Below, piece by piece: positions 1 through 53,313 of a stretch of 53,313 nt of DNA (positions are counted from its first letter, which is position 1; every line of letters begins with the position of its first letter). Source of the DNA: Bacteroidaceae bacterium (GTDB lineage Bacteria > Bacteroidota > Bacteroidia > Bacteroidales > Bacteroidaceae); contig JAFXGX010000070.1 in NCBI GenBank assembly GCA_017536695.1, positions 1 to 53,313 of the forward strand. The letters are read 5' to 3'. The notes under the pieces are model-generated. The model worked only from the letters and a program-made list of their open reading frames with translations, searched no databases and had not been told where the DNA came from. Made by a program: the position numbers and the translations under genes.

Positions 1-13
1 GTTCCCGGGGCCG

Positions 14-571
14 TTATAGTCCATACTTCGCAATCTTGTTGTATAATGTCCTGCGTGATATTCCCAGAATCTTTGCTGCGCGTGACACGTTGTTCTGTGT
101 GGCGAGCAGAACCGATGCTATCCTTTCGCGTTCGGTCTCCTGGAGAGTGCTGTTGTCAGGCTCAGGCTCCTCTTTAGCAAAATTGTTTTTCCTTATGGCT
201 CCCACAATCTTGTTTATCAGTTCCTCGTTGTTCCACGGTTTTGTGACGAAGTCGTCGGCTCCAAGCTTCATGGATTCCACGGCGAGGTTTATGTCACCGA
301 ATGCCGTTATAAGAATTACGGCAGGAGCATTCTCCCGCTCTTTCAGTATCTTGAGCCAGAACAGCCCGTCGCTGCCGTCGAGTTTGCTGTTGTCGAAGTT
401 CATGTCCAGCAGCACCGCATCGACATTGCCGCCGGCAAGTATACCCTGTATCATCTTGGGGTCGGAGATTGTTGCTACACGTTCAAAATGCGCACCGAGC
501 ACAACCTTCAGTGTCTGCAATAATGCGATGTTGTCATCTATGGCTATTATGTGATAGTCGTGTTTATTCAT
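14..571 (-). CDS. Response regulator: receiver plus Fis-type HTH, no AAA+ domain
   Basis: A 185-aa two-component response regulator, expected to be phosphorylated by a partner histidine kinase and to bind DNA. The receiver domain (about 7-128) has the acidic pair D12/D13, phospho-acceptor D56 in LLDMNF, T89 and K111 (KPW). A linker leads to a C-terminal Fis-like helix-turn-helix (about 143-185, with AAKILGISRRTLYNKI). In NtrC-type regulators a sigma-54-activating AAA+ domain lies between these parts; here it is absent, as in the RegA/PrrA/ActR architecture. The stop codon is intact, so this is a complete short form. A -7 element TAAATTTG lies at 591-598 on this strand. The kinase may lie beyond the left edge of the window. 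Direct targets cannot be inferred. Confidence 0.85.
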   Translation of the reverse strand: MNKHDYHIIAIDDNIALLQTLKVVLGAHFERVATISDPKMIQGILAGGNVDAVLLDMNFDNSKLDGSDGLFWLKILKERENAPAVILITAFGDINLAVESMKLGADDFVTKPWNNEELINKIVGAIRKNNFAKEEPEPDNSTLQETERERIASVLLATQNNVSRAAKILGISRRTLYNKIAKYGL

Positions 572-682
572 TGTTGGTTGTCATATACTGCAAATTTAAC
601 GAAATCTGCTCAATAATTGAAATATACAGGCACATATTATTCATGACAAAACAGACAATTTTCAATAATTATTGCCAATTAT

Positions 683-712
683 TTTGCTATTGGATAAAAT
701 TCATTAAATTTG
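683..712 (+). promoter_or_regulatory. Bacteroidetes-type promoter for galE
   Basis: TTTG at 683-686 is followed after 18 nt by TAAATTTG at 705-712, the -33/-7 pattern of the Bacteroidetes primary sigma factor. It would give galE a leader of roughly 140 nt that carries the dispersed repeat at 739-814. Confidence 0.65.
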
Positions 713-738
713 CGGAAATGAAATTGAAAATTCCATAT

Positions 739-814
739 TGTCATTTTGACGGCCGACGGAAGGAAAAATCCATTTACGCAATTTTTGAGATACTTCACTC
801 CGTTCAGTATGACA
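739..814. repeat. 76-bp intergenic repeat bounded by TGTCA...TGACA
   Basis: The segment begins TGTCATTTTGACGG and ends GTTCAGTATGACA, so its termini are inverted. The right half (about 787-814), read on the minus strand, closely resembles the sequence at 5698-5725 (TGTCATACTGA...GAAGTATCTC). Two copies of the half-unit in the window make this a dispersed intergenic repeat rather than part of a gene. It falls in the 5' leader of galE. Confidence 0.6.
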
Positions 815-857
815 TAGAAGAAGAGTATTTATTGATTTCTAAATAATTATAACGAAA

Positions 858-1874
858 ATGAAAATCCTTTTGACTGGTGGTGCTGGTTTCATTGGAAGCC
901 ACACTCTTATTGAGCTTACCGAGGCAGGCCATGAGGCTGTAGTAGTTGACAACCTGGACAACTCGTCTCCAATTTCCTTGAAGCGCGTTGCAAAAATCAT
1001 TGGCAAGGAGGTTCCTTTCTACAAGGTGGACATCCGCGACCGCGAAGGCTTGCAGAAGGTGTTCGATGAGCACAAGTTCGATGCATGTATCCACTTTGCA
1101 GGCCTCAAGGCTGTAGGCGAGAGCTGCGCTAAGCCACTCGAGTACTACGAGAACAACATGAACGGTACATTCGTGCTTGTTGATGTTATGCGCAAGAACG
1201 GTTGCAAGAACATGATTTTCTCTTCAAGTGCGACTGTTTATGGCGACCCTGCTATCATTCCTATCACAGAGGAGTGTCCAAAGGGCCACTGCACTAACCC
1301 TTACGGTCAGACAAAGTCTATGCTCGAGGAGGTTCTCATGGACGTACAGAAGGCCGACAATGAGTGGAACATCGTTCTCCTGCGTTACTTCAACCCAATA
1401 GGTGCACACAAGAGCGGTACTATCGGCGAGAACCCTAATGGTATTCCTAACAACCTTATGCCTTACATCACACAGACAGCTGTGGGCAAGCGTGCCGAGC
1501 TCGGTGTGTTCGGTAATGACTACGACACACACGACGGTACAGGCGTACGCGACTACATCCACGTAGTTGACCTTGCACGTGCTCACGTTGCAGCCCTCAA
1601 GGCTATCGTTGAGAACAAGGGTATCGCTATCTACAACATCGGTACAGGTCACGGTTATTCAGTGCTCGACGTTGTTAAGGCATTCGAGAAGGCTAACGGT
1701 GTTCCCGTTCCATATGCTATCAAGCCACGCCGTCCGGGTGACATCGCTACATGCTACTGTAACCCCGCAAAGGCAGAGGCTGAACTCGGCTGGAAAGCGC
1801 AGTTCGGCATTGAGGACATGTGCCGTGACAGCTGGAACTGGCAGAAGAACAATCCTAACGGTTTCGAGGAGTAA
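858..1874 (+). CDS. galE: UDP-glucose 4-epimerase
   Basis: A 338-aa short-chain dehydrogenase/reductase-type epimerase that interconverts UDP-glucose and UDP-galactose in the cytoplasm (Leloir pathway, and precursors for surface glycans). The N-terminus carries the NAD-binding glycine motif TGGAGFIGSH (residues 6-15). The catalytic Ser/Tyr region is visible as SSSATVYGD, and the YxxxK motif as YGQTK. The C-terminal sugar-nucleotide domain has RYFNPIGAH and GVRDYIHVVDLA, both characteristic of GalE. Length matches bacterial GalE. The gene stands alone, with a promoter at 683-712 and a strong terminator just after the stop. Confidence 0.95.
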   Translation: MKILLTGGAGFIGSHTLIELTEAGHEAVVVDNLDNSSPISLKRVAKIIGKEVPFYKVDIRDREGLQKVFDEHKFDACIHFAGLKAVGESCAKPLEYYENNMNGTFVLVDVMRKNGCKNMIFSSSATVYGDPAIIPITEECPKGHCTNPYGQTKSMLEEVLMDVQKADNEWNIVLLRYFNPIGAHKSGTIGENPNGIPNNLMPYITQTAVGKRAELGVFGNDYDTHDGTGVRDYIHVVDLARAHVAALKAIVENKGIAIYNIGTGHGYSVLDVVKAFEKANGVPVPYAIKPRRPGDIATCYCNPAKAEAELGWKAQFGIEDMCRDSWNWQKNNPNGFEE

Positions 1875-1892
1875 TACACTTTTTGACAACAA

Positions 1893-1931
1893 AAAAAATC
1901 AAGAGCGCATGTCGTGCGCTCTTGATTTTTA
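1893..1931 (+). terminator. Rho-independent terminator of galE
   Basis: Arms at 1897-1909 and 1915-1927 (AATCAAGAGCGCA and its exact complement) form a 13-bp stem with a 5-nt loop followed by a U-run. Confidence 0.9.
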
Positions 1932-2088
1932 TATACCTGTATCAAAGGAAAGAGACTGCCAAGATAGGGGAGTCTGGCTCAGTAGAAAATTGGTGTGGGT
2001 TCAGTATCAAGTAATGTCGATTTTACATTGTCTCAATGGGCAATGATTAGCACTAGTAATTTTTTTTTAAAACCGGCACCGTTAAATT

Positions 2089-2335
2089 CCACAACTTAAT
2101 CCTGTTCGATTTTTGGGAAAAGTGCGAGGCCTGTTTGACCGCTAGTTACACGTTTGCCTGCAAGCGGGTAACTGAGGAAGTCCCGCAGCACCCAAAAATC
2201 AAGCAGATAGATTAAGTGGCAAGACCTTTTTGACTGAAGGATATCGCTTGTGATTCCTGAACAAAGAAAAGGTCGACTGGAATTTCCGTGTGCCGGGACC
2301 TTTTGCGTACTTTTCAGTCATGAAAAGTATGTGAT
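2089..2335. ncRNA. Highly structured intergenic element, possible RNA or dispersed repeat
   Basis: This lies in the 640-bp gap between galE and the TlpA-like gene. Nested complementary segments are visible: CCACaaCTTAATC (2089-2101) with GATTAAGTGG (2210-2219); GATTTTTGGG (2107-2116) with CCCAAAAATC (2190-2199); GTGCG with CGCAGCAC inside that; then AGTTAC with GTAACT around CGTTTGC/GCAAGCG. A second part pairs GACCTTTT with AAAAGGTC and again with GACCTTTT, ending in an ACTTTTCA/TGAAAAGT hairpin near 2310-2335. The coding strand is unknown. It does not match tmRNA, RNase P RNA or SRP RNA motifs that I could recognise. A 67-aa minus-strand reading frame across it looks spurious. Confidence 0.4.
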
Positions 2336-2479
2336 AGAACGACAACAAGAAGAATAAACGACAACAGATTAAGGGTAAAGTTAGGCTCAATAAAAATGAC
2401 ACAATTTTGGTATAATAGAATTATTATTCCTTGATTCTAGTTTACATTAGTGTTCCGCAATCAACTCCAGTACCTTTAG

Positions 2480-2510
2480 CCCGTTTTCAGTTTTCACCTT
2501 TCCGTTTTCC
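2480..2510. repeat. Partial copy of the 14-bp CAGTTTTCACCTTT repeat
   Basis: About two degenerate units (CCGTTTTCAGTTTTCACC, then TTTCCGTTTTCCGTTC) lie directly downstream of the TlpA-like gene's stop codon. They resemble the larger array at 29016-29154. Confidence 0.6.
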
Positions 2511-2517
2511 GTTCACA

Positions 2518-3120
2518 TTACTCAAGCATTGCGTCAATCTTCTCCACAAGCGCCTTGAACTCTGCCTCTTCAAACTTACGTGTGAGCATCACAATCTTGC
2601 CGTCACGGTCAATTAGAATGTTACGTGTTATTCCTGCACCACGCAAAGCATAACTTGCGAATACATCGCCGTTGCTGTCCATAGCAATGGGGTAGGTTGT
2701 GCCCACCTTCTCGATGAAAGGCAAAATATCCTCTTTTGTCTCTTCGCGGTCAATACCCACAAGCACAAAATCTTTGTTATCCTTGTGGCGCTGCCAAATG
2801 TCGCTCTCAATGAAGGGCATCTCCTTGCGGCATATACCGCACCAACCGGCGGTGAACTGCAGCATCACGACCTTGCCACGCTGCTCGGAGAGAGTGAACT
2901 TTGTGCCGTCAAGCATCTCGAGCGTGAAATCAGGGGCTGCATCGCCCACCTTCACGATATAATCGTGCTCATAGACAGTAACAGAATCGGCCTTCGCCTC
3001 CGGAACACTCTCCGAAACGGCCGGTGCTGTTTCTACTACAGGCTTTGCATTGTTGCCGGTTCCATTACATGAGATACAGAATGCTCCTACAAGAAGGAGT
3101 GCAATAAAATTGTTTTTCAT
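2518..3120 (-). CDS. TlpA/ResA-like thioredoxin-fold lipoprotein
   Basis: A 200-aa membrane-anchored thiol-disulfide oxidoreductase of the TlpA/ResA/AhpC-TSA group, expected to act on the periplasmic side. The ATG at 3118-3120 is preferred over one four codons upstream because it begins a clean lipoprotein signal (MKNNFIALLLVGAFCISC, with Cys18 the probable lipidated residue). A low-complexity spacer follows, then the redoxin domain beginning near VGDAAPDFTLEMLDG. The active site is WCGIC (Cys94 and Cys97 from this start), and the cis-Pro loop region reads GTTYPIAMD. Such proteins reduce cytochrome c apoproteins or protect against oxidants; which applies here is not visible. A TATCTTCG -7 element lies at 3153-3160 on this strand. 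Confidence 0.85.
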   Translation of the reverse strand: MKNNFIALLLVGAFCISCNGTGNNAKPVVETAPAVSESVPEAKADSVTVYEHDYIVKVGDAAPDFTLEMLDGTKFTLSEQRGKVVMLQFTAGWCGICRKEMPFIESDIWQRHKDNKDFVLVGIDREETKEDILPFIEKVGTTYPIAMDSNGDVFASYALRGAGITRNILIDRDGKIVMLTRKFEEAEFKALVEKIDAMLE

Positions 3121-3319
3121 ATCATTGAACATTTAGGAATATACATATAGCGCGAAGATACAAAAATCATCATTCAGCACATAATGCGATAATGTAATAT
3201 TTGTTTTCAATAAGTGAAAATAACAAACTTAAATAATTTTTTAATCTGCAAACATAAAGAGATTATTTGTTCAATAACTACACAATAATTCGTAAATTTG
3301 CAGCATCATATTCAAGAAT

Positions 3320-4174
3320 ATGAAGAAGAAAGTAAACATAACAGAACAATCGGCACTGGTACTTGAAGGAGGCGGCATGCGCGGTATATTCACTATCGGC
3401 GTTCTTGACAATTTCATGGACCGCGGAATAAGGTTCCCTTATATAATAGGTGTAAGCGCAGGAGCATGCAATGCACTCTCTTATATGTCCAACCAACGAG
3501 GCAGGGCTAAGTTCTCCAACATAGACATGATGGAGAAGTACAATTACATAGGCTTCAGGCATCTTGTCACTCAAGGAAACATCATGGACTTTGACCTGCT
3601 TTTCCATAAACTGCCCGAGGAGATTTACCCATACGATTACGACGCCCTTGCACGTTGCCCCGAGAGGCTTGAGATAGTGACCACCAACTGCATCACAGGC
3701 GAGGCCAACTACTTCCAGGAGAAGAACGACCCTAAACGCGTGATAGATATCGTAAAGGCATCGAGCAGTCTCCCTTTCGTGTGCCCGATAGCATACGTCG
3801 ACGGCGTTCCTATGGCCGACGGCGGCGTTGCCGACTCCATTCCGGTGGAGCGCGCGATGTCGCAAGGCTTCACAAGGCCCGTCATAGTCCTCACACGCAA
3901 CAAGGGATACCGTAAACCGGCCAAGGGCACCAAAGTACCATTCTTCATGTACCGTAAATACCCCAAGCTGAAAGAGGCTATACGCAACCGTAATGCCATA
4001 TACAATAGCCAGGTGGAACTTGTGGAGAAGATGGAGGCCGAGGGTAGTGCCATTGTCATACGCCCCGAGCATCCCATTGAGGTAAGCCGCATGGAACGTG
4101 ACATAAACAAACTGCACGCCCTGTACCAGGAAGGCTATGACCTCGCAGCAAAGATTGAATTTGAAATGGAATGA
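3320..4174 (+). CDS. Patatin-like phospholipase
   Basis: A 284-aa serine acyl hydrolase of the bacterial patatin family (YjjU/RssA-like), probably acting on lipids in the cytoplasm or at the inner membrane. The oxyanion-hole motif is GGGMRG (17-22), the nucleophile elbow is GVSAG with Ser46, and the catalytic Asp is D167 in ADGG. Together these form the Ser-Asp dyad of patatins. No signal peptide is present, unlike secreted toxins of the family. The stop overlaps the ATG of the following HD-domain gene by 4 nt, so the two are translationally coupled. A TAAATTTG -7 element lies at 3293-3300. The physiological lipid substrate is unknown. Confidence 0.88.
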   Translation: MKKKVNITEQSALVLEGGGMRGIFTIGVLDNFMDRGIRFPYIIGVSAGACNALSYMSNQRGRAKFSNIDMMEKYNYIGFRHLVTQGNIMDFDLLFHKLPEEIYPYDYDALARCPERLEIVTTNCITGEANYFQEKNDPKRVIDIVKASSSLPFVCPIAYVDGVPMADGGVADSIPVERAMSQGFTRPVIVLTRNKGYRKPAKGTKVPFFMYRKYPKLKEAIRNRNAIYNSQVELVEKMEAEGSAIVIRPEHPIEVSRMERDINKLHALYQEGYDLAAKIEFEME

Positions 4175-4656
4175 CTGCTATGATTGAACAGATAAAGGAG
4201 TTTGCAAAGCAAGGCTGGGAGTTGGGGGAGTGCCATGGCATGCCACATTGGGAACGTGTGGAGCGCAACGGCCTGTTATTGGCAACAGAGGAGGTGAACA
4301 CCACCGTGGTGCGTCTGTTTGCCTATCTGCACGACAAATGGCGCATTGACAACTGGGAGGACCTTGAACATGGCAAGCGCGCAGCCGAAAACATCCTGAA
4401 GCTGCGTGGCACACTGCTTGCCCGGCTCAAGGATGAGGAGTTTGAACAGCTGCGCAAAGCATGCGAGCTGCATACAGTGTGCCACAGGACAGGCGACATC
4501 ACGATAGACACCTGCTTCGACGCCGACAGGCTCGACCTTCCGCGTGTCGGGATATTGCCACGCCCAAGCAAGATGGCTACCGAACGTGGAGCATACTATG
4601 CAGCGAATATGCACCGGTATCGCAAGGATTTCAAGGAGATTGAAACATCAATATAA
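4171..4656 (+). CDS. HD-domain protein coupled to the patatin gene
   Basis: A 161-aa protein with the features of a small HD-superfamily metal-dependent phosphohydrolase. A histidine in the HGMPHWERV segment (H26), an HD pair at H54-D55 (FAYLHD), further histidines in HTVCH (101-105) and a C-terminal Asp (DADRLDLPR, D119) supply the expected metal ligands. Substrates in this superfamily are usually nucleotides or other phosphoesters; none can be assigned here. It overlaps the patatin gene by 4 nt (ATGA), suggesting a shared pathway or at least common expression. Its end is about 24 nt from the convergent dus gene with no obvious strong terminator between them. Confidence 0.75.
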   Translation: MTAMIEQIKEFAKQGWELGECHGMPHWERVERNGLLLATEEVNTTVVRLFAYLHDKWRIDNWEDLEHGKRAAENILKLRGTLLARLKDEEFEQLRKACELHTVCHRTGDITIDTCFDADRLDLPRVGILPRPSKMATERGAYYAANMHRYRKDFKEIETSI

Positions 4657-4680
4657 GCCCAAGACGCCAACAAGCAATGG

Positions 4681-5613
4681 TTACCAATCCCCATTCAATG
4701 CATTAGCCACTGCTGACTGGTATTTCTCTGTTGTAGTGGCTTTAAGGATTGGTTTCCTCAGACGTTTGGGAAGGGTGGGGAGCAGATACTCCCAATAGGG
4801 TTTCATCTTTGTGAGGAACTGGGTGTTTCCCTGGAGTCGGGGAGTGAGCTGCCGAAGCATCTCATCATGCATTGTCCTGACAAGCCTGCACATCTCTTCT
4901 GTTGTCAGTTCACAGCCACGGCTGTACTCAATGCCAAGTGCAGGGTTGGCGAGCAGTCCACGGCCTATCATCACACCGCAAAGTTCCGGAAACAGAGTCT
5001 CAATACGTTGTATATCAGCCAATGAGCTTATATCTCCATTATATATTACAGGATGCTTGCATGCTGCAAAGAACTCGTTGAATGCATCAATGTCGGCAGC
5101 TTTTTTGTACTGTTCAATGCCCAGACGTGGGTGCATGGTTATATGGCTGAGTGGGGTATCATTGAGTATCGGCAGCAGCACACGCCACTCATCCTTGCTC
5201 TCCCATCCCAGACGCATCTTTACCGAGAATGTAAAGCCTGACCAACGCCTTGTCTCCTCCATCAGCACTGCTACCATGTCGGGGTGGGGCAGAAGCCCTG
5301 CTCCATGCTTCTTGCGCACCTGCAATGCAAAGGAACAACCCATGTTTATGTCGGCACAAGTGTAGCCTTCATTGGCTATGAGTTCCATTAGAGGGTGCAT
5401 CTCATCGGGTGTGGCGGCTATTATCTGTGGCACAAGGTTTTCAACCGAATTGTTCTTGCGTTCAATGTCGCGAATGTCCTTGCTGCGTATCTCGCCATGC
5501 TCATAGCGGAGGAATGGCGTGAAATAGCCGTCAATGCCACCGAACACTGCGCTGTGGACATTGCGCCACACGGCCTCGGTAAATCCTTGAAGAGGTGCTG
5601 AATATATTTTCAC
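4681..5613 (-). CDS. dus: tRNA-dihydrouridine synthase
   Basis: A 310-aa FMN-dependent enzyme of the Dus family that reduces uridines in the tRNA D-loop using NADPH. The TIM-barrel N-terminus MKIYSAPLQGFTEAVWRN is typical. The catalytic cysteine is C93 in INMGCSFAL; the usual proline after this Cys (NxGCP) is Ser here. The GAG segment following it, the VKMRLGW strand, the HPR motif (TMHPR) and FMN-phosphate binding by NGDI and GVMIGRGLLANP are all present. Which Dus subfamily (A, B or C) cannot be settled by eye. A promoter is predicted at 5642-5672. Confidence 0.9.
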   Translation of the reverse strand: MKIYSAPLQGFTEAVWRNVHSAVFGGIDGYFTPFLRYEHGEIRSKDIRDIERKNNSVENLVPQIIAATPDEMHPLMELIANEGYTCADINMGCSFALQVRKKHGAGLLPHPDMVAVLMEETRRWSGFTFSVKMRLGWESKDEWRVLLPILNDTPLSHITMHPRLGIEQYKKAADIDAFNEFFAACKHPVIYNGDISSLADIQRIETLFPELCGVMIGRGLLANPALGIEYSRGCELTTEEMCRLVRTMHDEMLRQLTPRLQGNTQFLTKMKPYWEYLLPTLPKRLRKPILKATTTEKYQSAVANALNGDW

Positions 5614-5641
5614 TGGTTTGCTGTCACTTATGATACCTGTG

Positions 5642-5672
5642 CGAATTTAGGGAAAGTTTTTCCAATACACAA
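5642..5672 (-). promoter_or_regulatory. Promoter for dus
   Basis: On the minus strand, TTG (complement of 5670-5672) is followed after 20 nt by TAAATTCG (complement of 5642-5649), a Bacteroidetes -33/-7 pair. Confidence 0.6.
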
Positions 5673-5697
5673 GCATTACTGACCATTAGAGCGCACC

Positions 5698-5725
5698 TGT
5701 CATACTGAGCTTAGCGAAGTATCTC
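5698..5725 (+). repeat. Second copy of the TGTCATACTGA half-repeat
   Basis: A 28-bp stretch (TGTCATACTGAGC...GAAGTATCTC) nearly matching the reverse complement of 787-814. It lies upstream of dus in a non-coding gap. Confidence 0.6.
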
Positions 5726-5766
5726 ATAAACAACAAAGCGGAATTCCTTACCAAATGTAAGAAAGA

Positions 5767-5885
5767 GCACAAATTCAAGAGTCATATTAAACATAAGACA
5801 TAGAATTATGTTCCATGCGTGCAAATTCTTAAAATCTCATCAATAGCACGAAGAGAGTGCAAATATCAAAGTTATATTAAACATA
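5767..5885 (+). repeat. Imperfect direct repeats in an AT-rich gap
   Basis: Two related segments of about 29 bp occur at 5767-5795 and 5857-5885, sharing CAAAT, TC and TATTAAACATA. A partial third GTGCAAATTCTTAAA lies at 5819. A 64-codon frame with a GTG start (5819-6013) overlaps them, has no recognisable domain and is not called as a gene. The whole gap 5614-6137 otherwise holds only promoters and the repeat at 5698. Confidence 0.45.
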
Positions 5886-6059
5886 ATATTTATTATCATG
5901 CTAATGGTTCAGTAATTACGGTAGGGGCCTTTAACCATATATTAAACAATGAAAAAGGAGAGATAATAATTATCAGAAATAATGGATATTTAATTAAAAA
6001 GCCGATAGAATGATTATGTAAAGATTCGGTTATCGTTTTGCATTTATTATAGGAATCTG

Positions 6060-6089
6060 TTGAGGATTCGTTGATTTTAAGTAAATTTG
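6060..6089 (+). promoter_or_regulatory. Promoter for the aminotransferase gene
   Basis: TTG at 6060-6062 and TAAATTTG at 6082-6089 are separated by 19 nt. The -7 element overlaps the first codons of the longest reading frame, which argues for the downstream ATG at 6138. Confidence 0.6.
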
Positions 6090-6137
6090 CATCCGTTTTT
6101 AAAATTGAATCCAAATACACTATTATATATTAAGAAT

Positions 6138-7337
6138 ATGCCTGAATTATCAGAAAGAGCTATACTAATGCCATCCTCGCCAATCCGCAAGTTGGCACCT
6201 TTTGCAAATGCGGCAAAGGAACGTGGCATAAAGGTCTATCATCTAAACATCGGACAGCCTGACCTGAACTCTCCCGAGGTTGCCCTTGAAGCCATAAAGA
6301 AGTTCGACCAGAAGATTCTTGAATATAGTCCAAGTGATGGCTTTCTCTCTTTGCGTGAGAAACTTGTCGGCTACTACGACCAGTATCAGATTAAACTCAA
6401 GCCCGATGACATTATCGTAACCTCGGGCGGCTCGGAGGCTGTGCTTTTCGCATTCCTCACTTGCCTTAACCCCGGCGATGAGATTATCGTTCCGGAACCG
6501 GCATATGCCAACTACATGGCATTTGCGATATCTGCCGGAGCTGTTATCCGCCCGATACGTTCTACAATTGACGAGTCGTTTGCATTGCCACCGATGGAGC
6601 GTTTCGAGGAGCTCATTAACGAGCGTACACGAGGCATACTCATATGCAACCCGAACAACCCTACAGGTTACCTTTATACCCGCAACGAAATGAACCGTAT
6701 ACGAGACCTTGTAAAGAAACACAACCTCTATCTCTTCTCGGATGAGGTTTATCGTGAGTTCATATACACCGGTTCTCCTTACATATCGGCTTGCCATCTC
6801 GAAGGCATCGAAGATAATGTGGTGTTGATTGATTCTGTATCAAAGCGTTACTCGGAATGCGGCATCAGAATCGGTGCGCTTATAACCAAGAACAAGGCTG
6901 TGCGCCAGGCTGTTATGAAGTTTTGCCAGGCACGTCTGAGCCCACCACTCCTTGGCCAGGTTGTTGCCGAGGCATCAATAGAGGCTCCACGTTCATATGC
7001 AATAAACACATACGAGCAGTACATCGAGCGCCGCAACTGCCTTGTGGATGAATTGAACAAGTTGCCGGGGGTCTACTCCCCTATTCCAATGGGCGCCTTC
7101 TACACCGTTGCACGCTTGCCAATCGATGACAGTGACAGGTTCTGCGAATGGTGTCTTACCGACTTTGAATATGAAGGCGAAACCATAATGATGGCGCCTG
7201 CGTCGGGATTCTACAGCGAGGAGGGTTATGGCAAGAACGAGGTACGTATTGCCTACGCCATTGACAAGCAGGACTTAAAGCGTGCGATATTCCTTCTTGG
7301 CAAAGCGCTTGAACAGTATCCCGGACGTGTTGACTGA
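6138..7337 (+). CDS. PLP-dependent aminotransferase, class I/II
   Basis: A 399-aa fold-type I aminotransferase, probably using aspartate or another amino acid with 2-oxoglutarate. From the ATG at 6138 (MPELSERAIL), visible landmarks are NIGQPDLNSP near 37-46, the PLP-phosphate region TSGGSEA, NPNNPTG (171-177), SDEVYREF (201-208), Schiff-base Lys236 in SVSKRYS, and the conserved arginine of GIRIGALIT. The frame extends upstream to 6087, but that start is a TTG inside the promoter, so the ATG is preferred. The end is closed by a terminator shared with the convergent TPR gene. Substrate specificity cannot be read from sequence. Confidence 0.88.
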   Translation: MPELSERAILMPSSPIRKLAPFANAAKERGIKVYHLNIGQPDLNSPEVALEAIKKFDQKILEYSPSDGFLSLREKLVGYYDQYQIKLKPDDIIVTSGGSEAVLFAFLTCLNPGDEIIVPEPAYANYMAFAISAGAVIRPIRSTIDESFALPPMERFEELINERTRGILICNPNNPTGYLYTRNEMNRIRDLVKKHNLYLFSDEVYREFIYTGSPYISACHLEGIEDNVVLIDSVSKRYSECGIRIGALITKNKAVRQAVMKFCQARLSPPLLGQVVAEASIEAPRSYAINTYEQYIERRNCLVDELNKLPGVYSPIPMGAFYTVARLPIDDSDRFCEWCLTDFEYEGETIMMAPASGFYSEEGYGKNEVRIAYAIDKQDLKRAIFLLGKALEQYPGRVD

Positions 7338-7363
7338 TTATTAATCAATTGATTGATACACAA

Positions 7364-7400
7364 ACAAAAAATCCACAGCCTTTCAGCTGTGGATTTTTTG
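7364..7400. terminator. Bidirectional terminator
   Basis: AAAAAATCCACAGC and its complement GCTGTGGATTTTTT form a long stem with a 6-nt loop. A-run and T-run on the two sides let it serve both the aminotransferase (plus) and TPR gene (minus). Confidence 0.9.
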
Positions 7401-7418
7401 TTGTCAATAGTCAAGGAA

Positions 7419-8690
7419 TCAATAACCCAAAGACTTCTGAAGCTTCTCAAGTTCCTCGAGCTTGTCGGTCATCTTGAGGTTGTAGTAGCAGTTTGTAAGG
7501 TTCATCAACCAAAGGTCGTGCTTGTCGGGAGCAACCTCGCGGAGCTTCTCGAGCAAAGGCAATGCCTTGTTGTAGTAACCGTCAAGAATCTTCTTGTCCT
7601 CGGCAATCTTCTTCTTGTCTGTAACCTTTGTTGAAGACTGGGCAGTGCTGTACTCCTGTGCCTTGATGAGGTAGCAACGGCCGAGGTTAGAAAGAGCGTT
7701 CTCGTAGTTAGGGTCAACATTCAGAGTCTTCTCGTACCACTCGATAGCTGTGTCGAAGTCCTCCTTCTGGTGTGCGATATAGCCCTTCAGGTAAACAAAG
7801 AGGGGATTTGAAGGGTCTGTAGCTATCAAATCATCGGCCAACTTGCCGAGTTCCTCGCTCTGGTTACGGCTGTCATAGTAGTGAATCAATGACTGGCTGT
7901 AGTAGAGGTCAGACGGGAACTTTGTGATACCCTCCTTACACATGTTCAACCATGTAGCGCTGTCGCCCTTCTCAAGATAAGCTGCTGCCTTGAAACGGTA
8001 AGCACTCTCAGCCATCTGTGGGTTCTGCATTGCAAGGTCAACGTGAGTGAGAACCATGTCATAGTTCTCGAGCTGCATACCGCAAAGAGACATGTTGTAA
8101 GCTGCAACAGGTACGTTTACTGTATCCTTTGGCATCATGCCTTCCTTGTAAAGCTTATCAGATGAATCGATGAACATCTTGAAGAGGTTGTAAGCCTTCT
8201 CATACTCCTCATTGCCGTAGTAGTAAGCACCTGCATTGTAGAACTGTGCAAACTGCTGAGCGTAAGTCATCTTGATGAAATCGCTGTACTTGGGCTTGAT
8301 GCGTCCCTTTGCATCGGGCATATTGTCATACTTCTCGCAGTTTGCGAGGTCTGTGCCAAGCTCATAAACATATGAGTACATCAATGGCTCATCAAATGCA
8401 GCGCCCTCGGCACGCTTGCGGTTCTCGTTGTCAATAACGGCCTTCTTTGCCGATGTGCTCACGAACCATACATATGCATCAGTGTTGACAAGCTCGTTGC
8501 TTGTTGCAGTCTTAAGGGCGTTTGCTGCAGCTACAGGATCCTGCTGAATCTTTGCCTCAGTATCCTGAACCATTGTCATGAGCGCCTTTCTCTGCTTCTT
8601 CTGCTCTTTGATCTGTTCCTTAGTCAATTCCTGACCTATAGCAAATGACCCCATGAGGACAAATGCTAATGATAATACTAATTTTTTCAT
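7419..8690 (-). CDS. Secreted tetratricopeptide-repeat protein
   Basis: A 423-aa exported TPR protein. The ATG at 8688-8690 begins an evident signal peptide (MKKLVLSLAFVLMGSFAIGQ), so the longer frame, which runs into gyrA, is rejected. Helical repeats with TPR signatures are spread through the protein, for example AYYYGNEEYEKAYNLF, and FDTAIEWYEKTLNVDPNYENALSNLG near the C-terminus. TPR arrays mediate protein-protein contacts; no enzymatic motif is present. It starts 22 nt after the gyrA stop on the same strand and may be cotranscribed with gyrA. Localisation is predicted to be periplasmic or outer membrane-associated. Confidence 0.85.
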   Translation of the reverse strand: MKKLVLSLAFVLMGSFAIGQELTKEQIKEQKKQRKALMTMVQDTEAKIQQDPVAAANALKTATSNELVNTDAYVWFVSTSAKKAVIDNENRKRAEGAAFDEPLMYSYVYELGTDLANCEKYDNMPDAKGRIKPKYSDFIKMTYAQQFAQFYNAGAYYYGNEEYEKAYNLFKMFIDSSDKLYKEGMMPKDTVNVPVAAYNMSLCGMQLENYDMVLTHVDLAMQNPQMAESAYRFKAAAYLEKGDSATWLNMCKEGITKFPSDLYYSQSLIHYYDSRNQSEELGKLADDLIATDPSNPLFVYLKGYIAHQKEDFDTAIEWYEKTLNVDPNYENALSNLGRCYLIKAQEYSTAQSSTKVTDKKKIAEDKKILDGYYNKALPLLEKLREVAPDKHDLWLMNLTNCYYNLKMTDKLEELEKLQKSLGY

Positions 8691-8712
8691 ACTAAAAGGT
8701 TTAAGTTTATAT

Positions 8713-11229
8713 TCAGTTGTTGTTCTCTTCTGTTGTATTCTCTGTGCCTTCGGCGCCTTCAACAGGCTGCTCATCCTCAACGTCGCGGGTTACCTTGCAT
8801 ACCGAACCGATGCAGTCGTTCTTCTTGCCGAGGTTGATTACACGTACACCCTGTGTCGCACGGCCCTGAACTGGAATCTGGTCGACAGATGTGCGTATTG
8901 TAATACCGGACTTGTTGATAATCATGAGGTCGTTCTCATCATTCACGTCCATAATAGCAACAAGCTGACCGGTCTTCTCGGTTACCTGCAGGGTCTTCAC
9001 GCCCTTACATCCACGGCTTACGGTAGGATAGTCATCTGTTACAGAACGCTTGCCGTATCCCTGCTCAGAAAGTACAAGCAGGCTATGCTCAACGTCATCG
9101 TTCTTAGGCAGCACCACCATGCCTACTACCTCATCATCCTCGGCAATGTCCATACCCTTGACACCTGTCGCCGTACGGCCCATTGCGCGGACAGTGCTCT
9201 CGTTGAAGCGTACAGCCTTACCGCCACGGTTGGCAAGGATGATATCGCTGTCACCGTCTGTCAGGGCTACTGCAATCACACGGTCATCCTCGCGGATGGT
9301 AATGGCGATGATACCGTTGGTGCGCGGACGTGAGTACTGCTCGAGGCTTGTCTTCTTGATAATACCGTTCTTGGTACAGAAGACAATGTTGTGGCTCTCG
9401 ATGAAGTTCTTGTCGGCAAGAGTCTTCACGCGCACGAATGCATTGACTGCATCATCGGCGTCGATATTGAGCAGGTTCTGTATTGCACGTCCCTTTGAGT
9501 TCTTGTTGCCCTCGGGAATCTCATATACCTTGAGCCAATAGCACTTGCCACGCTGTGTAAAGAAGAGCATGGTATTGTGCATAGTAGCCGTGTAGATATA
9601 CTCTATGAAGTCACTGTCGCGTGTATCACTGCCCTTTGAGCCTACGCCACCACGGTTCTGGCTACGGTACTCGGTAAGAGGAGTACGCTTGATGTAACCC
9701 AGATGAGAGATTGTGATGACCATCTCATCATCGGCATAGAAGTCCTCGGGGTTGAAGTCGCTTGATGCGCTGTAGTCAATCTTGCAACGACGCTCATCGC
9801 CATACTTCTCCTTGATTTCAAACAGTTCATCCTTGATGACCTGCTTGCAAAGTTCCTCATCGGTAAGGATTGCGTTGTAGTACTCGATTTTGCGCATGAG
9901 TTCCTCATACTCGGCATGCAGCTTGTCCTGCTGTATGCCGGTAAGCTGTGCAAGACGCATCTCTACAATTGCTGCAGCCTGCACCTCGGTAAGAGAGAAT
10001 CGCTCTACAAGAGCGGCTCTTGCATCGGCAGGAGACTTGGCAGCCTTGATAAGACGTACTACCTCATCAATGTTGTCCGAAGCGATGATGAGACCCTCCA
10101 CAATGTGGGCACGCTCCTCGGCCTTGCGAAGCTCGTACTTTGTACGGCGGATTACAACATCGTGACGGTGCTCCACAAAACAGCCGATGCACTCCTTCAG
10201 TGAAAGGAGCTTCGGACGGCCACCGACAAGAGCGATACAGTTCACACTGAACGATGTCTGTAATGAGCTCATCTTGTATAGCTTGTTGAGGATGACGTTT
10301 GCGTTCGCATCACGCTTCACGTCAATGACAATGCGCATACCCGACTGGTCGGACTCATCATTGATATTTGAAATGCCATCAATCTTCTTCTCGTTTACCA
10401 TTGAAGCGATGTCCTTGATGAGCTCCTCCTTGTTTACATTGTAAGGGATTGCCGTCACGACAATCTTGTCGTGCTGTGCACCGGCCTCAATCTCGGCAAC
10501 GGCACGCATGATTACGCGGCCACGGCCTGTCTCATACGCATCGCGTACGCCGTTAAGGCCGAAGATATCGCATCCTGTAGGGAAGTCGGGAGCCTTCACG
10601 TACTCCATCAGGCCATCGGTATCGATATCGGGATTGTCGATATATGCAACGCATGCATCCAGCACCTCGTTCAGGTTGTGTGTCGGGATATTGGTAGCCA
10701 TACCCACCGCAATACCCGATGAACCGTTCACCAGGAGGTTGGGGATACGTGTCGGCATTACTGTAGGCTCGACAAACTCATCGTTGTAGTTCGGCTGGAA
10801 GTCAACTGTCTCCTTGTAGAGGTCCTGTGCAAGTTCCTCACCAATCTTGTGCAGACGTGCCTCGGTATAACGCATGGCAGCCGGAGAGTCACCGTCGATT
10901 GAACCGAAGTTACCCTGACCGTCAATGAGCGGATAGCGCATAACCCAGTCCTGTGCCATACGTACAAGTGCACCATACACCGATGAATCGCCATGAGGAT
11001 GGTATTTACCGAGTACATCACCGACCGTACGGGCCGATTTCTTGTATGGTTTGTCCGAAGTATTTCCAAGCTCCATCATACCATAGAGTATACGGCGATG
11101 AACGGGTTTCAATCCATCTCGAACATCAGGTAGAGCTCTCGCCACAATTACCGACATTGAGTAGTCAATATATGAAGAGCGCATCTCTTCCTCTACATTG
11201 ACTTTAATAATTCTGTCGTTCTCAATCAT
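8713..11229 (-). CDS. gyrA: DNA gyrase subunit A
   Basis: An 838-aa type IIA topoisomerase subunit that cuts and rejoins DNA and with GyrB introduces negative supercoils. The N-terminal breakage-reunion domain contains the catalytic Tyr121 in AMRYTEARL. The region corresponding to the quinolone-resistance-determining region reads [17 protein letters not shown] (77-93), with Ser82 and Ser83 and a Gly at 86, where E. coli GyrA has Asp87. The C-terminal beta-pinwheel includes a GyrA-box-like [10 protein letters not shown], which separates GyrA from ParC, and an acidic tail. A promoter is predicted at 11298-11329. The downstream TPR gene follows after 22 nt. Confidence 0.95.
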
Positions 11230-11297
11230 CTTCTAAAAATAAATATTAATTGGTTTCTCAAAATTCTTCTTTATATACCTTATTATATAAAACATTG

Positions 11298-11329
11298 CTA
11301 AATTAATCAAAATTGCCGAAATGCGCAAA
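11298..11329 (-). promoter_or_regulatory. Promoter for gyrA
   Basis: Minus-strand TTTG (complement of 11326-11329), 20 nt, then TAATTTAG (complement of 11298-11305). The -7 differs from TAnnTTTG at one position. Confidence 0.6.
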
Positions 11330-11352
11330 CAAATTAAGTTTTATTAAGCTCC

Positions 11353-11413
11353 AGAAGCCGTTTAAACCGCTTTCTAAAGCAAAAAGCTCTGAAAAGCGGT
11401 TTAAACGGCTTCT
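11353..11413. terminator. Perfect 21-bp inverted repeat between the P5-like gene and gyrA
   Basis: Arms at 11353-11373 (AGAAGCCGTTTAAACCGCTTT) and 11393-11413 are exact complements with a 19-nt loop. It lies just after the stop of the P5-like gene, so a terminator is the simplest role. However, the T-run following it on the minus strand is weak. Confidence 0.6.
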
Positions 11414-11423
11414 ACGGACATCC

Positions 11424-11831
11424 TCAACCGAGCGATAGGTTCCACCCCTTCTCGACATCGGAGAGCAGTGCCGGTTTACCGTTCTCCATATGCGACATCG
11501 CCGCTACTATCTTCTGCATGCTGACCGGGTCATCCACATCAAGCCCTGCATCGGCGTCGATGCCTGTCTTTGAGGAGACAAACCCGACGTACGCATCGGT
11601 ATCGTTCTCGACAGGCGGAGCCCAGCGCGTTATCCACCGGCGCAGAGTCTTGAGTCCATGCCTGCGGTAATAGTTCCTGAGCGTTATGAACGCCGCGCGA
11701 TAACCCCATCCCGCATCGGTAAAAGAAAAGAACTCCTTGTCCCGCTGCACTGGCGAGAGCCCTTTCCATTGTGTACTGTTCCGCCGTATATTCAGCGGAT
11801 TGTTGTTTCTGAGACCTCTTGAGATTTTCAT
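11424..11831 (-). CDS. P5-like small protein (phage-related family)
   Basis: A 135-aa protein starting at the ATG 11829-11831 (the longer frame uses TTG). It has the pattern RGLRNNNPLNIRRN, then GLSPVQRDKEFFSFTDAGWGYRA and a long helical C-terminus. From memory this resembles a family annotated 'structural protein P5' that is shared by phages and Bacteroidetes chromosomes, and which is sometimes suspected of muralytic activity; no catalytic residue can be pointed to with certainty. No other phage genes are nearby, so it is either domesticated cargo or a cell-wall-related housekeeping gene. It is followed by the hairpin at 11353-11413. Confidence 0.6.
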   Translation of the reverse strand: MKISRGLRNNNPLNIRRNSTQWKGLSPVQRDKEFFSFTDAGWGYRAAFITLRNYYRRHGLKTLRRWITRWAPPVENDTDAYVGFVSSKTGIDADAGLDVDDPVSMQKIVAAMSHMENGKPALLSDVEKGWNLSLG

Positions 11832-12026
11832 TTTTTGCTGCAAAATTAATTTCAGATAGAAATATCAGATTGCTGTGATGACATTTCTGCAAACAGCCAC
11901 AGATTACAGAATTCAAACAACTTCCAAGTTTACCACAATAAGATGCACCTGCTCTCAAATAAAAATCTTATCTTCGCAGAAGAAAAGAAAAACCACAGAA
12001 TTTGAATTTACAAAATTATATTTTAT

Positions 12027-12701
12027 ATGAGAGTTGACATTATTACCACCTTCCCGGAGATGATGGAGAGCTTTTTCAATTCATCAATAATGGGACGTGC
12101 TCAGCGTAATGGATATGCCGAAATTTGTTTACATAATTTACGTGATTATACAACTGACAAGCATCGTAAAACCGATGATTATCCATTTGGTGGCTGCGCC
12201 GGGCTCGTGATGAAAATTGAGCCGATTGACAACTGTATAAAGCACCTTAAGGCCCAGCGCGAGTACGACGAGGTCATTTATACCACCCCAGACGGGCAGG
12301 TTTTTGACCAACCGATGGCGAATTCGCTCTCAATGAAGCAGAATCTCATATTTTTGTGCGGCCACTACAAGGGAATTGACCACCGTATTCGTGAACACTT
12401 GATTACCAAAGAAATAAGCATTGGAGACTATGTGCTGACGGGTGGCGAATTGGCTGTTGAAGTTATTTGCGATGCTGTCATTCGCCTAATTCCGGGTGTA
12501 ATTTCAGATGAAACATCAGCCCTGAGCGACTCTTTTCAGGACAATTTGCTCGCTCCACCTGTATATACGCGCCCGGCAGAGTATAACGGATGGAAAGTAC
12601 CCGATATCCTGCTCTCGGGGCATGAGGCAAAGATACGCCAATGGGAGTTTGAGCAATCGCTTGAGCGCACAAAGCTTTTGCGTCCCGACCTTTTGAAGTA
12701 A
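12027..12701 (+). CDS. trmD: tRNA (guanine37-N1)-methyltransferase
   Basis: A 224-aa SPOUT-family methyltransferase that makes m1G37 in tRNAs reading CNN codons, preventing +1 frameshifts. The N-terminus [20 protein letters not shown] is diagnostic. The trefoil-knot SAM site is seen as [12 protein letters not shown] and [14 protein letters not shown], and the C-terminal domain includes [12 protein letters not shown] and LLSGHEAKI. Length matches TrmD. It is not in the usual rpsP-rimM-trmD-rplS operon here. A TATCTTCG -7 element lies at 11969-11976. A shared terminator separates it from pyrD. Confidence 0.95.
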
Positions 12702-12781
12702 AATAATTTTTATTTACACATTACATTTGTATATACAAAAGTATAACACTTAAACAAGCACTGATACAAAAGTAATTATAT

Positions 12782-12813
12782 AAAAACAGGAGTCCTCATG
12801 GACTCCTGTTTTT
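12782..12813. terminator. Bidirectional terminator between trmD and pyrD
   Basis: AAAAACAGGAGTCC, loop TCAT, and the exact complement GGACTCCTGTTTTT: a 14-bp stem with A- and T-runs serving both convergent genes. Confidence 0.92.
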
Positions 12814-12854
12814 ATATTCACTCAGCAATGAGTTCCTGATTCCGTTTGCCGGCT

Positions 12855-13766
12855 TTATACCTCGAGTGCACCAATCAGTTCATCGATAGAGCTCATCTTG
12901 TGGCGCACAAGATAACCCTGGATATAATCAACAATTTCGCCAGTTACCGCAGGATTCATGAAATTGGCTGTACCCACCTCTATTGCACTTGCACCGGCAA
13001 GCAGGAACTCAATGGCATCGGCACCGGTCGTGATACCGCCGATACCCACTACAGGGATTTTGACAGCCTTGGCAACCTGCCATACCATACGCAGAGCGAT
13101 AGGCTTGACAGCAGGACCGCTCATGCCTCCGGTGATTGTAGAGAGCACAGGACGGCGTTTCTCAGAATCAATGGCCATGCCAAGCAGAGTGTTGATAAGC
13201 GACACACTGTCAGCGCCAGCACCCTCAACGGCGCGCGCAATCTCTGTAATATCCGTCACATTGGGCGAGAGCTTTACGATAAGGGTCTTCGGATAGGCCT
13301 TGCGCACAGCAGAGACAACCTCAGCCGCCGACGCAGCCTGCACGCCGAAAGCCATACCTCCCTGTTTTACGTTAGGGCAAGAGATATTCAACTCAATGGC
13401 AGGAATCTTTTCGAGTGCAGCCACCTTCTCGGCACATGCCACATAATCCTCAATACATGCTCCCGATACATTAACGATAACATTCGTGTCAAGGTCCTTG
13501 AGTTGGGGATATATGTTCTGGGCAAAATAGTCAACACCTTTGTTCTGCAACCCCACAGCATTGAGCATTCCCATAGGGGTCTCGGCGCTACGCGGATAGG
13601 CATTGCCCTCGCGATGGTTAAGGGTCGTGCCTTTTACTATAAAGCCACCCAACTTGTTCAAGTCAACGAAATCGGCGAACTCAAGTCCGTAGCCGAATGT
13701 TCCCGATGCAGTCATGACCGGATTCTTCAGTTCAAGACCGCCTATTTTTACATCTGTCTTTACCAT
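12855..13766 (-). CDS. pyrD: Dihydroorotate dehydrogenase 1B, catalytic subunit
   Basis: A 303-aa FMN-binding TIM-barrel enzyme that oxidises dihydroorotate to orotate in pyrimidine synthesis. Class 1B is shown by the pairing with pyrK and by the active-site cysteine in [15 protein letters not shown] (class 2 enzymes use Ser). Other landmarks are TASGTFGYG, the [11 protein letters not shown] loop, [20 protein letters not shown] and [21 protein letters not shown] at the FMN-phosphate site. The gene overlaps pyrK by 7 nt and is translated from the same message. Electrons pass through PyrK to NAD+. Confidence 0.95.
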
Positions 13767-14527
13767 TTCAGTTCATCTATTGAAAATACCGGACCGTCTG
13801 TACACACACACTTATGCCCCTCCTTGGTATCCTCCACACAGCAGAGGCATGCACCAAGGCCACAGGCCATCTTGTTCTCGAGCGAGACCTCGCAGCTGAT
13901 GCCGTTCTCACGCGCATATTTGGCGACAGAGAGCATCATCGGCTTAGGACCGCACGTATATATATGGTCGAACTTCTCGCCAAGAACTGAGTGATTTGTA
14001 ACATACCCCTTCTCGCCCAATGTTGCATCCTCGGTTGTGTACTCGACACGACCCAAAGCCTCATATGCCTCGCGCAGATAGAGGTCCTTCGCCGAACGGG
14101 CTCCGATGAGAATTGTGAAGTCACAGCCACGCGCCTTAAGCTCCTGGGCAAGGTAGTAGAGAGGAGCCGAACCCACACCGCCGCCGACAAGCAGATAACG
14201 CTTGCCTGCACCCTCGGGCAAAGTAAAACCGTTTCCGAGAGGCATAAGGGTATTGACCTTGTCGCCCACATTCAACGAGCCTAACCAACGAGTACCGTCA
14301 CCGACAAGCTGCACAAGGAAACCGACCTCATTCTTCTCTGCATCGAAACTGTGCACCGAAATAGGACGGCGCAACAATACGCTTGGAGTGCCGTCAATGC
14401 GCAACTCCGCGAACTGCCCCGGGAATGTCTCGGGAAGAGGAGCGTCACAGCCCATGAGCAGCAAAACACAGTTTGCATTGACCTGCTTCACCTCTTTTAT
14501 TGTCAAATCGACAAGAACTTTTTTCAT
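13760..14527 (-). CDS. pyrK: Dihydroorotate dehydrogenase 1B, electron-transfer subunit
   Basis: A 255-aa FAD and [2Fe-2S] reductase subunit that carries electrons from PyrD to NAD+. An FAD-binding beta-barrel (about 1-100, with RRPISVH) precedes an NAD-binding domain ([23 protein letters not shown]). A C-terminal iron-sulfur segment [19 protein letters not shown] supplies the cluster ligands. It is the first gene of the pyrK-pyrD operon. A minus-strand TATCTTCG -7 element lies at 14565-14572. Confidence 0.93.
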
Positions 14528-14704
14528 ATGATTATCCTATTGGGTTAATATCTTTCACTATTTGCGAAGATACAACTTTTATTCACAGAATGTTTAATTT
14601 TAAGATAAAATGTTGCCTTGTTTGTCACATAAACGTGCAAGCAAAAAGTAGAGGGGATAATATAAATACCTACAGGACAGCAAACATATATAAGTATAAA
14701 AGAC

Positions 14705-14735
14705 AAGGATGCACCGAGTGAAAGTGCATCCTTTA
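14705..14735. terminator. Hairpin terminator downstream of the XRE gene
   Basis: AAGGATGCAC and GTGCATCCTT form a 10-bp stem with a 9-nt loop. On the minus strand it is followed by a T-rich stretch. Confidence 0.75.
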
Positions 14736-14785
14736 TTCAGCTGTGCAGTTTGTCCAAAGCTACAATAAAGCAAAGGCATCCCCGC

Positions 14786-15298
14786 TTATTTCTCAGGCAA
14801 TAAAGTCTCGTATGTGCCGTCGGTGTAGAATATACGTATCTCCTTGATCCTGCGCTCAGACACAGCCTGCTGGCGAGGCTTCTGCACTACAGGCTTACGC
14901 TGACGCTCGGCACTCCTTGAACTTTGCAGCTGCCTTGCAGGCTGCTCCTGCTGCTCTTGTTCCTGCCGCTCTACCTGAACCCGTCGGGGTGAAGCAACGG
15001 AAAGTTCCGGTACCTTTTCGGTCAAAGGTTGCGAGAACAGTGTATTTTCGGCCTCTGCAGCATCGCCGGCAGCAAAATCCAAAGCTACAGGCTCTTCACC
15101 TTTACCGGTCATGAGCCATCCTAAATCAAGTTCGGGAAAAGCCTCATATATTTTCTGCAATACCTCAAGACTGGGCTTATTACGGCCACTTATTATATGA
15201 GACACCGATGCGCGCTGTATTCCCGTACGGTCGGCCAACTGTGACGGAGTAAGCCTGTAGCACTTCATCAGCAATTCAATTCTTTCTCTTTCGTTCAT
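14786..15298 (-). CDS. XRE-family DNA-binding protein with low-complexity linker
   Basis: A 170-aa predicted transcriptional regulator. Residues about 5-60 form a lambda-repressor-like helix-turn-helix (LTPSQLADRTGIQRASVSHIISGRNKPS), with a LGWLMTGKGE segment common to phage-like and Bacteroidetes XRE proteins. A Gln/Glu/Arg-rich linker (about 105-150) joins it to a short C-terminal strand pair (EIRIFYTDGTYETLLPEK). Targets and ligand are unknown. It borders a 1.27-kb stretch with no convincing protein gene, where a candidate small RNA lies. Confidence 0.85.
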   Translation of the reverse strand: MNERERIELLMKCYRLTPSQLADRTGIQRASVSHIISGRNKPSLEVLQKIYEAFPELDLGWLMTGKGEEPVALDFAAGDAAEAENTLFSQPLTEKVPELSVASPRRVQVERQEQEQQEQPARQLQSSRSAERQRKPVVQKPRQQAVSERRIKEIRIFYTDGTYETLLPEK

Positions 15299-16444
15299 CG
15301 TTTATGCAGTTTTTCAAATATACAAATGTCATCACTATACTTTCCACAAAGATAAAAACTATTTTTCAAACAAGCAAACACAAAAAGACACAACAACAAT
15401 CTACTGAATTTACATTTATAAAACCAATGAATCATTTTACAAAAAGACAAAGACCCTCACCCGCAAGTCTACAGATTCACGCCAAAAACAGTACAGAATT
15501 GCAGCCCAGGAAACACCATTAGGCTATAATTTACATTATTTTTTTAAGATACCCGATTGATATACCTAACAATACGATTAAAAATATCGCAAAATATGCA
15601 AGAATTGACTTCCCGGCATCAAATAGTGGGCAAAATACTAAACAATCACTTTAACAAATACAAAACTAATATTGATATACAATAACTTAAACACATAAAA
15701 TACAATGTGCATATTTTTTGTATATTAGTATTCACACGGTTGACAACCTATTGTTGATAACTAAAACAGGATGTTTGACAAAAAGGTAGAAATGGCGGCC
15801 GCACCACCCGATTACATTTGTATTGCCCAACAATTACACAATACTTGTATTCGTTAATTCACATTTGAAACAACAATAACACTTGCCAAGACGACGCGCT
15901 AATTTATATTTGTAAAACACTAAAAGATGAATAAAAATAAAAAAACACCCTTTATCTATAGAATTTGCAGTTGAAATTTACGATTGTTTCAAAAATCCCA
16001 AGCAATACAGGGATTGAAGACATTTTTTTGAATCTCAAAGGGTTAAAATACACTTACCACATTGTAATTCAGCAAGTTATAGCATATTTTCAATGCGCAA
16101 ACTATTCGTAAAAGAGAAAAACAGCCACTATTTCATAAAAAGGTGCAAAAAAACGACTACAATAGAAGAAACAATGCTCTTATCTTTAGGCCACGCGAAA
16201 ATATCCTGAGATTCCCGCGCGCACAGCACAAACACTTTATACCAGCCACCATCCAATTTCGCTAGAGAGATAAAGGCCACACACCGGGCAGCCCCATCAA
16301 AATCCAGAAAAGAATGCACATGACACTTTTGAATAGAAGCAAACTCCTGGAGAATCGCAAGAACAAGGATGATGCGGCTGCAAGAGAATCCTTCTCTTAT
16401 AAGCAAGAGAGCGAGACATTATTACTTCGGCACCACCATCAACA
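15299..16444. other. 1.1-kb AT-rich region without convincing protein genes
   Basis: Between the XRE gene and the M6 protease's terminator no frame shows recognisable domains. The region is rich in TTACATTTGTA-like motifs (near 15405, 15812, 15858 and 15905), several of which match TAnnTTTG. A promoter-terminator pair at 15883-16030 is listed separately. A 38-codon frame begins at about 16095, and minus-strand frames of 71-92 aa cover 16128-16512; none is supported. GC content rises after about 16190, which could mark a decayed gene. Confidence 0.5.
15883..16030 (+). ncRNA. Candidate small RNA with its own promoter and terminator
   Basis: A very good Bacteroidetes promoter (TTG at 15883-15885, 19 nt, TATATTTG at 15905-15912) would start a transcript near 15918. 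About 75 nt on, ATCCC (15995-15999) and GGGAT (16010-16014), extended by TTCAA/TTGAA, form a hairpin followed by seven T at 16023-16029. The predicted RNA is about 110 nt. It contains a 15-codon frame (15927-15974, MNKNKKTPFIYRICS) that could be a leader peptide or chance. Confidence 0.45.
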
Positions 16445-16473
16445 AAAAAAAGGCCGTGGCAAAAGCCACAGCC
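16444..16473 (-). terminator. Terminator of the M6 protease gene
   Basis: On the minus strand, GGCTGTGGC, loop TTTT, GCCACGGCC is followed by eight T. It lies about 100 nt past the stop codon. Confidence 0.8.
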
Positions 16474-16572
16474 TAAATTTAAAAATGCAATTATTTCCAT
16501 TGACGGCAACAACCGTCATTCACCATTGAAGGCACTTGTCAGGTTCACTTCAAGGACCTTCAAAGCACGGCC

Positions 16573-19074
16573 TTAGAACATGACCTTGATAGCCTTAGAA
16601 CTTGTTTTAACGATATATACCCCTGCAGACGGAACCGTTACAGCATCCTTTGCACCGCTGTAAACCTTTACCCCTCCCAAAGTATATACCTCTACGGTAG
16701 AACCTTCAACTTCAATTCCGTCAATGGAAGTCGGAGTCATCTGTACATCCATGTAATCGGAGAAAGCCGATGCTCCATAAGCATCCTTTGCCTGCACGCG
16801 GTAGCGGTACTTTGCACCCGCCTCAAGCTCTGTAAACTTATAAGTAAGCTCATTCGTAGAGACACTGGCCACACGCTCCGATGAGAAGGACAATGTTGCC
16901 GAGAGATTTATATTATAGACATTCACACGCTTCTTGCCCGAACTTGCAGAGGTTGTGAATTCTACATGGAATTCACCCTTCACTTCAGCCGCAAAAGTAT
17001 ATACCTCCATAGCGGCAGCCGGTTCAACATCCTTGCTTGCCAACGTTGCACCGGTTGCATCCTTCATAGAGACTGTCAGTTTCACTCCTGTATCAGTGCT
17101 ATTGTAAAGAGCCGCATAGAAAGACAATGAAACCTCTCCTGTCGCATTGAAAGTAGGTGTAGTCAGCGTACCGGCGTTCTTTGAAGAGCCTACTCTCAGC
17201 ACTCCTCCTTCACTGTATACGTATTTACCGGTCCAACCGCTTGTTGCCGTGCAGTCATCGATTGTCGCCGATACATCAGTATTTGTCTTTGTACAACCCA
17301 CAAAATCTTCGCTCAACAAAGTGGCGGCATCACCCGAACCATCGGCAGCCTCGGTCACCTTATAAAGTTCAACATTATACTCCTCCGCACCTTCAACAGC
17401 CTCCCAATTTGCAATAAAGGATGTCTCGGTAACATCAGTAGCCTGCGAAACAACGGGAGCCACAAAAGAGCCTCCCATAAAATTGAAGGAGATTATGCCA
17501 TCAGTATAATTGATGCCTCTGATAGGCTTATTCATATAACCACCGACATACACCTTCGCTGCAGGAACCGATGTATTAGTAAGTTCTGTATTACCGCTTG
17601 TACCGGGCCACACATCACCCTTGAGGCTGGCAACAAACTGCTGGGAAGAAACTTCGCCATACACATCCAGTTTGCCGTCGGCAGGAATAAGGGTGTACCG
17701 TGGGTGATTCTTTGTTGTATTTATTGTATTATTGTCCCACGCACTCTTGTTGTAATCAACATGAATCACAAGCATTCCGCTATTGAAAAGGTAAGTATCC
17801 CAAACCTCCTGTTTGCGGTTCTCGAGAATGTAGTATTCATTAGGATTGGCATCGTTGACCACCTTATACGCAGTACCGCCCTGAGTCAGAGGCTTCATTG
17901 AGTAGTCACCCTTCTTGTCAAGCACCACAAGGTCTCTCCAACCACAGAAATCACGCTGATAAGCACTGTAGCCCACCGGAACATAACCTTCGGCAGCATA
18001 ATTGCCCTGGTCCATTACATCCCAATAGTCCATGCCCCAGTTGCCGCTCTCATATGTTGTATCGTAAATATCGTGCAGGCCAAGACAGTGTGAGAATTCA
18101 TGGCAGATGAGGCCGATACCGGCAAGTACCTTGCCTATCTTCGATTCATACTCCTCACTGTACACAAGTTCGCCGCTGCATGCATAGGTATCGCATTTCA
18201 CGCCGTCGACAGTTATAGAGCCGGCCTGAGAAGAGAGAGTCCACTGGTGTGGCCATATGGTATTCTCCGAAGCACCATACGACTCGGAATATCCTGCATA
18301 TATGCAATAGATAAACTCAACCTCGCCATCACCGTTGTTGTCGCACTTTGAGAAGTCAAAAGTAGCATCGGCCTTCTGAATACCCTCCTTAACCGCATAG
18401 GATGCCTTTTTATCATCGCCGTTAGCATCGTTACCGCCATAGTAGGACATATCATTGTCAAGAGTAATGATATCTGTTACCATAAAGTTCGGGCGGAACT
18501 TGCCATCGGACTGCGCAATGAAATAGTCACGCGCACTGCCTACACACTCGGCAAAAGGATTATCCAATTTAAATTCTTGGGTATTGAGAAGATTGTTTAT
18601 ATCATCCTTGGTATATGTAAACTTGGTATCCTTGAACTGTACAAGGACAACTGCAATATTCACGTCACCTTCGGGTGTTATCTGCGAACCGGCTTTCTGT
18701 GCTGCAGCCCTGAATTTTGCCGAGCGCGCTTTATGAGCACTGTTCAATGAAACCATCATCCCTTCATAATCAATGGAAGCGACAAGGTTCTTCTCGAACA
18801 AGGTACGGTGTTCAGCGTCGTGCGCCAGACATTCTGTAGACACGAACTGACCTTCAGGAGTGAAAGTGGCATACGAAAAATCACCATTGGCCTCTCTTAT
18901 AAGTGGTTTGCCGTCAATGGTCGAATAATAGTGCAACGACTCATCACCGGAAAGCATTACAGTAAGCTCTGTACCGTCAGACTGCTTGACCTTCTTGGAA
19001 ACTCTTCGCGCAGGAGCTGCGTATGTAACAGCAGCAATCAACAACAGCAAAAGCAAAAATGTGTATTTTTTCAT
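16573..19074 (-). CDS. Secreted M6-family metalloprotease with C-terminal sorting tail
   Basis: An 833-aa exported zinc metalloprotease resembling immune inhibitor A/M6 peptidases. The ATG at 19072-19074 starts a signal peptide (MKKYTFLLLLLLIAAVTYAAP). A propeptide follows, then the catalytic domain with the metzincin-like zinc site HEFSHCLGLHD (from residue 325), preceded by a calcium-loop-like CDNNGDGEVE. The C-terminal third contains fibronectin-III-like strands, an inserted carbohydrate-binding-like jelly roll (SEDFVGC...GWTGKYVYSEGG) and a final segment VYTLGGVKVYSG...GVYIVKTSSKAIKV. That last segment resembles type IX secretion sorting domains. Likely role: digestion of extracellular protein, in gut or host setting. 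Confidence 0.85.
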   Translation of the reverse strand: MKKYTFLLLLLLIAAVTYAAPARRVSKKVKQSDGTELTVMLSGDESLHYYSTIDGKPLIREANGDFSYATFTPEGQFVSTECLAHDAEHRTLFEKNLVASIDYEGMMVSLNSAHKARSAKFRAAAQKAGSQITPEGDVNIAVVLVQFKDTKFTYTKDDINNLLNTQEFKLDNPFAECVGSARDYFIAQSDGKFRPNFMVTDIITLDNDMSYYGGNDANGDDKKASYAVKEGIQKADATFDFSKCDNNGDGEVEFIYCIYAGYSESYGASENTIWPHQWTLSSQAGSITVDGVKCDTYACSGELVYSEEYESKIGKVLAGIGLICHEFSHCLGLHDIYDTTYESGNWGMDYWDVMDQGNYAAEGYVPVGYSAYQRDFCGWRDLVVLDKKGDYSMKPLTQGGTAYKVVNDANPNEYYILENRKQEVWDTYLFNSGMLVIHVDYNKSAWDNNTINTTKNHPRYTLIPADGKLDVYGEVSSQQFVASLKGDVWPGTSGNTELTNTSVPAAKVYVGGYMNKPIRGINYTDGIISFNFMGGSFVAPVVSQATDVTETSFIANWEAVEGAEEYNVELYKVTEAADGSGDAATLLSEDFVGCTKTNTDVSATIDDCTATSGWTGKYVYSEGGVLRVGSSKNAGTLTTPTFNATGEVSLSFYAALYNSTDTGVKLTVSMKDATGATLASKDVEPAAAMEVYTFAAEVKGEFHVEFTTSASSGKKRVNVYNINLSATLSFSSERVASVSTNELTYKFTELEAGAKYRYRVQAKDAYGASAFSDYMDVQMTPTSIDGIEVEGSTVEVYTLGGVKVYSGAKDAVTVPSAGVYIVKTSSKAIKVMF

Positions 19075-19206
19075 CACAATATTCAAGTAATAATTATATA
19101 ATTATATTATTAGTTGCAAAATTAATAATTATTACCGATTATTCCGACAAGAGACATTATTTTAACACGGCTTTGCCATAAATTTCCGTCAAATCACGCC
19201 ATATTT

Positions 19207-20112
19207 CTACCCGCCAGACTCACGTGGCCCCTCTACCACCCCGACAAGATATATACTTACACCAATCAACGCCAAGGAGAGAAGTATTATCGGCTGAAAA
19301 TGGTCCATTCCCAAAAGGAATGAGAAAAACGCAGCAACGAGCAGAGTGACATAGCCGTATAGTGCCACTACTGTACTTTTCAGGTATTTAAGTCCGATGG
19401 GAATGAGAAAGTAGGTTATGACAGTGGGAAAAATCAGGACAAACATGAGTACCGACAAAGGAAGAAGTTCAAGCTTGCCCTCGAAAAGCGGAGCGCTGAA
19501 TCCCGTAAAGAGAGTAACTGCAAGAGCCACAACAGCCCCTGAAGAGAATGTATAACGAAGAATGGTGATACTCGAAAAGCGCCCCACCATTCTTGCCGAG
19601 AGCACAAGATATATTGAATAGATAATTGAAGCAAATATAGCCAATATATTACCTAACAAAGGATTACTCGCATGGCTCTTTTCCGGTTCGGAAAGTATGC
19701 AGAGCAACGCTCCGACAAACCCCACCACAAGGCCGAGCAACTTCCGGGAGTCAACACTTTCGCGATAGACCACAGCCGAGACAACAACCACCCAAAGAGG
19801 CTGCATTGCATTGAAGATTGCAAAATTGACTGGAGTCGTGTAACTTATACTGAGCGCATATAGCGACATATAACCGAAAATACCGCAGGAACCAAGCGCA
19901 ACAAGCTTAAGCGCATCCCTCCATTGTACGGTTTCGGGCTTCGAGAATATCGAAATGACCCAGAAAACGACAGCGCCGAATGTAAGACGCAACGAGACGC
20001 AGCTTAATGGAGCTATCCATAGCGGCAACAGATAACCGAGCGCATTGACATTAAGTCCGCTCAAGGTGCGGGCAGCAAGCAAGGAGAAGGAACCTTTAGC
20101 AAAACCATTCAT
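19207..20112 (-). CDS. EamA/DMT-superfamily transporter
   Basis: A 301-aa integral membrane protein with about ten hydrophobic helices in two EamA repeats, for example VVFWVISIFSK, AIFNAMQPLWVVVVSAVVYRE, and in the second half VALYGYVTLLVAAFFSFLLG. Drug/metabolite transporters of this type export or exchange amino acids or other small solutes. The ATG at 20110-20112 gives a 4-nt overlap with the MFS gene's stop, so translation is probably coupled; the longer frame is rejected. The substrate is unknown. Confidence 0.85.
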   Translation of the reverse strand: MNGFAKGSFSLLAARTLSGLNVNALGYLLPLWIAPLSCVSLRLTFGAVVFWVISIFSKPETVQWRDALKLVALGSCGIFGYMSLYALSISYTTPVNFAIFNAMQPLWVVVVSAVVYRESVDSRKLLGLVVGFVGALLCILSEPEKSHASNPLLGNILAIFASIIYSIYLVLSARMVGRFSSITILRYTFSSGAVVALAVTLFTGFSAPLFEGKLELLPLSVLMFVLIFPTVITYFLIPIGLKYLKSTVVALYGYVTLLVAAFFSFLLGMDHFQPIILLSLALIGVSIYLVGVVEGPRESGG

Positions 20113-21305
20113 AACGATACTCTTCTTTTCTTTATAAATACAAGCCACAACATGAAGATGAGCGCGGCAAGAGCAACAACGGCATTAATCAGGAACGGCG
20201 AGCTGACGCTCTTTAGCCCTGTTACATCCTGCAAGAACTCAAGGAGAAACGGTGCTACCACTATCGCAACATAATTCATGACCATGACAAGGGCAAGGGC
20301 ATATGTAACACTTTTTCCCGTAGCCAATCGTGAAACCACATCATAGATATACGGTTGGGCAATGCCGTACCCCACTCCCATGGCAGCACATCCAATGACA
20401 ATGAAAAAGAGCGAGCCATTGAGCCATATATCTGCAAGCCCCAATGCTATCAAAAGCATCGAAAACACCCACACCCACCCCTTCAATATTGCAAGAATGC
20501 GGTTGAGGAAAAGCCCAGGCAGCATCATAGCAAGGAAGAAGAGCGAAGTGACAATTCCCGACACTCCGCTGTCATGTCCCAACGAACCCAGGAGAAAAGG
20601 GAGATTTATGCTGACAGCCATTACAAGGTACGTTATAAGCAGATAATATAGCATATATTTCGACAAGGCGCCATAATTTATTGCATTATCCTCCACCTGA
20701 GTATTCTCATCGACAGAACTCCTCAAAGTACTCTCGCCACGCCGTATTGCAGGTACAAGGATGATTGAGAAGAACGGCAGAAGATATACCAGGAACGGCA
20801 GACGCCACTGGATGTCGGCAAGCCAACCTGTCAACGCTGTGGCAACAACCAGCGAGATGTTCGTTATTGCCGACACATAGCCATACTGCCTCGTACGCTC
20901 CTCGCCTTCAAAGAACCTTGAGACAAGCGATGTCGAAAGAGGAACAATTATTCCGGCACATATACCAAGCAGTCCGCTTACCACAATAAGTTGAGTCATA
21001 CCAGTACAGAGGAAGTATAATGCACCACTCAAAAGAAACAGTGATAAACCAATGTACAGCAACTTAATATGCCCCACCCTCGAGCTCATATAACCGGCCA
21101 GTAAGACAAACGGTATTATAAGCAACGAGGGCAATGTTGTAAGCATCTGAATGTCAAGTTCCGTCGCTGACGGAAAGACGGTAAGCAACTTCTCCGATAT
21201 CGGAGAGACAGCCAGCCCAGGCAAGGATGTCAGTGCCGACACCGACCATATGCCCACAAGAGCCGGCAGGCCAATATACCCTCTTCCTGTATAAATCCTT
21301 TTCAT
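20109..21305 (-). CDS. MFS transporter
   Basis: A 398-aa major facilitator protein with about 12 membrane segments. The start MKRIYTGRGYIGLPALVG at 21303-21305 places a short cytoplasmic N-terminus before helix 1. The loop 2-3 signature appears as GYMSSRVGHIKLL, and the helix 4-5 region as GICAGIIVPLSTSLVSRFF. A central cytoplasmic loop (RRGESTLRSSVDENTQ) divides the two halves. It overlaps the DMT gene by 4 nt, so a two-transporter operon is likely. It is divergent from gad with a 141-nt gap. Substrate is unknown; CynX/NimT-like or drug efflux roles are possible. Confidence 0.85.
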   Translation of the reverse strand: MKRIYTGRGYIGLPALVGIWSVSALTSLPGLAVSPISEKLLTVFPSATELDIQMLTTLPSLLIIPFVLLAGYMSSRVGHIKLLYIGLSLFLLSGALYFLCTGMTQLIVVSGLLGICAGIIVPLSTSLVSRFFEGEERTRQYGYVSAITNISLVVATALTGWLADIQWRLPFLVYLLPFFSIILVPAIRRGESTLRSSVDENTQVEDNAINYGALSKYMLYYLLITYLVMAVSINLPFLLGSLGHDSGVSGIVTSLFFLAMMLPGLFLNRILAILKGWVWVFSMLLIALGLADIWLNGSLFFIVIGCAAMGVGYGIAQPYIYDVVSRLATGKSVTYALALVMVMNYVAIVVAPFLLEFLQDVTGLKSVSSPFLINAVVALAALIFMLWLVFIKKRRVSL

Positions 21306-21446
21306 AACTACATTTTTTATAGAGCAACAACCGGGCCAGGCATAATGTTGCGATGTCATAAAAAATACAAAAGCCCGAACCAGGTCATTCCCCACAATGT
21401 TTCATCTTCACATTAACCATTTTACAAATCTTTAAAACCAAAAGAA

Positions 21447-22868
21447 ATGAGACAAGAAAGTTGTATGACAAACGACACCACATCGGTGTTCGGTTCAGAA
21501 GAGATGTTAAAGAGCTCGCCCGTAGACAAGATTCCACAGCACCCAACCAGAGCCGAGATTGCTTACCGCATGGTAAAGGATGAGACATTCGCACAGACTC
21601 AGCCACGCCTGAACCTGGCTACATTCGTTACTACATATATGGACCCGTACGCCACCAAGCTGATGAATGATGCCATTGCAATGAACTACATCGATGAGAC
21701 TGAGTATCCTCGTGTAGCAGTAATGTGCGCAAAGTGCATCAACATCATCGCGAACCTCTGGAACAGCCCCGAGCAGGCAAAATGGAAAGCCGGAGCGCTG
21801 GGAATAGGATCAAGCGAAGCATGTATGCTTGGTGGCGTGGCAGCCTGGCAACGTTGGAAAAAGCGTCGAATTGCCGAAGGGAAACCATATGACAAGCCCA
21901 ACTTTGTCATCTCATCGGCCTATCAGGTTGTCTGGGAAAAATTCTCCCAGCTATGGCAGATTGAGATGCGCACCGTTCCCCTTACAGCAGAAAAGCTCAC
22001 GCTGTGTCCTAAGGAAGCTGTCGCTATGTGCGATGAGAACACCATCTGCGTAGTCCCCATCATGGGTGTCACATGGACAGGCCTTAACGATGATGTCAAG
22101 GCACTCAACGACGCATTGGATGAATACAACAAGAAGACCGGTTACGACATCCCAATCCATGTCGATGCAGCGTCAGGCGGCTTCATCATGCCGTTCCTGC
22201 AGCCCGAGGTTGAATGGGATTTCCGTCTGAAATGGGTTCTTTCGATAAGCACCAGCGGACACAAGTATGGTCTCGTATATCCGGGATTAGGCTGGGTTGT
22301 CTGGAAAGACAAGAAATTCCTTCCTGACAGTATGTCGTTCAGCGTGAACTACCTTGGTGCCGAGGTAACACAGGTTGGATTGAACTTCTCGCGTCCGGCT
22401 GCACAGATTCTCGGACAGTACTACCAGTTCATACGCTTGGGATTCGAAGGATACAAAGCGATACAGCATAACTCAATGGAGGTTGCCAAGTACCTACACG
22501 GCGAGATTGGCAAAATGAAACCTTTCAGGAACTACAGTTCAGAGGTGACCAACCCACTATTTATCTGGGAGATGAAGAAAGAATATTCAAAACAGTGTAA
22601 ATGGACACTTTATGACCTTCAGGACAAACTCAAGCAGAATGGCTGGATGGTGCCCGCATACACCCTCCCCGCAACACTTGAGGAGACAATTGTCATGCGA
22701 ATTGTAGTACGTCAGGGATTCAGCCGCGACATGGCCGACCAGTTACTGGGAGACATAAAGGAAGCCGTCGAAGAACTCGACAAGCTCCAATACCCGACAC
22801 CGTCAAGGCTCAGCATCGACAGCAATGTCAAGGTCAAGGGTACAGTGTATACACACACCGGAAAGTAA
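21447..22868 (+). CDS. gad: Glutamate decarboxylase
   Basis: A 473-aa PLP enzyme that converts glutamate to GABA and consumes a proton, giving acid resistance and GABA release. Landmarks are RAEIAYRMVKDETFAQTQPR, the TTYMDPYA segment, IGSSEACMLGG, HVDAASGGFIMPF and the Schiff-base Lys273 in SISTSGHKYGLVYPG. The C-terminus ends VKGTVYTHTGK, similar to E. coli GadB's pH-responsive tail. The first ATG (21447) is used; an in-frame ATG six codons later is possible. No GadC antiporter or glutaminase gene is adjacent, unlike some Bacteroides loci; the divergent MFS/DMT pair is the nearest transport function. Confidence 0.93.
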   Translation: MRQESCMTNDTTSVFGSEEMLKSSPVDKIPQHPTRAEIAYRMVKDETFAQTQPRLNLATFVTTYMDPYATKLMNDAIAMNYIDETEYPRVAVMCAKCINIIANLWNSPEQAKWKAGALGIGSSEACMLGGVAAWQRWKKRRIAEGKPYDKPNFVISSAYQVVWEKFSQLWQIEMRTVPLTAEKLTLCPKEAVAMCDENTICVVPIMGVTWTGLNDDVKALNDALDEYNKKTGYDIPIHVDAASGGFIMPFLQPEVEWDFRLKWVLSISTSGHKYGLVYPGLGWVVWKDKKFLPDSMSFSVNYLGAEVTQVGLNFSRPAAQILGQYYQFIRLGFEGYKAIQHNSMEVAKYLHGEIGKMKPFRNYSSEVTNPLFIWEMKKEYSKQCKWTLYDLQDKLKQNGWMVPAYTLPATLEETIVMRIVVRQGFSRDMADQLLGDIKEAVEELDKLQYPTPSRLSIDSNVKVKGTVYTHTGK

Positions 22869-22878
22869 CCTGTCAATC

Positions 22879-23063
22879 ATATCTGCAGCAGCCCGGCCAT
22901 GCATACAATGAGTCACATCAAGCACATCCAAGAGCATGTGCAAGAGTTACACTGAATGCACCTTCGGGAAGCAAAGGACATTTGACAGCCACATGCAGGA
23001 GTATACGCCCTACCACAGCCGGTCAAAGCCCAAGGAAGGCTAAAACCGTGGCTGCTGCAGATA
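22879..23063. ncRNA. 185-nt segment enclosed by 15-bp inverted repeats, possible structured RNA
   Basis: ATATCTGCAGCAGCC (22879-22893) is the exact reverse complement of GGCTGCTGCAGATAT (23049-23063). Inside, GCATGTG pairs with CACATGC, and a TTCG tetraloop closes TGCaCC...GGaaGCA, so the whole folds as a rod. It starts 10 nt after the gad stop. The length and rod shape recall 6S RNA, but I cannot confirm conserved 6S features. It may be part of the gad 3' UTR. Confidence 0.4.
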
Positions 23064-23116
23064 TAACCAACAAACAATTACTGCACTATAATGATTTTCA
23101 CTACTAGTACGGCGTG

Positions 23117-23164
23117 AACGGTGGGATTGCAGACGCACTTCCCGGCACCTGCAACCCCGCCGTT
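23117..23164. other. 48-nt hairpin in the gad-rpoD gap
   Basis: AACGG, GGG and TTGCAG segments pair in order with CTGCAA, CCC and CCGTT. It could be a second terminator for gad transcription or part of a small RNA; there is no long T-run on either side. Confidence 0.4.
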
Positions 23165-23201
23165 ATTTCGCCGCCAAGATACTCATATACTACAAAAGCA
23201 A

Positions 23202-23232
23202 CGGGCTACGCTTTTTCAAGCATAGCCCGTAA
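23202..23232 (-). terminator. Terminator of rpoD
   Basis: ACGGGCTA and TAGCCCGT form the base of a hairpin extended by GC/GC. On the minus strand it is followed by TTGCTTTTG. Confidence 0.7.
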
Positions 23233-23266
23233 TATCATTCTTTGAACTGTAGTTCCCGCAGTTCTT

Positions 23267-24127
23267 TTATCCCAAATAGGACTTAAGCAATTTGCTTCTC
23301 TGATTCTGTTTCAAACGGCGAATAGCCTTCTCTTTAATCTGACGCACACGTTCGCGTGTAAGACCGAAGCGGTCGCCAATCTCTTCAAGAGTCATCTCCT
23401 GCATGCCTATTCCGAAGAACATCTGGATTATCTCCTTTTCGCGGTCGGTAAGCGTAGATAGCGCGCGGTCAATTTCACGAGAAAGAGACTCGTTGACCAG
23501 CAGGTTGTCCGCCATTGGAGAATCATCGTTCACAAGCACGTCAAGCAGGCTGTTGTCCTCACCGTCGACAAATGGAGCATCTACAGAGATGTGTCTGCCT
23601 GAAACCTTCAACGAGTCGACCACCTTGTCTACCGGCAAGTCCAACTGGTCTGCAAGTTCTTCTGCTGAGGGACGACGCTCATTTTCTTGCTCAAATTTTG
23701 AGAATGCCTTGCTAATCTTGTTTAGTGAACCCACCTGGTTCAATGGAAGGCGTACGATTCTCGCTTGCTCTGCAAGAGCCTGAAGAATTGATTGTCTGAT
23801 CCACCACACAGCGTAGCTGATGAACTTGAAACCACGTGTCTCATCAAATTTTTCAGCTGCCTTGATAAGTCCAAGATTACCTTCATTAATCAAGTCGGGC
23901 AAACTAAGTCCCTGGTTCTGGTACTGTTTTGCAACTGAAACGACGAAACGCAGATTGGCTCTCGTTAATTTTTCCAACGCTCGACGGTCACCCTTTCTGA
24001 TTCGCTGTGCCAACTCTACCTCTTCTTCAACGGTAATGAGTTCTTCACGTCCAATCTCCTGGAGATACTTGTCTAACGATGCGCTTTCGCGGTTAGTGAT
24101 ACTTTTTGTAATTTTTAATTGCCTCAT
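23267..24127 (-). CDS. rpoD: Primary sigma-70-type factor of the Bacteroidetes type
   Basis: A 286-aa RNA polymerase sigma factor. Region 1.2 begins at once ([18 protein letters not shown]), and region 1.1 is absent, as is known for Bacteroidetes primary sigma factors. Region 2 is clear: [28 protein letters not shown], then [22 protein letters not shown], which contains the -10 recognition and melting residues. Region 3 and region 4 ([24 protein letters not shown]-type HTH) complete the protein. It should recognise the TTTG/TAnnTTTG promoters seen across this window. A promoter is predicted at 24155-24185. Confidence 0.95.
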
Positions 24128-24154
24128 TTTTCCTTAAGATACAATTTCAATTTG

Positions 24155-24185
24155 CAAAGATATACTTTTATAAATACAAATACAA
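24155..24185 (-). promoter_or_regulatory. Promoter for rpoD
   Basis: Minus-strand TTG (complement of 24183-24185), 20 nt, and TATCTTTG (complement of 24155-24162). Confidence 0.6.
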
Positions 24186-24329
24186 CAATTCCGTGTTAAA
24201 AGTTATTTATACGGGATTAAAAAAACAATTCGTCTCATTTAACCAATGTCTTCATCAATTACGCCCGACATAAAGCACCCTTTGATAAACAGAGGGATTT
24301 CAAAAGCCGTTCCTATCAAGAGTCCTAAA

Positions 24330-24443
24330 TAATAGGCGCCCGAAACTGCCAAACACCAACACCTTGATGAACAGGAAGCAGTTACTTTTGAGTGAAGGCA
24401 GGATAAAAAGCAGGAAAACACCCACACCCCGGCGCCTATTATA
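24330..24443. ncRNA. Segment closed by an 11-bp inverted repeat, possible RNA
   Basis: TAATAGGCGCC (24330-24340) is the exact complement of GGCGCCTATTA (24433-24443). Internal ACTGCC/GGCAG complementarity suggests a further stem. The gap 24128-24661 otherwise holds two promoters. A minus-strand 62-codon frame with a GTG start (24239-24427) overlaps it and is not supported. Confidence 0.35.
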
Positions 24444-24591
24444 AAATACTCTTTTAAGCCTCACACTCTAATAGAGTAATTAAATGCCATAATACCACAA
24501 AAGACAACGTTAATAAATGTTAACAACTAACAAGACTGCATTTTGGGGAGCGACAATATCGGAATACAGCAACGCTATTTTGTGCAAATTG

Positions 24592-24621
24592 TTTGAAGAG
24601 AGAATATTTTTACTAAATTTG
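24592..24621 (+). promoter_or_regulatory. Promoter for the RyR-domain operon
   Basis: TTTG at 24592-24595, 18 nt, TAAATTTG at 24614-24621. Predicted start near 24628, leaving a leader of about 35 nt. Confidence 0.7.
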
Positions 24622-24661
24622 CAGATACAGAAAAAACACAAACAACATAAAGCATATTACC

Positions 24662-25114
24662 ATGACTTACACACCAAGACCTATTGACCTGTCCGATGTT
24701 GAGTTGGAGAAGGATTTGAATGAATTACGTGAAGCGATAGCCGAGAATGCGCATGAAATCTGGGCTTCCAAAAGAATAGCCGAAGGCTGGAGCTTTGGTC
24801 CATGCAGGGATGACAAGAAGAAAGAGACTCCCGATCTGGTCGAATACTCCAGACTATCAGAGGGAGAGAAAGAGTATGACCGCCAAATGGCTATGGAAAC
24901 CCTGAAACTCATAAAGAAATTGGGATTCGACCTTATCAAGAGGGAAGAGACCCCGCTGTACAAGTCTCTGCTTGCCCGTATACGCAATGCAAATCAGACC
25001 CTTTATTGCCCGCACTGCCCGAAGGATGTAAAGACCCCAATATACTACAAACAGAAATTCTGCGATAAGTGCGGACATCTTATCGAGATAGATTGGTCAC
25101 TTTATAAACAATAA
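24662..25114 (+). CDS. RyR-domain protein with C-terminal zinc ribbon
   Basis: A 150-aa protein. Residues about 3-92 match the ryanodine-receptor repeat (RyR domain): YTPRPIDLSDVEL, AENAHEIWASKRIAEGW, SFGPCRDD, then LSEGEKEYDRQMAMETLK. Residues 116-137 (CPHC...CDKC) form a zinc-ribbon-like Cys4 site. No signal peptide or membrane segment is present, so it should be cytoplasmic. It sits 22 nt upstream of a PrsW protease that carries a second RyR domain, and the two domains are clearly paralogous. RyR domains are known outside eukaryotic calcium channels as stand-alone or fused bacterial modules, thought to bind a ligand or protein. Function here is inferred to be sensory or regulatory. Confidence 0.85.
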   Translation: MTYTPRPIDLSDVELEKDLNELREAIAENAHEIWASKRIAEGWSFGPCRDDKKKETPDLVEYSRLSEGEKEYDRQMAMETLKLIKKLGFDLIKREETPLYKSLLARIRNANQTLYCPHCPKDVKTPIYYKQKFCDKCGHLIEIDWSLYKQ

Positions 25115-25136
25115 ACCATTATAATAAGGAGGAATC

Positions 25137-26177
25137 ATGGTTTACCAGGTACTCATAGCAGCCCTTATTCCTGTAGTTATACTGTTGATATACATATACA
25201 GGGAAGACAAAAGATCGCCTGAGCCTGTATCGCAAATCATAAAGGCATTCTTTTACGGAATACTTTCCGTATTCATTTCGCTATGTATTTCACAGCCTCT
25301 TGAAGCTATCGGAGCCTACACTTCAGAGCATACCACAATAACCGAAGCTATTTCTCATTCATTCTTTGGTGCAGCAATACCCGAAGAAATAGCAAAGTTC
25401 ACCATGTTGTGGTTAGTAATGAAAAAGTGCAGCCACTTTGATGAGCGGCTTGACGGTATTGTATATGCAGTAAGCGTGTCTTTGGGCTTTGCGGCTCTGG
25501 AAAACATCTTGTATCTGTTTGACAATATCGACTCGTTCATCTCTGTAGGGATAACCCGCGGACTAATGTCCGTGCCCATGCACTTTTCATTCGGTGTACT
25601 TATGGGATACTTCTATTCTCTTGCAAAATTCGGAGACAACAGAAAGAGAGCATGGAACCTGGCGCTTGCATTATCGGCACCGGTTCTTGCGCATGGAATA
25701 TACGATGCCATCCTCATGGCCGCCGACACTATGGGCCAGGGCGAAGAAGCATTCAAAGGTTTTCTTGTCATCACAGCGATAGCATTCTGCGTATACTTGT
25801 GGAAAATGTGCCGCAGAAGAATCAAGGAGTTAAAAACAAAAGAGATAGAAGAACCTCTTATGGCAGCAGAAAGTATCATTGAGGCAGAGCCATACGCCCC
25901 GCAACCTGTTGACTGCAGTGACGTTTCACTGCCACAGGAACTATGCAACCTGCTCGAGGAGATGTCGGAGAACGTACACGAGGTATGGGCCCAAGGCCGC
26001 ATTGATGAGGGCTGGAGCTACGGCCCCAAGCGTGATGATGAGAAGAAAAAGCATCCATGTATTGTACCCTACGACAAGTTGTCGGAACAAGAGAAAGATT
26101 ATGACCGCAGGACAGCAGAAGGCACGCTCAAGTTCATCATGAAGAAAGGTTACAGGATAACAAAAAGCGAAGAATAA
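25137..26177 (+). CDS. PrsW-type intramembrane protease fused to a RyR domain
   Basis: A 346-aa membrane protein. The N-terminal ~225 residues have about eight hydrophobic segments with the PrsW (CPBP-like glutamic protease) motifs: PEEIAK (E83, E84, K87), LEN (E122), PMHFSFGVLMG (H149) and HGIYD (H186, D190). PrsW-type enzymes cleave membrane proteins such as anti-sigma factors. After a charged linker, residues 252-341 form a RyR domain (YAPQPVDCSDVSLP, ENVHEVWAQGRIDEGWSYGPKRDD, LSEQEKDYDRR), predicted cytoplasmic. A strong Shine-Dalgarno (AAGGAGG) precedes the ATG, unusual for this phylum. The fusion suggests proteolysis controlled through the RyR domain. It ends at a strong terminator. Confidence 0.85.
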   Translation: MVYQVLIAALIPVVILLIYIYREDKRSPEPVSQIIKAFFYGILSVFISLCISQPLEAIGAYTSEHTTITEAISHSFFGAAIPEEIAKFTMLWLVMKKCSHFDERLDGIVYAVSVSLGFAALENILYLFDNIDSFISVGITRGLMSVPMHFSFGVLMGYFYSLAKFGDNRKRAWNLALALSAPVLAHGIYDAILMAADTMGQGEEAFKGFLVITAIAFCVYLWKMCRRRIKELKTKEIEEPLMAAESIIEAEPYAPQPVDCSDVSLPQELCNLLEEMSENVHEVWAQGRIDEGWSYGPKRDDEKKKHPCIVPYDKLSEQEKDYDRRTAEGTLKFIMKKGYRITKSEE

Positions 26178-26226
26178 ATATATCTTCAGTCGTACTTCCC
26201 TTGCCGACTGACAATATAGCACTTAT

Positions 26227-26275
26227 AAAAAAACAGTTGCAGAATATGCCTGAACGCATTCTGCAACTGTTTTTG
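26227..26275 (+). terminator. Terminator of the RyR operon
   Basis: AACAGTTGCAGAAT and ATTCTGCAACTGTT form a 14-bp stem, 12-nt loop, flanked by A- and T-runs. Confidence 0.9.
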
Positions 26276-26438
26276 TTCATGACACGAAAATATTTTTTGA
26301 AATATTAATAGTTTGGCACGCTTTTTGCAAGCATTTTTATGTAAAAAGAGTGCAAAGAGGATGATTTTATACACTATCTTCGCACTCACCAAAGTGAAAA
26401 GACTATACAACGTATTCATTAATGAAAGAGAAAGAGTA

Positions 26439-28961
26439 ATGAGCAACGAACTATCGCAGAAAATAACTGAAATATTGTCACTCAGCAAAGAAGAGGCCAC
26501 ACGCCTGCGTTGCAGGAGCATAAACCCCGAGCATCTTCTTTTGGGCATCATACGCCGCGGCAACGGCAGTGCCCTCGACATCCTTGGCAGCATGAACATA
26601 AACATCCAGGAGCTTAAGGAGACCATCGAGAGCCGTATAGCCACAGCACCGGCCGAGCAGCTATACGATGAGAATGTAGAGATGAGCCTGAGCACGGCAA
26701 GGGTTCTTCGTTTCTGTACTCTTGAGGCACGTGCCTTCAAGGCTGTGGCAGATGCCGAGCATCTTATACTGGGTATTCTAAAGGAGAAGAACAACCTTGC
26801 TGCAGAAATCCTTGAGGCCAACGACGTGACATATCCAAGGATATTCGACATGATTAAGTCCACTACTACCGACAAGAACAGCAGCATCTCAAACGGTTTC
26901 GGCTTTACCGACAATGATGATGAGGATGAAGAGAGACTTCCGGGCAACAGCGGTAACACAAACCAGCATACAGCAGGAACGCAACAGGCCAGGTCGTCAA
27001 ATGACACTCCTGTACTCGACAACTTCGGAACCGACATGACAAAGGCCGCAAGCGAAGGCAAGCTCGACCCCGTTGTCGGTCGCGAAAAGGAGATTGAGCG
27101 CATATCACAGATTCTCAGCCGCAGAAAGAAGAACAATCCCATCCTTATTGGTGAGCCGGGTGTGGGCAAATCGGCCATCGTGGAAGGTCTTGCACAGCGC
27201 ATTGTAGACCGCAAGACATCACGCATGCTGTTCGACAAGCGTATCATTGCACTTGACATGACCGCAGTAGTTGCAGGTACAAAATACCGCGGACAGTTCG
27301 AGGAGCGTCTGCGCGCAATCATAAACGAGCTTGAGAACAACCCCAACATCATCATCTTCATAGATGAGATACACACCATAGTCGGCGCAGGTTCCACACC
27401 AGGCTCAATGGATGCCGCGAACATCCTTAAGCCGGCCCTTGCCCGAGGAGAGATACAGTGCATCGGCGCTACCACAATCGACGAGTACCGCAAGACGATA
27501 GAGAAGGACGGCGCACTTGAGCGACGTTTCCAGAAGGTTATCGTGGAGCCCACATCGTCCGAGGACACATACAATATCCTCAAGAACATTAAGGAGCGTT
27601 ACGAGAACCACCACAATGTCACATATACGGATGAGGCGCTGCTGGCATGCGTCAGATTGACCGACAGGTATATTACCGACCGCTGTTTCCCCGACAAAGC
27701 CATTGATGCCATGGATGAGGCAGGAGCGCGCATGCACATAAGCAATGTAAAGGTTCCCAAGGAGATTGAGGAGCAGGAGTTGCTCATTGACGCGACCGGC
27801 AAGGAGAAGAACGCCGCTGTCAAACGCCAGGATTTCGAGAGTGCAGCAAACCTCCGCGACCGCGAGAAGGCGCTCCAGGCCGAGCTGGCAAGAATGAAGG
27901 CTGAATGGGAGAAGAGCCTTACCGACAGCCGTCAGACCGTTGATGAGGAGGAGATAGCAAAGGTTGTCTCAATGATTTCGGGTGTTCCCATGCAGCGTAT
28001 GCAGCAGGATGAGTGGACACGCCTGAAGGGGATGAAGCAGGAGCTGACAAGCAAGGTCATCGCGCAGGACAATGCAATAGAGAAACTGACAAAGGCCATC
28101 CAGCGCAGCCGTGTCGGACTGCAGAACCCCAACAAGCCTATCGGCACATTCATGTTCCTTGGTCCTACCGGTGTGGGCAAGACATTGTTGGCAAAGGAGC
28201 TTGCGAAATTCATGTTCGGCAGTGCCGATGCGCTCATACGCATAGACATGAGCGAATACATGGAAAAATTCACTGTCTCGCGCCTTGTCGGTGCTCCTCC
28301 GGGATATGTAGGTTACGAAGAGGGCGGACAGCTTACCGAGCGTGTACGCCGCCGTCCCTACTCCATTGTACTCCTTGATGAGATTGAGAAGGCACACACA
28401 GATGTGTTCAATCTTTTGCTTCAGGTAATGGATGAAGGACGCCTTACCGACAGCTATGGACGCACAGTTGATTTCCGCAATACTGTACTTATAATGACAT
28501 CGAATGTCGGAACACGTGAACTCAAGGATTTCGGAACAGGAATAGGATTTGCCAAGGATGAACGTGCCGGGGACAAGGAGTACTCACGTTCTGTCATACA
28601 GAAGGCACTGAACAAGCGTTTCGCTCCGGAGTTCATCAACCGAGTGGATGAGATAATCAATTTCGACCAGCTTGGGCTTGATGCCATTGTCAGCATCGTA
28701 GACCTTGAACTTGCGCAGATTGTAAAGAGAGTGACCGAACTGGGCTACACAATAGAGCTTACTCCAGAGGCAAAGAATTTCCTTGCTAACAAGGGTTACG
28801 ACATACAATACGGAGCACGCCCGCTAAAACGGGCATTGCAGAACTATGTCGAGGATGAGATTTCGGAACTGCTGCTTGACGGTGCGCTTAAGAGTGGTGA
28901 CAGAATCCATGTCACACTACACGAATCGGAAGAGAGACTCAAGTTCGAAGTCATCAGATAA
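26439..28961 (+). CDS. clpC: Clp protease ATP-binding subunit (ClpC type)
   Basis: An 840-aa HSP100 unfoldase that feeds proteins to ClpP. The ATG at 26439 ([13 protein letters not shown]) begins the Clp N-domain with its [13 protein letters not shown] repeats; the longer frame upstream is rejected. First AAA+ module: Walker [14 protein letters not shown], Walker [12 protein letters not shown] middle domain with a UVR-like segment ([18 protein letters not shown]) marks it as ClpC rather than ClpA or ClpB. Second AAA+ module: [24 protein letters not shown]-type Walker B ([11 protein letters not shown]). A ClpP-docking loop near [11 protein letters not shown] is plausible. A TATCTTCG -7 lies at 26375-26382. 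It lies downstream of the RyR operon but is separated by a terminator. Confidence 0.93.
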
Positions 28962-28963
28962 CA

Positions 28964-28998
28964 AATTCATGCCGCCAGGAATCCTGGCGGCATGAATT
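28964..28998 (+). terminator. Hairpin after clpC
   Basis: AATTCATGCCGCCAGGA and its exact complement meet almost directly, giving a perfect stem of about 15 bp. A T-run is lacking. Confidence 0.7.
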
Positions 28999-29015
28999 CT
29001 CATATTCCCATCTAT

Positions 29016-29154
29016 CAGTTTTCCGTTTTCACCTTTCAGTTTTCACCTTTCAGTTTTCACCTTTCAGTTTTCACCTTTCAGTTTTCACCTTTCCGTTTTC
29101 ACCTTTCCGTTTTCACCTTTCCGTTTTCACCTTTCCGTTTTCAGTTTTCACCTT
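29016..29154. repeat. 14-bp tandem repeat array
   Basis: About nine units of CAGTTTTCACCTTT, the first and later ones as the CCGTTTTCACCTTT variant. The array runs past the stop codon (29141-29143) of the radical SAM gene, so its last unit encodes the C-terminal Glu-Gly-Glu-Asn. A shorter version lies at 2480-2510, also at a gene's 3' end. Confidence 0.9.
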
Positions 29155-30076
29155 CAAAAAGCCTTCCTTGATATGTAGAGCGCTCGCGCATGCGACGCTT
29201 TATCTTGTCTACAAGTTCATGGTTCTTGAGCCCCCAGTCAGGCGCAATCAGCAGTTCCTTCGGCGACTGCGATGCAAAGCGCTCAAGCACAAGGTCAGGA
29301 CGCAGACGTTCGATGTAGTCAATGACAGTCTCAATATAATCATCGACCCCGAAGAGAGAGAAATCATCGGGAGATTCGGCGTACTCAGCGGCCATGCGTG
29401 TACCGCGTATCAGTTGCAGCTGATGAAGTTTAAGTGTAGTCAGCGGTAGCTGTGAAAGCACTACTGCCTGACGCATCAGTTCCTTCTTGTCCTCGCCGGG
29501 CAACCCGAGTATTATATGTGCCCCGACGGGAATCCCACGGGCTGCGGTGCGCTCCACCGCGTCTACGGCACAGGCATAGTCATGCCCTCTGTTTATGCGT
29601 AGCAACGTGGCATCGTTCACACTCTCAATACCATACTCCACAAGCACGAAAGTGCGCTTGGCAAGCTGTTGCAGATAGTCCAGAAGTTCCTCGGGCATAC
29701 AGTCGGGACGTGTACCAATCACAATACCCACGCAGCCGTCGACGGCTAAAGCATCCTCGTAACGCTGTTTCAGGACAGCAAGTGAGGCATATGTATTGGT
29801 GTATGCCTGAAAATAGGCAAGGTAACGCATCTCAGGGTATTTGTGTGCAAAGAAAGAGATACCCTCAAGCATCTGTTCCCTTACCGGCAGATGCCTGTGG
29901 CAATACGCAGGATTGAATGTCTGATTATTGCAGTAGGTACAGCCGCCCCGCCCTACCTTGCCGTCACGGTTAGGACAGGTAAAGCCACCGTCAAGAGTTA
30001 TTTTCTGCACCTTGCAACCGAATATGCCACGCAGATACGCGCCGAACTCATTGTAATAAAAAACATCTTCGCCCAT
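29141..30076 (-). CDS. Radical SAM protein, YhcC/TIGR01212 family
   Basis: A 311-aa iron-sulfur enzyme. The unusual radical SAM cluster motif of this family is [16 protein letters not shown], where the first two cysteines are 12 residues apart. Other landmarks are [46 protein letters not shown] and [13 protein letters not shown]. The reaction catalysed by YhcC-type proteins is not established, to my knowledge. The C-terminal codons lie in the tandem repeat array at 29016-29154, so the terminal residues may vary between strains. The ATG at 30074-30076 gives a normal family length. Confidence 0.88.
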
Positions 30077-30154
30077 AAGGGCGAAGATAATACAATTTGG
30101 TTTAATATACTTTCATGGAACAGTTTTATATTCCAGAAATCATGCAAACAGCAC

Positions 30155-31009
30155 CTACGCGTTCCTATTCTTGCGGAATTCGCTTGGCGTCATGCCTGCA
30201 AGACGCTTGAAATAACGGCTGAAGTATGACTGGCTGGGGAAGCAGTACTCATCGGCCAGCTCCTGAATAGTTTTGCTTGTGTATGATAACTCGTACTTCA
30301 GTCGCGACGCTACGGCAGAATCGATGATTTCCTTCGCCGAGTGGGTAGAAACCTCATTGCAAACCTCGTTGAGATAACCGCAACTGACACCCAGTTCATT
30401 GGCGTAGAAAAGCACCTCACGCGAAACAGAGTAAGACTCAACAAGTTTCTCTATGAACTTCTTGAACAGTTCCCTCTTGCGCATCATCACACCTGGCATA
30501 GGGGCTGACTTCTCCGAAATCTGCTTCATGTATCCACGCATGACAACAAACAGCGCATGAATCATTCTCTGCGCATAAATTTCGAAATCTTCATACGGAA
30601 GCAACTCTTTTGCCTTTTCGAGCATTCCGAATGTCTGTTCTATGAAATCGATATGAGGTCCCACATAATTGACCACAGGCATTATCTTGATATCTTTCAG
30701 ATAATTGATATCAATATTCATTGTCATCGGTGCATATACTTTCTGCGGAATGACAAGGGCCTTGCACCTGAAGTTACCCGGCTCGTTCTTCTTCGTTACT
30801 ATATCAAGCGGAAGCAGTGTCACAAAAGAGTTCGAGCGAAGCTTATATGTGACATAGTTTATCTCCACTTCAATCTCTCCCTCAGTGCAAAGTATAAATA
30901 TCAGATGATTGCAACGCAAGGGATGCATAAATACATCCGTTCTATTGAAATCGCCCAACAATACCTTATCGTATTGGATATCTGTAAGCAAATTGTCTGC
31001 AATGTCCAT
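30155..31009 (-). CDS. AraC-family transcriptional regulator
   Basis: A 284-aa regulator starting at MDIADNLLTD (ATG 31007-31009). Residues about 1-170 form a cupin-like ligand domain (NHLIFILCTEGEIEVEINY). Residues about 185-284 hold the two helix-turn-helix motifs of AraC proteins: VLFYANELGVSCGYLNEVCNEVSTHS and IQELADEYCFPSQSYFSRYFKRLAGMTPSEFR. The second is nearly consensus. It does not obviously control a neighbouring pathway. A promoter at 31027-31059 overlaps the codons of the longer frame and supports the shorter start. Confidence 0.9.
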   Translation of the reverse strand: MDIADNLLTDIQYDKVLLGDFNRTDVFMHPLRCNHLIFILCTEGEIEVEINYVTYKLRSNSFVTLLPLDIVTKKNEPGNFRCKALVIPQKVYAPMTMNIDINYLKDIKIMPVVNYVGPHIDFIEQTFGMLEKAKELLPYEDFEIYAQRMIHALFVVMRGYMKQISEKSAPMPGVMMRKRELFKKFIEKLVESYSVSREVLFYANELGVSCGYLNEVCNEVSTHSAKEIIDSAVASRLKYELSYTSKTIQELADEYCFPSQSYFSRYFKRLAGMTPSEFRKNRNA

Positions 31010-31026
31010 ATAATTCAATTTTGGAA

Positions 31027-31059
31027 CAAATATAGCCCAAAAATGCGTTAGCAACCAAA
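31027..31059 (-). promoter_or_regulatory. Promoter for the AraC-type regulator
   Basis: Minus-strand TTTG (complement of 31056-31059), 21 nt, TATATTTG (complement of 31027-31034). Confidence 0.55.
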
Positions 31060-31153
31060 TTTTACCACAAAAAAGGACAATATACAAGAAGTTATGTAAT
31101 AACAGAAGAGCCGTTTTTACCCATTTTAACGGCTGTTCACTCTTTTAAACAAA

Positions 31154-31191
31154 AAAGTGGTGACCCATTTCACTCTTGGGTCACCCACTTT
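31154..31191 (-). terminator. Terminator of the DUF4301 gene
   Basis: AAAGTGG+TGACCC pairs with GGGTCA+CCCACTTT across an 11-nt loop, followed on the minus strand by a T-rich stretch. Confidence 0.8.
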
Positions 31192-31257
31192 GTAGGGAGG
31201 TTGGATAAAAAGAGCCTTTTTAGTCAGCCTCTATGTTTATCCATGATCAGGAGATTC

Positions 31258-32772
31258 TTACTGATGAACCTCTCGCAAAAGGTCGTTTACGGTCTTTACA
31301 GGATTGAAGGTTACAAGAGGCACCTCAACGAAGATTGTGTTCCAGTCGCTCATTGCACCATTCCACAGACCCGGAAGTTCCATAGCCTTAAGCTCGCGAC
31401 CATTCTTTGACTTGTGTGAGATGAAACCGGTGTTCTTGTCAACAAATGCAGGGAGATTGAATTTCTCGCCCTTATAGCCCTTGACCGCACATACAAGGTC
31501 AACAGGATTGAAGTGTGTACCGTTCTCGAACATAGATTTGGCCTCGGGGTTGTTCATGTCAATCTGTGAGCTTTCAAGAATCTGAAGCGATATTGTACCA
31601 TCCTGATTATATGCAAGGAACGGACCGCCACCGGGCTCGCCTACATTCTTTACCATACCGCACACGCGCATAGGACGGTTAAACTTCTTGCGCAGATAGA
31701 GGACAAGGTCACAATCCTCCATCTCCTTGATATCCTCGTTGCGGCACTGCAGATTGTTCTGCAGGAAACGAATCATCTCCTCGACCTGCTCATGAGTATA
31801 CTTGCCGCTGTCGATAAGCTGCAGATACTCGAACACTCTCTTCTGTGTGCTGACAAGAATACCGGCAAGCAACTTCTTGTATGTTACTGTAGCATCCTTC
31901 AGACGGTCGGGAACGACATTGTCGATATTCTTGATGAAAATAACATCGGCATCAATGTCGTTCAGATTCTCAATGAGGGCGCCATGACCACCAGGACGGA
32001 ATACAAGCGCGCCGTTCTCGCGGAAAGGTGCATTCTCTGCATCTACCGCAATAGTATCGGTACACTGCTTCTGCTCAGAGAAAGTAATATCATATTTTAC
32101 ACCGAACATTGCCTCGTAGTGTGCCTTACGCTCGGCAACCAGTTCCTCAAAGAGGGCCTTGTGGTTAGGAGATACAGTGAAGTGCAGCTTCACAACGCCG
32201 TCTGTGGCAGCGTAGAGCGCACCCTCTACAAAATGCTCCTCAGCCGATGTGCGTGGACAACACTCATAGTTGTGGAACTTGAGCAATCCCTTTGGCAATG
32301 AGCCGTAGTTCATGCCTGTGAAGTCGAGCAGATTGAAGACAACATCCTTGTACTGTCCTTTTTCGATAAGCTCCTTTACCGAGAGTGACTTGTTCTTGCG
32401 GCATGCCTCGTCAAGGTCGGCATAGAAAGCAAACTTCTCTATGTTCGCAAAGAAATTTTTCTCGAAATCAGTTGTAGGAGCATCATATTCCGCGCTCAGG
32501 AATGCGAACAAATCCTTGAACATGCGGCTTGCGGCGCCTGATGCAGGAACGAATTTGAGGATAGCATTGCCCGCGGCACAATATGCATCCCAAACCTTGA
32601 GATACTCCTCTATCTCCTGTTCTGTAGGAGCAAGGACACCTTTCCCAATAGTAGCAGCTGCTTCAATCTTGAGGAAAGGGAAACCTGTCTTGAATGTTTT
32701 CAACTGTTCGGCTACCTGTTCAGCCGAGATACCTTTTTTGCTCAATAGAGCCTGGTCTGCTTTACTTATCAT
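31258..32772 (-). CDS. DUF4301 family protein (nucleotidyltransferase-like)
   Basis: A 504-aa cytoplasmic protein of a family common in Bacteroidetes (DUF4301). The segment FVPASGAASRMFKDL resembles the glycine/arginine-rich substrate loop of sugar-1-phosphate nucleotidyltransferases, and FRPGGHGALIENLNDIDADVIFIKNIDNVV resembles the corresponding region of UDP-sugar pyrophosphorylases (PGGHG). A nucleotide-sugar activity is therefore plausible but unproven. The C-terminal part (GEPGGGPFLAYNQDG, LWNGAMSDWNTIFVEVP) is family-specific. It is divergent from the rel gene and closed by the terminator at 31154-31191. Confidence 0.8.
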   Translation of the reverse strand: MISKADQALLSKKGISAEQVAEQLKTFKTGFPFLKIEAAATIGKGVLAPTEQEIEEYLKVWDAYCAAGNAILKFVPASGAASRMFKDLFAFLSAEYDAPTTDFEKNFFANIEKFAFYADLDEACRKNKSLSVKELIEKGQYKDVVFNLLDFTGMNYGSLPKGLLKFHNYECCPRTSAEEHFVEGALYAATDGVVKLHFTVSPNHKALFEELVAERKAHYEAMFGVKYDITFSEQKQCTDTIAVDAENAPFRENGALVFRPGGHGALIENLNDIDADVIFIKNIDNVVPDRLKDATVTYKKLLAGILVSTQKRVFEYLQLIDSGKYTHEQVEEMIRFLQNNLQCRNEDIKEMEDCDLVLYLRKKFNRPMRVCGMVKNVGEPGGGPFLAYNQDGTISLQILESSQIDMNNPEAKSMFENGTHFNPVDLVCAVKGYKGEKFNLPAFVDKNTGFISHKSKNGRELKAMELPGLWNGAMSDWNTIFVEVPLVTFNPVKTVNDLLREVHQ

Positions 32773-32901
32773 AATACCGTTAGTTAAAGTTTTCTAAATT
32801 AATCAGGCGAATATAGAAATAAAATCTATAAATGGCAAAAAAAAGCCATTATTTAATGAGAAAAAGCTATCTTCGCACTGTAGAACAACAAGAAAAGTAT
32901 T

Positions 32902-35112
32902 ATGCAGGGTGTTTTAGAATTTACAGCGAAGGAAAAGAGAGAGATTAAGGAACTTACCGTATTGCTCAGGAAAAGCATTGAAGGCAGAGTGCCTGCCGGC
33001 GACTTCAGATTTCTCAAGAAGAGGATTTCCGATGCGGCATCACAAGGCAGTATAACACGCGACGCATTCGGATTCAACCCAATAATCATAGACTTGCAGA
33101 CTGCATTCATCGTAGGACAGGAAATCGGATTCCAGCGCGAAATAATAATGAGCATATTGCTCAACCGTGCCGTGCAGGCCGGAACAGCCAATATCGATGA
33201 GATAAAAGATACACTGGGCGGAAATGCCGCGAACATTCTCGAGAATCTGGCCCAGATAAATGCGCTCTATGCCAAGAGTCCGACCATTGAAACCGAGAAT
33301 TTCAGGAATCTGTTGCTCTCGTTCACTAATGACATGCGCGTAATCCTCATCATGATTGCAAGCCGTCTGGTAATGCTGCGCCGCCTGTTCGATTCAACGG
33401 ATGACGCAGCACGCAGGCTGGTGGCCAACGAGGCATCGAAGCTATACATACCGCTTGCCCACAAGCTCGGTTTCTACAAACTGAAATCGGAGATGGAGGA
33501 CCTTGCATTGCGTTACACCGAAACCGAGATTTACGCAGAACTGAGCCGTAAGCTCGAGGAGACCGCCGCATCGCGCGAGGACTACATCGCATCATTCATC
33601 AAGCCGATAGAGAAACAGCTCAAGACACTCCCCCACCTCAAATACCGGATTAAGGGACGCACGAAGTCAATAAACTCCATCTGGCAGAAGATGAAGAAGC
33701 AGCAAAGACCTTTCGAACAGATATACGACCTCTTTGCCATACGCATCATCATTGACAGTGAACCGCAGAACGAAAAGAGCGAATGCTGGCATGTATATTC
33801 TATGATTGCCGACATGTACACCCCGAACCCACACCGTCTGCGCGACTGGCTGTCGGTGCCCAAGAGCAACGGCTATGAGTCGCTGCACACCACCGTAATG
33901 GGCCCCGAAGGACGCTGGGTAGAGGTGCAGATACGTACTGAGCGCATGGATGCAGTAGCAGAGCATGGTCTTGCCGCGCACTGGCGTTATAAGGGCATAA
34001 AGAGCGAAAAGGGGCTCGACAACCTCCTGGCATCAATCCGTGACACTCTCCAGAACCTGAGCGAGGAGGAGGCCAGCGAGAACAAGTTCAAGATGGAGTT
34101 GTACAAGGATGAAATCTTCATCTTTACTCCCAAGGGTGACCTGTTCCGTCTATCAAAAGGTGCGACAATCCTTGACTTCGCATTCTCAATACACACTGGC
34201 CTGGGATGCAAGTGCACCGGAGCGCTTGTCAACGGGCGCAACGTGCCGATACGTCATGTTCTCAACAACGGTGACCAGGTTGAAATCATAACATCGAACT
34301 CACAGTCACCCAAGCAGGCGTGGCTCAGCATTGCCAAGACCGGACGCGCACGCAGCAAGATACGTCAGGCGCTCAAGGAAATCAGTGCCAAGCAGGCCGA
34401 TATGGGACGCGAGGCTGTCATTCGCAAACTCAAGAACCATAAAATCGAGTTCGAGGAGGCCGTCATGGACCACTTGATACGCAAGATGGGATTCAAGCGT
34501 CTGAGCGACTTTTTCCAGAATGTAGCAGAAGGCAACATTGACATTGCCGATATCCTCAAGCGCTACCAGGCATTGGTTAACCCCGAGAGTGAACAGGGCG
34601 AACACTCACGCAGTGCCGGAGAATTCACATACATCAACGATAAGGAGGCAAAAGGCTCAAACGACGTGCTTGTCATAGAGCGTAACCTCAAAGGGGTAGA
34701 CTACAAGCTTGCCAAATGCTGTGCACCGATTTTCGGCGATGAGATATTCGGGTTCGTGACAATCAACGGCGGCATATCAATCCACCGCAAGGACTGCACC
34801 AATGCCCGACAGTTGCAGGAGCGTTACCCCTACCGTGTCATCGAAGCACGCTGGAGTGATGTGGACAGCCATGGAGCGCAGTTTCCCGTTACGCTGCGCA
34901 TCGTAGGCCACGATGACATAGGCATAGTAAACAACATAACATCGGTAATATCCCAGGAGAAGGATGTCATGATGCGTGGAATAAACATAGAGTCTCACGA
35001 CACGCTCTTCTCGGGCACATTGTCACTCATGATAAACGACAAGCTCAAGCTCAACAAACTGATTGCAAAGATTGAGAACATAAAAGGCGTGAAACAAGTG
35101 AAGAGAGGTTAA
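32902..35112 (+). CDS. rel: RelA/SpoT-family (p)ppGpp synthetase with degenerate hydrolase domain
   Basis: A 736-aa stringent-response enzyme. The N-terminal HD region is recognisable but lacks its catalytic residues: the HD..ED segment reads SILLNRAVQAG (85-94), and the usual ADRLHN motif reads ASRLVM (153-158). Hydrolysis of ppGpp is therefore unlikely. The synthetase domain is intact: RIKGRTKSINSIWQKM (249-264), DLFAIRIIID (276-285), HRLRDWLSVPKSNGYESLHTT (311-331) and EVQIRT (341-346). The HRLRD segment is basic, like the RxKD loop of bifunctional enzymes rather than the acidic ExDD of E. coli RelA. TGS (about 398-460) and C-terminal ACT domains follow, so ribosome-dependent control is likely. 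A second Rel with hydrolase activity is expected elsewhere. Confidence 0.93.
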   Translation: MQGVLEFTAKEKREIKELTVLLRKSIEGRVPAGDFRFLKKRISDAASQGSITRDAFGFNPIIIDLQTAFIVGQEIGFQREIIMSILLNRAVQAGTANIDEIKDTLGGNAANILENLAQINALYAKSPTIETENFRNLLLSFTNDMRVILIMIASRLVMLRRLFDSTDDAARRLVANEASKLYIPLAHKLGFYKLKSEMEDLALRYTETEIYAELSRKLEETAASREDYIASFIKPIEKQLKTLPHLKYRIKGRTKSINSIWQKMKKQQRPFEQIYDLFAIRIIIDSEPQNEKSECWHVYSMIADMYTPNPHRLRDWLSVPKSNGYESLHTTVMGPEGRWVEVQIRTERMDAVAEHGLAAHWRYKGIKSEKGLDNLLASIRDTLQNLSEEEASENKFKMELYKDEIFIFTPKGDLFRLSKGATILDFAFSIHTGLGCKCTGALVNGRNVPIRHVLNNGDQVEIITSNSQSPKQAWLSIAKTGRARSKIRQALKEISAKQADMGREAVIRKLKNHKIEFEEAVMDHLIRKMGFKRLSDFFQNVAEGNIDIADILKRYQALVNPESEQGEHSRSAGEFTYINDKEAKGSNDVLVIERNLKGVDYKLAKCCAPIFGDEIFGFVTINGGISIHRKDCTNARQLQERYPYRVIEARWSDVDSHGAQFPVTLRIVGHDDIGIVNNITSVISQEKDVMMRGINIESHDTLFSGTLSLMINDKLKLNKLIAKIENIKGVKQVKRG

Positions 35113-35185
35113 AAAGATGTAAAACTGCTATGTTTAAATCATAAAGCCTTAACTTTGCAGAAAATTATTGATAAAACTGACACAG

Positions 35186-35602
35186 ATGAAAAAGAGCATA
35201 TTATTTGCATTTGCACTGATGCTTGCCTTTTCGGCAACCGCACAGAAGGCAAACATTGAATTCGAGAAGACAACGATTGACCTCGGGAAGTTCGGCCCTG
35301 ACAGCCTAATACAAAAGTGTCATTTCGTATTCAGGAACACCGGCGATGCCAACCTGTACATACACCAGATACTGACCTCTTGCGGCTGCACGACAAAGGA
35401 ATATCCTACCTATGCCATCAAACCTGGAGCACAGGACACAATCTTCGTTACCTACAACGGCACGAACAAGGCGCCCAAGAAATTCAGGACAAGCATCACA
35501 ATTCACAGCAACGCAGTCCATGAGATGACAAAAGTATACATAAAGGGCGAGCAGCTTGCACGTCCGATAAAGGAGGTCGAAATAATTGAGGTTGAAGAGT
35601 AG
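35186..35602 (+). CDS. Secreted DUF1573 protein
   Basis: A 138-aa exported protein starting at MKKSILFAFALMLAFSATAQ (signal peptide). It has the DUF1573 pattern: IDLGKFGPDSLIQKCHFVFRNTGDANLYIHQI, then TSCGCTTKEYP, and an Ig-like beta-sandwich ending in strands with VTYNGTNKAPKKFR. The function of this family is unknown; it is widespread in Bacteroidetes and Planctomycetes. It lies 73 nt after rel on the same strand, perhaps in the same transcript. The frame's first six codons (TTG start at 35168) are not used. Confidence 0.88.
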   Translation: MKKSILFAFALMLAFSATAQKANIEFEKTTIDLGKFGPDSLIQKCHFVFRNTGDANLYIHQILTSCGCTTKEYPTYAIKPGAQDTIFVTYNGTNKAPKKFRTSITIHSNAVHEMTKVYIKGEQLARPIKEVEIIEVEE

Positions 35603-35622
35603 CAACTGCTACACACTACACC

Positions 35623-35669
35623 GATACAATAAAAAAAGAGTCCCGCAGGACTCTTTTTTTTATTGTATC
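35623..35669. terminator. Bidirectional terminator
   Basis: Arms of about 21 nt (GATACAATAAAAAAAGAGTCC and its complement, one T longer) with loop CGCA serve the DUF1573 gene and the convergent esterase. Confidence 0.92.
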
Positions 35670-35670
35670 A

Positions 35671-37185
35671 TTATCTAATGATGATTTTCTTTCCGTTCTT
35701 TATATAAACGCCATCCTTGAGCGGGTTCACTACCCTGCGACCAGTGAGGTCATAGAGTGAAGCGTCTTCACTTTCTTCAATATTCTCGGTCACATAATCA
35801 ATTGAAGTCGGCACAGCACTCTTGGCAGCAATGTCAACATCAATGGCAGCAGGGAACAGACGTTCAGGGTCATAGAAAAGGGCACAGCTCTCGACCATGG
35901 TTTCAAGTGTAGGCATTACCATTCCGTTGAAAATCTCATTGCCGTTAAGAACGACCTTTACAGGCTGAGAGAGATCATACTCCTCTTCGTTCAGATAAAT
36001 CCTGATTTTTCCCCTTTTAGCGGTACTGTACTTCTTGTTGAAGTACATATCGATACCGCCCTGTGTGTATGAAGTGGAATAGTTCACAATCTTGGCATTA
36101 AGGTCAATGGTATTGCCATCCCTCTTAAGTTCATAGCATGCACGCGCATTGGAACTTGTTGTCGCATTCTCGATGACCTTGATGTTGTAGAAAGCCTCGC
36201 GGTAACGCCCGTACATGGCATAATTCTCCCAATACACATAGTCGGGATGAGCGTCACGGGTAAACTTTGCAAGCCATGGGGTTGTCGGACGGTAATCGAT
36301 GGTATGGCCGTCACCCTCGATAACCTCGATATAGTGATTATAATATCCGGGGTGTGCAGCAGCAAGTTCATCGGCAACCTCAAGAGCCTTCTGCGTGAGT
36401 ATATTTCTGCCGAAGCCATCATCAAGGGCACCTGTACGCAATGAGAAGGCAATGTTGGCCACATTCTCCATAGGTGCATTCTTGAGCGGCTCGCCACCTG
36501 CCATAGGACCCGCACCGGCGAGATAGTCGGCATAGAACGATGCAAGGCGCTGGCTGCCGTATGCACCCTCTGAGATACCGAAGAAATATATTTTGTTCGG
36601 GTCTACATTCTTGCTCACAAAAGCCAGACGCAACAGTTTCTCCCACGCCCACTGCTTGCTCTGTATCGCCCAGCGGTAATACTCACCATAGGCATTGGGT
36701 ATCTGCGGAACGAAATATATTCCGGGACTGTAGAAACGGCGCAGAGAAAATCCAATACCGGTCTCCCACTCCTGGGCCTTGTCTCCCGAACCGTGCATGT
36801 ACAGGAAAAGAGGATATATGCTATCGGCATCATAACTTGGATATGCATTGCATCCATAATAATATGGCATTACTGCATTGGGCTCCAAAGAAGAAGGGAG
36901 TTCCCATGAACCACTTTTTCTGTTCTCAAGAATATCGAGTGGAATCAATTTCTCCTCATCGTAATTCTCCACAGCCGATTTCCATAGATTCCATATCTTC
37001 TCCCTTGTAGAGGTAATTTCGCCGGCAGGGATTATGGACTCATCATCAAACTGCGCATCCTCATCCCCGATTGACGCATTGAAATATTCGGTAACGATTC
37101 CCTCATTGATTGTCACACCATTCTGCGCCGAGGAAGGAGCGATAGCCGCAACCGCTATAAACAAACATACAATAAGTTTCTTCAT
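35671..37185 (-). CDS. Secreted alpha/beta-hydrolase with C-terminal sorting-like tail
   Basis: A 504-aa exported hydrolase. The signal peptide is MKKLIVCLFIAVAAIAPSSAQ. The core has YPLFLYMHGSGDKAQEW (oxyanion-hole HG), a nucleophile elbow GISEG (FFGISEGAYGSQRLAS), an acidic residue candidate in RTGALDDGF, and the catalytic His in GDGHTIDYRP. This fits esterase or feruloyl-esterase/PHB-depolymerase-like families. The C-terminus (LYDLTGRRVVNPLKDGVYIKNGKKIIIR, given here in parts: LYDLTGRRV, DGVYIKNGKK) resembles a type IX sorting domain. It is last in an apparent LysR-thioesterase-esterase operon, 14 nt after the thioesterase. Confidence 0.8.
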   Translation of the reverse strand: MKKLIVCLFIAVAAIAPSSAQNGVTINEGIVTEYFNASIGDEDAQFDDESIIPAGEITSTREKIWNLWKSAVENYDEEKLIPLDILENRKSGSWELPSSLEPNAVMPYYYGCNAYPSYDADSIYPLFLYMHGSGDKAQEWETGIGFSLRRFYSPGIYFVPQIPNAYGEYYRWAIQSKQWAWEKLLRLAFVSKNVDPNKIYFFGISEGAYGSQRLASFYADYLAGAGPMAGGEPLKNAPMENVANIAFSLRTGALDDGFGRNILTQKALEVADELAAAHPGYYNHYIEVIEGDGHTIDYRPTTPWLAKFTRDAHPDYVYWENYAMYGRYREAFYNIKVIENATTSSNARACYELKRDGNTIDLNAKIVNYSTSYTQGGIDMYFNKKYSTAKRGKIRIYLNEEEYDLSQPVKVVLNGNEIFNGMVMPTLETMVESCALFYDPERLFPAAIDVDIAAKSAVPTSIDYVTENIEESEDASLYDLTGRRVVNPLKDGVYIKNGKKIIIR

Positions 37186-37199
37186 AATAACTAATATAT

Positions 37200-37946
37200 T
37201 TAAAATACCAATTTCTCGATAAAGGAGGACTTGCCATTTACCCTGCCCTCAATGTAATACACGAGCGAACCGTTCTCTCCCTCTTCCTTGTGACGATAGA
37301 GTTCAACCTTATCGCCTGGCTTAACCTCATTATTGAAGTTGATTACAAGTTCCTTAAGGCAACGTGTTGTAGTAACCTCAAGCTCAATGGCATTCATAGA
37401 CCACTCGGTATATTTCACATTATTCACATGTCCAAGCATATCAAGGTCTGAATATGCTACATCACGTGTTGCAACACATTCAGGGGTACAATCCTTTGGC
37501 ATTACAATCTTTGGAGCAGGTTCTGCAATGACATTCTCCTTGATGCACTTTTCGTCACTCTCTACAAGTTCGGGAAATTTCGACAGCCGACGTGTATCAA
37601 TATCAATTACCAGCCAAGATGATGTAGCAGAAATCAGTCTCTCTTTACCCTCCTTGTCATACACCACGAAATCACGCAAGAACTGGAAACCTGCAGCACC
37701 CTTGTGCCATGACTGTACATTTATATTGTCGCGCCACTTGGGAAGGCGGTGAAATATCACGTGCATCCTGGCAAGCACCCACCCCTTACGTGTCACATGC
37801 ATGGAGTCGTAACCTACACCTATGTGATCGGCATGTATATTAGCAGCTTCCTGCGCATAGTTGAGGAAAGATGCCGGTTTCAGAGTCGATGACATGTCGA
37901 CATCGAAACTCGGGATTCTTTTTACAGCACTATATTTCTCTACCAT
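37200..37946 (-). CDS. Acyl-ACP thioesterase
   Basis: A 248-aa double hot-dog thioesterase of the FatA/FatB-like bacterial group that releases fatty acids from acyl-ACP. The first hot dog includes FLNYAQEAANIHADHIGVGYD and WVLARMHVIFHRLPKW. The second includes AYSDLDMLGHVNNVKYTEW, whose Asp, His and Asn match the family's catalytic Asn-His pattern. No signal peptide is present. It starts 29 nt after a LysR gene and ends 14 nt before the esterase gene, on the same strand. Confidence 0.9.
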   Translation of the reverse strand: MVEKYSAVKRIPSFDVDMSSTLKPASFLNYAQEAANIHADHIGVGYDSMHVTRKGWVLARMHVIFHRLPKWRDNINVQSWHKGAAGFQFLRDFVVYDKEGKERLISATSSWLVIDIDTRRLSKFPELVESDEKCIKENVIAEPAPKIVMPKDCTPECVATRDVAYSDLDMLGHVNNVKYTEWSMNAIELEVTTTRCLKELVINFNNEVKPGDKVELYRHKEEGENGSLVYYIEGRVNGKSSFIEKLVF

Positions 37947-37975
37947 AATTATCTTTGTTTAAATTTCCAATATTA

Positions 37976-38881
37976 TCAATCGAACCAACTTACATGTCTG
38001 CGCCTTACAGCCTCGGTATCAAGCAGTATCTTCACGAACTCGCGTGCCGCAGCTTTCTGATATACCCCTTTGAGGCGCAAGAGCGATGCCTCCATCACAT
38101 TGGCGGGGTCATCGATGGGAATTGCCCTGAAACGGGAACTGCCGAACACCGCCGACGTTGAGAGCACTGTTGCATAACTGCCTGTAGAGACCATCTGTAA
38201 CAGGATATTTGTCTCATTAAGCTCCAGTTTTGAACTGAGTTCTATGCCTTTTCCCGCCAAGAGCCTCTCAAGCATCATGCGTGCCTGCAAGTCGTGAGAT
38301 GGAAGGACCAAGGGAACATCGGAGAGTTCCTGTAAGGTAATCCTCTTCTTTGCAGCCAAGGCATGTTCCTTTGATACGACCAGTGCAAGAGCATTCTCGA
38401 ACAGAGGCATCGAATCGACATCAGGGGCATCAAGCAAGGGCTTGTACGAAAGGATGAAGTCAAGCTCTCGCTCTTTCAGGAGAACAAGAAGCTCATTCAC
38501 TGTCTTGTAGCACACCTCGAGCTTTATATCGGGGAATACCTTCATGAATTCAAGAAGACCCTCGGTAAGCACCGTGCTTAGACTGTATGTGACCCCTACC
38601 CTGAGTTTACCTGCCTTGACATGCTGTAGGTCATGCAGACGCTGTACACCGTCCTCGGCATCCTGTATTGTCTTACGTGCGAACGGCAAGAACTCCTCTC
38701 CGGCCTCGGTAAGCGATATATGGCGGCTGTTGCGCAGGAAAAGTTCAAATCCGAGCTCGAACTCAAGCTGCTTTATCTGCTGCGAAAGAGTACTCTGCGT
38801 TATATACAGATGCTTTGCAGCAACAGAAAAGTTAAGATATTCAGCACTCTTTACAAAGTATTTCAGTTGTCTCAGTTCCAT
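37976..38881 (-). CDS. LysR-family transcriptional regulator
   Basis: A 301-aa LTTR. The N-terminal winged HTH reads MELRQLKYFVKSAEYLNFSV, then AKHLYITQSTLSQQIKQLEFELG, close to the LysR consensus. The effector domain starts near LRVGVTYSLSTVLTEGLLEF and is CynR/OxyR-like in layout. It is the first gene of the probable operon with the thioesterase and esterase, so it may control them or the divergently unrelated DASS transporter upstream; neither is proven. Confidence 0.9.
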   Translation of the reverse strand: MELRQLKYFVKSAEYLNFSVAAKHLYITQSTLSQQIKQLEFELGFELFLRNSRHISLTEAGEEFLPFARKTIQDAEDGVQRLHDLQHVKAGKLRVGVTYSLSTVLTEGLLEFMKVFPDIKLEVCYKTVNELLVLLKERELDFILSYKPLLDAPDVDSMPLFENALALVVSKEHALAAKKRITLQELSDVPLVLPSHDLQARMMLERLLAGKGIELSSKLELNETNILLQMVSTGSYATVLSTSAVFGSSRFRAIPIDDPANVMEASLLRLKGVYQKAAAREFVKILLDTEAVRRRHVSWFD

Positions 38882-38948
38882 TCTTTAACCATAAACTCCC
38901 TGTTATAAGCGACACGCCTATAATCATTTCAAGTGCGAATATAAGAAA

Positions 38949-39000
38949 TCTGCCTCACAGAGCCATCATTCTTTTGAGAAAATGAAGCCTGTGAGGCAGA
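38949..39000 (-). terminator. Terminator of the DASS transporter
   Basis: TCTGCCTCACAG and CTGTGAGGCAGA form a perfect 12-bp stem with a 28-nt loop between the transporter's stop and the LysR start. Confidence 0.65.
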
Positions 39001-39032
39001 AATGTTATAAAAATATGAATTTTCGTCAGTTA

Positions 39033-40526
39033 TCAGAAGCCAATGAATATAAGCATAGCGTAACCGAGCACGACACCCAGAAGACCTACTATTATACCAA
39101 CCTTCATCATATCCTTCTGCTCAATGAAACCTGTTGAGTGAGCAATGGCATTAGGAGGTGTACTGATAGGCAGAATCATTGATACAGAAGATGCTATAGC
39201 GATACCTACGAGCATTGCCTGAGGACCGCCGAAAGCGTCAAGCGCTGTACCGAGACCGCTTGCAACGACACCAAGCACCGGAACAAGCAGAGATGTTGCT
39301 GCCGAGTGAGAGATGAAGTTCGAGAAGCCGAAGCAGATGAGACCTGCAAGAACCATTACCATCAGCGGTGAGAAGTTATCGAATGGAACAGACTTCACGA
39401 TAAGGCTGCTGAGACTTGCAGAGTTTGCATCGCTGTAGTTGAGTGCAACACCGAGCGCGAAACCGCCGGCTACCATCCACAGCACGCTCCAGTTGATTTC
39501 CTCAAGATCACGGCGTGTAAGGATACCAGTTGCACAGAAGATAGCGATAGGAATCATGGCAACCACATTGGTATCGATGCCCCAAAGGTCTGTACCGAAC
39601 ATCCACATGAAGATTGTGATAGCAAATGCAACGACAACCGACCATGTCTTGTAGTTCCAGTTGATTTCACCCTCAATCTCTATCTTGATATTCTTCTGCT
39701 TGAATGGGAACATGATGCGGAGCAACAGCCAAGCAATCACAAGAAGTACAATCACGAACGGAGCCATCTTGATTGTCCAGTCCACAAAGCTGATACCCAT
39801 GCCCTGTGATGAAAGATAGTCGAGAGCAATCATGTTGGGAGGAGTACCGATTGGTGTAATCATACCACCAAGGTTGGCACCTACAGGAATTGCAAGAGCA
39901 AGAGCAATACGGCCCTTTCCGTCTGCCGGAAGCGAACGGAGCACCGGTGTAAGGAACGCAAGCATCATGGCAGCAGTTGCAGTGTTGCTCACGAAAGCCG
40001 AGAAGATAGCTGTTACAAGGATGAAACCGAGCAGCACAATCTCGGAGCGTGTTCCGAAAGGCTTGAGAAGCACACGTGCCAAAGCAACGTCAAGTTTTAC
40101 CTTTGTCAAACCAATGGCAAGCACGAAACCGCCGATGAAGAGCATGATTGTGGGGTTAGAGAAACAAGCAAAAATGCTCTTGAACGGTACCAGACCCACG
40201 CCCTCCTCGGGACGGAGGAATGAGAACGCACTTGTTGAGACAGTAAACAGCATCACTGTCACGACAACCATTGATGTTACCCAAGAAGGCATTGTCTCGG
40301 TAAGCCACATGAGCGCGGCAAACACGAACAGAGCAATTATTCTCTGGTGAATGACTGTCAAGCCTTCAATACCGAATGACTCGGTTGGCAACAATGCTAT
40401 CACACTTGTAATAGCGATAATGAAAAGAAGCTTAATGGCATTGAGAGGGAGTTTTCTCTCTCTCTTGTGGGATTTCTTCTTCTGGATTCCTTCCAGAATT
40501 TTATACCCAGGGAAATTTTTAAACAT
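39033..40526 (-). CDS. DASS/SLC13-family anion:sodium symporter
   Basis: A 497-aa membrane protein with about 11-14 hydrophobic segments. It carries the two SNT-type signatures of the divalent anion:sodium symporter family: FVSNTATAAMMLAFL in the first half, and FISHSAATSLLVPVLG (a variant of the second). GGMITPIGTPPNMIAL and ISTPPNAIAHSTG lie in the re-entrant loops. Substrates in the family are dicarboxylates (succinate, malate), citrate or sulfate; C4-dicarboxylate is a reasonable guess in a gut anaerobe. A basic, Lys-rich N-terminus precedes helix 1. A TAAATTTG -7 element is at 40597-40604 on this strand. Confidence 0.88.
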   Translation of the reverse strand: MFKNFPGYKILEGIQKKKSHKRERKLPLNAIKLLFIIAITSVIALLPTESFGIEGLTVIHQRIIALFVFAALMWLTETMPSWVTSMVVVTVMLFTVSTSAFSFLRPEEGVGLVPFKSIFACFSNPTIMLFIGGFVLAIGLTKVKLDVALARVLLKPFGTRSEIVLLGFILVTAIFSAFVSNTATAAMMLAFLTPVLRSLPADGKGRIALALAIPVGANLGGMITPIGTPPNMIALDYLSSQGMGISFVDWTIKMAPFVIVLLVIAWLLLRIMFPFKQKNIKIEIEGEINWNYKTWSVVVAFAITIFMWMFGTDLWGIDTNVVAMIPIAIFCATGILTRRDLEEINWSVLWMVAGGFALGVALNYSDANSASLSSLIVKSVPFDNFSPLMVMVLAGLICFGFSNFISHSAATSLLVPVLGVVASGLGTALDAFGGPQAMLVGIAIASSVSMILPISTPPNAIAHSTGFIEQKDMMKVGIIVGLLGVVLGYAMLIFIGF

Positions 40527-40847
40527 AACTAATTGATTATTATTTAATTAAATAAATTTGCAAGTGTTGTTATCTGTGAAATTATCAAAAAACATACAAA
40601 TTTATAATCTATTATTGTATTCACATATTGCCAATCTATCTAAATTGCCGATAGCAGCTATTACCCATATCAATAAACAAAGGTTTCCCGTCAACGAAAT
40701 ATTAAATTTTTGCAGATATTTTAGAAACATTAATATTATATATATCAAATTGACAATGAAAGGAGAAAAATAATCCGTACCTTTGCACGGAGGTTTAATC
40801 TGCACCCGCAAACGGAAGAGAAATCTCTAAAAGACATTATTTTATTT
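40527..40847. other. 320-bp AT-rich intergenic region
   Basis: Separates the divergent DASS transporter and fabD genes. Visible signals are a minus-strand TAAATTTG (40597-40604) and a plus-strand TACCTTTG -7 element at 40778-40785, about 70 nt before fabD. Neither has a convincing -33. No gene or strong repeat is seen. Confidence 0.5.
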
Positions 40848-41726
40848 ATGAAAGCATACGTTTTTACAGGACAAGGAGCACAATTCAGCGGCATGGGCAA
40901 GGAGTTGTACGAAAACCACCCTATCGCCAAGCAATACTTCGAGAAGGCCAATGAGATTCTAGGCTTCCGCATAACAGATATCATGTTCAACGGCAGCGAT
41001 GAGGAGTTGAGACAGACACGTGTCACACAGCCGGCCGTTTTCCTTCATTCAGTAATACAGACAATAGTACTTGGCGAGGAGTTCAAGCCCGACATGGTCG
41101 CAGGACACTCTCTTGGCGAGCTGTCGGCTCTGACTGCAGCCGGTGCACTCAGTTTCGAAGATGGCCTGAAGCTCGTGTATCAGCGTGCCATGGCAATGCA
41201 GAAGGCATGCGAGATGCAACCCTCTACTATGGCCGCAGTACTCGGACTCGCCGATGATGTAGTGGAGAATATATGTAATGAAATAAATGCCACCGGTGAC
41301 ATTGTCGTGGCAGCGAACTATAATTGTCCGGGACAGGTTGTAATCTCGGGAAGCATAGAAGGTGTCAACAAGGCATGCGAGGCACTCAAGTCAGCAGGCG
41401 CAAAGCGAGCACTTCCCCTTAGCGTCAGCGGAGCGTTCCACTCCCCTCTCATGCAGCCGGCAAAAGAGGAACTTGAGAAAGCCATTGACGGCACCGCATT
41501 CAGTACGCCTGTGTGTCCTGTATACCAGAATGTGGACGCCAAGCCACACACCGTCCCTGAAGAAATCAAGGCTAACCTGATTGCACAGCTCACAGCCCCT
41601 GTACGCTGGACACCGACAATCATCAATATGATAAATGACGGAGCGACAGAATTCACAGAGTGTGGACCGGGCAGTGTACAGCAAGGACTTATAAGTAAAA
41701 TAAAGAAAGCCATTGCAGCAGAATAA
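40848..41726 (+). CDS. fabD: Malonyl-CoA:ACP transacylase
   Basis: A 292-aa enzyme that loads malonyl groups onto acyl carrier protein for fatty-acid synthesis. Landmarks are TGQGAQFSGMG (7-17), the nucleophile elbow GHSLGE with Ser88, QRAMAMQ (Arg that binds the malonyl carboxylate), the catalytic His in SGAFHSPLM, and VYQNVDA. Length is as expected. It is the first of a plus-strand run; the GH13 gene follows after 12 nt, so the three genes to 44083 may share a transcript. Confidence 0.94.
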   Translation: MKAYVFTGQGAQFSGMGKELYENHPIAKQYFEKANEILGFRITDIMFNGSDEELRQTRVTQPAVFLHSVIQTIVLGEEFKPDMVAGHSLGELSALTAAGALSFEDGLKLVYQRAMAMQKACEMQPSTMAAVLGLADDVVENICNEINATGDIVVAANYNCPGQVVISGSIEGVNKACEALKSAGAKRALPLSVSGAFHSPLMQPAKEELEKAIDGTAFSTPVCPVYQNVDAKPHTVPEEIKANLIAQLTAPVRWTPTIINMINDGATEFTECGPGSVQQGLISKIKKAIAAE

Positions 41727-41738
41727 ACACTATTTGAC

Positions 41739-43424
41739 ATGTCACGTATAATAATCTATCAGCTATTACCACGACTTTTCGGCAACAGCACAGCAAATAG
41801 TGTTGCCAACGGAACCATAGAGCAGAACGGTTGCGGCAAGTTCAACGACATAACGCCAAAGGCTCTGCGTGCCATACGCGACCTTGGTGCCACACATGTA
41901 TGGTACACAGGTGTCATAGAGCATACCACAAGAACTGACTATTCAGAATACGGCATACCCACCGACCACCCCGCCATTGTCAAAGGCGAGGCCGGTTCTC
42001 CCTATGCAATCAAGGACTACTATGACAATGACCCCGACCTTGCCGTCGATGTCACCAAGCGCCGCGAGGAGTTCAAGGCACTCATCGAGCGCACGCACAA
42101 GGCAGGTCTGAAGGTGATTATGGACTTCATCCCGAACCACGTGGCCCGTCACTACCACAGCGACAACACCCCAAAGGGTACATATCCGTTCGGAGAATTC
42201 GATGACAAGGAGACATTCTTTGCAGGACACAACAACTTCTACTATCTGGGGAACCAGTCATACAGTTGCAACCTTGACGCCAAAGACTGCGCCGAAACCG
42301 AGTACAACGAAGAGCCTTTACGAGCAACAGGCAACGACTGTTTCGGTAGCCCTTCGCGCAACGACTGGTACGACACGGTCAAGCTCAACTACGGCATCGA
42401 TTACCGTACAGGCAACCGCAGCTTTTCGCCCGTTCCCAACACATGGGTAAAGATGCTCAAGATTCTGCAATATTGGGCATCGCAGAGAATAGACGGTTTC
42501 CGTTGTGACATGGTGGAGATGACACCTGTTGAGTTCTGGGCGTGGGCTGTTCCCAAAATCAAAGAGCAGTTCCCCGGGATTATATTCATTGGCGAGATAT
42601 ATCAGCCGCACATCTACCGTCTCTTCATCAAGCAGGGATGTTTCGACTATCTATATGACAAAGTGGGTCTCTATGACACACTGCGAGGAGTCATGAACGG
42701 TCAGACATCGGCAAACGACATCAGCTATACATTGCAGAGCACTGCCGACATACGCCATAATATGTTGACATTCCTCGAGAACCATGATGAGCAACGCATA
42801 GCCTCGGACTTCTTTGCGGCAAAGGCAGAGCGTGCATTGGCAGCGCTCATCGTATCGGCGACAATAGGCACCCAGCCGTTCATGCTTTATGCAGGACAGG
42901 AACTGGGCGAGCGGGGCATGGACAAAGAGGGCTACAGCGGCGTCGACGGCAGGACAACGATATTCGACTACTGGAGCGTTGATACCCTGCGCCGTTGGAA
43001 GGGTGACGGAAACTACACAGGCGAACTGTTGACCGAAGAGGAGAAGAGCCTCCAGGCATTCTACTCCAATCTCCTCAACCTGTGCAATAGTAACGAGGCA
43101 CTGCGCGAGGGTCTGTTCTACGGCCTTCAGTATGCCAACCCCTACAGCGACAAGTATGACAGCAACCACATCTTCTCATTCCTTCGCGGAACAGACAGAG
43201 AGTTGCTGCTTATAGTGACCAACTTCAGCGGCATTGACAAGGAGTGCGGTGTTACGGTACCCGAAGAGGCATTCGCATTCTACGGCGTGTCATACAACGA
43301 CAAGACAAGGAAGGCTAAAGAGCTTCTCAGCGGCAACACGATAGAGCTGCCGTTGAATGCATACGACGCAATCAACATAACTGTGCCCGCAAACAGTGGA
43401 GTAATCCTGAAATTCAATATATGA
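41739..43424 (+). CDS. GH13 alpha-amylase-family glycosidase
   Basis: A 561-aa glycoside hydrolase family 13 protein without a signal peptide, hence cytoplasmic. The four conserved regions are visible: I, DFIPNHVARH (129-138); II, DGFRCDMVE with nucleophile D257; III, FIGEIYQP with acid/base E286; IV, FLENHDEQR with D350. A C-terminal beta domain ends VPANSGVILKFNI. Cytoplasmic GH13 enzymes process maltodextrin, glycogen or trehalose-type sugars; the specific substrate is not evident. It lies 12 nt after fabD and overlaps the following gene by 4 nt. Confidence 0.9.
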   Translation: MSRIIIYQLLPRLFGNSTANSVANGTIEQNGCGKFNDITPKALRAIRDLGATHVWYTGVIEHTTRTDYSEYGIPTDHPAIVKGEAGSPYAIKDYYDNDPDLAVDVTKRREEFKALIERTHKAGLKVIMDFIPNHVARHYHSDNTPKGTYPFGEFDDKETFFAGHNNFYYLGNQSYSCNLDAKDCAETEYNEEPLRATGNDCFGSPSRNDWYDTVKLNYGIDYRTGNRSFSPVPNTWVKMLKILQYWASQRIDGFRCDMVEMTPVEFWAWAVPKIKEQFPGIIFIGEIYQPHIYRLFIKQGCFDYLYDKVGLYDTLRGVMNGQTSANDISYTLQSTADIRHNMLTFLENHDEQRIASDFFAAKAERALAALIVSATIGTQPFMLYAGQELGERGMDKEGYSGVDGRTTIFDYWSVDTLRRWKGDGNYTGELLTEEEKSLQAFYSNLLNLCNSNEALREGLFYGLQYANPYSDKYDSNHIFSFLRGTDRELLLIVTNFSGIDKECGVTVPEEAFAFYGVSYNDKTRKAKELLSGNTIELPLNAYDAINITVPANSGVILKFNI

Positions 43425-44083
43425 TATATATGAGAAAGCTTTTCATTATGCCAATACTCATTGCCACCGCATCATTTGCAAATGCGCAGCTTCTTCTTGA
43501 CAAGGAGACCATAGAGGACATTGTCAAGAACGAGAGGAGCTACTTCAATGACATAATAGAGGTCTTCAACAGTGATGACCCGTACCTTGACATTGATGAC
43601 GTTGCGCTTGTGTACTATGGCCAAGCCTTCCTGCCACAGTACAACCCAGGCAAGGATGAAAACGAGAAACTGATGAAGAAGTATTACAATGAGGACAACT
43701 ACCCCAAGGTATACGAAACAGCAAAAAAGATACTTGCATACTCTCCTGCAAATCTTGATGCCCTCTTCTATGCATGGATTTCGGCGAAGACAATCGGCAA
43801 GAGTGAGGATGAGTACCTCTCATATGTGAACAAGCATCAGAACATCATAACGATGATTAAGAGCTACGGCGACGGCATGAGCAGCAAGAGTGCGTTCCGC
43901 ATTGTAAGTCCCGAAGACCAGAAGTACGTCATGTTCTCGCTGAACATAGACGAGGAGGTAGCACATGAGCTTGACACAGAGTCTCTCTGCAATATACTCA
44001 TTGTAAGGCCGACCCCCGACTTCCAGTCACGCAGAATGTATTTCGACGTAAGTCTCTTCCTCAACAATTCAGGAAAAAAGTAA
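43421..44083 (+). CDS. Exported DUF4919-like protein
   Basis: A 220-aa protein with an N-terminal signal peptide (MRKLFIMPILIATASFANAQ from a second ATG at 43430; the first ATG at 43421 overlaps the GH13 stop). The body is helical and reads like a short TPR-type solenoid (YYNEDNYPKVYETAKKILAYSPANLDALFYAW). It ends with strands containing RRMYFDVSLFLNN. The whole resembles the DUF4919 family of Bacteroidetes. Function is unknown. Translational coupling to a cytoplasmic glycosidase is not explained by its export. A strong terminator follows. Confidence 0.7.
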   Translation: MIYMRKLFIMPILIATASFANAQLLLDKETIEDIVKNERSYFNDIIEVFNSDDPYLDIDDVALVYYGQAFLPQYNPGKDENEKLMKKYYNEDNYPKVYETAKKILAYSPANLDALFYAWISAKTIGKSEDEYLSYVNKHQNIITMIKSYGDGMSSKSAFRIVSPEDQKYVMFSLNIDEEVAHELDTESLCNILIVRPTPDFQSRRMYFDVSLFLNNSGKK

Positions 44084-44096
44084 ACATTTATTCCCA

Positions 44097-44141
44097 ATAC
44101 AAGCAAAAAGCACCAGTGCTACTGGTGCTTTTTGCTTGTAT
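44097..44141 (+). terminator. Terminator of the fabD-GH13-DUF4919 run
   Basis: ACAAGCAAAAAGCACCAG, loop TGCTA, and exact complement ending TTTTTGCTTGT. Confidence 0.9.
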
Positions 44142-44182
44142 ATCATTTTTGGCGAGAAAATCTTAAATAATACAGAATATTA

Positions 44183-44214
44183 TTTGTTTTTTAGCAAATG
44201 TAAACATATATTTG
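44183..44214 (+). promoter_or_regulatory. Promoter for the kinase-AAA+ gene
   Basis: TTTG at 44183-44186, 20 nt, TATATTTG at 44207-44214. Confidence 0.65.
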
Positions 44215-44260
44215 TGCTCGGCAACATATTATATAAGCTATTATTTAAAATTGATTTTAT

Positions 44261-46084
44261 ATGCCAATTTTTGAAAAAGGACACAAAATAGACAAATACG
44301 TTGTAAAGAGCCTGATTAAGGAGAACCTCTACACCGAGACATACAAGGTTGAGGATGAGGACTCCAACCCGTTCTTTCTGAAGACGTTCATATTAAAGCG
44401 ACTGCCCGAGAAGCTAATAAACAAAGAGAGCGGCAATGTCTTTGAAATTGAGTACTGCCAGAATATCAGACACAAGAACATCATCAGTTTCATTACAAAC
44501 GGCAAGACAGAAACCGCCGAAGGCGAATGCCAATACTATGTAACGAACTATCTTGGCGGGGAGCTCATATCAGAGAAGATATTCAGGGAAAAACGAATCG
44601 CAGCAGATGAAGCTGTAGAGATATTCAAAGGTATACTTGAGGGTCTCAAGCATATCCATTCAATGGGAATCTGCCACAACGATATCACACCAAACAACAT
44701 AATGCTCCTGACCCAATCGGGTAATATGCCCGAAATAATCGACTTGGGACACGCATCAAAGAGATGCAATGGCAAGGTGCCTTTCGACACCTCGGACCTG
44801 GCGGTATTTTTCTCGGCCAACGAGACATTCGCCGGCATCTATGATGAGCAGAGTGACATCTTTGCAGCGACAGCTGTACTCTACACCATGATTACCGGAG
44901 TATGTCCATGGAAGATGGAGTTCCCCGAGAATGCCCAAAGAAGCAGAAAAGCCACACTGCTGAAGGATTACAGGAAAGCGAATCCTATTGATTTCAGCGC
45001 GTTGGAGGTTGAGGACAAAATAAAGGCAGTTCTTCAGAAAGGACTCAGCGTTGCATACGGCGACAGATACAAGGACATTGACGGCATATTGTCTGACCTT
45101 GGTTCCACGAACATTGAATTCCACCAGAAAGAGAAGAAGCAGACAGACAGCACTTCTGGGCATACGCAGAATGAGGCACATAACGAGAGTGACACTAGGA
45201 ACGAAAGCCCGAACAAGGTCGATTTTGAAATCAAACGCGGCTGTGGTAACGGTTTCAAGGACATTGCCGGAATGAAGTCACTGAAGAACTATCTGTATCA
45301 GCGCGTCATCTTTGTCATACAGAATAAGGAGAAGGCCGAAGAGTACAAGCTCACTACCCCGAACGGCATGCTGCTCTATGGCCCTCCGGGATGCGGCAAG
45401 ACATTCGTTGCCGAGAAATTCGCTGAAGAGACAGGATTCAATTTCATCCTTGTTAAGTCATCCGACGTTGCAAGCTCGTTCCTGCACGGCTCACAGGAGA
45501 AGATTGCCCAACTCTTCAAGCAGGCCGAAAAGAACGCTCCCATTGTAATCTGTTTCGATGAGTTCGATGCTCTTGTCCCCGACCGTTCAAGCCTTGCAGC
45601 CAGCCAGACATCAAGTGAAGTGAATGAGTTCCTTACACAGATGAACAACTGTGCCAAGCGCGGCATCTTCGTAGTAGGAACGACAAACAGGCCCGACAAG
45701 ATTGACCCAGCCGTATTGCGCACGGGACGTATCGACAAACTTGTATATGTACCACTGCCCGACAAGGAGGCACGCAAGGAAATGTTCTTTCTACACATAG
45801 AAGGAAGACCATACGACAGCGGCATCGACTTTGACAGATTGGCAGAGATTACAGAAGGATATATCGCAAGCGACATTGCATACGTCGTAAACGACGCTGC
45901 CATGGTTGCAGCATTTACGGACAAGAAGATTACCCAAGAATTGCTGGAGGAATCAATATCCAACACACGACCGTCACTCGGCAAAGACACGCTCAGCATA
46001 TACGAAACTATTCGTGGCAACATGGAGAACACCGAGAGAAGAAACATGAACCGTCCCAAAATAGGTTTTATACACTACGATTAA
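44261..46084 (+). CDS. Protein kinase-AAA+ ATPase fusion
   Basis: A 607-aa cytoplasmic protein with two enzymes in one chain. Residues about 10-280 are a Hanks-type protein kinase: ATP-anchoring Lys41 (FLKTF), catalytic loop HNDITPNN (139-146, with D141 and N146) and metal-binding DLG (161-163). The glycine-rich loop is degenerate (IKENLYTETYKV), so activity needs testing. A polar linker (285-320) leads to a Cdc48/proteasome-type AAA+ module: Walker A GPPGCGKT (374-381), Walker B ICFDE (430-434), second region of homology TNRPDKIDPAVLRTGRID. A YbjN-like gene follows after 33 nt. The architecture suggests phosphorylation-controlled remodelling of proteins; targets are unknown. Confidence 0.88.
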   Translation: MPIFEKGHKIDKYVVKSLIKENLYTETYKVEDEDSNPFFLKTFILKRLPEKLINKESGNVFEIEYCQNIRHKNIISFITNGKTETAEGECQYYVTNYLGGELISEKIFREKRIAADEAVEIFKGILEGLKHIHSMGICHNDITPNNIMLLTQSGNMPEIIDLGHASKRCNGKVPFDTSDLAVFFSANETFAGIYDEQSDIFAATAVLYTMITGVCPWKMEFPENAQRSRKATLLKDYRKANPIDFSALEVEDKIKAVLQKGLSVAYGDRYKDIDGILSDLGSTNIEFHQKEKKQTDSTSGHTQNEAHNESDTRNESPNKVDFEIKRGCGNGFKDIAGMKSLKNYLYQRVIFVIQNKEKAEEYKLTTPNGMLLYGPPGCGKTFVAEKFAEETGFNFILVKSSDVASSFLHGSQEKIAQLFKQAEKNAPIVICFDEFDALVPDRSSLAASQTSSEVNEFLTQMNNCAKRGIFVVGTTNRPDKIDPAVLRTGRIDKLVYVPLPDKEARKEMFFLHIEGRPYDSGIDFDRLAEITEGYIASDIAYVVNDAAMVAAFTDKKITQELLEESISNTRPSLGKDTLSIYETIRGNMENTERRNMNRPKIGFIHYD

Positions 46085-46117
46085 CTTTATATTACTAACC
46101 ATTAAAACACTAAAGCT

Positions 46118-46498
46118 ATGACAACAACTGAAATGGTATTCGATTTCTTGCGCAAGCAGGGTTTCTGCCCCGAAGTGGATGAGAAAAACGGCAGCATCTA
46201 TTTCAAGTATCAGATGACAAACTTCCTTTTTGTAAACAACAGCAACGACAATGAGTTCTTCCAGCTGGTCATGCCACACATCTGCGATGTGAACGAGGAT
46301 AACAGAGGCGTTCTTCTCGAGGCCGCAAACGAAGTCAACAAGGGATACAAGGTTGTGAAAGTCTGCCTGTTTGATGACAGCGTATGGTTGTTCTTCGAGA
46401 ACTTCCTCGACAGTTCTCCCGACGTAAGCGACATTCTTCCACGTGCATTGAACGCACTCCAGGGAGCACGTCAGGAGTTCTACAACAAAATCAGATAA
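46118..46498 (+). CDS. YbjN-like small protein
   Basis: A 126-aa cytoplasmic protein with alternating helices and strands (MTTTEMVFDFLRKQGFCPEV, IYFKYQMTNFLFVNNS, FFQLVMPHIC, then AANEVNKGYKVVKVCLFDDSVWLFFENFLD). The arrangement fits the YbjN/type III secretion chaperone-like fold, in which dimeric proteins bind partner polypeptides. It lies 33 nt after the kinase-AAA+ gene and should be cotranscribed, so it may be an adaptor or substrate-binding partner for that ATPase. This is inferred from context. It ends before a terminator and the htpG promoter region. Confidence 0.7.
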   Translation: MTTTEMVFDFLRKQGFCPEVDEKNGSIYFKYQMTNFLFVNNSNDNEFFQLVMPHICDVNEDNRGVLLEAANEVNKGYKVVKVCLFDDSVWLFFENFLDSSPDVSDILPRALNALQGARQEFYNKIR

Positions 46499-46528
46499 AC
46501 AGCTCATTTGAGGAAATCTCAAAAGCAA

Positions 46529-46566
46529 AGGGCTTGGGAGCCTATTGTTGTTCCCAAGCCCTTTTT
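46529..46566 (+). terminator. Terminator after the YbjN-like gene
   Basis: AGGGCTTGGGA and TTCCCAAGCCCT form an 11-bp stem with an 11-nt loop followed by five T. Confidence 0.9.
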
Positions 46567-46594
46567 CTGTGCAAAAGTGCCGATATCTCTGCCA

Positions 46595-46629
46595 AAATGT
46601 CAGTTGTCGAACAACTGGCATTTTTTTTG
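46595..46629 (+). promoter_or_regulatory. Dyad plus sigma-54-like element upstream of htpG
   Basis: AAAATGtCAGTTGT, CGA, ACAACTGgCATTTT form an imperfect dyad (46595-46624). The overlapping TGGCA (46616-46620) and TTG (46627-46629) have the exact spacing of a -24/-12 sigma-54 promoter, although the final GC is GT. It would place the start near 46641, 57 nt before htpG. The same hairpin followed by eight T could instead be a second terminator. Confidence 0.4.
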
Positions 46630-46697
46630 TTTATATTATTACGCAGTGGCGTTGTCCCTGTCAACAATCATAATACAAACTAAAAAACATATATATT

Positions 46698-48746
46698 ATG
46701 CAGAAAGGTAATATTGGGGTAACAACCGAAAACATTTTCCCCGTAATAAAGAAGTTCCTCTACAGTGACCACGAGATTTTTCTTCGCGAGATTGTATCGA
46801 ATGCCATTGACGCGACACAGAAGCTGAAGACCCTCTACGAGAAGGGCGAGTTCAAAGGCGAATTCTCATCGCCGAAGGTTACCGTTACATTGGGAACAGA
46901 GATCATTACCGTAAGCGACAACGGTATCGGACTCACAGCCGAGGAGATTGAGAAGTACATCAACCAGATTGCCCTGTCGGGTGCAACGGACTTCCTCGAG
47001 AAATACAAGGACAGCGCGAACAGCATCATAGGCCACTTCGGTCTCGGGTTCTATTCGGCATTCATGGTATCAAAGAAGGTCGAGATTGTAACCAAGTCAT
47101 ACCGCGAGGGCGCACAGGCTGTCAAGTGGAGCTGCGACGGCAGCCCCGAGTACACTCTCGAGGAGACTGAGAAAGCTGAGCGCGGAACCGACATCATAAT
47201 GTATATCGATGATGACAGCAAGGAGTTCCTGAGCGAGAGCCGCATAAGCGCTATCCTCAACAAATACTGCCGTTTCCTGCCGGTGGAGATTGCATTCGGC
47301 AAGAAAAAGGAGTGGAAGGACGGCAAGCAGGTCGAGACAGATGAGGACAACATCATCAACGACACCACCCCGCTCTGGACACGCAAGCCAAGTGAGCTTA
47401 AGGATGAGGACTATAAGGAGTTCTACCGCAAGCTCTACCCGATGAGCGATGAGCCACTCTTCTGGATTCACCTGAATGTGGACTTCCCGTTCAATCTCAC
47501 AGGTATACTCTACTTCCCGAAGGTAAAGAGCAGCCTCGAACTACAGAAGAACAAGGTTCTGCTCTTCTGCAACCAGGTTTATGTAACCGATGAGGTAGAA
47601 GGCATCGTGCCCGATTTCCTCACATTGATGCACGGTGTCATCGACTCACCGGACATCCCGCTCAACGTGTCACGTTCATACCTGCAAAGCGACTCCAACG
47701 TAAAGAAGATATCAACATACATATCAAAGAAGGTATCGGACCGTCTTACACAGATATTCAACAACGACCGCAAGGAGTTCGAGGAGAAGTGGAACGACCT
47801 GAAAATATTCATCCACTACGGCATGCTCACCGAGGAGGATTTCTATGACAAGGCAAGCAAGTTCACACTGCTGCAGGATACCGACGGCAACAAGTACACC
47901 TACGAGGAGTACAAGAACCTTGTCAGCGCCGAGCAGACCGACAAGGAGGGCAACATCATCTACCTCTACTCGAATGACAAGGAGAAGGAGTTCGGTTTCA
48001 TTGAAAATGCCAAGAACAAGGGATACGACGTACTCCTCATGGACGGACAGCTCGACGTGGCACTCATCAGCCTGCTTGAGCGCAAGTTCGAGAAAACACG
48101 CTTCACACGTGTTGACAGCGATACCGTTGAGAACCTTATTGTAAAAGATGAGCAGAAGTTCAGCACCCTCTCCGAGGCAAGACGCGAAGTGCTCACAGGT
48201 GTGTTCGAGAGCCAGCTCCCGCACATGGAGAAGAGAGAGTTCCACGTTCAGGCTATGCCTATGGGCGAGAACGGCGCACCCATCATGATTACACAGACCG
48301 AGTATATGCGCCGTATGAAGGAGATGGCGGCAATACAGCCAGGCATGTCATTCTATGGCGAGATGCCCGACATGTTCAATGTACTTCTCAATGAAGAGCA
48401 CCCGCTCATCAAACGTGTGCTCGAGAGCGCCGAGAGTGCTTGTGCCGACAGGACACAGCCGATAGATGAGAAGAAGGCTGCACTGGAGAGCCGTCGCAAG
48501 GAGCTGTACGATGCACGCAACGGCAAGAAGGAGGATGAGATTCCGCAGAGCGAGAAGGATGAACTCTTCGAGATTGAGAAAGAGATTACAGCCGCAAAGA
48601 GCGAGAAGGAGGGAATCCTTGCCGATTATGCAGCGGATGACAAGACTGTCAAACAGCTCATCGACATCACCCTGTTGCAGAACAACATGCTCTCGGGCGA
48701 GGCGCTCAACAACTTCGTTAAGCGCAGTATCGAGTTGATGAAGTAA
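46698..48746 (+). CDS. htpG: Molecular chaperone HtpG (Hsp90)
   Basis: A 682-aa ATP-dependent chaperone. The N-terminal GHKL ATPase domain has LREIVSNAIDATQKL (N-box), VSDNGIGLT (DxGxG), the lid region and GHFGLGFYSAFMVS. The middle domain includes the catalytic arginine region NVSRSYLQSDSNVKK. The C-terminal dimerisation domain ends NNFVKRSIELMK. It contains a longer acidic, lysine-rich insertion (about 600-640) than E. coli HtpG, as is usual in Bacteroidetes. It stands alone between two terminators, with the dyad/-24-12 element upstream. Confidence 0.95.
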   Translation: MQKGNIGVTTENIFPVIKKFLYSDHEIFLREIVSNAIDATQKLKTLYEKGEFKGEFSSPKVTVTLGTEIITVSDNGIGLTAEEIEKYINQIALSGATDFLEKYKDSANSIIGHFGLGFYSAFMVSKKVEIVTKSYREGAQAVKWSCDGSPEYTLEETEKAERGTDIIMYIDDDSKEFLSESRISAILNKYCRFLPVEIAFGKKKEWKDGKQVETDEDNIINDTTPLWTRKPSELKDEDYKEFYRKLYPMSDEPLFWIHLNVDFPFNLTGILYFPKVKSSLELQKNKVLLFCNQVYVTDEVEGIVPDFLTLMHGVIDSPDIPLNVSRSYLQSDSNVKKISTYISKKVSDRLTQIFNNDRKEFEEKWNDLKIFIHYGMLTEEDFYDKASKFTLLQDTDGNKYTYEEYKNLVSAEQTDKEGNIIYLYSNDKEKEFGFIENAKNKGYDVLLMDGQLDVALISLLERKFEKTRFTRVDSDTVENLIVKDEQKFSTLSEARREVLTGVFESQLPHMEKREFHVQAMPMGENGAPIMITQTEYMRRMKEMAAIQPGMSFYGEMPDMFNVLLNEEHPLIKRVLESAESACADRTQPIDEKKAALESRRKELYDARNGKKEDEIPQSEKDELFEIEKEITAAKSEKEGILADYAADDKTVKQLIDITLLQNNMLSGEALNNFVKRSIELMK

Positions 48747-48767
48747 TACAGTTGTACAAGAAAACAT

Positions 48768-48800
48768 AATCGAGGTCGCAGTAATGCGACCTCGATTTTA
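48768..48800. terminator. Terminator between htpG and the NUDIX gene
   Basis: AATCGAGGTCGCA, loop GTAA, TGCGACCTCGATT plus T-run: a 13-bp perfect stem. Confidence 0.9.
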
Positions 48801-48823
48801 TCATATAATCATTGTAATAACTC

Positions 48824-49330
48824 TCATAATAGCCCCTTTATCATCCGGAACTCCTGTTCGAAATTAGGAGTAAGAACGCCCTTTCCAATGGCATGTTCAA
48901 CCTCGGAGATAGCCCAGAAACGACCGCCGTCGAGTTCATCGCTCGGTTTTACCTCGCCTTCGTAAACACACTTGTAGACATAGACAAGTTCTCTCTCGCG
49001 CTCACTCTCGAACTGGTAGCACATGAGGAACACCGGAGTAAAGTCCGTTATGCCAATCTCCTCGCGCACCTCGCGTAGCAAGGCATCGGCAACACTCTCG
49101 CCGTAATCGACATGTCCGCCGACGGCCGTATCCCACTTGCCCGGCTGTATCTCTTTCCACAGCGGGCGCTGCTGAAGATAGATTTCCCCTGCACTGTTAA
49201 AGAGGTGCAGATGCACCACCGGATGCAACAGCTTACTGCCGTCGTGGCACTCCCCGCGTGTGGCACAGCCGATTGTATTGCCTTCGGCATCCACTATCGG
49301 GAAAAGCTCCGCTTTATTATCACTTCTCAT
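48824..49330 (-). CDS. NUDIX hydrolase
   Basis: A 168-aa NUDIX protein. The NUDIX box is GHVDYGESVADALLREVREEIGI, quoted in two parts: GHVDYGESVADALL and REVREEIGI, matching Gx5Ex7REUxEExGU. N-terminal LFPIVDAEGNTIGCATRGECHDG resembles isopentenyl-diphosphate isomerase-like/YfcD NUDIX proteins. Likely substrates are nucleoside or isoprenoid diphosphates; the exact one is unknown. Its ATG overlaps the stop of the PD-(D/E)XK gene by 4 nt in the holA-nuclease-NUDIX operon. Confidence 0.88.
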   Translation of the reverse strand: MRSDNKAELFPIVDAEGNTIGCATRGECHDGSKLLHPVVHLHLFNSAGEIYLQQRPLWKEIQPGKWDTAVGGHVDYGESVADALLREVREEIGITDFTPVFLMCYQFESERERELVYVYKCVYEGEVKPSDELDGGRFWAISEVEHAIGKGVLTPNFEQEFRMIKGLL

Positions 49331-50115
49331 AGTCTGCCGAGCCTTTCAAGGATTATCGAAACCTCGCGTTCCATAGGAGGAATAGGCACCACCCTATATG
49401 TAGGCAACTCGGGATGAAGCACTACAAGATTCATTCGGCTTACCCTTATGCCATAGTTCTTCTCGAGCATATAACGGTAAAGGTTCTGCTGTAGACAATA
49501 GTGGCTATACGATGTGTCGGTCATATGTTCAAGACCATTCAAGCCGTTGGCCCATGGGTTACGCTCGGTAGGGTCAATCTTGTTGCTGCGCTTCCAGTCA
49601 TATATTTCGTATGTACCATCAGGGCACGCGCACACAAAATCAAGAGTGCCGGCTATACGTGCATCTGCATCATATATACGCCACTCGGTACGGAAAGGGG
49701 AAAAGGTTGTGTTACGTTCGAAAGCCTTGAAGTAGCTCCACTCGCGCGAAATGTCGAGCCTGTCGCCCAACTTCACATACTTGCCGTAGTAGCGTACATC
49801 ACACAGCAGCTCGGGTATCTCCTTGCCGTTGAGGTAGTCCTCTATCTGCTTATGCAGGAATGTTCCCGCCTGACTTGCCACGCAGCCTTTTGACTCCCAC
49901 ACCTCGCGCAGCTTGGCAGCCTCAATCTCATTGCCATAGCATTTCTTGAGACTGATGCCCACTGCATCGAACTCACGGAAGAACATAGCCACAATGCTGC
50001 TTACAGAACGCATCTCAATGCCATTGAGGGTGTAGATATGCTCCTCTTCATTGAAGGCAAGCCTGCCGTCCTGCTCAAATGTAATATCTGAACCATTAAG
50101 ATTCCTGTTTATCAT
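49327..50115 (-). CDS. PD-(D/E)XK nuclease-like protein
   Basis: A 262-aa protein with the RecB/Cas4-like nuclease core. Visible motifs are AGTFLHKQIEDYL (helix with His), RTEWRIYDADARIAGTLDFVC (motif II, Asp), YEIYDWKRS (motif III, DxK) and YCLQQNLYRYMLEKNYG (the QxxxY motif). It has no helicase domain. Lying between holA and a NUDIX gene, with 42 nt after holA and a 4-nt overlap before NUDIX, it may act in DNA repair or housekeeping, but this is inference from context. Confidence 0.78.
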   Translation of the reverse strand: MINRNLNGSDITFEQDGRLAFNEEEHIYTLNGIEMRSVSSIVAMFFREFDAVGISLKKCYGNEIEAAKLREVWESKGCVASQAGTFLHKQIEDYLNGKEIPELLCDVRYYGKYVKLGDRLDISREWSYFKAFERNTTFSPFRTEWRIYDADARIAGTLDFVCACPDGTYEIYDWKRSNKIDPTERNPWANGLNGLEHMTDTSYSHYCLQQNLYRYMLEKNYGIRVSRMNLVVLHPELPTYRVVPIPPMEREVSIILERLGRL

Positions 50116-50157
50116 AGTATCGTTTTTTCATTGTTTATATAATGCCGCTACACACAA

Positions 50158-51171
50158 TCAATGAAGTATCTTGTAAAGCAGCTCACGCATAATCTCGCCG
50201 TCGGGCAACTGAGCACCCTCGGCACCCTTGGACTGCGCATCGGCCAGACGTATGAGATGAAGAATCTCCATCACATGCATGGCGCGGTAGTTGCGCATAG
50301 CCTTCAGGTAATCCCCTACCCCCCATGTGTTCTTCAGTCCAAGGAACTCGGCCACACCACGTTCGCTCTTCTCGGGTGCGTAATAGCACATCATCAGGTT
50401 CGAGAAGAAGCTGAACAACAACGCAAGAGTCATCTGAATAGGGTTCTTCTTGGGGTTTTGGGCAAAATAGTTTATGATTTTGTTTGCCTTATATATATCC
50501 TTGTTTATAATAGCATTCTGCAGCTCGAAATTGTTGTACTCCTTGCTGATGCCTATGTGTTCCTCGACAAGTTCAGGAGTGATAGCCGTAGCTCCTTGGG
50601 GCAACGATATTGATAGTTTATCTATCTCCCCGGCTATTCGTGCAAGGTCGGCACCGATGGATTCCCTGAGCATAAGGACAGACTTGGGGTCTGCCGTCAG
50701 ACCTTTCTCCTTGAGATACGATGTTATGAACGAAGGCAGAGCATCATCGCGGAATTTCTTTGTCTCAAGCACCACTCCTTTGCGGTCAAGTTCGGTCGCT
50801 ATCTTCTTGCGCCTGTCCAATGAGCCGTTCTTGTGGGCGAACACGAGCACTGTCGTAGGCTGAGGGTTCTGCAGGTAGTAGACCAACGCATCGAGGTCCT
50901 TGAGTGCCTGCGCCTCTTTTACCACAACCACCTGACGCTCAGCCATCATCGGGAAACGTTTGGCTGTATTTATTACAGTGTTGATATCGGTTTCAAGCCC
51001 ATAAAAGAGAGTCAGGTTGAAGTCGCGTTCAACCTCTGTGAGGGAGTTTTCTATGATGTAGTCGGTTATCCTGTCGGTAAAATACCCCTCCTCGCCCATG
51101 AGATAGTAGACGGAATGATAGACACCGCTCCTGAGTTCCGACATTATGCTTTCATAGGTATATTTTGCCAT
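50158..51171 (-). CDS. holA: DNA polymerase III subunit delta
   Basis: A 337-aa clamp-loader subunit that opens the sliding clamp. The N-terminal domain has VYYLMGEEGYFTDRITDYI and LFYGLETDINTVINTAKRFPMMAERQVVVVKEAQ, followed by LVYYLQNP and the C-terminal collar domain (DLARIAGEIDKLS; YNNFELQNAIINKDIYKANKIINYFAQNPK). It is divergent from the HsdR_N gene with an unusual shared promoter region at 51185-51258. It heads a three-gene operon. Confidence 0.9.
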   Translation of the reverse strand: MAKYTYESIMSELRSGVYHSVYYLMGEEGYFTDRITDYIIENSLTEVERDFNLTLFYGLETDINTVINTAKRFPMMAERQVVVVKEAQALKDLDALVYYLQNPQPTTVLVFAHKNGSLDRRKKIATELDRKGVVLETKKFRDDALPSFITSYLKEKGLTADPKSVLMLRESIGADLARIAGEIDKLSISLPQGATAITPELVEEHIGISKEYNNFELQNAIINKDIYKANKIINYFAQNPKKNPIQMTLALLFSFFSNLMMCYYAPEKSERGVAEFLGLKNTWGVGDYLKAMRNYRAMHVMEILHLIRLADAQSKGAEGAQLPDGEIMRELLYKILH

Positions 51172-51184
51172 AAACTGTTCTGAC

Positions 51185-51234
51185 TTGGAAAAAATCGGAT
51201 AATTGTCTTATCTTTGCGCTTTACCGCAAAGATA
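51185..51234. promoter_or_regulatory. Two -7 elements facing each other between holA and the HsdR_N gene
   Basis: TATCTTTGCG (51209-51218) and CGCAAAGATA (51225-51234) are a perfect inverted repeat around 6 nt. The plus-strand copy has TTG at 51185-51187, 21 nt upstream. The minus-strand copy faces holA. Each transcript would start in or next to the 6-nt spacer and run through the other promoter. Confidence 0.55.
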
Positions 51235-51322
51235 CAAACAAATGAGCGAGAAATATCAAGCTCGCTTGGATATTTTTCACTGCGGATGCAGGCTATTTTC
51301 AAGTTTCAACCCGAAAAAATAA

Positions 51323-51784
51323 ATGTTAGCATTAAATCTGCCCCGATACGAAACAAAAATCTGCGAGAAGGATGGTAAACTGCAAATTTTCGACCCTCTG
51401 CGCAGAAATTATGTGGCGCTCACTCCCGAGGAGTGGGTAAGGCAGCATTTTGTCAATTTCCTATGCAGCAACAGGAACTTCCCGGCAGCGCTCATGGCAA
51501 ACGAGGTGGCAATAACACTCAACGGAATGAAACGGCGCTGCGATACCGTAGTGTATGACAAGGAGCTGCGGCCAAGAGCCATAATTGAGTACAAGGCACC
51601 GTCGGTAAAGATAACCAAAGAGGTCTTTGCGCAGATTTCGAGATACAACCTCACGCTCAGGGTCGACTACCTTATTATCAGCAACGGACTGCAGCACTAC
51701 TGTTGCAGAATGGATTATGAAAGGAACAGCTATACGTTCCTGCAAGAGATACCCGAATACAAAACAATTGCGGAAGAGGAATAA
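51323..51784 (+). CDS. Stand-alone HsdR_N (type I restriction R N-terminal) domain protein
   Basis: A 153-aa protein with the restriction-endonuclease-like fold of the N-terminal domain of HsdR. VRQHFVNFLCSN is followed by NEVAITLNGMKRRCDTVVYD and AIIEYKAPSVKITKEVFAQISRYN. The Asp and the ExK of RRCDTVVYD...EYK are the PD-(D/E)XK residues. No helicase, HsdM or HsdS gene is present, so it is not a restriction system by itself. Divergent pairing with holA hints at a DNA-maintenance role. Its stop lies inside the left arm of the terminator at 51765-51802. Confidence 0.85.
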   Translation: MLALNLPRYETKICEKDGKLQIFDPLRRNYVALTPEEWVRQHFVNFLCSNRNFPAALMANEVAITLNGMKRRCDTVVYDKELRPRAIIEYKAPSVKITKEVFAQISRYNLTLRVDYLIISNGLQHYCCRMDYERNSYTFLQEIPEYKTIAEEE

Positions 51785-51802
51785 AAATCTCTTCCGCAAT
51801 TG
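51765..51802. terminator. Bidirectional terminator overlapping the HsdR_N stop
   Basis: CAATTGCGGAAGAG and CTCTTCCGCAATTG form a perfect 14-bp stem across a 10-nt loop between two convergent genes. Confidence 0.85.
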
Positions 51803-51803
51803 T

Positions 51804-52541
51804 CTATCTGTTCAGTTTGGTCATCACGCGCAGTTTCGCTATCATCTCGGGGTCAAGCTCTGCCGTGGCGCTGCCCTGCTCTCCGTCGGGACAACCCGCA
51901 AGAGTCATTCCATAAGGATTCAGTATTACGCTGTGTCCCTTGTATGTACCATACTCATCGGCACCGACCCTGTTGCTTGCCGCCACATAGCACATATTCT
52001 CAATAGCACGCGCACGTACAAGAGTATCCCATGCAAGCAGACGACTGTCGGGGAAGTTTGCAGAAATGAGCAGGACATCATACTCTGCCCTATTATAAAG
52101 GTAGACAGGAAAACGCAAATCGTAGCAGATGGCAGGGCGGAAACGTATTCCTCTCCACTCCCATATAACCTTGCCTGCACCAGGTTCGAAAACCTTGTCC
52201 TCGCCGCTGTACTCAAAAAGATTATGCTTGTCATACTGCCCCAATATACCATCGGGAGTAATAAAGTACATCCTGTTATAATATTTATCATTCTCGCGGG
52301 TCATGACAGGTACAACCATTGCCGCATCATATTCCGCAGCAAGTCTCATAGCAAGCTGCACCGTCTCTCCTTCAACCTCCTCAGCCACCCCCTCAGGCTG
52401 CATACAGAAACCGGTCGAACACATTTCGGGCAGAAGGTAGAGGTCGGAACGTTCAGCAGCTGCAACAAGCGCCTCAATACGGGAGATGTTTGTGCGGACA
52501 TCCTTCCATGCGATATCCTGCTGTATTATGGTAATCTTCAT
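51804..52541 (-). CDS. Nitrilase-superfamily amidase (omega-amidase-like)
   Basis: A 245-aa C-N hydrolase starting at MKITIIQQDIAWKD (ATG 52539-52541). The catalytic triad is visible: Glu39 in LPEMCSTGF, Lys in YDKHNLF, and Cys in AICYDLRFP. The sequence is closest in feel to omega-amidase/YafV (Nit2-like), which hydrolyses alpha-ketoglutaramate or similar compounds. A Glu in the C-terminal region (RARAIENMCYVAASNRVG) fits the family. The terminator just downstream serves both it and the convergent HsdR_N gene. Confidence 0.88.
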   Translation of the reverse strand: MKITIIQQDIAWKDVRTNISRIEALVAAAERSDLYLLPEMCSTGFCMQPEGVAEEVEGETVQLAMRLAAEYDAAMVVPVMTRENDKYYNRMYFITPDGILGQYDKHNLFEYSGEDKVFEPGAGKVIWEWRGIRFRPAICYDLRFPVYLYNRAEYDVLLISANFPDSRLLAWDTLVRARAIENMCYVAASNRVGADEYGTYKGHSVILNPYGMTLAGCPDGEQGSATAELDPEMIAKLRVMTKLNR

Positions 52542-52723
52542 TTTGCTTATATAAACTTGGCGATATAAATTCAAACGTTTTCTTGGACGGCTTGTAAAGC
52601 GTCTGCAAAGGTAGCAATTTTGCCAATTACGGCAAAATTGATGCTAAAAAACGAAGGAGAAGCAGAATAAAAGGCGTAAAAGAGTGGAAAAATAAAAAAA
52701 CTTCAAAAAAAGTACAGAAAAGT

Positions 52724-52754
52724 TTTGCACGTTTCAAAAAAAGCAGTACCTTTG
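52724..52754 (+). promoter_or_regulatory. Promoter for tRNA-Arg
   Basis: TTTG (52724-52727), 19 nt, TACCTTTG (52747-52754), a near-ideal Bacteroidetes promoter 30 nt before the tRNA. Confidence 0.8.
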
Positions 52755-52783
52755 CACACGTCAAACGACAACGACAACAAATC

Positions 52784-52857
52784 GGTCTCGTAGCTCAACT
52801 GAATAGAGCATCTGACTACGGATCAGAAGGTTACAGGTTTGAATCCTGTCGGGATCA
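52784..52857 (+). tRNA. tRNA-Arg(ACG)
   Basis: A full cloverleaf folds: acceptor GGTCTCG/CGGGATC (one G-U and one U-G pair), D arm GCTC/GAGC, anticodon stem TCTGA/TCAGA around loop CTACGGA (anticodon ACG, read as ICG), variable AGGTT, T arm ACAGG/CCTGT around TTTGAAT, discriminator A at 52857. The CCA end is not encoded. It would decode CGU, CGC and CGA arginine codons. Confidence 0.95.
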
Positions 52858-52860
52858 CAG

Positions 52861-52892
52861 AAAAGGAGAAAGTCATCTTTCTCCTTTTTCTT
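52861..52892 (+). terminator. Terminator after tRNA-Arg
   Basis: AAAAGGAGAAAG, loop TCAT, CTTTCTCCTTTT, then a T-run. Confidence 0.9.
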
Positions 52893-52977
52893 TTTTTTGC
52901 AGAATACGCACTACCCCCGCATGGCCGCTCAACGTAAAATTCTGAGGGATTTCATTTTTACGGCTCACCTGCAAAAG

Positions 52978-53008
52978 TTGGGGGGCTGATATAAAAATGT
53001 TATCTTCG
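52978..53008 (+). promoter_or_regulatory. Promoter of the insertion-sequence gene
   Basis: TTG (52978-52980), 20 nt, TATCTTCG (53001-53008), just upstream of the transposase N-terminal gene. Confidence 0.55.
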
Positions 53009-53024
53009 CATCATAAATAAAAGT

Positions 53025-53313
53025 ATGATGCAAGACGAAAATATATTGTTGGAACTGGCCCGTTTGATACTCCCCTCGGGGTTTGTCGAGAATTTCAAGA
53101 TTACAAGTATTATAAGCAACGATATTGATGTTGAAATCTCTCTGGATGAGTTCGAAAATCTTCCCGAAGAACGCAAAGGACATACATTAGAGTCCAAGGG
53201 TTTCTTGGATGCCGTGACAGTCCGTGATTTCCCTCTTCGTGACAAACGCGTAAACTTCAAGGTTCGCCGTCGTAAATGGTACGACCATACCACCGGGGAA
53301 TACTTCACCAACA
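53025..53313 (+). CDS. ISAon1-type transposase N-terminal protein, cut by the window end
   Basis: An open frame of 96 codons that runs off the right edge (start ATG at 53025 or 53028). It begins MMQDENILLELARLILPSGF, continues with SLDEFENLPEERKGHTLES and ends with DFPLRDKRVNFKVRRRKWYD and TGEYFT. This resembles the separate N-terminal protein of ISAon1-family transposases of Bacteroidetes, in which the catalytic part is read from a second, usually frameshifted, frame. That second frame lies outside the window, so intactness cannot be judged. It starts about 168 nt after tRNA-Arg. Confidence 0.75.
   Translation, partial: MMQDENILLELARLILPSGFVENFKITSIISNDIDVEISLDEFENLPEERKGHTLESKGFLDAVTVRDFPLRDKRVNFKVRRRKWYDHTTGEYFTN

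Follow-up and report, generated by a model that had tools for sequence, protein, structure and literature searches.

Introduction

PrsW of Bacillus subtilis is the site-1 protease of RsiW and, to our knowledge, carries no RyR domain. Control of a protease by a nucleotide is established in the CRISPR-associated CalpL/CalpT/CalpS system, in which a nucleotide-activated, soluble Lon-type protease with a cA4 receptor frees a sigma factor, and we know of no PrsW or RyR domain in that system. Structures of RyR domains include Repeat12 (R12) of animal RyR3, which holds ATP, ADP or AMP-PCP according to the PDB titles, and a Bacteroides thetaiotaomicron protein of about 100 residues without a protease, which was crystallised alone, as open and closed dimers, under titles that name no function. 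A preprint of May 2026 (PMC13232231) shows that RyDEP, an RyR protein of phage, both binds 2'/3'cADPR and cleaves it, via H75, W78, H100 and D117. Six of eight tested homologues bind the signal and two do not, cleavage is reported there for RyDEP only, and the tested proteins were phage RyR proteins, not bacterial RyR domains (PMC13232231).

Here we describe a bacterial locus in which an RyR domain is fused to a predicted PrsW-family membrane protease and a second RyR gene lies directly upstream. We put the probability at roughly 0.55 that the fusion protein acts as an intramembrane protease under the control of a TIR-type (ADP-ribose-derived) nucleotide, a proposal drawn from sequence comparison that would share with CalpL/CalpT/CalpS the principle of a nucleotide signal switching a protease. 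The sequence-only reading of this DNA knew of no characterised pairing of the two domains, and our searches of the open-licence literature likewise gave no report of an RyR domain paired with PrsW, of PrsW with CHAT, TIR and STAND or, among the papers listed, of PrsW with Thoeris or of PrsW/RyR as its effector-receptor; the preprint apart, they gave none of RyR with Bacteroides, TIR or NAD and nucleotide.

Layout of the locus

The window, meaning the whole stretch of DNA analysed, is a 53-kb contig (53,313 nucleotides) of a 2.63-Mb assembly in 109 contigs (G000). Two genes, 22 bases apart, lie on the plus strand with their ORFs confirmed at the coordinates below. As had been claimed from the sequence alone, both carry an RyR domain and the second is fused to PrsW, each found by Pfam above its cut-off.

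24592..24621, plus strand: promoter match of Bacteroidetes type, TTTG-N18-TAAATTTG, about 40 bases upstream of gene 1 (pattern search)
24662..25114, plus strand: gene 1, RyR domain and zinc-ribbon-like tail, 150 aa (ORF, Pfam)
25126..25132, plus strand: Shine-Dalgarno sequence AAGGAGG, upstream of gene 2 (sequence)
25137..26177, plus strand: gene 2, PrsW-RyR fusion, 346 aa (ORF, Pfam)
25221..25781, plus strand: PrsW protease domain of gene 2, with E83, E84, E122, H149, H186 and D190 (Pfam, alignments)
25893..26165, plus strand: RyR domain of gene 2, with H281, W284, H306 and D323, corresponding to RyDEP H75, W78, H100 and D117 (Pfam, alignments)
26229..26274, plus strand: terminator-like hairpin with T-run, between gene 2 and a clp-type gene (fold -24.3 kcal/mol, z -5.8)

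The promoter, Shine-Dalgarno sequence and terminator proposed for the locus were each recovered, the promoter as a match to the Bacteroidetes-type -33/-7 pattern, which occurs nine times in the window against 1.33 expected; a sigma-70 scan gave no promoter at the start of gene 1. Promoter and hairpin do bound the locus, but its description as a self-contained operon is open to doubt: relatives have these genes together with RCK-type channel-like genes, TIR genes or both, and the window contig has neither. The flanking genes resemble those of a sigma factor and a Clp ATPase. The closest named relative of the locus, 90% identical, belongs to a Bacteroidaceae MAG from water deer rectum (L106 = G041). 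Phages and plasmids searched with gene 2 yielded no place covering 80% of it, and viral contigs yielded, among the matches listed, one RyR-only relative and no PrsW fusion.

The protease part of gene 2

Gene 2 most likely encodes a PrsW-family membrane protease with seven helices, as predicted from sequence and model. Its residues 29-215 match the PrsW-protease family PF13367 with 131.3 bits (cut-off 23.5), and the AlphaFold model is confident (mean pLDDT 95.7). The fold and motifs are shared with B. subtilis PrsW, with a score of 156.6 bits against the PrsW equivalog NF033739, whose cut-off is 225. The motifs described as intact from sequence alone are indeed so: E83, E84, E122, H149, H186 and D190 all stand at the claimed positions, the first five are invariant across 35 aligned PrsW proteins, and D190, which falls outside that list, is invariant together with the other five in the four aligned PrsW-RyR fusions (alignment A1). 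The top membrane match of gene 2 is APH-1, which is not known to be a protease itself. Loop charges (positive-inside rule) would place the RyR domain on the cytosolic side.

An anti-sigma factor had been suggested as the substrate, and this part of the sequence-only reading found no support, since no anti-sigma gene lies next to gene 2 and gene 1 alone shares its operon. An anti-sigma factor or another substrate could still be encoded elsewhere in the genome.

The RyR domain of gene 2 and its ligand residues

The RyR domain of gene 2 (PF02026, 122.4 bits, residues 253-343, cut-off 27.4) has the fold of the B. thetaiotaomicron protein (PDB 3nrt, 6uag and others), at a sequence identity of about 54-61%; identity to human RyR3 Repeat12 is about 40%. 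In close alignments, the RyR domains of both genes are about 38-48% identical to animal R12; the two domains here belong to separate genes, one of them on a protease and not on a calcium channel.

The likely RyDEP orthologue, gp81 of Mycobacterium phage Baudelaire (L159:2390-2800, annotated as hypothetical), has the same residue numbers and sits between two NARP1-type genes. In its alignment with gene 2, RyDEP H75, W78, H100 and D117 correspond to H281, W284, H306 and D323 (4/4 matched). RyDEP, which the preprint places in PF02026 (PMC13232231), shares that domain with gene 2 and, as read from its likely orthologue, the H/W/H/D set at matching spacing. The two differ in setting: RyDEP is a lone phage protein of a NARP1 operon that removes the signal (PMC13232231), whereas in gene 2 the domain is part of a membrane protease of a bacterium. 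All five distinct PrsW-RyR fusions retain the RyDEP ligand residues. RyR domains 55-57% identical to that of gene 2 are also encoded on two unannotated human-gut phage scaffolds (L180:7052-7339 and L181:11052-11348), and these are candidate sponges against such systems.

The presence of the catalytic pair H75 and D117 as H281 and D323 would be in keeping with a RyDEP-like activity of the domain, the hydrolysis of a cyclic nucleotide made by TIR, with PrsW serving only as an anchor or acting separately. We consider this very improbable: RyDEP alone, among itself and its eight tested homologues, cleaved the signal (PMC13232231), and such an activity leaves the conserved protease active site unexplained.

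Gene 1 and the classes of RyR domains

The RyR domain of gene 1 (PF02026, 113.8 bits, residues 3-91, cut-off 27.4) carries Thr at the RyDEP H100 position and keeps the remaining three ligand residues in the alignment; the full RyDEP-type set is present in gene 2 and not in gene 1. The zinc ribbon claimed for its tail stands in part. The four cysteines (C116, C119, C134 and C137, in a CxxC...CxxC pattern) are where they had been placed, but scores against the Pfam zinc ribbons stay below cut-off (best DZR, 18 bits against 27.3), and AlphaFold is only moderately confident from residue 101 onward (block means 64-81). The sole PADLOC match, DrmB in gene 1, is at chance level (E 0.018).

Two classes of RyR protein can be told apart at the H100 position. 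Among the RyR proteins recognised, His (H-type) is found in 5/5 distinct PrsW fusions and in 29 of 31 stand-alone small proteins, a count that leaves out the divergent L107 protein and has L047 (N) and L093 (T) as exceptions. The ten distinct zinc-ribbon RyR proteins carry T in nine cases and S in one; among C39-peptidase RyR proteins, T, N and H all occur. By our reading of an alignment of animal RyR2, each tandem pair there consists of one H-type and one non-H-type repeat. The zinc-ribbon and C39 kinds cluster together (100/100) in a tree built from 69 RyR domains, separate from the small and PrsW-fused kinds, and relatives encode RyR proteins of different clades side by side.

The PrsW-fused domains do not form one group in this tree. 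That of G021 is sister (100/99) to the stand-alone RyR of G027, which precedes clp in the same gene order as in G021, and the well-supported branches force two changes. The tree thus points to two fusions, or to one fusion and one split, and RyR and PrsW would be recurrent partners either way. On the PrsW tree, where the backbone is weak, a single clade of RyR-fused PrsW has an AU p of 0.061. At one TIR-rich locus, a PrsW gene split over two frames, through either sequence error or decay, lies directly upstream of a small RyR gene (L146:10001-10515).

Linkage to TIR genes

RyR is present in 37 of 393 genomes of the order, and TIR_2 lies within 5 kb of it in 19 of those 37, against 0.27 expected under random placement (4 of 76 TIR and 2 of 54 RyR matches were dropped as below cut-off). 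Mere clustering in defence islands was considered as an explanation and rejected on a control family, Methylase_S (type I restriction S subunit), none of whose 102 matches lies within 15 kb of RyR, the nearest being at 15.8 kb.

A second comparison started from contigs found by PrsW patterns only. For 41 of the 46 loci, the source genomes (39 in all) were searched whole for three Pfam families; four TIR and one RyR matches below cut-off were dropped, and a PrsW gene split in two pieces was counted once. A TIR gene lies within 10 kb of 12 of the 16 PrsW genes that have RyR within 10 kb and of 0 of the 30 others (46 PrsW genes, 39 genomes; P 4.7e-8), and within 5 kb the figures are 8 of 13 RyR-linked PrsW genes and 2 of 33 others (P 1.7e-4), both P values presuming random placement of genes in genomes some of which are close kin. 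A home-made TIR profile, biased by seeds taken largely from RyR-linked loci, gave 10 of 13 linked against 1 of 28 unlinked loci.

Pfam scans of single neighbours identified TIR at L108, L110, L112, L113, L138, L146 and G426 (L093). At L113, double-TIR and Macro-TIR genes lie directly upstream of the PrsW and RyR genes, and at L108 the PrsW-RyR fusion starts where the TIR gene ends. Some of the relatives' TIR genes match PF08937 (ThsB_TIR), and their position beside PrsW and RyR reproduces the signal-maker plus receptor-effector layout of Thoeris; a SIR2-SLOG ThsA was not seen beside the locus. A PrsW gene near RyR with TIR genes around it was also observed at G463:C18:149734-170021, and one near RyR at G450:C11:57186-58175, where no TIR was found within 10 kb.

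In the sub-branch of the window, the TIR partner is not local, and this is the main weakness of a TIR-made ligand. The window contig has no TIR_2 match, and so no ThsB-type TIR gene beside the effector as in Thoeris; nine TIR matches lie on six other contigs of the genome, and the signal would therefore have to come from elsewhere. The genus has two more fusion loci, L106 = G041 (the orthologue of the window's) and L111 = G021, and neither has a TIR gene within 10 kb; L107, a 3-kb contig that carries an RyR-linked PrsW, has none either.

These fusion loci without an adjoining TIR gene would suit a different role, in which RyR reads the level of ATP/ADP/AMP or of ADP-ribose and the fusion is a housekeeping protease of envelope or proteostasis stress with no part in phage defence. 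The nucleotides in the RyR3 R12 structures would suit it too, as would the RyR genes that precede a clp-type gene in six of the loci inspected in the genus (the window, L037, L039, L053, L055 and L056). Such a role nevertheless seems unlikely to us, given that RyR is enriched beside TIR across the order and that the PrsW genes near RyR are those near TIR.

Gating by a TIR-type nucleotide, the reading that we prefer, would proceed as follows. The cytosolic RyR domain of gene 2 would be the receptor for a nucleotide of the adenine or ADP-ribose type; the most likely candidate is an isomer of cyclic ADP-ribose or a related molecule made by TIR-domain enzymes. Binding would close an RyR dimer, formed by gene 2 with itself or with the RyR domain of gene 1, whose ligand site is incomplete, and closure would start or stop the cleavage of a membrane substrate by PrsW. 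An abortive or stress response would result, alongside or replacing the RyR-linked channels of relatives. We infer each of these elements, namely ligand identity, gating, dimer partner, substrate and biological role. The ligand may instead be a common nucleotide, by analogy with the ATP, ADP and AMP-PCP that the PDB titles place with animal R12.

Neighbourhoods in relatives

The full PrsW-RyR fusion occurs in 3 of the 44 genomes searched of the genus (the window's, G041 and G021); in G017, PrsW and RyR are separate neighbouring genes, and in G021 and G043 an RCK-type channel-like gene is followed by a zinc-ribbon RyR gene and then by PrsW. The PrsW and RyR genes of relatives sit with TIR, STAND and CHAT-type genes, which lends support to the earlier suggestion of a ligand-sensing domain on a membrane protease in a setting of conflict signalling.

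Neighbourhoods were fetched in all 36 RyR genomes besides the window's own, for part of the matches; at L048 (G022) and L104, the RyR genes escaped the ORF calls. By our reading with home-made profiles, 30 of these 36 genomes have an RCK- or MscS-type gene either fused to RyR or no more than some five genes away from it, a count that includes a few proteins without a membrane helix. A separate count of RCK linkage, on whose P value we do not rely, is partly circular since the RCK proteins themselves bear an RyR-like domain. The RCK profile weakly matches BK, DMI1, CASTOR and a TrkA-domain channel (E 4e-5 to 0.02), and its C-terminal part matches RyR in profile comparison (probability 97%) with H..W, H and D in register. 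There is no RCK-type channel-like gene on the window contig. That the channel partner was simply lost from the window was considered and not adopted; RCK relatives on contigs C108, C61 and C55 of the same genome leave loss and action in trans as alternatives.

An RyR-like domain at the end of RCK channel-like proteins, the crystallised open and closed dimers of B. thetaiotaomicron and the side-by-side encoding of RyR proteins from different clades would all agree with a domain that is chiefly a dimerisation or docking module, joining gene 1, gene 2 and the channel-like proteins, with nucleotide binding lost or structural. We rate this as distinctly unlikely, because a scaffold alone need not keep the ligand residues that 5/5 distinct fusions retain.

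Several neighbouring arrangements were observed in their own right. In alignment A2, the RCK proteins (L040:7739-9901, L053:6754-9477 and relatives), which end in the RyR-like domain, have an invariant D and a near-invariant PG at roughly the place of the selectivity filter in BK; we take this site to resemble filters of the CASTOR/POLLUX type. At L055:6539-9728, L099 and L105, RyR genes adjoin genes for an MscS-type channel and for a soluble RCK/RyR-like protein, which may be the channel in split form. At G280:C80:6569-9157, PrsW directly follows an RCK-type gene on a contig without an RyR match.

The genome of the window also holds a second, large RyR locus (L006:4161-19818; C108:31160-46817), with genes for an ECF-type sigma factor, a C39-like peptidase/RyR protein, a membrane RCK-like RyR protein, SIR2-TIR, an nSTAND ATPase, a small RyR protein, DUF697 and VWA. 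In its counterpart L047 (G041), the middle cassette consists of FGE-TIR and CHAT instead. The sigma match of L006 scores 36.3 bits, below the cut-off of 42.9, and its gene overlaps that of the C39-like peptidase/RyR protein, whose N-terminus looks anti-sigma-like to us; after it come RyR and, before RyR, a weak match to a C39-like peptidase (L006:4161-5829). This pair is possibly a nucleotide-released sigma factor.

Implications

Nucleotide-activated proteases and TIR signalling are already known, and immunity through nucleotide signals is known with many effectors; what appears new is an intramembrane protease joined to, and possibly steered by, an RyR receptor, for which our searches gave no report. 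Taken more widely, and at somewhat less than even odds, RyR may be a bacterial receptor family for TIR-made ADP-ribose signals with varied membrane outputs (PrsW, C39-type peptidases and RCK/MscS-type channels). On this view animal R12 would descend from, or be a cousin of, a receptor of immune signals that was already working alongside bacterial channels, and the H- and T-type pairs would be the counterpart of the animal tandem repeats. The linkage of TIR, RyR, PrsW and channels offers a testable bacterial, host-side counterpart to the phage RyR proteins that remove TIR signals, as these are described in the preprint (PMC13232231). It also makes an old question testable: which role the RyR domain of animal calcium-release channels played before there were animals, and whether molecules resembling cADPR are read by it.
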